From a virus: 29,373 bases of DNA. Positions 1 to 29,373 of this stretch are shown piece by piece. Positions within the stretch are counted from its first letter, which is position 1. Every line of letters starts with the position of its first letter. A program made the translations under genes and the position numbers. Location of the stretch: positions 1 through 29,373 of the IMG/VR virus record IMGVR_UViG_3300011114_000490; one strand, written 5' to 3'. Under the pieces are notes generated by a model, which was not told the origin of the DNA, made no database searches, and saw only the letters and a list, made by a program, of their open reading frames with translations.

Positions 1-564
1 GGCTTGGCCGTCGATGAATTGGATGTCGGTTAAGTAGCCGGAGAAGTAATCAGTATATGGATCCCACGACCAGCGACTTATTGTATGCACGTCTGTAACA
101 TTTATAAAAGTATCAGTATTTTGCGCAATATAGTCCGCAGTATCTAAGGCAGTTATTTTACTGCCGTTTACATATAGAGAATATCTATTTTCAGGTGTTA
201 CTTGTGTAGTATCAACAGAAACTAGAATGTGATACCAAGCAGATGTATCACGAAATACTTGCGTTGTGATTAATCTATTGTATCCCCCAGATGCAAATTC
301 AAGTTTATCTGATGGATTAAATCCGATAGATGTTGTCGTAAGGCTTGTGTTGGATGAATCAGCACAAAATATATATTGGTAAGCGCCCAACTTGCTTCTT
401 TTGAGCCAGCAAGCAAATGTCCACGTCCTCCTATTTCCCGCTACTGCCGGAGTTCGGGACAAGTAGGCACTGTCACTACTATTGCAGCGAAGCGAACGTT
501 GTATCTGGTAGCTGCCAGCGTCGCCATACATTAACAAAGGATTAGCGCAACCTGGAACTGTCAT
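1..564 (-). CDS. LamG/concanavalin-like tail fibre protein, 3' end cut by window
   Basis: A reading frame opens with ATG at 562-564 and stays open for 188 codons to the window edge, so the N-terminus is present and the C-terminus is missing. The protein starts MTVPGCANPLLMYGDAGSY and then shows the pattern SLRCNSSDSAYLSRTPA, VAGNRRTWTFACWLKRSKLG, followed by WYHILVSVD and LYVNGSKI. This succession (sugar-binding lectin-like jelly roll, with the 'NRRTWT..W.KR' strand and the 'W.hi...D' strand) is typical of LamG-type (Laminin_G_3-like) domains in phage fibres, which bind surface glycans. The end of the visible part, YLTDIQFIDGQA, is the usual last strand of such a domain. It starts two bases after the stop of the preceding fibre gene and is probably co-translated. 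Role in host recognition is inferred from the family and the fibre neighbourhood. Confidence 0.75.
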   Translation of the reverse strand, partial: MTVPGCANPLLMYGDAGSYQIQRSLRCNSSDSAYLSRTPAVAGNRRTWTFACWLKRSKLGAYQYIFCADSSNTSLTTTSIGFNPSDKLEFASGGYNRLITTQVFRDTSAWYHILVSVDTTQVTPENRYSLYVNGSKITALDTADYIAQNTDTFINVTDVHTISRWSWDPYTDYFSGYLTDIQFIDGQA

Positions 565-566
565 GT

Positions 567-884
567 TTACTGCTTAAGATCGTTGATAAGCTGGCAAGCA
601 ATGCTTGTACTTGTACGTACAGTATACCCAATTAAGTCAATAGCATTACCGGCAGTACTTAAGCTCTTTGCTGATTGACCATTCGGAAACTTCCAGTAGC
701 TGCCGTAGCTCATAATGCGGCTGCCTGTTGCATCCTGAATAATATAAATCAAACCGCTCTGTCCAACAGTCATGTTGGTTGGATTGGCCAGGGTTCGTGG
801 AGTACCGGTCAGTGTAACTGTGAAATTATTTGCAACGCTAAAGTCAGGCGTTATTGTGGATGCATCTGTAAGTGTTGAAATATT
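567..884 (-). repeat. Copy 1 of a shared fibre C-terminal module
   Basis: This segment encodes the last ~105 residues of the 276-residue fibre. It aligns by eye, with few gaps, to the end of the 472-residue fibre (2569-2877): STITPDF, the NNF.VTL strand, ANP.N.T.GQSG, QD.TGSR and YGSYWKF are common to both. Confidence 0.75.
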
Positions 885-1397
885 CATGGCAGCCGTACCA
901 CTGACATAAATCTTTGTGCCACCTACTGGTGCACCTACAACAAAATTACCATTTGCGTCAAAAACTGCACGTTGGACTCCGCCAGTGGTAACGCTGAATT
1001 CGTTTGAGCCGCTACGATAGAAACCAGTGGTTAGGGCATTGTCAAAGGTAATACTTGGTACGCTATTTGAACCATCGGGGAAACTTGCACCGACTGCAAC
1101 AAAATCAGAGCCAGCAAGAACAACACCAAAGAACGCCCAACCGCCGGTTGGTGCAGATGCAAAAACAATATTTGTACCTACCAAATTAAAACCAGCTGCC
1201 CCGGTTGGGTCTGGCTTTTGAATTACACCGTTAACGGATATTAGGCATTGTTGAGGATTAAGCGGGAATGGAACAGGAGAAACACCTGCGATCCTTAATG
1301 GAAATGTCTTTAAAGATCCATTAAAACTACCACTAATGTCATCAATAATCCTATAACTAATGCCAGGCGTTAATGTCGTGTTACCTATATAGCGCAT
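567..1397 (-). CDS. Tail fibre protein with a C-terminal module shared with the 2569-3987 gene
   Basis: This 276-residue protein looks like a fibre or spike subunit. Residues about 50-95 (VNGVIQKPD ... GTNIVFASAPTGGWAFFGV) match the 'surface loop' pattern common in aquatic phage fibres. Residues 114-155 (ITFDNALTTGFYRSGSNEFS, then GVQRAVFDANGNFVVG) resemble shaft repeats seen just before fibre C-terminal domains. Residues about 172-276 carry a module with STLTDASTITPDF, GQSGLIYIIQDATGSR and YGSYWKFPNG that recurs at the end of the 472-residue fibre protein encoded at 2569-3987. The gene lies between the tail assembly chaperone and the LamG fibre with gaps of only a few bases, consistent with one operon. 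The exact receptor or partner cannot be read from the sequence. Confidence 0.75.
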   Translation of the reverse strand: MRYIGNTTLTPGISYRIIDDISGSFNGSLKTFPLRIAGVSPVPFPLNPQQCLISVNGVIQKPDPTGAAGFNLVGTNIVFASAPTGGWAFFGVVLAGSDFVAVGASFPDGSNSVPSITFDNALTTGFYRSGSNEFSVTTGGVQRAVFDANGNFVVGAPVGGTKIYVSGTAAMNISTLTDASTITPDFSVANNFTVTLTGTPRTLANPTNMTVGQSGLIYIIQDATGSRIMSYGSYWKFPNGQSAKSLSTAGNAIDLIGYTVRTSTSIACQLINDLKQ

Positions 1398-1405
1398 AAC
1401 AACAC

Positions 1406-1807
1406 CTACTTGCTTTTTTTCGAGTGCGGACCAGCCGTTGAGGGGGCCTTAGGCCAGCTAACTTCACTTAATTTTACACCGGCAAACGTTTGTGGCAGAT
1501 CGCGCAACTGCTGTCTATAAGAAACCCAAGCGGCTTGATCAACAGTACAACCAGAAGTAACAGTCCAATCTGTTGACTTAAGAATGTAATTACGTTTTAG
1601 TATGATATTTTCCCAGGAAGAATCATCAAGTTGAAGTACGCGTTCCTCAAAAACACGCCACTCTAGCTCTCTAAGCCTTTCTAAAATGTGGTCAATTGTG
1701 TTTGAATACTTAACTTCCCTTAGTTCATCGTTGCTTGCAATATCATGCCTTAGATCTTGTACCTGTTTATACAGGATGTCAATATCACTGATTGTTGTAA
1801 GTCCCAT
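1406..1807 (-). CDS. Phage tail assembly chaperone (APC-like)
   Basis: The 133-residue product has a long charged N-terminal helix (residues about 8-65, predicted coiled coil) and a C-terminal segment RNYILKSTDWTVTSG followed by AAWVSYRQQLRDLPQTF. The 'R..lL..tDWt ... W..YRq.LRdlP' signature is that of the phage tail assembly chaperone family (Phage_tail_APC, PF16778), usually found at the end of tail fibre proteins or as separate small proteins beside them and thought to help fibre folding or attachment. The tail is basic (KKSK). It lies directly between fibre genes, which fits that role. The N-terminal helical half is longer than the minimal domain and may provide the oligomerisation or partner-binding part. 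Family assignment is by motif only. Confidence 0.75.
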   Translation of the reverse strand: MGLTTISDIDILYKQVQDLRHDIASNDELREVKYSNTIDHILERLRELEWRVFEERVLQLDDSSWENIILKRNYILKSTDWTVTSGCTVDQAAWVSYRQQLRDLPQTFAGVKLSEVSWPKAPSTAGPHSKKSK

Positions 1808-1812
1808 TGTTA

Positions 1813-2157
1813 TTAGGTTTGCTCCAAGTAGCTGACAATAATGTCAAGTGCAGAACCAGTGTCAGAGCTTGCACGTAGAACATCTGAAGAATTCATAATG
1901 TATTTATTACCTTGAATTAATTCAAGAGAAGTACCGGCTGGGACGGGACCGTTCTTTAGAAGAAAGATTGAGTCACTGGTCGCAGGTACCATGTATACAT
2001 TAGCGTTTGCGCTGCTGCCGGTTTTATTAGCAATAAGCACGCTAAGAAGAACAAGAGTTGCTGTCCCTCCGGCTGTCACAATATTTGTAGTCGCACTTGA
2101 AGTTACGTCTGCTGTTAAAAGGCTGGACTTTGTGTTTTTCTTAAAAGTGTTTGCCAT
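1813..2157 (-). CDS. Small virion protein of the fibre cluster, beta-rich
   Basis: This 114-residue protein begins MANTFKKNTKSSLL and then alternates short hydrophobic and Ser/Thr strands (VTAGGTATLVLLSVLIANKT, NVYMVPATSDSIFLLKNGPV, LDIIVSYLEQT). The overall pattern 'N.Y.vp...s..fllkn.pvp.g.sLe.i.g.k.v....D.l...S.....ldi..S.le' is one I recognise as a conserved small structural protein in cyanophages and related marine phages, without a firmly assigned role; it may coat a fibre or shell surface. It begins directly after the stop codon of the upstream gene (2158), with no gap, and ends five bases before the chaperone start, so the three are almost certainly translated from the same message. 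Confidence 0.65.
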   Translation of the reverse strand: MANTFKKNTKSSLLTADVTSSATTNIVTAGGTATLVLLSVLIANKTGSSANANVYMVPATSDSIFLLKNGPVPAGTSLELIQGNKYIMNSSDVLRASSDTGSALDIIVSYLEQT

Positions 2158-2562
2158 TTAACTTAGAGCAATGATTAAGGTGAGTGTATCAGATGAGGTG
2201 GTAGTACCTGCAACGACTAGACTTCCGTTGACCGTCAAGTTACCAGAGAAGGTTGCACTTCCTGACGAATCTATTATAAGCCTTGAAGTACCGTTTGTCA
2301 CCAGGGCAATTTGACCTTGTCCTGGACTGATGATCCCGGTGTTAGAACTATTAGCAAATTTAAGAGCGCAACTGGTTAGGGATCCTGGAGAAAGCGCAGA
2401 ATTAGTACCATCTTCCCTTAGCAACGGAAGCCCACCTAGGGTAAGCGCATCGTGTACTACTGTCGTTAGCTTTACTGTGTCAACAGTAACTTCACCAAGA
2501 GCACCGATAAATGAGGATGTTTGGGCTGTAGTACCGCGCCTGAATTGTACTTGAGTTGCCAT
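2158..2562 (-). CDS. Fibre protein with Mtd-N-like N-terminal domain
   Basis: Of the 134 residues, the first ~55 (MATQVQFRRGTTAQTSSFIG, GEVTVDTVKLTTVVHDALTL, GGLPLLRED) match the N-terminal domain found in the major tropism determinant of Bordetella phages (Mtd_N, PF18454) and in many other phage fibre proteins: 'qfRRGTtaq...F.Ga.GEvtvDt....vvHdg...GG.pl.r'. This domain trimerises and attaches the fibre to the virion. The rest (residues 60-134) is a short shaft with IALVTNGTSRLIIDSSGSAT, ending in TLTLIIALS without a distinct receptor-binding domain. No C-type lectin variable region or template repeat is visible, so there is no sign of a diversity-generating retroelement. It could act as an adaptor onto which other fibres dock. 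Confidence 0.7.
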   Translation of the reverse strand: MATQVQFRRGTTAQTSSFIGALGEVTVDTVKLTTVVHDALTLGGLPLLREDGTNSALSPGSLTSCALKFANSSNTGIISPGQGQIALVTNGTSRLIIDSSGSATFSGNLTVNGSLVVAGTTTSSDTLTLIIALS

Positions 2563-2568
2563 GATTTA

Positions 2569-2877
2569 TTATGACACGTTTGTTACTAGTTTAGCCGTAA
2601 TTCTTGTTGATGATTCCACATAATAAACCAAAACATCAACGGCATTGGCGGTAGTTGTTGCGGTAGGTGTGCCGCCAGAAAACTTCCAATAAGACCCATA
2701 TGCAACAGTCCTGGAGCCTGTACCATCTTGAGTTAGAACAATTGCACCACTCTGTCCAGCGGTAAGGTTTGATGGGTTTGCAATCGTAGTACTTGTGCCG
2801 AGTGTAACGGAGAAGTTATTACCTACAGCAAAATCTGGTGTGATTGTTGATGCACTTGTTAGGGCACTGACCGTACC
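2569..2877 (-). repeat. Copy 2 of the shared fibre C-terminal module
   Basis: Encodes residues about 371-472 of the repetitive fibre. It corresponds to the end of the 276-residue fibre encoded at 567-884; both keep STITPDF, NNF.VTL, ANP.N, GQSG, TGSR and YGSYWKF in the same order. Confidence 0.75.
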
Positions 2878-3987
2878 TCTTTGTGCTGCACTAAAACTTT
2901 GCGCAAGACCTAAAACAGCAACCGTACTTGTAGTAGACGGTAGTGTCAGCGTTCCTGAGGCAGCTCCATTTGCAACAAGAGTTGTTGTTCCTGAAACAGA
3001 CCCGCTAAAAACAGTACCGCCTGTACCAGCATTTACAGTTGTTGATGTGATTGCAGTTAACCCAGCAATACTTGTTGCGGTGCTTCCAAGTGCTACAGAA
3101 GTTGAACCAATAGTTACGCTGCTGTTAGCAAGCTGTGCGTTTGGTATTGCGCTTGTACTTAGTACGCCTGTACTACTGTTATAACTGAGTCCTGAGCCTG
3201 CGCCTACGCTTATTGCGCCACGGATGTTTGCGTCTGTTACTACTGTGTACGTAAAGGCGCCAGTGGTGTTGCTATAGCTTAATGATCCGTAACCAGTACC
3301 GCTTGAACTTGCGCTCAGCGAGGTCAATAAAGCTACAGTTCCTGTTGCGGCAGGCAGTGTGATCGTTCCAGATGCAACTGCTGTGGCTACAACTGCTGTT
3401 GTTCCAGATGTGGAGCCAGTGAATACGTGGCCGCCGGTCCCAGCTGTCAGTGTTGTAGCTGTAAGTGCAGTTAAACCGGCAATGCTGGTGGCAGTGGCGC
3501 CAAGGGAAACCGAGGTGCTACCAAGTGTTACAGAACTATTTGCAAGCTGTGCGTTCGGTATTGCGCTTGTACTTATTATGCCTGTGCTGCTGCTGTAAGT
3601 AAGACCTGAGCCAGCACCAACACTTATGGCACCACGAATGTTCGCGTCGGTAACTACGCTATAAGTAAAGGCGCCAGTAGCTGTACTATACGAAAGACTT
3701 CCGTAACCAGTTCCGCTATTGGATGTACTCAGTGAGCCGCGAATGTTTGCGTCTGTAACTACAGAAAATGTAAATACTCCAGTTGCGCTGCTATAAGCTA
3801 AAGAACCATATCCAGATCCGCTGTTTGCAGCTGAAACAGATGCACGAGCAAGAGCATCAGTGTAATATTTATTTGTTCCTTCCGTTAGATCAGTTGTAGT
3901 GTTTCCAGCAAAATCTAACTTATCGGTAGGAGTGTTTACTTCCTGTAAGTAACCACTAACAAGGGCGATTGCTTTACGAGTTGCCAT
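2569..3987 (-). CDS. Repetitive tail fibre protein (472 aa)
   Basis: The protein starts with MATRKAIALVSGYLQEV and a DLTEGTNKYYTDALARA segment at residues 33-49; the 'LTEG..n.YYTDAra' motif marks many cyanophage and aquatic phage fibres. Residues 54-364 are a repetitive shaft: three copies of a 31-residue unit (SG.GYGSL.YS..TG.FT.. then VVTDANIRG) at about 54-84, 89-119 and 227-257, and two copies of a 103-residue unit (GAISVGAGSGL ... IPNAQLANSSV ... TSIAGLTA) at about 119-221 and 257-359. The shaft is Ser/Thr/Gly/Ala rich and has no Cys. Residues about 371-472 form the C-terminal module shared with the fibre at 567-1397. Function in host attachment is inferred; the modular layout suggests a trimeric beta-structured fibre whose length is set by repeat number. 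Confidence 0.8.
   Translation of the reverse strand: MATRKAIALVSGYLQEVNTPTDKLDFAGNTTTDLTEGTNKYYTDALARASVSAANSGSGYGSLAYSSATGVFTFSVVTDANIRGSLSTSNSGTGYGSLSYSTATGAFTYSVVTDANIRGAISVGAGSGLTYSSSTGIISTSAIPNAQLANSSVTLGSTSVSLGATATSIAGLTALTATTLTAGTGGHVFTGSTSGTTAVVATAVASGTITLPAATGTVALLTSLSASSSGTGYGSLSYSNTTGAFTYTVVTDANIRGAISVGAGSGLSYNSSTGVLSTSAIPNAQLANSSVTIGSTSVALGSTATSIAGLTAITSTTVNAGTGGTVFSGSVSGTTTLVANGAASGTLTLPSTTSTVAVLGLAQSFSAAQRGTVSALTSASTITPDFAVGNNFSVTLGTSTTIANPSNLTAGQSGAIVLTQDGTGSRTVAYGSYWKFSGGTPTATTTANAVDVLVYYVESSTRITAKLVTNVS
2896..3723 (-). repeat. Two tandem 414-bp (138-codon) units in a fibre gene
   Basis: Residues 89-226 (3310-3723) and 227-364 (2896-3309) of the 472-residue fibre are two in-register copies of a 138-residue unit. 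Each holds a YGSL repeat, the VVTDANIRG motif, IPNAQLANSSV and TATSIAGLTA. Many codons differ at third positions, so the duplication is not very recent. Confidence 0.75.
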
Positions 3988-3991
3988 GATA

Positions 3992-4519
3992 TTAACTTAG
4001 TTGGATGGGAAGTTCAGGCCTAACAGCAAGTTGTGTAGAAGCCCCTGCTTCTCCAACTCTTGTTACAAATTGGCCAGCAGTGGAAGGTGGTGTAGTTGTA
4101 ATTGAACCAGCAGATGCTGCAGATAAGAAGTAAGGCACTCCTGGACTTAAACCTGACGTAGCCAAGACACCGCCAATCAAAATGTCAGTTGTTGCGCCAA
4201 TAAGAGTATTTTCTTGTGTAAATCCCAATACTGTGGCTTCATCTACTGTTGAGTTGGCTATTGCCTTAAAAATAGTACCTGTTGGTGTATCTATGTAAAC
4301 TGCTTTTCCTGTTGTAATTGCTTCTCCTGTAACGCATCGAACAACAAGCTTACCGCCAGTTTGAGACGGTAGGCCTTCCTTTAGATCAATCAGTGCATCT
4401 ACCAGGCCTCTGTAGTTAGGTGCGTAAGGCTGACGTGTCATAGTAAGGCCCAAGCCCGACATTAAGTCAACGAGAACAGTAATAGCCCCTTCTATATTGG
4501 GATCGTATCCTGTTGACAT
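3992..4519 (-). CDS. Virion/fibre-associated protein with DUF2190-like beta domain
   Basis: The 175-residue product has a helical N-terminus (residues 5-50, IEGAITVLVDLMSGLGLTM and YRGLVDALIDLKEGLPS) and then a compact beta-type domain: GKLVVRCVTGEAITTGKAVY, ATVLGFTQENTLIGATTDIL and PGVPYFLSAASAGSITTTPP. The order 'g.aI..Gk.Vyid..G.v.ka.......a..vGf......G....v...G.l....gl.pG..yflsa.G.it..pp...Gq...rvG.A' is that of small virion beta-domains found in phage capsid or tail fibre proteins (DUF2190-like or fibre C-terminal pieces). It starts the fibre sub-operon on the minus strand: upstream is a 69-bp divergent gap. A plausible job is a fibre base or linker; this is inference. Confidence 0.6.
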   Translation of the reverse strand: MSTGYDPNIEGAITVLVDLMSGLGLTMTRQPYAPNYRGLVDALIDLKEGLPSQTGGKLVVRCVTGEAITTGKAVYIDTPTGTIFKAIANSTVDEATVLGFTQENTLIGATTDILIGGVLATSGLSPGVPYFLSAASAGSITTTPPSTAGQFVTRVGEAGASTQLAVRPELPIQLS

Positions 4520-4588
4520 AATAATTTTTTTCCTGGTGTTATTCTAAGTTGTTAAATCCTTTAGAATAGATAGAGGAGCAATAAAACA
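4520..4588. promoter_or_regulatory. Divergent intergenic region with 8-bp inverted repeat
   Basis: This 69-bp gap separates the minus-strand gene starting at 4519 from the only plus-strand gene, starting at 4589. It holds a perfect inverted repeat TATTCTAA (4540-4547) and TTAGAATA (4561-4568) around a 13-base AT-rich spacer. Each arm contains a -10-like TAGAAT, one for each direction, but no convincing -35 box lies at the right distance. The plus-strand gene has a GAGGAG ribosome site at 4573-4578, ten bases from its ATG; the minus gene has only AGGA. The repeat could be an operator or paired promoters. The call is by position and motif alone. Confidence 0.35.
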
Positions 4589-4828
4589 ATGCCAATAGAA
4601 ACTGTTTTGACAGGGCTTTCTGCTGGCATCGCAGCTTTTGCCGGTCTTTCAAAGGCACTTCACAATTCTCAAGAACGTCTTAACAGGCGTTTTGAAAAGA
4701 TTGAAACCAATCTTGACATACTGGAAGATCGTGTGATCCGAGATTATGTTCTTAAAGAAGATTTTCTCAGGGAAGTACAGGCTGTGCACAGCAAACTTGA
4801 TCGCATTCTTGATCGAGTAATGCGTTAA
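4589..4828 (+). CDS. Small membrane-anchored coiled-coil protein (lysis/holin-like candidate)
   Basis: This is the only gene on the plus strand. Its 79 residues form a hydrophobic N-terminal segment (residues about 5-24, ETVLTGLSAGIAAFAGLSKA) and a charged coiled coil (residues 28-79) with the pattern RRFEKIETNLDILEDRV ... LREVQAVHSKLDRILDRVM. Small proteins of this layout are common in aquatic phages and are often placed near lysis or tail genes; XhlA-like and holin or spanin-type proteins share the topology, but I see no specific signature. The start is supported by GAGGAG ten bases upstream. It ends tail-to-tail with the gene at 4825-5262, both stop codons using one TTAA palindrome. Because it needs its own promoter and opposes all neighbours, it may be expressed at a different time. 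Confidence 0.6.
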   Translation: MPIETVLTGLSAGIAAFAGLSKALHNSQERLNRRFEKIETNLDILEDRVIRDYVLKEDFLREVQAVHSKLDRILDRVMR

Positions 4829-5262
4829 ATTGCAACCCAACTTGCACTACTTGTAAGGTAAATAAACAAACGGGGTATAGCTAAGTCGTAGTGCAGCTGA
4901 CCGTTTATAGGATTAGATGGTTTCCCTGAATTGACTGACGCCACAGCATTGGTTGCTTGCCAGGTGCTGCCATCAAAGACTTTAAAGATCTTTGTGCTGG
5001 CTGTATCGAGCCAGGACTCCCCCTTGGAGAGGCTGGTATAGCCAGTTGGCGTTAGGTTTGGGGCGGTGCTGCCAACAAAGGTTGGACCGACCTTAATGAG
5101 CCCTCTACCTGATCCTGAGGTGCTATCGGCAAAGTAGAGTCCCGGGTCTCCTGGATTATGGTTTAAAGCCATTTCAACACCATCCGCAAACACGCCAAGT
5201 CGTGTTGGGAAGGGCCGATCATAAAGAAGATCGGAGAAGCGGCTGAGTATTTGAACAGTCAT
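4825..5262 (-). CDS. Tail-associated structural protein (145 aa)
   Basis: The N-terminal half starts MTVQILSRFSDLLYDRPFPT and contains DGVEMALNHNPGDPGLYFAD; the C-terminal part has the pattern LSKGESWLDTASTKIFKVFD and GSTWQATNAV. The 'G..WlDt.s.....y.gs.W' element is frequent in aquatic phage fibre and neck proteins and probably forms a small beta-hairpin domain. The gene follows the large tail protein by two bases and is separated from the fibre genes by the single opposite-strand gene. It is a good candidate for an adaptor joining the tail to the fibres. I do not recognise a family with a defined function. Confidence 0.6.
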   Translation of the reverse strand: MTVQILSRFSDLLYDRPFPTRLGVFADGVEMALNHNPGDPGLYFADSTSGSGRGLIKVGPTFVGSTAPNLTPTGYTSLSKGESWLDTASTKIFKVFDGSTWQATNAVASVNSGKPSNPINGQLHYDLAIPRLFIYLTSSASWVAI

Positions 5263-5264
5263 GG

Positions 5265-7562
5265 TTAAACGTTGATGTAACGACCAGAGGCAACAACAGT
5301 GTCCTGTTGAACGTATGGATCGTAGGTTGAGCAGTTGATTGTTGTTACTGTAGCCGGATCCTCTGTGGGTGCGCCATTTAGGTAGGAGCCGCCCCGTATC
5401 AGGCCCGATTCAAACGAAGGTATATAGTTGATCAACGGCTCATCGAGCATAGCAAACTTAGTGCCAAGAATGTATTCTGGTTGGAGGTTTAATAGTTTAC
5501 TAACCATTGCAATCATTCTTTGCGTACTGTTTTGCAGAACACCTTCGCTATCTAATGTCCCCAGTTGGCTACGACGTATCGCATCAGTCATTAACATGAC
5601 CAAAAGCTGGGGGTCAAAGTTTGCTATGTCTTGAGGAAGGTTTCTGGAACCCGTAATTTCCTGAGTACCTACCCATTTTGCGCCCTGTTTTACAAGGGCT
5701 AACCGTTCTGCTGCCTTGCGTAGCTCTTTATTTTCTTTATCAAATGCAACATAAAATGTATCTAGATCATCACCAACCGGCTTATCACTGGGCTCCAGGA
5801 GCCAAGATTTGACGTAATCATGCTCCCTTAAATTCTCAACAACACAGTAGCCACTTGTATTATTTGAGAAAGGATAAACAATGACAAAGCTATTGCTATC
5901 AATAACTTGAGTTACGGTGTACTGACCGGAGATAGCACTGCCGCTTGTAAAAGCAAGTTGAACTTTTGTGTTTGCTAATAACCCATGGTTCTCGGCTGTG
6001 ATTGTAATATTTACGTCGGTTTGTACGTACTTAGCATTGATTGCAATTGGAGAATTACCCTCATCATGCTTTAAAGAAAATATTGCTGCATAGATATGTT
6101 TGCACCAGCGGATCTGATAGTACATTAAATTTGGAAATGAAGTATCTGTTTTATCTTTGTAGTCCGGTATTTTGTAAAAATTATTAATTGCGATATAACC
6201 AAGGTCTCCAAAAACACCTACACTATCTCGTTGGTTAGTAGTTGTTCCGTCTTTATTAAGGTACTGACCCCCTTTTGTAGAAGTAATTGGTGTCACAGGG
6301 AACCTGCGTTTCATTACTTCGTCATAAAAATTATATCCATCTCTTCTTGTGTAGTCCTGGCAGGTACACTGATACCTGACTTCAGTTGTCAAGAATCTCC
6401 CAACTTCAAAGCCACGCTGCGCTGGTACAACTGTTTCAGTCAAGCTGTTTGCTGTCTGGGCGCCGTAGCTATCTGTTCGGTAAAAAACAATTTCATTTGT
6501 AGTAGCATCAACTGTTTTTACTGTGTAGCCAACATAATCGTCATACCTGAAGCCCATGATCAACCGATTGACGGTTAAGTTGCCGCTTGTTGATCCGCTA
6601 TCTATTGTTGTAATTGTAAACTGAGTTGTTGAAGTGACAGTAATAATGTATTGACCGGAACTAATAAGACCACTGGAGACCGAAAGGTACACGGTATTGC
6701 CAGTTGACAGACCGTGAGCAGAAGAACAATTAACAGTAAGTAACGAACCTGTTCTGCTGTAAGTCGCTGAAATACCTGGGTCTTTTTCAATTACTCTGTC
6801 AACCAGGCGCTCATCCGTCAAGAAACTTGAAGCGGTAGGAAGTGACCTCAAACGTGCCCTAGTTTCAGTCCATCGAATGTCATTAAATACAGTTGAAAGT
6901 TGAATTTTAACATTGCCGCCAGTGGTTGCAGAAGCTGCGGCTGTGCATACAAATGAATTCTGAGTTACCGATACAATTGGCAGTGTTGCGTTAACTCCTG
7001 CGCCAGATGTAAAAACAAGATATACGTTCTCACCTACAAAGAAACCATGGTTTTGTTTTGCAACTGTAATACTTGTACCGGATTGAGAGTAGGTTGCATT
7101 TATAACGTCCCCAAGATAACGAACCGCAAGTATCGGTAACCCGAAGTTATAAAAATTTAATGAGTTAGCATCCCTGATACCAACCAGTTGATTTCCAAGT
7201 TCTTGATTTGTTGTTGGGAAAGTAAAAACACGTAACGGTATAAAGACCCCTGGGAATTGCTGAAAAGAACAGTACATCCGGTAGTCGCCACGATGTGCGC
7301 GTTCCTGTGCAAACGATCCTAAGACGCTTTGAGTAATTGTATACAGTTCGTATCCACGACGCCACCTGGTCCACAGGGAGTCGCGGTCATAGAAACGAAT
7401 GCGGCTTTTATATTCTGCGTCTTTAGGAGTAAATTTAAAAGGGTTTTCATCTAAAAGAAAAGCCTGCAAATCTACCTTACCGGGATCATTAAAACCCTTA
7501 GACAAACCACCATCAAAATTTTTTGATGATGACCCGTTAAATCCGTTGGATCCAAAGGGCAT
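5265..7562 (-). CDS. Large tail protein with three beta modules and a SWIM-like CxC...CxH motif
   Basis: At 765 residues this is the largest protein of the tail block. Residues 40-145 include RIRFYDRDSLWTRWRRGYEL and YCSFQQFPGVFIPLRVFTFP, conserved-looking and probably the tail core. Three copies of a ~67-residue beta module are inserted at about 154-220, 263-331 and 508-575; each runs Y.....ITV....HG...G..V.L.FTSG, then Y.V..V....F, then G. .V. Between modules 2 and 3 lie C399-x-C401 (RYQCTCQDYTRRDGYNFYDE) and C487-x-H489 (RWCKHIYAAIF), the spacing type of a SWIM zinc-binding motif. The C-terminus has LLVMLMTDAIRRSQLG and LNLQPEYILGTKF, helical. Size and position would suit a nozzle or tail-hub protein, for example of T7 gp12 size, but no sequence match supports that name. 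Confidence 0.7.
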   Translation of the reverse strand: MPFGSNGFNGSSSKNFDGGLSKGFNDPGKVDLQAFLLDENPFKFTPKDAEYKSRIRFYDRDSLWTRWRRGYELYTITQSVLGSFAQERAHRGDYRMYCSFQQFPGVFIPLRVFTFPTTNQELGNQLVGIRDANSLNFYNFGLPILAVRYLGDVINATYSQSGTSITVAKQNHGFFVGENVYLVFTSGAGVNATLPIVSVTQNSFVCTAAASATTGGNVKIQLSTVFNDIRWTETRARLRSLPTASSFLTDERLVDRVIEKDPGISATYSRTGSLLTVNCSSAHGLSTGNTVYLSVSSGLISSGQYIITVTSTTQFTITTIDSGSTSGNLTVNRLIMGFRYDDYVGYTVKTVDATTNEIVFYRTDSYGAQTANSLTETVVPAQRGFEVGRFLTTEVRYQCTCQDYTRRDGYNFYDEVMKRRFPVTPITSTKGGQYLNKDGTTTNQRDSVGVFGDLGYIAINNFYKIPDYKDKTDTSFPNLMYYQIRWCKHIYAAIFSLKHDEGNSPIAINAKYVQTDVNITITAENHGLLANTKVQLAFTSGSAISGQYTVTQVIDSNSFVIVYPFSNNTSGYCVVENLREHDYVKSWLLEPSDKPVGDDLDTFYVAFDKENKELRKAAERLALVKQGAKWVGTQEITGSRNLPQDIANFDPQLLVMLMTDAIRRSQLGTLDSEGVLQNSTQRMIAMVSKLLNLQPEYILGTKFAMLDEPLINYIPSFESGLIRGGSYLNGAPTEDPATVTTINCSTYDPYVQQDTVVASGRYINV
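5838..6041 (-). repeat. Beta module copy 3 in the 765-aa tail protein
   Basis: Residues about 508-575: INAKYVQTDVNITITAENHG, KVQLAFTSG, GQYTVTQVIDSNSF. Same order of elements as the modules at 6570-6776, 6903-7103 and 7892-8095. Confidence 0.65.
6570..6776 (-). repeat. Beta module copy 2 in the 765-aa tail protein
   Basis: Residues about 263-331: GISATYSRTGSLLTVNCSSA then HGLSTGNTVYLSVSSG and GQYIITVTSTTQFTITT. It keeps the YS.TG...TV....HGL..G..VYL frame of copy 1. Confidence 0.65.
6903..7103 (-). repeat. Beta module copy 1 in the 765-aa tail protein
   Basis: Residues about 154-220: INATYSQSGTSITVAKQNHG, GENVYLVFTSG, then PIVSVTQNSFVCTA and TTGGNVKI. Its start (ATYSQSGTS.TV) is closely similar to the module of the adjacent 257-residue protein. 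Confidence 0.65.
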
Positions 7563-7570
7563 TGTTAGCT

Positions 7571-8344
7571 TTAGTAATAACCAGCTTGTACGTTGCAGTA
7601 GAAGCCGTTGGTCAAAGAAGTAGTTCCGCTAACAGAAACATACAAGGCTTGACCACGTTGCAGCATTAGCCCGCGCATTTTGGGTGACACAGTGCTATTG
7701 GTGCTGGTAAAGTTTGCACCGGCCTGGGGAACTGGATGGTTAATATAAGGCAGAACAAGATTCGTGGTGAGACTGTACTCAACATTTTCATAAGTCGCAG
7801 GCACACTGGCAACAAATAAAGGATAAAATTGATTTGTATTTGTAATCGTGCCAGAGCTTATGAGGTAAAAACCAAAATCAATTGGTTGATAAACACTAAC
7901 GTTGCCACTAGTGGTAAGAGATCCTGCGCTCGTTACTGTAAATGTAGTTGGAGTTACGGCTGTAACTACTGCAATTTCATCAACTGCTGTGCCACTGGTA
8001 TAATCCAAGCCAGCCTTCTGACCAACGCGAAGGTTATGGTTGGCCAGAGTGACAACTACAGATGTTGTTCCACCTTGTGAGTATGTACCGGCGCCAGTTG
8101 ATTGTGCGTCAATAAAGGTATTGCTATTCTTTGTGTAACGAAACCAAATTTCATCAATATATGCGCCACTAATTGAAGTATCTGTTTGTGCAGAATCACA
8201 GTCAAATACTTTTGTACAGTTACCAACAGCGGTTGGGATCAGGCTTGTAGAAAACAACTGACCAGATGCTACGGTGACGAGCGTGCTTAGGTTAGCAGGC
8301 CTGTCAATCAGCATAGGCTGCTTGTTTGAGGAGGAGGATGCCAA
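7571..8344 (-). CDS. Tail structural protein with one copy of the repeated beta module
   Basis: The 257-residue frame begins at a TTG codon (8342-8344) followed by ASSSSNKQPMLIDRPANLST; an ATG at 8312-8314 (MLIDRPANLS) is the alternative start, and neither has a strong ribosome site. Residues 50-75 (AYIDEIWFRYTK) and 155-215 (FGFYLISSGTITNTNQFYPL ... LPYINHP) are beta-rich. Residues about 84-151 (GTYSQGGTTSVVVTLANHNL ... TPTTFTV ... TTSGNVSV) form the same module seen three times in the next gene. The C-terminus MLQRGQALYVSVSGTTSL then NGFYCNVQAGYY recalls small decoration or tail proteins that give a 'g..lyv.........' closing strand. It sits eight bases before the large tail gene, and the two probably form one substructure. 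Confidence 0.65.
   Translation of the reverse strand: MASSSSNKQPMLIDRPANLSTLVTVASGQLFSTSLIPTAVGNCTKVFDCDSAQTDTSISGAYIDEIWFRYTKNSNTFIDAQSTGAGTYSQGGTTSVVVTLANHNLRVGQKAGLDYTSGTAVDEIAVVTAVTPTTFTVTSAGSLTTSGNVSVYQPIDFGFYLISSGTITNTNQFYPLFVASVPATYENVEYSLTTNLVLPYINHPVPQAGANFTSTNSTVSPKMRGLMLQRGQALYVSVSGTTSLTNGFYCNVQAGYY
7892..8095 (-). repeat. Beta module copy in the 257-aa tail protein
   Basis: Residues about 84-151 encode the fourth copy of the module: TYSQGGTTSVVVTLANHNL, VGQKAGLDYTSG, TFTVTSAG, GNVSV. The 'TYSQ.GT' opening is shared with copy 1 of the neighbouring gene. Confidence 0.6.
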
Positions 8345-8387
8345 GGCTCTATTGGGTTACTGTTGTTTTAATTGTAGCGTAGTTGCA

Positions 8388-8552
8388 TCAAACGCTGTTG
8401 TGCCTGTCACTAGGCAGATTTTTTTCAAGTTTTTTTATCTGCTTTTGATGTTCTTTTTCTTTTAACCATTTTTCAAAGAACTTAATCTCAGCATCACTAA
8501 AAAACTCAGGCTGGTTTAGTGCGTTGAGCACTAGCTTCTTTGTCTTTCCCAC
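8388..8552 (-). CDS. Small GTG-start charged helical protein (54 aa) overlapping its neighbour
   Basis: A 54-codon frame runs from GTG at 8550-8552 to TGA at 8388-8390. It reads MGKTKKLVLNALNQPEFFSD then a Lys/Glu helix AEIKFFEKWLKEKEHQKQIK ending LPSDRHNSV. A GGAG lies six bases before the GTG. It overlaps the last 47 bases of the 74-residue gene at 8506-8730 in another frame and fills an otherwise empty gap of 161 bases, which argues for coding. An in-frame GTG at 8529-8531 is a possible shorter start. The coiled-coil look fits a small virion or assembly protein. A second reading is that it is reached by ribosomal frameshifting from the upstream gene, as in tail chaperone pairs; I see no clear slippery site in the overlap. 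Function unknown. Confidence 0.5.
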   Translation of the reverse strand: MGKTKKLVLNALNQPEFFSDAEIKFFEKWLKEKEHQKQIKKLEKNLPSDRHNSV

Positions 8553-8730
8553 GGCGGGCTCCGTTTTTCTCCTCTATTTTAGCGCGTGCTTTGCCCAGGG
8601 CTTCCTTACGGCGCTCCTTATCACCTTCTTTTCGCTCTTCAGAGGTAGTCTCCTTAGACTCACTGCCGCCTTCTGCTTTCTTTTTGAAATGTGCCAACAA
8701 CTGAGGAGGCATGCGGTTTTTATCAGCCAT
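8506..8730 (-). CDS. Small highly charged protein (74 aa)
   Basis: The product starts MADKNRMPPQLLAHFKKKAE and is then almost wholly Lys/Glu/Arg/Ser (ERKEGDKERRKEALGKARAK), probably a disordered or single-helix chain. The N-terminal 'RMPPQLLAHFKKK' piece looks like a conserved docking motif, being the only hydrophobic part. The gene begins two bases after the preceding stop and overlaps the 54-codon gene at its end. Similar small 'MPPQLLEYFKKK...' proteins exist in phage virion operons, without an assigned function. Composition matches its basic neighbours at 8733-9062, suggesting packaging-associated or tail-assembly roles, which is inference. Confidence 0.55.
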   Translation of the reverse strand: MADKNRMPPQLLAHFKKKAEGGSESKETTSEERKEGDKERRKEALGKARAKIEEKNGARRGKDKEASAQRTKPA

Positions 8731-8732
8731 TG

Positions 8733-9062
8733 TTACTGAGGAATCTCGGGGGTTCTAAGTTCGGCGCTTCCTACGTCAAGACGTTTGAAAGCAGAAGGAA
8801 GACCGGTGCCTTGCTTTACATCATAGTTTAAAGCATCCAATACGTCACCAGCCATACGTTGACGGCGTTGACCCTGTGGTTTAGCTGGAACGTATGCACC
8901 TTTTGATGGCTCGTCAAAAGGCATTCGATCTAGGCGTACTCCAAGGGTATAGCCAAGTTTTGCTTTTGGCCTGTTGGCTGGCTGATCTTGAGGCTGTCTT
9001 TGATGGTCGCCTGGATGCCTAGGAAGACGTGTTCTTACGTTACGTTGTCCGTGTATACTCAT
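8733..9062 (-). CDS. Small basic Pro/Gln/Arg-rich protein (109 aa)
   Basis: The N-terminal third is Arg/His/Gln/Pro rich (MSIHGQRNVRTRLPRHPGDH) and probably unfolded; the centre has LGYTLGVRLDRMPFDEPSKG and the C-terminal third MAGDVLDALNYDVKQGTGLP. The C-terminal part, with GDVLDALNYD and AFKRLDVGSAELRTPEI, is the likeliest structured or partner-binding region. It lies between the metallopeptidase and the 74-residue charged protein with gaps of two bases. I recognise no family; it may be a minor head or tail component. Confidence 0.5.
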   Translation of the reverse strand: MSIHGQRNVRTRLPRHPGDHQRQPQDQPANRPKAKLGYTLGVRLDRMPFDEPSKGAYVPAKPQGQRRQRMAGDVLDALNYDVKQGTGLPSAFKRLDVGSAELRTPEIPQ

Positions 9063-9064
9063 TG

Positions 9065-9994
9065 TTAATACAAGATTTGATTTTGTTGATCTTGGTTATT
9101 TTTTTTCTTGCTCTCTGCTTTAGAAAACAATGCTTTGGTTGCTTTTTTTAAACCGTACGCAGCAACACTAGATGCAACTGGTGCCAAGGTACTACCAACT
9201 AAGTAGTTGCCGACCTGTGCCAAACCTCTACCATATGTAGGGGTTGTTCCTGCTTGCTTCATGATGTTTAATCCACGTTTCGTAGCGGTGATTTCAGATC
9301 CAAGTAACGATGCATTTAAGGATACACCAGATAAAATACCAGCACCAATTGCTTGAGGCAAAGAGTCGCTGTATAGACCACCTAATGCTGCTCCATAAAC
9401 AGATGCCTTTTTTCTTGATGATTTATTAAAGTCACGATGCTGAGATTCGTACAAGCTATGTATTTTTCCGCCTAAGGTAGTAGAATTTTGCATTTGCGCA
9501 GAAGCATGACCCAACTCGTGCGCTACAGTAAATGAATCTGAAGTGGGCCCCAGTCCTATCAGCACTTGTTCAACATTTCCAGTATTTTCATTTCTACGTG
9601 TAGCAGCGAATCCTCCGGTACGTTTTGGCGTAGCTGCAAACCGAACTTGAGAAGTTTTGTCTATTTTTGGATATAATTTTGCTGCAGTATATGCATAATT
9701 TATTAAAACAGGATTTGTTATATCTTGTGCCAAGATGGGGGGATTATTTTTTCCTAAGGTAACCGTATAAGGGCTATTAATTTTTTTTGTTTGCGGACTC
9801 GAAATTATCGCTTCACTTGGATCAGAAGTCTTAAGCGCAGGGTAAAGATAATCCCTGTATAGTTGATTAATATTTTTTCTTTGGTTGTTCAAGAGTACAC
9901 CAGAACCAGCAATCCCGGCTCCAGCAAGAAACTCTGACACCCTTTCCTTCAAAGGTTTCTTTTGTTTCTGTTCCTGCTCTAGTTCTTGTTCCAT
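9065..9994 (-). CDS. Putative membrane-embedded HExxH zinc metallopeptidase (309 aa)
   Basis: The protein has HELGH at residues 159-163 in SDSFTVAHELGHASAQMQNS, the classic zinc-binding and catalytic motif of gluzincin peptidases. About 70 residues on comes LLGSEITATKRGLNIMKQAG (E234), which resembles the third-ligand helix of M48-like and Zn_peptidase_2-type enzymes ('xxxE..A..rgl..L...G'). Gly/Ala-rich hydrophobic stretches lie at about 22-35, 196-232 and 265-285, so the domain may sit in or on a membrane. The first 20 residues are charged (EQELEQEQKQKKPLKERVSE) and the C-terminus is Lys/Gln rich. The start has no ribosome site, and its ATG follows a run of As directly after the upstream stop, suggesting translational coupling. 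Candidate roles are virion maturation or crossing of the cell envelope; substrate unknown. Confidence 0.6.
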   Translation of the reverse strand: MEQELEQEQKQKKPLKERVSEFLAGAGIAGSGVLLNNQRKNINQLYRDYLYPALKTSDPSEAIISSPQTKKINSPYTVTLGKNNPPILAQDITNPVLINYAYTAAKLYPKIDKTSQVRFAATPKRTGGFAATRRNENTGNVEQVLIGLGPTSDSFTVAHELGHASAQMQNSTTLGGKIHSLYESQHRDFNKSSRKKASVYGAALGGLYSDSLPQAIGAGILSGVSLNASLLGSEITATKRGLNIMKQAGTTPTYGRGLAQVGNYLVGSTLAPVASSVAAYGLKKATKALFSKAESKKKNNQDQQNQILY

Positions 9995-10001
9995 TTTTTT
10001 T

Positions 10002-10313
10002 TTAATTACTTATAAATTGAGTATAATTCCCATACAAGTTATTTTGTGTAGAATTCCTAGCCAGGTCTACAGGAGGGAGCGGGTCTAAGTGTGAGCGGGA
10101 AACCTCTTTCATGTACGCTGGATTGTTTAACTGAAACTGAGGCTTCTCAATACCATTGTACGCAACAACGTATGGACAATGCATTGTTTTATCCGTACGC
10201 TTCATGTTAAACGGGTCACTAAAACCTGCCGTTGTAATACTCCCATCGCCATACAAGTTCCCGTATGTTACGGGAAAGCTTGGATCATAGCCAGGGACCT
10301 GAGCAAATCTCAT
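10002..10313 (-). CDS. Hypothetical virion-associated protein (103 aa)
   Basis: The product begins MRFAQVPGYDPSFPVTYGNL and ends NLYGNYTQFISN; it is rich in Tyr, Asn, Pro and Gly, with no predicted membrane segment or coiled coil, and has one Cys (MHCPYVVAYNG). I recognise no domain. It sits between a peptidase-type hydrolase and the HELGH protein, with five bases to the former. The start context, with no ribosome site, is nearly the same as that of the upstream hydrolase gene, since both follow a copy of the same 153-bp duplication. It may be a tail or lysis accessory. Confidence 0.45.
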   Translation of the reverse strand: MRFAQVPGYDPSFPVTYGNLYGDGSITTAGFSDPFNMKRTDKTMHCPYVVAYNGIEKPQFQLNNPAYMKEVSRSHLDPLPPVDLARNSTQNNLYGNYTQFISN

Positions 10314-10315
10314 TG

Positions 10316-10468
10316 TGTTTAACTTAAGTAATTTGGTTGAGCACTCAAGATTTTTTGCATTTGAGATATGTATGGATTTTCTTGCGAAGTCGATGCAGTC
10401 GGAAGACTAGTAGAAGATAGGCCGCGACTTACCATAAATTGTTTTAAATTTGACAGAACATCCGTTGG
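10316..10468 (-). repeat. Direct repeat copy A encoding a hydrolase C-terminal module
   Basis: This 153-bp stretch aligns without gaps to 10987-11139 with about 17 differences by eye (roughly 89% identity). It encodes SNLKQF.(..)RGLSST ... NPYISQMQKILSAQPNYLS and runs a few bases past the stop into the gap before the next gene. Confidence 0.85.
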
Positions 10469-10984
10469 TTCGCCGCCAGGGGTACCTGGAATCAGGACAA
10501 AAGTATTGCCAGTACTTTGATTTTGTATTGGTTGACTTTGCTGTGCTTGCTGTTGTGTTGGTATAGTTGGCGCCTGACCTGGCATTACGTCAGTAAGCTT
10601 GCCTTCTGGTGTTTTGTATCGACCGGTAGCAAGCCATTCTAATTGTTGGTCCGATAAGGGCGCCTTACCTGGTAATGCTAAATGAACATGAGTGTCGTGA
10701 CCAGGGTCCCCAGGTCCAAACGTTTCGGCAAAAGTCCCAAGCTTCTTAGCTCTCCAGGCTAATTCTCCTGTTCGTTGTTTCCAGCTTTTTGGTGTGCCTC
10801 CTTCGTAAGCTGGTGCCATATCAGGACGCCAGTCTGTTACGTCTATTGCTGCTCCACCTGGGGCATAGTGATAAGAGTCCTTGGCATGGACACCAGAAAC
10901 GCCGCCAAATGCAGGATTTTCTCCTACCTTCAAACCATATTTCTGAAGAAAGTTACCTACGTCAACAATAGATCTGTCAACCAT
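10319..10984 (-). CDS. LAS/M15-like peptidoglycan peptidase (endolysin-type) with shared C-terminal module
   Basis: Residues 30-102 carry the zinc-binding pattern of LAS-type D,D- or L,D-peptidases (M15 and relatives): SGVHAKDSYHYAPGGAAIDV, with H39 and D48 as candidate ligands, and DPGHDTHVHLALPG, giving H99-x-H101. The 'SyHy.pGgAaIDV ... D.HvHlal' form is a known phage variant. The enzyme would cut peptide cross-links in the host cell wall. Residues about 110-177 form a Gln/Pro-rich linker (PTIPTQQQAQQSQPIQNQS) and the last ~45 (LSNLKQF.VSRGLSS ... ISQMQKILSAQPNYLS) are almost the same as the C-terminus of the next hydrolase upstream. Total length is 221. The gene starts six bases after the neighbour's stop without a ribosome site. 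It may be a virion-borne hydrolase or the endolysin. Confidence 0.7.
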   Translation of the reverse strand: MVDRSIVDVGNFLQKYGLKVGENPAFGGVSGVHAKDSYHYAPGGAAIDVTDWRPDMAPAYEGGTPKSWKQRTGELAWRAKKLGTFAETFGPGDPGHDTHVHLALPGKAPLSDQQLEWLATGRYKTPEGKLTDVMPGQAPTIPTQQQAQQSQPIQNQSTGNTFVLIPGTPGGEPTDVLSNLKQFMVSRGLSSTSLPTASTSQENPYISQMQKILSAQPNYLS

Positions 10985-10986
10985 GA

Positions 10987-11139
10987 TGTTTAACTTAAAT
11001 AATTTGGTTGAGCACTCAAGATTTTTTGCATTTGAGATATGTATGGGTTCGCTTGAGAAGTCGATGCAGACGGAAACTCAGTAGAAGATAAGCCGCGATC
11101 TAAGATAAATTGTTTTAAATTTGACAGAGCATCTGTTGG
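10987..11139 (-). repeat. Direct repeat copy B encoding a hydrolase C-terminal module
   Basis: Partner of 10316-10468. It codes for the last ~48 residues of the SleB-like hydrolase and includes the few bases between its stop codon and the next start. The offset of 671 bp is constant along the whole repeat. Confidence 0.85.
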
Positions 11140-11694
11140 CGCCTTGTCTCCGGTATAAACAATAAAGGTGTTGCCGCCCTGAGAAGCAGGTTGTTGCGGC
11201 TGTTCTGAACTTGGAACTTGAGATGTAGGTACTCCAGCTCCTTTTAATAGACGATCAGATAAACTTTTAGCTAAGCCAGGATTAGTTTGAAAATAAAAAT
11301 TACCTTTAGGATCAAACATAACGTCGCCCTTTTGTTTATTGCCAAGCAAGCTTTGACCACGAAACTGCTCAGCACCTTGCCCGGTTTGAAACGCCTGCAC
11401 CATCTGTGACGGATTCTCAAACATCTGTTCAATTTGTTTATACCTGGCACCATGAACCTTGCTTCCGTAAGCAGGATCCATTACTTGTGCACGTGAATAA
11501 GGATCGTTAGCAACAAATTGTTGAGGTGCTTTTACAAGGTCAGCAATATTTCCTCCGTTTTTAAATTTTCGAGTTAAGATTGTTTGTAAGACACCTAAAG
11601 GATCCCTTCCAGGACCGGCCTCTCCAGAGGCAGTAAAAAGTGCGGCGGCCTTTTCTTGTGGCGTTAAACCTAAAATTTGACTTGTGGTAGGCAT
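10990..11694 (-). CDS. SleB-like cell wall hydrolase (234 aa) with shared C-terminal module
   Basis: A reading frame continues upstream to 11844, but the start at 11692-11694 is preferred: it has AAGGAG at 11704-11709 with a nine-base spacer, and it removes a 137-base overlap with the gene before it. The N-terminus MPTTSQILGLTPQEKAAALF leads into TASGEAGPGRDPLGVLQTIL then TRKFKNGGNIADLVKAPQQF, a good match to cell wall hydrolase SleB-type domains (Hydrolase_2, PF07486), with E25 of SGEAG as the catalytic glutamate. Such enzymes act as lytic transglycosylases on peptidoglycan glycan strands. After a Gln/Ser linker (about residues 165-185) comes the ~45-residue module ending ISQMQKILSAQPNYLS that is shared with the next gene. 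Together the two would cut both glycan and peptide bonds. Confidence 0.7.
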   Translation of the reverse strand: MPTTSQILGLTPQEKAAALFTASGEAGPGRDPLGVLQTILTRKFKNGGNIADLVKAPQQFVANDPYSRAQVMDPAYGSKVHGARYKQIEQMFENPSQMVQAFQTGQGAEQFRGQSLLGNKQKGDVMFDPKGNFYFQTNPGLAKSLSDRLLKGAGVPTSQVPSSEQPQQPASQGGNTFIVYTGDKAPTDALSNLKQFILDRGLSSTEFPSASTSQANPYISQMQKILSAQPNYLS

Positions 11695-11703
11695 ATCGTT
11701 AAT

Positions 11704-11709
11704 CTCCTT
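11704..11709 (-). promoter_or_regulatory. Ribosome binding site that fixes the SleB-like hydrolase start
   Basis: AAGGAG on the minus strand, nine bases before the ATG at 11694 and overlapping the TAA stop of the connector-like gene (TAAGGAG). This makes the internal start far better supported than the upstream one at 11844. Confidence 0.75.
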
Positions 11710-12187
11710 AGCGGAAACTATTTGAAAGCATGAGCCTAGTGCCAACGGCAACGTCAGCAGGGCCCGGAAGTGCCTGAATAAATTCGGCGCCTTCTCGATT
11801 AAACCTATACCGAGCCTGTTCAGGGTTTCGGTAATTTGGAACATAAAGATGTAAAGCTAATCGATCCGTCTCGTATATATAAATTGTCGTCCAAGTTTTA
11901 AGCGTTTCTTTGAAATCAGAAGTCGCAATCGTACGATCTACGTCACCTGCAATGCTTTCAATACGATTACGTGGAACAGTATTGTTGTTAACGCTACCAG
12001 TCATGTCAGTGCGTTTCTCTGCTTGGTCGCACCGACCGATCTGTTCGACAATTTTTGAATACCAGAACGAATCCGGAATGTTGTTGACAGCTTCCTCAAG
12101 ACGGGCCTGGTCACCGGCAGGGACACTTGTAGTGTTGTATCCCAGGTGCCAGCGAACTTTTGACTTGAGGAAACTATCGAGTTGCAT
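11708..12187 (-). CDS. Head-tail connector/neck-like structural protein (159 aa)
   Basis: The N-terminal part, MQLDSFLKSKVRWHLGYNTT then GDQARLEEAVNNIPDSFWYS, is helical and resembles small head-completion proteins in cyanophages with a 'vRwhLGyn...ip.gd.arl..a...i.d......i......' pattern. The middle has IESIAGDVDRTIATSDFKET, and the C-terminus YVPNYRNPEQARYRFNREGA followed by DVAVGTRLMLSNSFR. It starts with TAATG overlap onto the helix-hairpin-helix gene, so translation is coupled. Its place after the capsid and decoration genes and before the hydrolases is where head-completion or neck genes usually lie. The connector role is inferred from position and general form, not from a named domain. 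Confidence 0.55.
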   Translation of the reverse strand: MQLDSFLKSKVRWHLGYNTTSVPAGDQARLEEAVNNIPDSFWYSKIVEQIGRCDQAEKRTDMTGSVNNNTVPRNRIESIAGDVDRTIATSDFKETLKTWTTIYIYETDRLALHLYVPNYRNPEQARYRFNREGAEFIQALPGPADVAVGTRLMLSNSFR

Positions 12188-12627
12188 TACTCAACGCGGA
12201 TAAGATTTTCTTTAAGAATTTCATCCCAGTCAACTCGTTTGATAGATTTGAGTTGCTCTAGTTTGACAAACTTCTCACCAGACATTGAAGATTGGAGGTC
12301 CTTAATGTCTCGTGCTGTCTTCAATCCTACACCCGGTAATGCGTCGGCAATTTGCCTTGCACTAGCAGTATTGATATTGATTCGAATATCAACTGGAAAT
12401 GTTTCCCTGTTAGTTACTTTTGCAGGCTTGACACCTTCTTCTTCAAGCTGTGCTACAAGGCGTTCTTCTGTACGAATTTTTTCGTTGGTGGCGTCAAGAT
12501 GAGGAGTTAGGTCCGATTCTTCTACGTACCAAACCTCATCTTGAGAATCCACGCACATGAGGATGCCTTCCCCATGTTGAGAAACAACTTCAAGAAGGGA
12601 GCCGGTGGGCTTGTATTGATACAGCAT
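12187..12627 (-). CDS. Virion-operon protein with ComEA-like helix-hairpin-helix domain
   Basis: Residues about 83-129 read RININTASARQIADALPGVG then LKTARDIKDLQSSMSGEKFV, ending KLEQLKSI. This is the ComEA/T2SK-type tandem helix-hairpin-helix (HHH_3, PF12836): 'INiNtAs...i..aLPGvG...A..I...r....gF..le.L..Ik', which binds DNA backbone without sequence preference. The N-terminal ~45 residues (TGSLLEVVSQHGEGILMCVD then EVWYVEESDLTP) have an SH3-like barrel pattern, followed by a charged helix (EKIRTEERLVAQLEEEGVKP). Total 146 residues. No signal peptide or membrane anchor is seen, unlike cellular ComEA. It overlaps the next gene by one base (TAATG). The position beside head genes suggests it contacts packaged DNA at the portal or neck; this is inference. 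The start lacks a clear ribosome site. Confidence 0.7.
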   Translation of the reverse strand: MLYQYKPTGSLLEVVSQHGEGILMCVDSQDEVWYVEESDLTPHLDATNEKIRTEERLVAQLEEEGVKPAKVTNRETFPVDIRININTASARQIADALPGVGLKTARDIKDLQSSMSGEKFVKLEQLKSIKRVDWDEILKENLIRVE

Positions 12628-12686
12628 TCGAGAAATGAAATGACAGATACCACTACAATACCCACCTTAACCCTTATTGACTAGTA

Positions 12687-13508
12687 TCAGGTGTCGTTGC
12701 CGCCAACCTGAGAAGCAAAGTCAATGAAGCCCTGGATGTCGTTCCAGGAAACAGCTGCAGCGGGACGGATGTAGTTCACGCGGCACACGAGGTAACCGGA
12801 TTGACCAGCATCAGAAGCAGCTTGGCTGATGAACACGCCAGCACCGTTAACGGAGGTAGCGGTTACGCCAGTGGTGTTGAACACCTTGAACGTGGTGTCG
12901 GAGGTAACCTTGTAGAACATGGAGTTCGCAAGGTCAGCCGCCACGATGCCACCAGTGGTTACAGAGGTGGGGAACGGAACGATACCAGCAGTGCCACCGC
13001 CTGACACAGCACCAGCGCCTTGAGCAAACAAGCTTGAGGCAGCGGTGAGGTAGGAGGTAGCGGCAGCCAGACCGTTGGCCTGGGTGCTAGGAATGCCGTA
13101 AGGAACGCCACCATTGTTGGGACCTAGGAGCAAAAGCTCTGTAGAGGTACCGCCAATGTCAGCAGTCACAGGATCGGCAGGGAAGCCGATTACGGTTTGA
13201 TCCTGAGCAACGGCGATAGAAGCGCCGTAAACATAAGCAGGACGCTGCGTGCTTGCGTTAACCACCAGTGAAGTGCGGTTATCACGTACACGATCATCAG
13301 GGCGACGATCAGGTGAAGGCACGGTGATGTCGAAGCTCTTGTAGCTAGCCTTATCGGCAGCCAAATTGCTAATCTTCACATAACCGATCATCTCAAAAGC
13401 TTCAATGCCGGGCCAGGCATATACACCTTCAGTGTTGAAGGAGGAGAGGCGATTGATTTGAGCGCCGGGCTGGAGAATGTTACCAGCGTTTGTCTTGTAG
13501 GTTGCCAT
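12687..13508 (-). CDS. Second abundant virion protein, capsid decoration or tail-tube candidate (273 aa)
   Basis: The gene directly follows the major capsid gene and has a perfect AGGAGGT ribosome site eight bases before ATG, the strongest in the window. Codon choice is G/C-rich (GGC, AAG, ACC, GTC), like the capsid gene and unlike the AT-rich neighbours, which suggests high expression. The protein starts MATYKTNAGNILQPGAQINR and has conserved-looking GVYAWPGIEAFEMIGYVKIS, a Gly/Ala/Thr-rich middle (SSLFAQGAGAVSGGGTAGIV) and a C-terminus CRVNYIRPAAAVSWNDIQGF then IDFASQVGG. No transmembrane segment. A decoration (cement) protein or a tail-tube-like subunit are both possible. Name withheld for lack of a motif. 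Confidence 0.6.
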   Translation of the reverse strand: MATYKTNAGNILQPGAQINRLSSFNTEGVYAWPGIEAFEMIGYVKISNLAADKASYKSFDITVPSPDRRPDDRVRDNRTSLVVNASTQRPAYVYGASIAVAQDQTVIGFPADPVTADIGGTSTELLLLGPNNGGVPYGIPSTQANGLAAATSYLTAASSLFAQGAGAVSGGGTAGIVPFPTSVTTGGIVAADLANSMFYKVTSDTTFKVFNTTGVTATSVNGAGVFISQAASDAGQSGYLVCRVNYIRPAAAVSWNDIQGFIDFASQVGGNDT

Positions 13509-13516
13509 TTTTAGTT

Positions 13517-13523
13517 ACCTCCT
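13517..13523 (-). promoter_or_regulatory. Strong ribosome binding site of the 273-aa virion gene
   Basis: AGGAGGT on the minus strand, eight bases before the ATG at 13508 and just after the capsid stop. It is an exact Shine-Dalgarno consensus, in contrast to the weak site of the capsid gene itself. Confidence 0.8.
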
Positions 13524-13527
13524 ATCC

Positions 13528-14670
13528 TCAAATAACGGTGAAAGCAGAGGTGATGAAGTCCTTGTTCAGGTTAGCAAAACCGGCGTACAGCTGCCAAATC
13601 AGGATGATGAAGCGGCTGAAGTCGTCGTTATTGTTAATCAGAACCTGAGCATTAGGACCACCGATGCCTACGCCAACAGCCTGAGGACCAAAGAAGAGGC
13701 CAGGAGGAGTTGTATGAGTAATGGCACCAGAACCGTCACCGATATCAACGGTGATGGATTTATCAGCGAAGTTGGTTGATTCGAAGAAGCGAACGCCTTC
13801 AAATACAAAACCGGTAGGCATTACAGGTTCGCCAGCCACGAACATGGCTTGGCCGTACTGACCGCCGCCATAGATGGCTTGGTTAGGAGCGCCAGCACCC
13901 ATCAGAGGGTTGCCTTGGCCCATACCTGGGTAACGAGCCACTTCACGGAAGCCTTGGTCAGCGCGGAGATCCTTCATGAACGAAGGGTCAGCAACGCAAC
14001 GGTAGTAACCATCTTGGAACACGGGAACGTTGCGCTTACGCAGCTGACGAACCACTTCCAGAAGGTCGGTCTTCACGTTGAACTTGTAGCGTTCTGAGGC
14101 GTACTCAGTGGCGCTGTAGGAGTTCAGAGTGGTGGAGGCAGACTTGGTCTTGCCATTGGGGTAGTAGTAACCGCCTTGGGTATCGCCAGAGGCGCCACGG
14201 GACTCAGACTTGGCCATTTCATCAAGGAACACACGGTCCCTCCAACGGCGGTAGTCGTCCAGCAGGGTCAGCGAACCGATGGACTGGTGGAACATGTTAA
14301 GGTTCCCGGTGTCCAGCAGCAGACGCTGAGCGGTCATCAGGGCCTCACGAGCAATCTTGAAGGTGCTCGGGAGGTTGGTGTTGTTTGGGTCAGCAGGACC
14401 GGTGTACTCGCGCAAGGAAACAAGAACCTTGTCCTTTACGATGGCACGGCTGCTAGCGGTACCGATAGTTTGATCTTGGGTACGCTCGCGGCTGGTCTTC
14501 GTCCCAGGGTTGCCCCAGAAACGATAACGGTCTAACTGTACGGTCTGACCAGGTTGTTTGGTAAAGTCATGGACCACGACGGGCTCAGCCGCCATTTCCA
14601 CAATGTAAGCTGGGTGAGGGCGGTAAAGTTCCGCACCCAACAGCTTAGGAAAATCGTTATCGATAAACAT
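13528..14670 (-). CDS. Major capsid protein, N4-gp56-like (HK97 fold)
   Basis: At 380 residues the product has the marks of N4-gp56 family major capsid proteins: a FTKQPGQTVQLDRYRFWGNP N-terminal strand region, DQTIGTASSRAIVKDKVLVS, then the central LLEVVRQLRKRNVPVFQDGY followed by YRCVADPSFMKDLRADQGFR and EVARYPGM (residues about 210-255), where 'LR.rnvP...dGyY.c...P....dlr.d..f.e.arY' is the family's best conserved block. The C-terminus SAFTVI is typical of a shell subunit buried at the end. It should assemble hundreds of copies into the icosahedral head. Codon use is G/C-rich and matches the next gene. It sits after a promoter-like element and hairpin; its own ribosome site is weak (GAG at a poor distance), so the leader may drive its expression. 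Confidence 0.85.
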   Translation of the reverse strand: MFIDNDFPKLLGAELYRPHPAYIVEMAAEPVVVHDFTKQPGQTVQLDRYRFWGNPGTKTSRERTQDQTIGTASSRAIVKDKVLVSLREYTGPADPNNTNLPSTFKIAREALMTAQRLLLDTGNLNMFHQSIGSLTLLDDYRRWRDRVFLDEMAKSESRGASGDTQGGYYYPNGKTKSASTTLNSYSATEYASERYKFNVKTDLLEVVRQLRKRNVPVFQDGYYRCVADPSFMKDLRADQGFREVARYPGMGQGNPLMGAGAPNQAIYGGGQYGQAMFVAGEPVMPTGFVFEGVRFFESTNFADKSITVDIGDGSGAITHTTPPGLFFGPQAVGVGIGGPNAQVLINNNDDFSRFIILIWQLYAGFANLNKDFITSAFTVI

Positions 14671-14704
14671 AGTGGTTACTCAGCGTAAAGAGTTAGCTGA
14701 AACC

Positions 14705-14721
14705 TGAGGTAGAACACCTCA
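14705..14721 (-). promoter_or_regulatory. Hairpin in the capsid gene leader
   Basis: TGAGGT and ACCTCA (perfect 6-bp stem) enclose a 5-base loop, AGAAC on the plus strand, 35 bases before the capsid ATG. No T-run follows on the minus strand, so a terminator is unlikely. A role in protecting or pacing the capsid message is possible. Confidence 0.5.
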
Positions 14722-14752
14722 AAGTATCTGGAACATTTGCTCCATTATAAAA

Positions 14753-14761
14753 ATTATAGCA
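14753..14761 (-). promoter_or_regulatory. Extended -10 promoter-like element for the capsid gene
   Basis: On the minus strand this reads TGCTATAAT, an exact extended -10 (TGnTATAAT) of the bacterial housekeeping sigma factor. A second TATAAT lies just downstream at 14744-14749. No good -35 box is found at 17 bases. Expected transcription start is near 14746, giving a leader of about 75 bases that includes the 14705-14721 hairpin. It fits the high-expression codon usage of the two genes below it. Confidence 0.5.
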
Positions 14762-14782
14762 AAGACTTACTTATCTTGATTA

Positions 14783-15076
14783 TTAACCCATTGGGTGAAA
14801 TTGTGGATCCACGCCAGCATAGCCATCGACCATATTTCCGTACCGGTAAGATGTTGGCGCCATGGCACCCATCATGTGATAAGGATTGGTCGTAGGAGGT
14901 TGCAGGGCAATTTGCTGAGCTTGAATTTCAGGATTGATTCCAGCACCTTGTGATTGTGCCAAGGCAATCATTTGTGCATTGGCTTGCTGCTGTGCAGCTT
15001 GGTCAACAGAGGCTTTCTTCTGGCTGCTACGAGCTTTGGCCTTTGTCTTAGCAGTCTTTGCTTTCTTGGCGTCCAT
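14783..15076 (-). CDS. Small protein with Lys/Ala-rich N-terminus (97 aa)
   Basis: The first ~25 residues (MDAKKAKTAKTKAKARSSQK) are a histone-H1-like or nucleic-acid-binding basic tail. Residues 25-60 are Gln/Ala rich (DQAAQQQANAQMIALAQSQG), and the rest carries TTNPYHMMGAMAPTSYRYGN and PQFHPMG. It overlaps the gene before it (TGATG) and precedes the capsid promoter region. It might neutralise packaged DNA inside the head or act during assembly; the sequence shows only composition, not a known family. Confidence 0.5.
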   Translation of the reverse strand: MDAKKAKTAKTKAKARSSQKKASVDQAAQQQANAQMIALAQSQGAGINPEIQAQQIALQPPTTNPYHMMGAMAPTSYRYGNMVDGYAGVDPQFHPMG

Positions 15077-15651
15077 CAGCGGCGACCTTTTTTTTGTGGT
15101 TGTGGTGGCATTGCGCCAACAGAAAGCTGTCCGGTTGGTGGCATGTAACCAGTCATCATTTGTTGTTGATATGCCGTACCTTGATCTTGATTTATTTGTG
15201 CGGCCCTTAGGTTATGACTTGCCAACACACCGTACTGAGGTAGTGGTGAACCAAATGTATTCAGATTTAAGTAACCCATTTGAAGATCTTGTGGCATTGG
15301 AGCACCTTGCACATGAGGAGATCCAATTTGAATGGCGTCACCAGCCATCCGACCTTTTTTGTTTTGTTGATTAGTAACTGCTGCTCCTACTGCTGCTGCT
15401 CCTACCCCAAGTCCAGCAATACCGGCTGCTGCAACTCCACCCCATGATGGTGGTCCTGGGGGAGGAGTTGTTACTGAAGAAAGGAATTGAGAAGCGCGAT
15501 TACCTACACTGGCTGCTGCTTGACCTACTGCCTGACCGGCTTGTCCAACAGCCTGACCTACAGGACCTTGTTGGACCGCTTGAACACCTTTCTTAACAGC
15601 TGCACCTGCGCCAGTGGCAGCAGATTGTACGCCCTGTGGCACGTTAAACAT
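15076..15651 (-). CDS. Ala/Gly/Gln-rich protein with hydrophobic segment (191 aa)
   Basis: The N-terminal 55 residues are a repetitive helix (GVQAVQQGPVGQAVGQAGQA then VGQAAASVG), rich in Ala, Val, Gln and Gly with 4- and 7-residue spacing. A hydrophobic glycine-zipper-like stretch follows at about 71-92 (GVAAAGIAGLGVGAAAVGAA), and the C-terminal half is Gln/Pro/Met rich (MPQDLQMGYLNLNTFGSPLP) with a basic end (QKKGRR). The layout, an amphipathic helix plus a membrane-like helix, resembles small internal or ejected virion proteins. Its ATG lies 27 bases after a strong terminator and has an AGGG ribosome site, so it depends on read-through or a weak local promoter. No family recognised. Confidence 0.5.
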   Translation of the reverse strand: MFNVPQGVQSAATGAGAAVKKGVQAVQQGPVGQAVGQAGQAVGQAAASVGNRASQFLSSVTTPPPGPPSWGGVAAAGIAGLGVGAAAVGAAVTNQQNKKGRMAGDAIQIGSPHVQGAPMPQDLQMGYLNLNTFGSPLPQYGVLASHNLRAAQINQDQGTAYQQQMMTGYMPPTGQLSVGAMPPQPQKKGRR

Positions 15652-15672
15652 TTCTATATCCCTATATGTAAT

Positions 15673-15698
15673 AAAAAAGGGGTAGCACTTACTACCCC
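15673..15698 (-). terminator. Rho-independent terminator after portal/scaffold block
   Basis: On the minus strand GGGGTAG, loop TAAGTG and CTACCCC form a perfect 7-bp GC-rich stem, followed at once by TTTTTT. It lies 31 bases after the scaffold stop and 21 bases before the next start, a good position to lower transcription between the packaging block and the capsid block. Confidence 0.85.
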
Positions 15699-15729
15699 AT
15701 ATTCTAAACTAAATTGATCAAACTATTGA

Positions 15730-16755
15730 TCATTCCATAACCAGGAGCTTCTGACGGAACACATCAGGATTCTGTTGTGCTGCGTTCAGATAGCGCCAGG
15801 CATTGGCAGGATCGCGCTCGGCAAGGGAACCAAAGCTATTCCAGAAATCAGCTGGAACGCCTTGTGCTTGCTGAGGTTGAGGAGGGATGGGCATCTCAGG
15901 GCGCTGATACTGAGGAGCAGGAGCAGCGGCAGGACGCGCAAACTGTTGACCAACTGACTGACCATATACAGGGGTCTCATCGGGAATCGGGTAAGGACCG
16001 TTTTCGCCAAAGAACTCACAAGTGTAATCAGCAAGTACGTCAGGATCAGTAAGAATTGTCTCATAAGCGCGATGCTCAGAGGACAGTTCTTGCAGCAAGT
16101 TAACTGCTTGTACTAATTGATTGTTGGTTACGATTAGCGCGTCTTCAATCTTGCAAGAATAATCATTAAGGATGGCAGGAGCATCTGCACCAAAATGATC
16201 AATTACATTAAGACTTTCTTGACTTACTCCGCTTGCTTGGGCCTGTTGCTGGAGGCTGGGCGCCGGTGAGGTTTGGGAATAACCGTTGAAGTACCCCTGG
16301 CTGTTGTTGATCCCAGGCGTATAGGTCTCCGTCCCCTGGTTGCTGTACTGGGGAACCGCTTGGGAACTGTAGTTGGCCGGAGCGTACTGAGTACTCGTTT
16401 GAGACTGTTGACCCTGGAACGGGAACTGAACTGGAGAGCTCAGGAGTCCTACCACCCTGTTGAACGCCTCCTTGTACGGATTCTCCGCCTGTGGGGCTTG
16501 TGGGGCCTGTGGGGCTGCCTGGTAGGCTTGGGGGTACGACGCTGTAGGGGCGTATTGGGACGGGCTGACCCCCATCTGGGCCTGCATTTGCGGGGCTGGG
16601 GCCGTTGCCTGCTGGTAAGGCGCCACCCATTGGGAAGTTGTTGAAACTACCGGAGCCTGGGCTGCCGTTTGTGCTACCGGAGCCGCGTAGCTGATCGGTT
16701 GGGTCTGAGATACTTGGGGTGCCGATTGGATCGGCATTGCGGTATCGGCCTGCAT
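15730..16755 (-). CDS. Pro/Gln/Ala-rich candidate scaffold protein (341 aa)
   Basis: The start ATG (16753-16755) has AGAGG six to eight bases upstream and lies inside the portal frame. Residues 1-90 are Gln/Pro/Ala/Tyr rich and disordered (MQADTAMPIQSAPQVSQTQP, then PQAYQAAPQAPQAPQAENPY). Residues 91-110 (KEAFNRVVGLLSSPVQFPFQ) and 172-260 (VIDHFGADAPAILNDYSCKI, VTNNQLVQAVNLLQELSSEH, then DVLADYTCEFFGENGPYPIP) look structured and helical; the end has ERDPANAWRYLNAAQQNPDV. Position between portal and major capsid, the helical middle and the low-complexity ends are typical of scaffolding proteins, which shape the head and leave or are cut before DNA enters. The role is inferred from this context. 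It overlaps the portal by 182 codons, and a strong terminator follows. Confidence 0.6.
   Translation of the reverse strand: MQADTAMPIQSAPQVSQTQPISYAAPVAQTAAQAPVVSTTSQWVAPYQQATAPAPQMQAQMGVSPSQYAPTASYPQAYQAAPQAPQAPQAENPYKEAFNRVVGLLSSPVQFPFQGQQSQTSTQYAPANYSSQAVPQYSNQGTETYTPGINNSQGYFNGYSQTSPAPSLQQQAQASGVSQESLNVIDHFGADAPAILNDYSCKIEDALIVTNNQLVQAVNLLQELSSEHRAYETILTDPDVLADYTCEFFGENGPYPIPDETPVYGQSVGQQFARPAAAPAPQYQRPEMPIPPQPQQAQGVPADFWNSFGSLAERDPANAWRYLNAAQQNPDVFRQKLLVME
16208..16755 (-). other. 548-nt same-strand double-coding region (portal tail / scaffold start)
   Basis: Both the portal frame (residues 577-758) and the scaffold frame (residues 1-182) stay open here, offset by one base. Each protein is low-complexity in this stretch: the portal tail is Gly/Pro/Ser rich, the scaffold start Gln/Pro/Ala rich. 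The segment is more G/C-rich than its surroundings. The portal must read to its first stop at 16208, and the scaffold start has a ribosome site, so both appear to be used. Confidence 0.7.
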
Positions 16756-18484
16756 AGGTTACCTCTTTTTGTAGGCTTTCGAGAGTTCGGTAAAGGAACG
16801 GTGTGAGATCGAGACGGGGGTCCGCAGCCATCGGTAAATCCGGTTGCTGTGGATGCGGTGTCCTCATTTCCTGGTTAACCAGGTCAATGAAAGTGGACAT
16901 CGCCCTCTGTACTTCACCCACCATACGGAACGGGAAACCGGAGAGCATGCCCGCGATTTCGTCGTCCGTTTTTGAAGGGAACAAATACTTCAGTGCTTCA
17001 ATGCTATCAACACCTAATTCCTGTAGGTTACGTGTAAAGATAGATTGGTTAAGTTTATCTTGAGCAGTATCTTCATAAACAGGTCCCATCCAGCGCCAGC
17101 AGACCGTTCTATCTCCGTCTGGAGCAAGGCCAAGAACGCCGGGAGGCACTTGTTTTGTTTGTATTGCATTATCAATTGCGGCTTGTAAATTTTTTTCATA
17201 TTTATCTTTTGCCTTTTCGTATTTGATTTTTAACTTCTCATCTTCTGGATCTTCTGGCGGGGCTGGATACTGTAATCCAGATTGATACGCCATAGTTTTT
17301 CGGAAGATTTGTTCTTCCTGAAAAATCATTAATTCAAAACATCTACAGATACCATATGTATAAATCTGTAAACATTTCTTTTTGGCTGTTGCACTTACAC
17401 GACCATACGCTGATTTAATCTCAGTCGCAGTTACGTTTGTAATGCTAAGGTCGTCAATGCCACCAAGGGCCAGGCGTATTTCAGAGCGTAGTTGTTCTGC
17501 ATACCTAGCCTGATCAGTACTGATTGCATTTGGTGTAATAAACCCTACGCGATCTGCTGGCTCTAAGTTAGCAATAACACGCGGAACCCTCATACCTGTA
17601 CCGGGTTTTCCTAGGTAACCAGGGGCTTGTCGGGTTACGTTGTCTTGACGGTATGTAGAACTTGATAGTGCAAAGTCAGATTGGAAGCCAGACTGACTTG
17701 CAATGCTTGGGCGTTGTGCAACATCGCCATCTTTCTGTTCAATGATGTCTTGTTTAGGCCGAGAAGACAACAGTGTTGGGTTTCCAAAGAAAGAAAGGTT
17801 TGCCCGAATGTTTTTAACCATTTCATCGTGGGCGATGATTTGATTGCCAAGCCACTCAAATTCACCGCTACCTTCTGTGCCAAAGGCATCTGGATTATTG
17901 AATACTTCGACACATGGAATAAACTCCATGGTGTTTGCAACGGTTTTTTTGTTAAGCGTGGCAAACTCCATTGGGGAGTCAAAGTTTAATTCTTGCTCGC
18001 TATGAAACTCTTCAATTTCAGTTGCAGTAATCCGTAGACGCATATACCGCTTATCGGTAGACAGGCCTACTCCAGAAAATCCTTTGTTGGATTTTACTTT
18101 ATAAGGGTAGATAATGATTACTTCGTCTAGTTCACCGTCCGGCGTATAGTATGAGCGGTACGCGTCTTTATCAAACCAATACAATCTGTACGTCTTCTTA
18201 GTAGGTCGTATATAAAACAGTCCTTTCCCGTACGAAAGAAAGCGATCCCAGATCGAATCCAACCTGGCATCAAGCTTATTGAATTTTAAAACCTGCTGGA
18301 TAAAATCAAATCGCTGCGTACCAAAATTATCCTGGTGCGGATAGAATTCCACACCTTGGCGAATTCCAAACATACGCATCTGTGAAAGATGCGCGTTCAC
18401 CAGCATGGTGTCCGCAGAGCCTTCTCCGTCTCGGCTGACGACAGACTTGAGGATAGAATCCAGTGCCGACTTGCTATCGCTCAT
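16208..18484 (-). CDS. Portal protein with long low-complexity C-terminal tail (758 aa)
   Basis: The first ~575 residues look like a phage portal: helical N-terminus (DSKSALDSILKSVVSRDGEG), a beta-rich wing with LFYIRPTKKTYRLYWFDKDA and AYRSYYTPDGELDEVIIIYP, a stem segment EWLGNQIIAHDEMVKNIRAN, and the crown-like SEIRLALGGIDDLSITNVTA followed by TEIKSAYGRVSATAKKKCLQ. The protein forms the ring through which terminase packs DNA and to which the neck attaches. Its place directly after the large terminase supports this. Residues 577-758 are an unusual Gly/Pro/Ser-rich tail (GSGSTNGSPGSGSFNNFPMG, then PSLPGSPTGPTSPTGG) with a basic end (SKRSKSRKS), entirely inside the overlap with the scaffold gene. 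Typical portals of this kind end near the core, so the tail may have arisen by loss of a stop. Confidence 0.75.
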   Translation of the reverse strand: MSDSKSALDSILKSVVSRDGEGSADTMLVNAHLSQMRMFGIRQGVEFYPHQDNFGTQRFDFIQQVLKFNKLDARLDSIWDRFLSYGKGLFYIRPTKKTYRLYWFDKDAYRSYYTPDGELDEVIIIYPYKVKSNKGFSGVGLSTDKRYMRLRITATEIEEFHSEQELNFDSPMEFATLNKKTVANTMEFIPCVEVFNNPDAFGTEGSGEFEWLGNQIIAHDEMVKNIRANLSFFGNPTLLSSRPKQDIIEQKDGDVAQRPSIASQSGFQSDFALSSSTYRQDNVTRQAPGYLGKPGTGMRVPRVIANLEPADRVGFITPNAISTDQARYAEQLRSEIRLALGGIDDLSITNVTATEIKSAYGRVSATAKKKCLQIYTYGICRCFELMIFQEEQIFRKTMAYQSGLQYPAPPEDPEDEKLKIKYEKAKDKYEKNLQAAIDNAIQTKQVPPGVLGLAPDGDRTVCWRWMGPVYEDTAQDKLNQSIFTRNLQELGVDSIEALKYLFPSKTDDEIAGMLSGFPFRMVGEVQRAMSTFIDLVNQEMRTPHPQQPDLPMAADPRLDLTPFLYRTLESLQKEVTYAGRYRNADPIGTPSISDPTDQLRGSGSTNGSPGSGSFNNFPMGGALPAGNGPSPANAGPDGGQPVPIRPYSVVPPSLPGSPTGPTSPTGGESVQGGVQQGGRTPELSSSVPVPGSTVSNEYSVRSGQLQFPSGSPVQQPGDGDLYAWDQQQPGVLQRLFPNLTGAQPPATGPSKRSKSRKS

Positions 18485-18508
18485 TTGTGGTTAGTACCTG
18501 TTTCTATA

Positions 18509-18691
18509 TTATGCCTCAACTTCGTAACCGGCGTGCAGCCTTTTGAGTGTAATCACATCGTCCTCTACCTCAACATCAAACCGTTCCCCAGGGGTAAGGG
18601 ACATGTCGTGACAGAGTTCGTCGGGAAGTGGAAGCAGGGCAGAGCCGTAAGCGTCCTGTTCAAGCTCGATGACGTAGTAGCCGGTAGACAT
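18509..18691 (-). CDS. AbrB/MazE-like swapped-hairpin small protein (60 aa)
   Basis: The 60 residues contain ALLPLPDELCHDMSLTPGER followed by FDVEVEDDVITLKRLH. This closely follows the SpoVT/AbrB/MazE pattern ('.l.lP.el...lgl..Gd.v.vev.dg.i.lkp'), a dimeric swapped-hairpin fold that binds DNA or a toxin. There is no adjacent toxin: the neighbours are portal and terminase, so an antitoxin role is not supported here. It could be a small transcription regulator of the late genes or a virion-assembly factor reusing the fold. The protein is acidic, unlike most AbrB-type DNA binders, and has no clear ribosome site. Gaps of 30 and 24 bases place it in the same message as its neighbours. Confidence 0.65.
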   Translation of the reverse strand: MSTGYYVIELEQDAYGSALLPLPDELCHDMSLTPGERFDVEVEDDVITLKRLHAGYEVEA

Positions 18692-18721
18692 TGCTGAGTG
18701 GTTTTATAAGTTTAAGTTGCG

Positions 18722-20245
18722 TCAATACTCTAACTCTAGTTTTCCTCTGGTCATTAAACCATTACAAAGCCAAACAAGAGCGTCAACACAATCGTCGTGA
18801 GAGCTGACACCAAAATTTACAATCTCATCAGTTAGAGCCATAAATTTTCGGTATCTATTAAAGACTAGCTTACGTTGCTCAAATAAACCCATAATCCCCC
18901 TGAAACGTGCTACTTTGTCCCCGCGAAATCCTTTGACGGCATGCCAGTTAATGTTGTAGAGACCGTGGTCACCTTGGCATATCCTTCTGAAGTCTGCCTC
19001 CAGGGATGCCTGATATGCCACTGCTTCCGACCAAACATCAATACTGCTTCCGGTTGGGTGGTAATCTTTACCGTCTTTATGAACAACTCCCCATTCATAC
19101 AGCATTTCCATTAAGGCTTCTAGTTTTTCTAAGTTTCCCATGATTCGAATGCGCTTGCAATCAATAATATGAATTTTGTCACCTACTCTGCCGCCCATAA
19201 CAAATACGGTATAGTCATTGCGTTCCCTTACTCCGGCAGATAAATCAACGCCAATACCTAGTGAATCAAAGTGCGTAGAAATTTGGCCTTTGACAATTAA
19301 GTCAGGTGAAATAGATAGTTCACTGGTTTGTACAATTTGATTTTGATACTGGAAACTAAAACTAATTGGAGCTTGGCGACGGCGATCTTGAAGGTACTCA
19401 AGTGACCACATTTCTGGCCAATAAGAAACTTCGTCGCCTTGTTTGTCTACAGTAATTGCAGATTGGACAATCTGTACCCAATCATTACCCGGAGTGAAAG
19501 TACTAGCATGAACATCGTCATGTCGAAATCTAGTGCCAAGACAAATTGCACGCCCACCTTCAAACATTGTAGGAGTAATAACTGAGTTCCAGTTATCTTC
19601 CATTGCCACTCGGATATCCCTGTTCTTAATGTCGTCAGAGCTCTTAATCGGGTCATCTATTATACATAAATGGCTGCGTTTAGATGTAACAGCACCTTTT
19701 AATCCTGCACAACAAAGAGTAAATTCTTCTTCACCGGTAGATCTAATGCCAGCAAACTTCCAATCAATACTCCAATACTCGTTACTATTAATTCCTTTAG
19801 CAATTTTCACCATTGGAAATACTTCTTTATATGTTTTACTTTCCTCGATGATTCTTTTAATTGCAGCACTCTTAGGTCTAGCTACATCAACAGTGTAAGA
19901 AATATAAAGAATTTTTAACGGTTTTTTATTTAAGGCATGTACACCTATTGTCCAAGCTGTAAACAAACCTAAAATTGTGCTTTTTGCGCTACCTCTGGGA
20001 CCAAGTATGTCTACGTTTGGGCCTGCAATACCAATTAAGCACTCGGAATCATTTCCTGTGCATAGGTGTTGATGCCAGAGGAGATGGTGTTCTGCTGGCG
20101 GTTTATCTCCAACTACGGTACAAAAATAAGCAAAATCTTTTCTTGCCCTCTCAATATCAATATCGGAACTTTTTTTTACTATTTGTTGTTTTGCTGCAGC
20201 ACGTGCAGTCCTCCGGTAAACGGAGTATAAGGAAGTACCAGCCAT
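18722..20245 (-). CDS. Terminase large subunit (507 aa)
   Basis: This is the packaging motor ATPase and headful or cohesive-end nuclease. Walker A is GPRGSAKST at residues 82-90 with K88; Walker B is HLCIIDDP, residues 192-199, with D197 and D198 as the metal-binding and catalytic acids; a coupling motif candidate is AICLGTRFRHDD at 233-244. The RNase H-like nuclease half shows GIGVDLSAG (D334), the SIDVWSEAVAYQASLEADF helix region at 401-419 and SSHDDCVDALVWL at 481-493, supplying D484, D485 and D488. The length is usual for the family. It lies 24 bases after the probable small terminase, with the AbrB-like and portal genes following. The DEAD-like 'SRGSAKS' form of Walker A is typical of phage terminases. 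Confidence 0.9.
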   Translation of the reverse strand: MAGTSLYSVYRRTARAAAKQQIVKKSSDIDIERARKDFAYFCTVVGDKPPAEHHLLWHQHLCTGNDSECLIGIAGPNVDILGPRGSAKSTILGLFTAWTIGVHALNKKPLKILYISYTVDVARPKSAAIKRIIEESKTYKEVFPMVKIAKGINSNEYWSIDWKFAGIRSTGEEEFTLCCAGLKGAVTSKRSHLCIIDDPIKSSDDIKNRDIRVAMEDNWNSVITPTMFEGGRAICLGTRFRHDDVHASTFTPGNDWVQIVQSAITVDKQGDEVSYWPEMWSLEYLQDRRRQAPISFSFQYQNQIVQTSELSISPDLIVKGQISTHFDSLGIGVDLSAGVRERNDYTVFVMGGRVGDKIHIIDCKRIRIMGNLEKLEALMEMLYEWGVVHKDGKDYHPTGSSIDVWSEAVAYQASLEADFRRICQGDHGLYNINWHAVKGFRGDKVARFRGIMGLFEQRKLVFNRYRKFMALTDEIVNFGVSSHDDCVDALVWLCNGLMTRGKLELEY

Positions 20246-20269
20246 GCAACCAGCTTAGTGTACTAAACC

Positions 20270-20755
20270 TTAAGACTCTTCTGATAAGATTTTTGTCCAG
20301 ACGCCCATGGACGCTTCTTGAAGTGGACCTTCAATCGGATCGTCACGAAAGATGGAAAGCATTTCCCTTAGTGCACGGTCTGCACCAGCAAGAATTAAAC
20401 CTTGTTTATCGGTTAAAACTTTTTCGTCATTGATCTGTTTAATTGATCCGCGTAATTCTTTTTGAAGCATGGCAATACGGGAGGTTCCCATATCTTGTTT
20501 TACCATGCCAAGATCAATTGCATCACGAAGTTTTGCAATGTCTTGCTGCATGAAGTCAACTTCTTCTTCTAGTAACGCATTAAAGTTTCTTTTTGGATAT
20601 TCTTTTTTTGACCATTCGTCACACTCAACAATGCTACCCTTAAACCCAAGAAAACGGGCATATAGGTACATTTGAATTGGTGTAGAGGTTTTCTTGCAAA
20701 ATGCAAAAAAAGATTCGCGGTCTTTTTCGGTCAGGCTCTGAACCCATTTAATCAT
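20270..20755 (-). CDS. Probable terminase small subunit (161 aa)
   Basis: It immediately precedes the large terminase and is of suitable size. The sequence MIKWVQSLTEKDRESFFAFC, MYLYARFLGFKGSIVECDEW and KKEYPKRNFNALLEEEVDFM is followed by a long helix (QQDIAKLRDAIDLGMVKQDM then AMLQKELRGSIKQINDEKVL) typical of the coiled-coil oligomerisation arm of small terminases. The N-terminal 'pi..Y..ar..gf.Gs...c..W...' block could be a helix-turn-helix for recognition of the packaging site, but no exact motif is seen. The C-terminus includes AGADRALREMLSIFRDDP. It overlaps the gene before it by ATGA. The role rests on position and general form. Confidence 0.6.
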   Translation of the reverse strand: MIKWVQSLTEKDRESFFAFCKKTSTPIQMYLYARFLGFKGSIVECDEWSKKEYPKRNFNALLEEEVDFMQQDIAKLRDAIDLGMVKQDMGTSRIAMLQKELRGSIKQINDEKVLTDKQGLILAGADRALREMLSIFRDDPIEGPLQEASMGVWTKILSEES

Positions 20756-21516
20756 GATCTGTATTGATTTTGAGCTTGTTCGTAGTCCCTATTTTCTTTA
20801 TAGCGTCTATACATTTCTTGTTGGGTATCGGTAGTACGTTGTTCGGCAGCTGTTTTGCCAATGGTTTCTCGTTGTTCTTCTGCTGTTTTACCAACAGTTT
20901 CACGTTCTTCTGCACCAGATTTACCGATGGTTTCACGTTGTTCTTCTGCAGTCTTGCCTACAGTTGTGCGTTCTTCTGCAGCTTGCACGCCAATGGTAGA
21001 ACGTTGCTCAGATCCGGATTCTGTAATTAAGCCGCGTTCTCCTGTGTAACGTTCCGCTTGGGTTAAACGCTCTTCTAACCCTGTTTTGCCTATGTTGGCA
21101 CGTTGTTCTGAGCCACTTTTTCCAATCAAAGTCTCTTCTCCAGCATACCGTTCTGCTTGAGTGAGGCGTGCTTGGTTTCCTTGTTCTTGTGCAAGTCCTT
21201 TTTCTCCGGCGTAGCGTGTAAGTAAAGTGTCTCTTTCTTCTTGGGCCTGCCTAGAAATACTGTTACGATTTTCTATTCCTTGTGCGCTAATATTTAAACG
21301 TGACTCAGCACCTGCTGCCTGAGTTCGTCTTATGTCTTCGCCAGCAAAGTAAGTAGCGTTATACCGATCTAGTTGGGCGCCTACCTCCATATTAAGGCGG
21401 GTTTGGGCAGCACTTATATTGCCTAAGTCCAGCTGCGTCCGATACGCCTGAGTAGGTATCTCTACCTTCTCTGGATTGGATTGAGCTTGAGGTATTAGTA
21501 CTGTTTGATCGGCCAT
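20752..21516 (-). CDS. Protein of ~18 tandem 11-residue (hendecad) repeats (254 aa)
   Basis: After a 56-residue head, the protein from residue 57 to its end divides exactly into eighteen 11-residue units without insertions, with a motif about G.(A/S/T)(A/G).E.R.T(I/V)GK. Examples in order: QGIENRNSISR, QAQEERDTLLT, SGSEQRANIGK, TAEEQRETIGK, SGAEERETVGK, TAAEQRTTDTQ. Some units also repeat in groups of three, for example RLTQAERY.GE. The hendecad period is that of right-handed coiled coils and of lipid- or stress-associated 11-mer repeat proteins. It has no Cys and is highly charged. Neighbours are the small terminase (ATGA overlap) and a small Pro/Gln-rich protein. It may be an internal virion rod or an ejected protein that lines a channel; function not assigned. 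Confidence 0.65.
   Translation of the reverse strand: MADQTVLIPQAQSNPEKVEIPTQAYRTQLDLGNISAAQTRLNMEVGAQLDRYNATYFAGEDIRRTQAAGAESRLNISAQGIENRNSISRQAQEERDTLLTRYAGEKGLAQEQGNQARLTQAERYAGEETLIGKSGSEQRANIGKTGLEERLTQAERYTGERGLITESGSEQRSTIGVQAAEERTTVGKTAEEQRETIGKSGAEERETVGKTAEEQRETIGKTAAEQRTTDTQQEMYRRYKENRDYEQAQNQYRS
20755..21348 (-). repeat. 33-bp tandem repeats encoding 11-residue units
   Basis: Eighteen consecutive 33-bp units by reading frame; those at about 20820-21010 are most alike at DNA level (e.g. repeated TTCTTCTGC and GTTTCACGTTC blocks on the plus strand). The older units have diverged. No CRISPR-like spacers are present. Confidence 0.7.
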
Positions 21517-21556
21517 GGTTTTACTGCTTTATTAAAATAATAAAATAAAAAATATA

Positions 21557-22174
21557 CTATACGCTTCGGTGTAGGCCTTGTCCCATCATATATCCGGCTG
21601 TTTCAGCTTGTTTAGCAAGAGCGTATGCACGAGCTGCTTCCCCCTGGGCGTTTGTATTAGCTTGACCCTGCCTGGATGACGCAATGTCTTGCGCAACGGC
21701 CTTACGGGCCATCTCACGCGTTGGAGAGTTAGCGTCCCATTGGAAGCTGCCACGAAGGTTACGCCACTGAGCAGACTCGGCAGCTTCTTCTAATATTGGG
21801 TACGCACCGTACATCTGCTCAAAACTTAATTGAGCCGCCTGTTGATTTGCTGCTTGAGCAAGTCGTAATTGACGAGGATCATTGTACTCGTTAAATTGAG
21901 CTATTGATTTTAATAATGGATCTAGAGACCCCACTGGATCGTATCCTGTGGGCAGAAGCGGGGCTTGTGACGGACGTTGTTGTTGAGCCATTGCTACAAC
22001 TTGGTCACGTTTTCCATTAGATAGATCTGTACCAACTACCGGAAACGGTAAAGTACCGCCGTATATTTTTGACCAGTCAGTCTTTGCACCTGGTTGCCTA
22101 AATGTTTGACCTGAGAAGTCTGGATATGCGGATGATGGTTGAAACCAGTTGCTTCCGGTATTGGTAGAGGCCAT
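21557..22174 (-). CDS. Hypothetical virion-block protein (205 aa)
   Basis: The product starts MASTNTGSNWFQPSSAYPDF and is Gln/Ala/Pro/Ser rich. Residues 90-165 are helical, with FNEYNDPRQLRLAQAANQQA followed by MYGAYPILEEAAESAQWRNL and TREMARKAVAQDIASSRQGQ. There is no membrane segment. The composition, with Gln-rich helices and Gly/Pro linkers, resembles internal virion proteins. It begins two bases after the next gene upstream and ends 40 bases before the hendecad gene. The 40-bp gap (21517-21556) is nearly pure A/T and may hold a promoter. No domain recognised. Confidence 0.45.
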   Translation of the reverse strand: MASTNTGSNWFQPSSAYPDFSGQTFRQPGAKTDWSKIYGGTLPFPVVGTDLSNGKRDQVVAMAQQQRPSQAPLLPTGYDPVGSLDPLLKSIAQFNEYNDPRQLRLAQAANQQAAQLSFEQMYGAYPILEEAAESAQWRNLRGSFQWDANSPTREMARKAVAQDIASSRQGQANTNAQGEAARAYALAKQAETAGYMMGQGLHRSV

Positions 22175-22176
22175 TG

Positions 22177-22965
22177 TTATTGATATGTATAGTTTGAGGT
22201 AAGAGCAGAACCCATTTGAGATGCTGCAGTTAATCCCATATTTTCTGCAGCAGTTTGGCCACCAAGCATCATCTTAGCAGCTGTATCAATATTACGACGG
22301 ATCTGAGCAGCAGCCATTTGACGTTGCATTTCAGTTTTTGAACGTGCTTCTGCGCCTTCAAATTCATATGGCATTATTTTTTTCATGCCTTCTAATTGAA
22401 TGTCTTGTTGCATACGTTCTGCAAGAAGAGCGGCTTGTACCTCTCCGGTAAGATCCGCGACATTCCATGGTGACATTCCTTGTGCTTTAGATACAAGATC
22501 ACCAGGGACACCGCCACCTGGCGAAACAAGTTGACCGGAGGGATGATTTTGTCCATACATGATGGCGCCAGTAGCACCTACTGCTTGAGGTACTGCACCA
22601 AGCGCCTGACCACCTATTTTGGAAACACCGCCACCAAGTCCAGATGCCATTCCACCAATTAAAGGTGCAGCAACTGCTGCGCCTGCAAGAGGGATGCCAA
22701 GTTGAGCTATGGGTTTTAATCCGCCTGCTAATTCTGCCATTGGACCTACGCCTGCAGCAGTTGAGCGCAAGTTACCAGTAGCGGCTCTTGTACCTGCTTT
22801 AAGTCCTTTGGCGCCTAGCCCACCACCAAAATAACCCAGTCCAGCGCCCATTACAGCTTTGCCGACATCGCCTTCACGAAGACCAGGTAATGCTCCTAAG
22901 CCAGCAGCGATATAAGGTAGCGCCTGCATTGCCATTCGGCCACCAGTTAAAAGAGCAGGTAACAT
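22177..22965 (-). CDS. Gly/Ala-rich hydrophobic protein, candidate ejection/membrane protein (262 aa)
   Basis: Residues about 12-145 are a chain of Gly/Ala hydrophobic segments (LPYIAAGLGALPGLREGDVG, AVMGAGLGYFGGGLGAKGLK, PIAQLGIPLAGAAVAAPLIG then GMASGLGGGVSKIGGQALGA), with many GxxxG glycine zippers. The C-terminal third is an amphipathic helix region (GEVQAALLAERMQQDIQLEG then RSKTEMQRQMAAAQIRRNID) with some coiled-coil character. Such proteins can insert in membranes; in podoviruses, internal core proteins that form a channel through the cell envelope often look like this. The start has a good AGAGGAT site. Its neighbours have the same flavour. The ejection role is inference. Confidence 0.5.
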   Translation of the reverse strand: MLPALLTGGRMAMQALPYIAAGLGALPGLREGDVGKAVMGAGLGYFGGGLGAKGLKAGTRAATGNLRSTAAGVGPMAELAGGLKPIAQLGIPLAGAAVAAPLIGGMASGLGGGVSKIGGQALGAVPQAVGATGAIMYGQNHPSGQLVSPGGGVPGDLVSKAQGMSPWNVADLTGEVQAALLAERMQQDIQLEGMKKIMPYEFEGAEARSKTEMQRQMAAAQIRRNIDTAAKMMLGGQTAAENMGLTAASQMGSALTSNYTYQ

Positions 22966-23006
22966 AATTTAGATCCTCTTGATTGTTATTTTAAGCGGAA
23001 TAATCT

Positions 23007-23525
23007 TTATCCAAAATTACTGCCAATACTTCCACCTAGTTTGGCACCAATTCCCATACCAGCTGGTCCACCAGCAAGGAAGCCAAGGCCCGCACCTGCA
23101 ATCTCTCCAATTGTACCTCCCCAGCCGCTTTTTTGTTTGGAGCCTTCGCCAGTAGTGAAGGTATATGGGTCTTGTTGTCGAGGAGCGTAAAGTGCAACAC
23201 CGGGAAGAATCTCACCAGCAAATCCGCTATCCCCTACTTTTCTACGTCTATAGGTATCAAACGGGTTACTATAAGCATCTTCACTTCTGCTCCTATATTT
23301 GTCCCTATTAAGTTGATTTGATAAAGGGCCAGCTACTGCTTTAAATAATGCTAAATAATCAGTCTTAGGATCGCTTGTTCCTGAAGTACCCCAATCACTT
23401 GGTTTGGTTTCCCAGGAACCTCCAGGCAAAGCAGTATCTGCACCATGCCAGTCAATGTTTCCTGGATCAAAGTTATTACTATCGTTCCAGCTGCCGCTGG
23501 TTCCTATGTTAAAACCGTAAGCCAT
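23007..23525 (-). CDS. Protein with C-terminal glycine-zipper hydrophobic tail (172 aa)
   Basis: Residues 1-60 are polar, rich in Asn/Asp/Gly/Trp (MAYGFNIGTSGSWNDSNNFD then DWHGADTALPGGSWETKPSD), and 60-130 mixed (DYLALFKAVAGPLSNQLNRD, VALYAPRQQDPYTFTTGEGS). The last ~38 residues, GWGGTIGEIAGAGLGFLAGG then PAGMGIGAKLGGSIGSNFG, form a glycine zipper likely to insert in membranes or pack helices. Many phage and pore-forming proteins share such a zipper. The gene has a four-base distance to the 542-residue gene upstream. No family known to me. Confidence 0.5.
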   Translation of the reverse strand: MAYGFNIGTSGSWNDSNNFDPGNIDWHGADTALPGGSWETKPSDWGTSGTSDPKTDYLALFKAVAGPLSNQLNRDKYRSRSEDAYSNPFDTYRRRKVGDSGFAGEILPGVALYAPRQQDPYTFTTGEGSKQKSGWGGTIGEIAGAGLGFLAGGPAGMGIGAKLGGSIGSNFG

Positions 23526-23528
23526 GAT

Positions 23529-25157
23529 TTATTGAATGTGAGGAACAAGTTGTTGCCAGCTTTGAGCTTGCGGTAATCCTAAGGCAGCACTTGCCTGTTC
23601 AAGGGACCCGTGCTTTTGCTTTAAATATTCTACAGGATTCTCTTTTTTGATACGTTGTTCTGCTGATTTTTGAAATAATTTTTTTGTTGCATAGCCTGCC
23701 GCAACAGCAGTGCCTACACCTAAAGCAGCAATACCAGCTATCGTTGCGGTAGAAGGAGTGCCAATTAATACTGGACGAGAAATCTTCCTCATTGCTTCAT
23801 CCAGTTCTCCAACTTGACCAGCAGCTGCACTGGTGTATTGCTTTGCCCTAGAAAGACGATTCTCTAAGGTTTGAACTTCAGGGGAAGGAACGTTTGCTTT
23901 AAGTTCTTTTCTTGCAGAAGAAATAACTTTTTCTTTTCTTTTTTTCAAAGTTTCTATCCGCGCTGATAACTTATTAATATCCGCCTTTGGGTACTCTTTT
24001 GGTGGCACTGAGCCAGGGGGTAAATACCTAATTCCTTCAAGAACATTCTGACCAGTGGGGCCAAGCTCAATAGGAGGATCTGGGGATATAGTTTTTTTAA
24101 TTCTGTATTCAAGTTTAGAAACTTTTGAATCAATTTTGTTATAAATTCTTCCACGCTGCAAAGCTTTTTCGCTTGGTTTTTGATACCTAGACTCAGGCGT
24201 TACTCCTAACTCTGCTAACTTATTTTCTACTCTTTCTATGATTCGTTTACCAGTGGCTTGTTTTTGTCTGGCGCCAGAAAGCTGCTCTCCTATGTCTTCC
24301 CGTTGTTTTACGGTAGCCGGTGAAACATCAGTACCCTCCATGTAGCGTGCACGTTTCATGGCTTCAGGAAGTGCGCTATAAGCCAATGCAGACGCACCCA
24401 ATCCAGCAGCAGTTCCAATTATTCCGCTTGCGGTAATTGGCATTCCTTTAATTCTTATTTCTGGATCATTCAATCCTCTTGCCGTTCCACGAACTAATCC
24501 ACCTACAGTGGTAAAAGATTGTCCTTCTGGATCAATGCTTACTAATTTACCGGCTTCTGGTTTGGAATGTTCATAACGACGGTATTGTGAATAAGTAGAT
24601 GGCGCAACATCTGGACGTTCTTTTTTAAATTCCTGATAAGGAAGTAGTTGACTAGTCTGTCCAAAACCGTAACGTAGCCCTGCTTCTAAAAGTTTTGATT
24701 GAGGAGTGCGACCAGTAGGATCTTTTTCTTTAGAGGTAGGCGCGACTGCTTTGTATCCTTTGGGACGCATGCCCTCTGAAAGCGGTCCTGTACGTCCGCT
24801 AAGTCCTAGTAAAACTGCTGGGGTACCTACTGCAAGCATTGACCCAGTGACTGGATCCATTCCTGTTATGTTGGAAACTGTTTTTCCAATTTCCCCGGCC
24901 ATACGTGGGATATTTGTGTACTTCCAGATTACACGTCTAGATTGATCTGTAAGTACATCACCAACAGCCGCCGCAACTGTACCAGCTGGATCTTTCCCTA
25001 TCTGAGAAACATTACGTGCTGCCGGTCCTGCAGCGGAACCAAACCCATATTTACTTTGATATATAGACGAACGTAGTTCATTGGCTGCTGAATGAACAAA
25101 CTTCTGAACAGCCGAAAGACTATTTGTTAAGTAGTTTTTATTAGTATCAATATTCAT
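23529..25157 (-). CDS. Large protein with hydrophobic segments and coiled coil (542 aa)
   Basis: Hydrophobic segments lie at about 104-120 (TGSMLAVGTPAVLLGLSG), 241-262 (ITASGIIGTAAGLGASALAY) and 468-490 (PSTATIAGIAALGVGTAVAA then GYATKKL). Between the second and third are charged helices, including KRIIERVENKLAELGVTPES and SKVSKLEYRIKKTISPDPPI, then INKLSARIETLKKRKEKVIS, likely coiled coil. The middle (about 120-230) is Lys/Pro/Gly/Tyr rich (GMRPKGYKAVAPTSKEKDPT). The C-terminus ends AALGLPQAQSWQQLVPHIQ. The layout recalls inner-core or ejected proteins that cross the envelope. TAATG overlap with the gene before it suggests translational coupling. I do not assign a function. Confidence 0.5.
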   Translation of the reverse strand: MNIDTNKNYLTNSLSAVQKFVHSAANELRSSIYQSKYGFGSAAGPAARNVSQIGKDPAGTVAAAVGDVLTDQSRRVIWKYTNIPRMAGEIGKTVSNITGMDPVTGSMLAVGTPAVLLGLSGRTGPLSEGMRPKGYKAVAPTSKEKDPTGRTPQSKLLEAGLRYGFGQTSQLLPYQEFKKERPDVAPSTYSQYRRYEHSKPEAGKLVSIDPEGQSFTTVGGLVRGTARGLNDPEIRIKGMPITASGIIGTAAGLGASALAYSALPEAMKRARYMEGTDVSPATVKQREDIGEQLSGARQKQATGKRIIERVENKLAELGVTPESRYQKPSEKALQRGRIYNKIDSKVSKLEYRIKKTISPDPPIELGPTGQNVLEGIRYLPPGSVPPKEYPKADINKLSARIETLKKRKEKVISSARKELKANVPSPEVQTLENRLSRAKQYTSAAAGQVGELDEAMRKISRPVLIGTPSTATIAGIAALGVGTAVAAGYATKKLFQKSAEQRIKKENPVEYLKQKHGSLEQASAALGLPQAQSWQQLVPHIQ

Positions 25158-25708
25158 TAGCCGTATTGAGGAGAATTTGCGGACACTATTCTATACATTG
25201 TATCTAGATCGGCACTTGGATTGCGGTGTACAATTTCTGTTGGTGCGCGATAGTTTTTAGCCATGGCTAGAGCAATCTCATTGTTGTAACGTTGTTGCTC
25301 AAGCTCTGCATGATATTGTTGCATCTGCATTAAATCATTACCAGAAGCATAGGGCTGCTGATGTGATTCTGGTGTGATTATATTTGAAACTGCATGAGAT
25401 AATGGGGTTGCTGCAATCTGTCCAGTTAGGTTAGCTACTGAAGCAGGTACGCCAAATGCTTCCATTCCGCTGGAAATAGGTGCAGCAACGCCTGAATGAA
25501 TTGCTGCGTTAATTAAAGATTGAGGTATTGTTCGTTGTGGTTGTTGATTTACAAGACGCGGTAATACTTGCTGAGCGGCTGCGCCAACAGCAGTATCAAG
25601 TGCTACCTGTTTACCAAGTGCTGAAAGCGTAGCTGGATTACTAAAATGTGTCTTCATAGCTTGTCCAGCCATTCGTGCACCAGATAGAATTGAGGATAGA
25701 GGGTTCAT
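25157..25708 (-). CDS. Hypothetical Ala-rich helical protein (183 aa)
   Basis: The N-terminal 105 residues are rich in Ala, Val, Leu and small residues (ARMAGQAMKTHFSNPATLSA, then TAVGAAAQQVLPRLVNQQPQ, then SGVAAPISSGMEAFGVPASV), with weak hydrophobic helices; the C-terminal half has QMQQYHAELEQQRYNNEIAL and AMAKNYRAPTEIVHRNPSAD, an amphipathic helix followed by a polar tail. It overlaps the preceding gene by ATGA and the next by TAATG, so it is held in a chain of three coupled genes. I recognise no family. Confidence 0.45.
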   Translation of the reverse strand: MNPLSSILSGARMAGQAMKTHFSNPATLSALGKQVALDTAVGAAAQQVLPRLVNQQPQRTIPQSLINAAIHSGVAAPISSGMEAFGVPASVANLTGQIAATPLSHAVSNIITPESHQQPYASGNDLMQMQQYHAELEQQRYNNEIALAMAKNYRAPTEIVHRNPSADLDTMYRIVSANSPQYG

Positions 25709-26172
25709 GAGGTGACTACTCCACTGCTGCCTGGAATTTTTCCTGCTACTACTTTACTAGGCATATCCATTGGTTGCTTACTTTGAAATTCAGAAATTGT
25801 TGATAAATCTACCTTATCTTCTTCTGGTATAAGTCCACGGTTTACACCAGCAGCATATTTATTTGTCCAGTCTATTGCAATGTCTGCGTTTTTAGGGTCT
25901 TTAAAATGAGGCAACCCGTCGGCTGAGTCAAATTTTGCTTGAGACGCCATAGCTGCATCTGCACTAAAAACTGAATTACGACTAAAATCTTCCCCTACAG
26001 TTGATTTACGTGCTGCAACATATGGATTGGCTTTTGTATAACGTGCTAAAAACTTTTGAGGATCGTTCAATACGTCAGGATAAGGTCCGGTTGTCCCTGA
26101 GTACGGCGGCGAACCGTCACGTAAAGCCTGAGCTTTTGGGTCAGTAAAATCTTTGCTGTAATACTGAGTCAT
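25705..26172 (-). CDS. Hypothetical polar protein (155 aa)
   Basis: Asp/Ser/Lys/Pro-rich, with MTQYYSKDFTDPKAQALRDG, YTKANPYVAARKSTVGEDFS and IDWTNKYAAGVNRGLIPEED. There is no hydrophobic segment, so unlike its neighbours it should be soluble. The FLARYTKANPYVAARKSTVG region looks conserved and may be a partner-binding site. It is followed by four-base ATGA overlap with the next gene. Its start is three bases after the stop of the 67-residue gene. Family unknown. Confidence 0.45.
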   Translation of the reverse strand: MTQYYSKDFTDPKAQALRDGSPPYSGTTGPYPDVLNDPQKFLARYTKANPYVAARKSTVGEDFSRNSVFSADAAMASQAKFDSADGLPHFKDPKNADIAIDWTNKYAAGVNRGLIPEEDKVDLSTISEFQSKQPMDMPSKVVAGKIPGSSGVVTS

Positions 26173-26175
26173 TTT

Positions 26176-26379
26176 TTATTTATGTTCTTTGTGCTTGCGT
26201 AGTTTGCTCAGGGTTTTTGCAAGGTTAGCTTGTTTAACAGTAGTTTTATCATACTTTTCAGGATTTGCAGTTACTTGAGCAGCAAGTTCTTTTGTAGACA
26301 TGCCGCGCTCCTCTGCTTTTTTGGTAAAAGCGCCGGGGTGCTCAATTGCTCCTTTTATCCAGTTTTTGTCTTTAGCCAT
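26176..26379 (-). CDS. Small conserved phage protein with HPGAFTKKAE motif (67 aa)
   Basis: The 67-residue product reads MAKDKNWIKGAIEHPGAFTK, then KAEERGMSTKELAAQVTANP and EKYDKTTVKQANLAKTLSKL, with a basic end. The pattern 'wI..Ai.hPGAftkkA...Gms..e.a..v.anp.kYd..tvkqAnlAktl.k.' is widely seen in aquatic phages as a small protein among structural genes. Its function is unknown; it looks like a short helical, nucleic-acid- or protein-binding basic protein. Spacing to neighbours is two to three bases on both sides. Confidence 0.6.
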   Translation of the reverse strand: MAKDKNWIKGAIEHPGAFTKKAEERGMSTKELAAQVTANPEKYDKTTVKQANLAKTLSKLRKHKEHK

Positions 26380-26381
26380 AA

Positions 26382-26831
26382 TTACTTAGCAAGTAAAGAT
26401 TTAACGTAAGAAATACCGACTTTTTTATTTACAAGACCATTTACGACTTCAGTGATTTGCTTGGCGGCAAGCACTTGAGGTACTTCATATGCGGACTTGG
26501 AATATTGACGAACTTTGTCTGCTGCTTTTTGTGGCAACCAACGTTCGGCAATTAAGATTGAGATATCTTTTACTTCTTTTGGTGTAAGCGTACCGTCGCT
26601 AACGGCTTCTACTGTAAGCTGAATAGCTTGGTCAATATCTGAACCGTTCCATTTTGATAGGTTCTTATCTAAGATTGGATCAATAATATCGTAAGCTTTC
26701 TTGATTACTGGACCGTACTTAAGAATATTAGATGCAACCTTAAGGCGATTAAATTTAGTAACTGCAATCGTAATTCCAGCTCCTGCCAGGAGGAAAAAAG
26801 CTGGTATAAGAATTGGTTCGAGTCCTGTCAC
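26382..26831 (-). CDS. Single-span membrane protein, holin/virion candidate (149 aa, GTG start)
   Basis: The frame begins with GTG (26829-26831), supported by GAGGA about seven bases upstream. Residues about 5-25 (PILIPAFFLLAGAGITIAVT) form one membrane helix with a short outer end. The cytosolic part has NILKYGPVIKKAYDIIDPIL then SDIDQAIQLTVEAVSDGTLT and PKEVKDISILIAERWLPQKA, a helical domain with an 'EF-like' acidic segment. The topology resembles small holins of the Holin_LLH type or a membrane-tethered virion protein; no specific signature distinguishes these. A gap of 42 bases separates it from the 780-residue gene. Lysis role inferred only from topology. Confidence 0.5.
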   Translation of the reverse strand: MTGLEPILIPAFFLLAGAGITIAVTKFNRLKVASNILKYGPVIKKAYDIIDPILDKNLSKWNGSDIDQAIQLTVEAVSDGTLTPKEVKDISILIAERWLPQKAADKVRQYSKSAYEVPQVLAAKQITEVVNGLVNKKVGISYVKSLLAK

Positions 26832-26873
26832 GGCAATTCCTCAGTTTTGTTCATTCTAGCCTTAGTATGCCGT

Positions 26874-29216
26874 TTAGTATGAATTCAGTTGAGTGCCAAG
26901 GCCAAGATTTTTCATAACATCTGATACGATTTGAGTTGACGGTCCTGGCATGCCAACTGGAACTTGACTTGTTTCTGAACGAATTACGCCACGGGCACGA
27001 GCACGCCCAGCAAGTTGTCCAAAGTTTTGAAGACCAATTTGTGCTGTAGAGGTATTGCGTGCAAGTCCCATTAAAGTATTGAGCGCACCATGGGAATTCT
27101 CAGGATCATTTGAAGCTGCTAGATGAATTCCGGACTGGCGCAAGGCATTATCAAACTGTTGGGCTAGCATTGGATAAGCAGATTCTCTTACACCTTTTGC
27201 ATTGATTAATTTATTTGCAGCAGTAATAAATTCATTATTTCTGTTTTCTATTACACGTCCAGATGCAGTAACTACATGTGGATTTGGTAATTCTATTCCG
27301 CTTGCCGCTGCATGTTGTTGTGCAACGTTTGCAAAAATTGCATGAGCTTGATTACCAAGACGACGTTGAAATTCATTAGTTGTCATTGGAATTAAACCGC
27401 CTTCAGTTTTTAAATGCAGAACTTGACTTGAACTTTGCGGGCCGAGTAGAGCGTTAAATGTACGTACTTTTTGAGGACTTGTTGCAGTTTTATAAGTAGT
27501 TGCTGCTACTTCTGGATTAGATCCTGTTGTTTGACCCGTAAAACCTGCATACTCAATTCTTCCTTCAGCAAGAGCTTCTTTGTCAAGTGCGCTTACGTTA
27601 CGCATTGTTCGACCGCCAGCAGTAGAAATAACTGCAGAAGGATTTGCAACTTCTTGGGTCACACCGTGTACATACTCAGCCCCCAGGGTTTCACGTGATG
27701 CGCCTTGACGACCTTGTTTAGTTAGCCCAGACACGTTTTCTTCTACATAGCGATCAAGAAGATCTTTTGCAGTAGTGCCTCTTATTTCACCGCTGCTAAT
27801 TTTAGCTATACGCCCGGTTTGATATTGATCCGGATCAAATGTTTGTGAACCAATTGCAACACGTTCTCTTGGTTCAAATGCTTTTTGTACTGCAAAAGAA
27901 AGCTCTCCACCACCTAATGCAGCATGTGCTTCATCAAGAGAAATGCGTTCACCGGTTTTTGCAAAAACTTCTGCAACAAGGCTTGCAGCTTTTAAAGTTT
28001 CTGGAGAAGCATTACGTTCAGGTCTTGCGCCACGGGTATACCATGGGTCTCTGATTTCTCCTTTAATTGTTTGTACTGGAGAAAGTTTAAACTTACCTTC
28101 TTCTGCTCTATAAGTATGTTCTCCTGTCCACGGGTCAGCTTGTTGTGTTAAGCCGGAAATGAATGAATCAACCTTATTTATTGTTGATGGAACAGTAGCT
28201 GAAGTTTGTTGTGAGACGTTAAAAAGTTCCGGCTGCACTACATTTGCACTTTGACCGGTTATAGTTTCTCCGCTTGATGGTTCAACGCCAGCCAAAGATC
28301 GCACCCGCGCCAAGGCATCAACCTTAGGCATTCCTGAAAGTTCTAATTGAACGGGATCAGATGGGTCAACGCCACGACGAATTTCTTCAAACGTTAAACC
28401 TGCTTTACGTTTATGAGCAACATCAAGAAGACGTGCAGTAGCTTCTGACCGTTGGTGTTGTGCAACGATGTCACCAGTCTGTTCTGGAGCAAATGACTGG
28501 CTTGAAGTGATTATTTCGCTTTCAGTTACAGGTTTTGTACTTAAAACTTCACGAACAGGCGATCCAACTGGAGATCCCTTTGCAACTTGTACTTCTTGGG
28601 TTGCAACTGGAACATCCGCTTGATTGTAACGTTGTGCAGTTGTTGGAGGGGTTACATCGCCAGAATTACGGATTGTGTCTGGATCAACGCCACGGTCTAT
28701 CCCTAATCCCCCTAAGAAGTTTGAAACACGGCTACCAATATTTTGTGCGCTTTGTTTAATGGTTGCCCCAGCATTTTGTACAGCTTGACGGCCTTCTGGA
28801 GTAACAGCAAGCGCAACGCCACCAGCGACAAGTCCGGCGCCAAGGGCTGCACGACCTAAGTTACGAACTAAGTTATGTTGTTGTGTTTCGTCTTCAGCGC
28901 GATCTACTTCTTGATTGATGTAGTGTTCGCCAGTAAGTGTTGCATCGTGTGTGCCTGCAATCTTTGAAACGTTGTTATCAGGTGTAACCGGTGAATGCAA
29001 AGCGCTATCTGCATCAAAACGGCGCATAGAAACCGGCTGATCGTATACAATATTTGCGCCAGGGTTACTTAGAACCCTATTTGCCCCTGATTTACCGAAA
29101 TTACGGACAAATTCATGTACATCAGGCGCTATTGCCATCTTTTCTTCTGGTGTTTGAGGGTATTTATTACCTGTAGAGGATGCCCAGAGAGCAAAATCCT
29201 GCGGTGATACGGGCAT
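26874..29216 (-). CDS. Largest protein of the window, candidate internal/ejected virion protein (780 aa)
   Basis: This is the first gene of the array. A hydrophobic stretch at about 122-139 (AALGAGLVAGGVALAVTPEG) follows a polar start (MPVSPQDFALWASSTGNKYP). A Thr/Ser/Pro/Gly-rich middle (about 140-370) has two RGVDP motifs (RGVDPDTIR at 175, RRGVDPSDPV at 280) and QSFAPEQTGDIVAQHQRSEA. The C-terminal half, from about 400, has ASLVAEVFAKTGERISLDEA then RVAIGSQTFDPDQYQTGRIA, STAGGRTMRNVSALDKEALA and VLHLKTEGGLIPMTTNEFQR. There is no tape-measure-like heptad region. Length and composition would fit a large core or ejection protein, but I recognise no domain and do not name it. The start has no strong ribosome site. 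Confidence 0.5.
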   Translation of the reverse strand: MPVSPQDFALWASSTGNKYPQTPEEKMAIAPDVHEFVRNFGKSGANRVLSNPGANIVYDQPVSMRRFDADSALHSPVTPDNNVSKIAGTHDATLTGEHYINQEVDRAEDETQQHNLVRNLGRAALGAGLVAGGVALAVTPEGRQAVQNAGATIKQSAQNIGSRVSNFLGGLGIDRGVDPDTIRNSGDVTPPTTAQRYNQADVPVATQEVQVAKGSPVGSPVREVLSTKPVTESEIITSSQSFAPEQTGDIVAQHQRSEATARLLDVAHKRKAGLTFEEIRRGVDPSDPVQLELSGMPKVDALARVRSLAGVEPSSGETITGQSANVVQPELFNVSQQTSATVPSTINKVDSFISGLTQQADPWTGEHTYRAEEGKFKLSPVQTIKGEIRDPWYTRGARPERNASPETLKAASLVAEVFAKTGERISLDEAHAALGGGELSFAVQKAFEPRERVAIGSQTFDPDQYQTGRIAKISSGEIRGTTAKDLLDRYVEENVSGLTKQGRQGASRETLGAEYVHGVTQEVANPSAVISTAGGRTMRNVSALDKEALAEGRIEYAGFTGQTTGSNPEVAATTYKTATSPQKVRTFNALLGPQSSSQVLHLKTEGGLIPMTTNEFQRRLGNQAHAIFANVAQQHAAASGIELPNPHVVTASGRVIENRNNEFITAANKLINAKGVRESAYPMLAQQFDNALRQSGIHLAASNDPENSHGALNTLMGLARNTSTAQIGLQNFGQLAGRARARGVIRSETSQVPVGMPGPSTQIVSDVMKNLGLGTQLNSY

Positions 29217-29373
29217 CTTATTTAAATTCTTTGATATATCTGATTTTAAGCTCTATAAACATGCTATGACCCCTATCGGCGCCTTAAAATAGGCCATTTT
29301 GGGGTAAAAATTACGGCAAGCATCAAGCAACTATAGCGCTAGGAGAGCGGCTGAAACAAAAAAAGAAAGGGTA
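29217..29373 (-). promoter_or_regulatory. Leader/promoter region of the structural array
   Basis: No open frame of note. On the minus strand there is a possible promoter: TTGTTT, 18 bases, TATAGT (within about 29324-29353), then short inverted repeats: CCTAT...ATAGG and AAAAT...ATTTT around GGCC, near 29269-29298. The region is 157 bases long and is the natural place for the array's promoter. Nothing proves it, and the window ends before the upstream gene can be seen. Confidence 0.3.

Follow-up and report, generated by a model that had tools for sequence, protein, structure and literature searches.

A shared C-terminal tail on two putative cell-wall hydrolases is probably a docking tag in the lineage of cyanophage S-EIV1

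The stretch of viral DNA analyzed here (the window, 29,373 nucleotides, a 29.4 kb viral fragment) carries two adjacent genes, gene G and gene P, whose predicted products have different heads and nearly the same C-terminus. The features of the locus are as follows, with gene order A being that of the window.

10990..11694, minus strand: gene G, putative glycan-cleaving wall hydrolase of 234 aa with the shared tail, from the open reading frame, its relatives and a weak PHROG endolysin match
10319..10984, minus strand: gene P, M15/LAS-like metallopeptidase of 221 aa with the shared tail, from invariant ligands, a 1lbu profile match and structural matches
10993..11178, minus strand: C-terminal tail module of gene G, 62 aa, with two short helices (residues 189-199 and 217-227) predicted at low confidence
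10322..10510, minus strand: C-terminal tail module of gene P, with two short helices (residues 176-186 and 204-214) predicted at low confidence
10982..11139, minus strand: DNA repeat copy 1, comprising the end of gene G, its stop codon, the spacer and the start codon of gene P
10311..10468, minus strand: DNA repeat copy 2, comprising the end of gene P, its stop codon, the spacer and the start codon of gene 10002-10313
10002..10313, minus strand: 103-aa protein directly downstream of the pair, candidate accessory, in order A seen only where the pair is present
11708..12187, minus strand: conserved phrog_29158 protein, encoded immediately upstream of the pair and serving as synteny anchor
13528..14670, minus strand: major capsid protein, encoded in this module and used for sampling relatives

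A repeat search of the window recovered a direct repeat of 158 nt, 88% identical between copies and offset by 671 nt, which agrees with the 153 bp, about 89% and 671 bp given in an earlier note on this sequence. Each copy begins about 45 codons before a hydrolase stop codon and ends at the ATG of the next gene, and the 3' junctions from gene 10990-11694 into gene 10319-10984 and from the latter into gene 10002-10313 both lie within it on the minus strand. Thus, the statement that the repeat takes in the stop codon and the start context of the following gene is correct for both copies. The repeat is not an assembly artefact, since 158 nt at 88% identity is far beyond chance and both genes occur in independent contigs (L001, L002 and L003). 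The last 45 codons of genes G and P are 88.9% identical in DNA, and their codon differences are 4 synonymous and 7 non-synonymous. The common tail was previously put at about 45 residues; the sharing is real, but at the protein level the tail extends to about 62 aa (75% identical between G and P), starting with GGNTFIVYTG and TGNTFVLIPG, respectively. Only these two copies were found in the window, with no third.

Low-confidence structure models predict the tail to be a flexible, mostly disordered linker with two short helices and without a folded domain. No Pfam family was matched in the tail of either window protein at E<=1, including the known cell-wall binding domains SH3b, LysM and PG_binding. 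A profile of the order-A tails, searched at E below 0.5 against 2,378 locus proteins, matched nothing beyond these hydrolases and four truncated copies. Phage records matched the heads only weakly and none was matched through the tails; the sole match of the S-EIV1 tail was S-EIV1 itself.

The “LAS/M15-like” label of gene P holds, as the zinc ligands are invariant and the profile matches 1lbu with an E value of 1.4e-3. Residues H39, D48, H99 and H101 are invariant in 34 relatives and satisfy the HxxGxAxD-like plus HxH zinc-ligand pattern. The structure model matched VldE, 1lbu and hedgehog at Z of about 5-6, tied with unrelated folds, and the single sequence had no Pfam match. Gene P is predicted to cut peptide cross-links. 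When cellular genomes were searched with the M15 alignment, 22 distant relatives were obtained, which were matched only inside residues 4-119, and none of these matches extends through the tail.

Gene G is a putative glycan-cutter. It matches a PHROG endolysin family weakly (7e-6), and its position in relatives is occupied by SLT, tail-lysozyme or lambda-lysozyme heads. Residues E25, Q59 and F60, a conserved Glu and a QF motif, are invariant among relatives, while the structure model was too poor for a fold match. The name “SleB-like” given to it earlier is a label only, since Pfam Hydrolase_2 (PF07486) was unmatched in 8 records at E<=10, whereas control genomes did match.

The window falls within the lineage of cyanophage S-EIV1, a widespread uncultured group. 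Its portal-like protein and its capsid protein are 58% and 70% identical to those of Synechococcus phage S-EIV1, the sole phage record that either protein matched. The host of S-EIV1 is Synechococcus sp. PCCC-A2c. The hydrolase pair is part of the structural module and has the genes of the major capsid protein and the conserved phrog_29158 protein nearby. The downstream 103-aa gene (10002-10313) is present in 24 of 31 order-A loci, in none of the 23 loci of the other arrangement, order B, and in none of the 19 that lack the pair, and its product is a candidate accessory of the pair. The window protein at 9065-9994 has an HELGH motif and is possibly a metallopeptidase; it occurs in the compared region of only 2 of the 31 order-A loci. 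Elsewhere in the window, 33-nt repeats (20836-21132) lie inside a protein (20752-21516) rich in 11-residue units of the GKTAEEQRETI type, and a fibre-like protein (2569-3987) contains long diverged internal repeats at 2912-3822 (300 nt at 70% and 95 nt at 73-75%).

Relatives were gathered by head searches and by a capsid search independent of the hydrolases, the latter contributing 80 of at least 571 capsid-bearing loci, and 75 deduplicated loci spanning the region were compared; all are metagenomic except S-EIV1. Exactly one putative glycan-cutter and one putative peptidase were found in 54 of the 75 loci, both hydrolases were absent from this place in 19 (L110, L111, L114, L124, L132, L150, L154 and L160 among them), and 2 had the glycan-cutter only. 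A gene-G-type head without a peptidase partner is seen at L015:2281-3033 and L017:4001-4759, which are natural single-enzyme controls; at their C-termini the GNTF and last-helix motifs are missing, whereas an FLNTF- or FANSY-like stretch is retained. In order A, gene G and then gene P follow phrog_29158 in tandem, whereas in order B, that of S-EIV1, gene P precedes phrog_29158 and gene G lies about 1.5 kb after it. A separate Phage_lysozyme gene was present in 11 of 12 records, including 3 of 4 without the pair.

Each head was typed by its similarity to seed proteins. The glycan-cutters comprise SLT or SLT_3 transglycosylases, phage tail lysozymes (Phage_lysozyme2), lambda-type lysozymes and the window type; the name “GH24” for one of these groups was wrong, since its match is to lambda lysozyme (1am7, E 3e-12). 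Each peptidase is either M15-like or M23-like. The M23-like assignment is based on how S-EIV1 is annotated and on weak matches to PHROG endolysins. In these heads HxxxD is present and the second motif incomplete, and PF01551 (M23) was unmatched at E<=10 in 8 records, S-EIV1 among them. Neither SleB (PF07486) nor M23 (PF01551) can thus stand as a firm family name, and we use “-like” only. M15 and M23 are both assigned to the broad LAS group; the M15-like and M23-like heads found here have no sequence similarity. At least five head families bear the tails. Additional frames were seen at some loci: one ahead of gene G at L087:10320-10943, starting MPYTGAWGDSIAAGLQQAYG, looks like an SGNH/GDSL-type hydrolase, and 243-aa frames with LGDG motifs, which resemble LAGLIDADG homing endonucleases, adjoin or lie inside the capsid gene (L004:818-1549, L004:1982-2713 and L009:498-1229).

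Our comparison revealed that the two tails of a genome match each other. After removal of near-duplicates, 29 order-A genomes remained, and the last 75 residues were compared by local alignment. Tails of own partners scored 100.1 versus 57.8 for partners from other genomes, a mean reached in 0 of 20,000 permutations, while the N-terminal 100 residues showed no effect (27.03 versus 26.98). Mere descent of both tails from an old duplication is rejected, since it would leave own partners no closer than those of other genomes; the closeness indicates that the order-A tails have been kept alike by conversion or selection. The linker motif (YNxY, TFIV-like or neither) agrees between partners in 29 of 29 order-A genomes, although these agreements are not independent because the motif changed only about three times and the genomes are related. 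The own-partner effect was weaker in order B (n=22; 41.2 versus 37.0; 398 of 20,000 permutations), and the second gene of L069 does not share the tail of its partner.

The heads have been replaced often while the tail variant stayed. On a tree built from three conserved virion-module proteins, the fewest changes required were 9 for the glycan-cutter family, 7 for the peptidase family and 3 for the tail motif. The sequence evidence for swapping consists of five tail comparisons from four genome pairs. In the sister genomes L118 and L120 both heads differ; their peptidase tails are 86% identical below M15 and M23-like heads, and their glycan-cutter tails 67% identical below different heads. Alike tails below different heads also occur in L010/L105 (83%), S-EIV1/L069 (81%) and L046/L048 (76%). 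Head-to-head alignment scores in the swap pairs were 25-31, the level of unrelated sequences, and dN/dS across the five tail pairs was 0.11-0.23, which marks the tail as a functional element, not as a passive spacer. The tail type of L119 departs from that of its tree neighbors; its closest relatives, L122 and L123, hardly differ from it over most or all of the region. The earlier note held that its proposal would fall if the module were a recent copy found here only, without conservation; this is not what is seen, as the tails are conserved in relatives under purifying selection.

The near-identity of the tails in the window reflects, from the nucleotide comparisons, a recent DNA-level homogenization added onto an older shared module. 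Codon agreement at identical tail residues in the window is 0.78 versus 0.37 expected. In L002 genes G and P have identical DNA over their final approximately 128 nt, up to and including the start codon of the gene that follows, with a sequence unlike that of the window. Gene P of L001 and L003 has the same layout and a divergent tail, so gene P of the window and L002 appears to carry a copy of the gene G tail, the direction being inferred. In L105, L094, L115 and L085, the tail proteins of the partners match although codon agreement is at chance, indicating that the likeness is also held at the protein level.

Taken together, the sequence comparisons suggest that the shared C-terminus is a docking tag for both wall hydrolases, probably on the virion; we give this reading a probability of about 0.6. 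Each hydrolase would consist of an exchangeable catalytic head, a flexible linker and a tail of about 60 residues with two short helices. Two tails of the same variant would, most likely, attach to a single partner at identical or repeated sites. That partner would probably be a structural component of the virion; the enzymes would be loaded during assembly and would act jointly at entry, as the phage opens the cell wall. Heads would be swapped by recombination close to the linker while the tail matched to the partner of the phage is retained, and occasional gene conversion between adjacent tails, as in the window, would copy one tail onto the other gene. A docking tag on the virion would explain the co-variation of the tails, their retention, the joint presence or absence of the two genes and their genomic position. 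Whether the tail variants amount to a lineage-wide plug-and-play code, in which the plug version of each genome matches the virion of that genome and accepts any suitable pair of glycan- and peptide-cutting heads, is in our estimate an even bet.

The idea of a common C-terminal module acting as a tag on different heads is strongly supported: the tails are conserved, are kept through head swaps and match within genomes. On indirect evidence, virion docking is favored over wall binding or enzyme pairing, although sequence alone cannot decide. The most serious competitor, which we consider unlikely, is that the tails bind each other, giving a heteromeric wall-cutting complex without a third partner. 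Within-genome co-variation and joint presence or absence would follow directly from such pairing, and the two short amphipathic-looking helices would suit coiled or bundled pairing. However, pairing alone leaves unexplained why the tail variant tracks the virion-protein tree through many head swaps and why the genes sit in the structural module. In addition, the hydrolases of L015 and L017, which have no partner, retain their tail-like stretch. The same tracking of the virion-protein tree speaks against a tail that binds the cell wall or envelope of the host, a somewhat less likely alternative again. Cell-wall binding domains of lysins are usually C-terminal and behind a linker, and a common target would account for a common tail, but neither window protein has a known binding domain and the tail is predicted to be mostly disordered with two short helices, not a folded domain.

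Two further explanations appear improbable to us, to about the same degree. Neutral gene conversion could homogenize the ends of tandem genes and leave a tail without special function, as the clear recent DNA copying in the window and L002 might suggest; purifying selection on the tails after head swaps (the dN/dS values above) and protein matches at chance codon agreement in the four genomes named argue against it. Alternatively, the pair could be endolysins, which the tail would position inside the host cell when infection ends. The heads do resemble endolysin catalytic domains, but the separate Phage_lysozyme gene elsewhere in nearly all records searched makes a lysis role for the pair unlikely, and the pair sits in the structural module, where 19 relatives have none.

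Virion-borne lysins and virion targeting tags are already known. By analogy, the docking tag proposed here is closest in logic to the capsid targeting sequence (CTS) of T4 and closest in task to gp13 of phi29. The T4 CTS is short, N-terminal and removed by the prohead protease, and phi29 gp13 bears a lysozyme-like domain in addition to its peptidase. The CTS brings diverse internal proteins into the head, and the cargo varies between relatives (PMC3012670). It resembles the present tail in that one tag is shared by diverse cargo, here at least five head families, and differs in that the tag here is C-terminal, about 60 aa long and limited to the wall-hydrolase pair, virion loading being inferred. 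The phi29 protein is a tail-knob M23 wall enzyme (PMC9662197). As with such virion-associated peptidoglycan hydrolases, the wall enzymes here are encoded with structural genes and a separate endolysin is present; in contrast to gp13, the two activities lie on two proteins with the same tag on each and exchangeable heads. Cargo loading peptides of encapsulins are C-terminal, behind a flexible linker, and load different enzymes into one shell; no encapsulin is involved here and the tail is longer. Within the lineage, AHV82231 and AHV82234 of S-EIV1 are M23-like and tail-lysozyme-like enzymes of the same module with C-termini alike, but their gene order and tail class are different and the likeness between both tails is weak. 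A limited full-text search found no description of a tag common to a matched wall-enzyme pair that co-varies across genomes amid head swaps. The C-terminal position, the restriction to a wall-hydrolase pair and the genome-specific co-variation with head swapping are what differs here.

This study also provides function predictions for genes of this widespread uncultured cyanophage lineage that are annotated as hypothetical, and the natural head swaps mark the exchange boundary. The pattern suggests how phages change their wall-breaking enzymes while the particle is unchanged. If the plug-and-play code is true, a phage can change its wall-breaking chemistry without having to redesign the particle.
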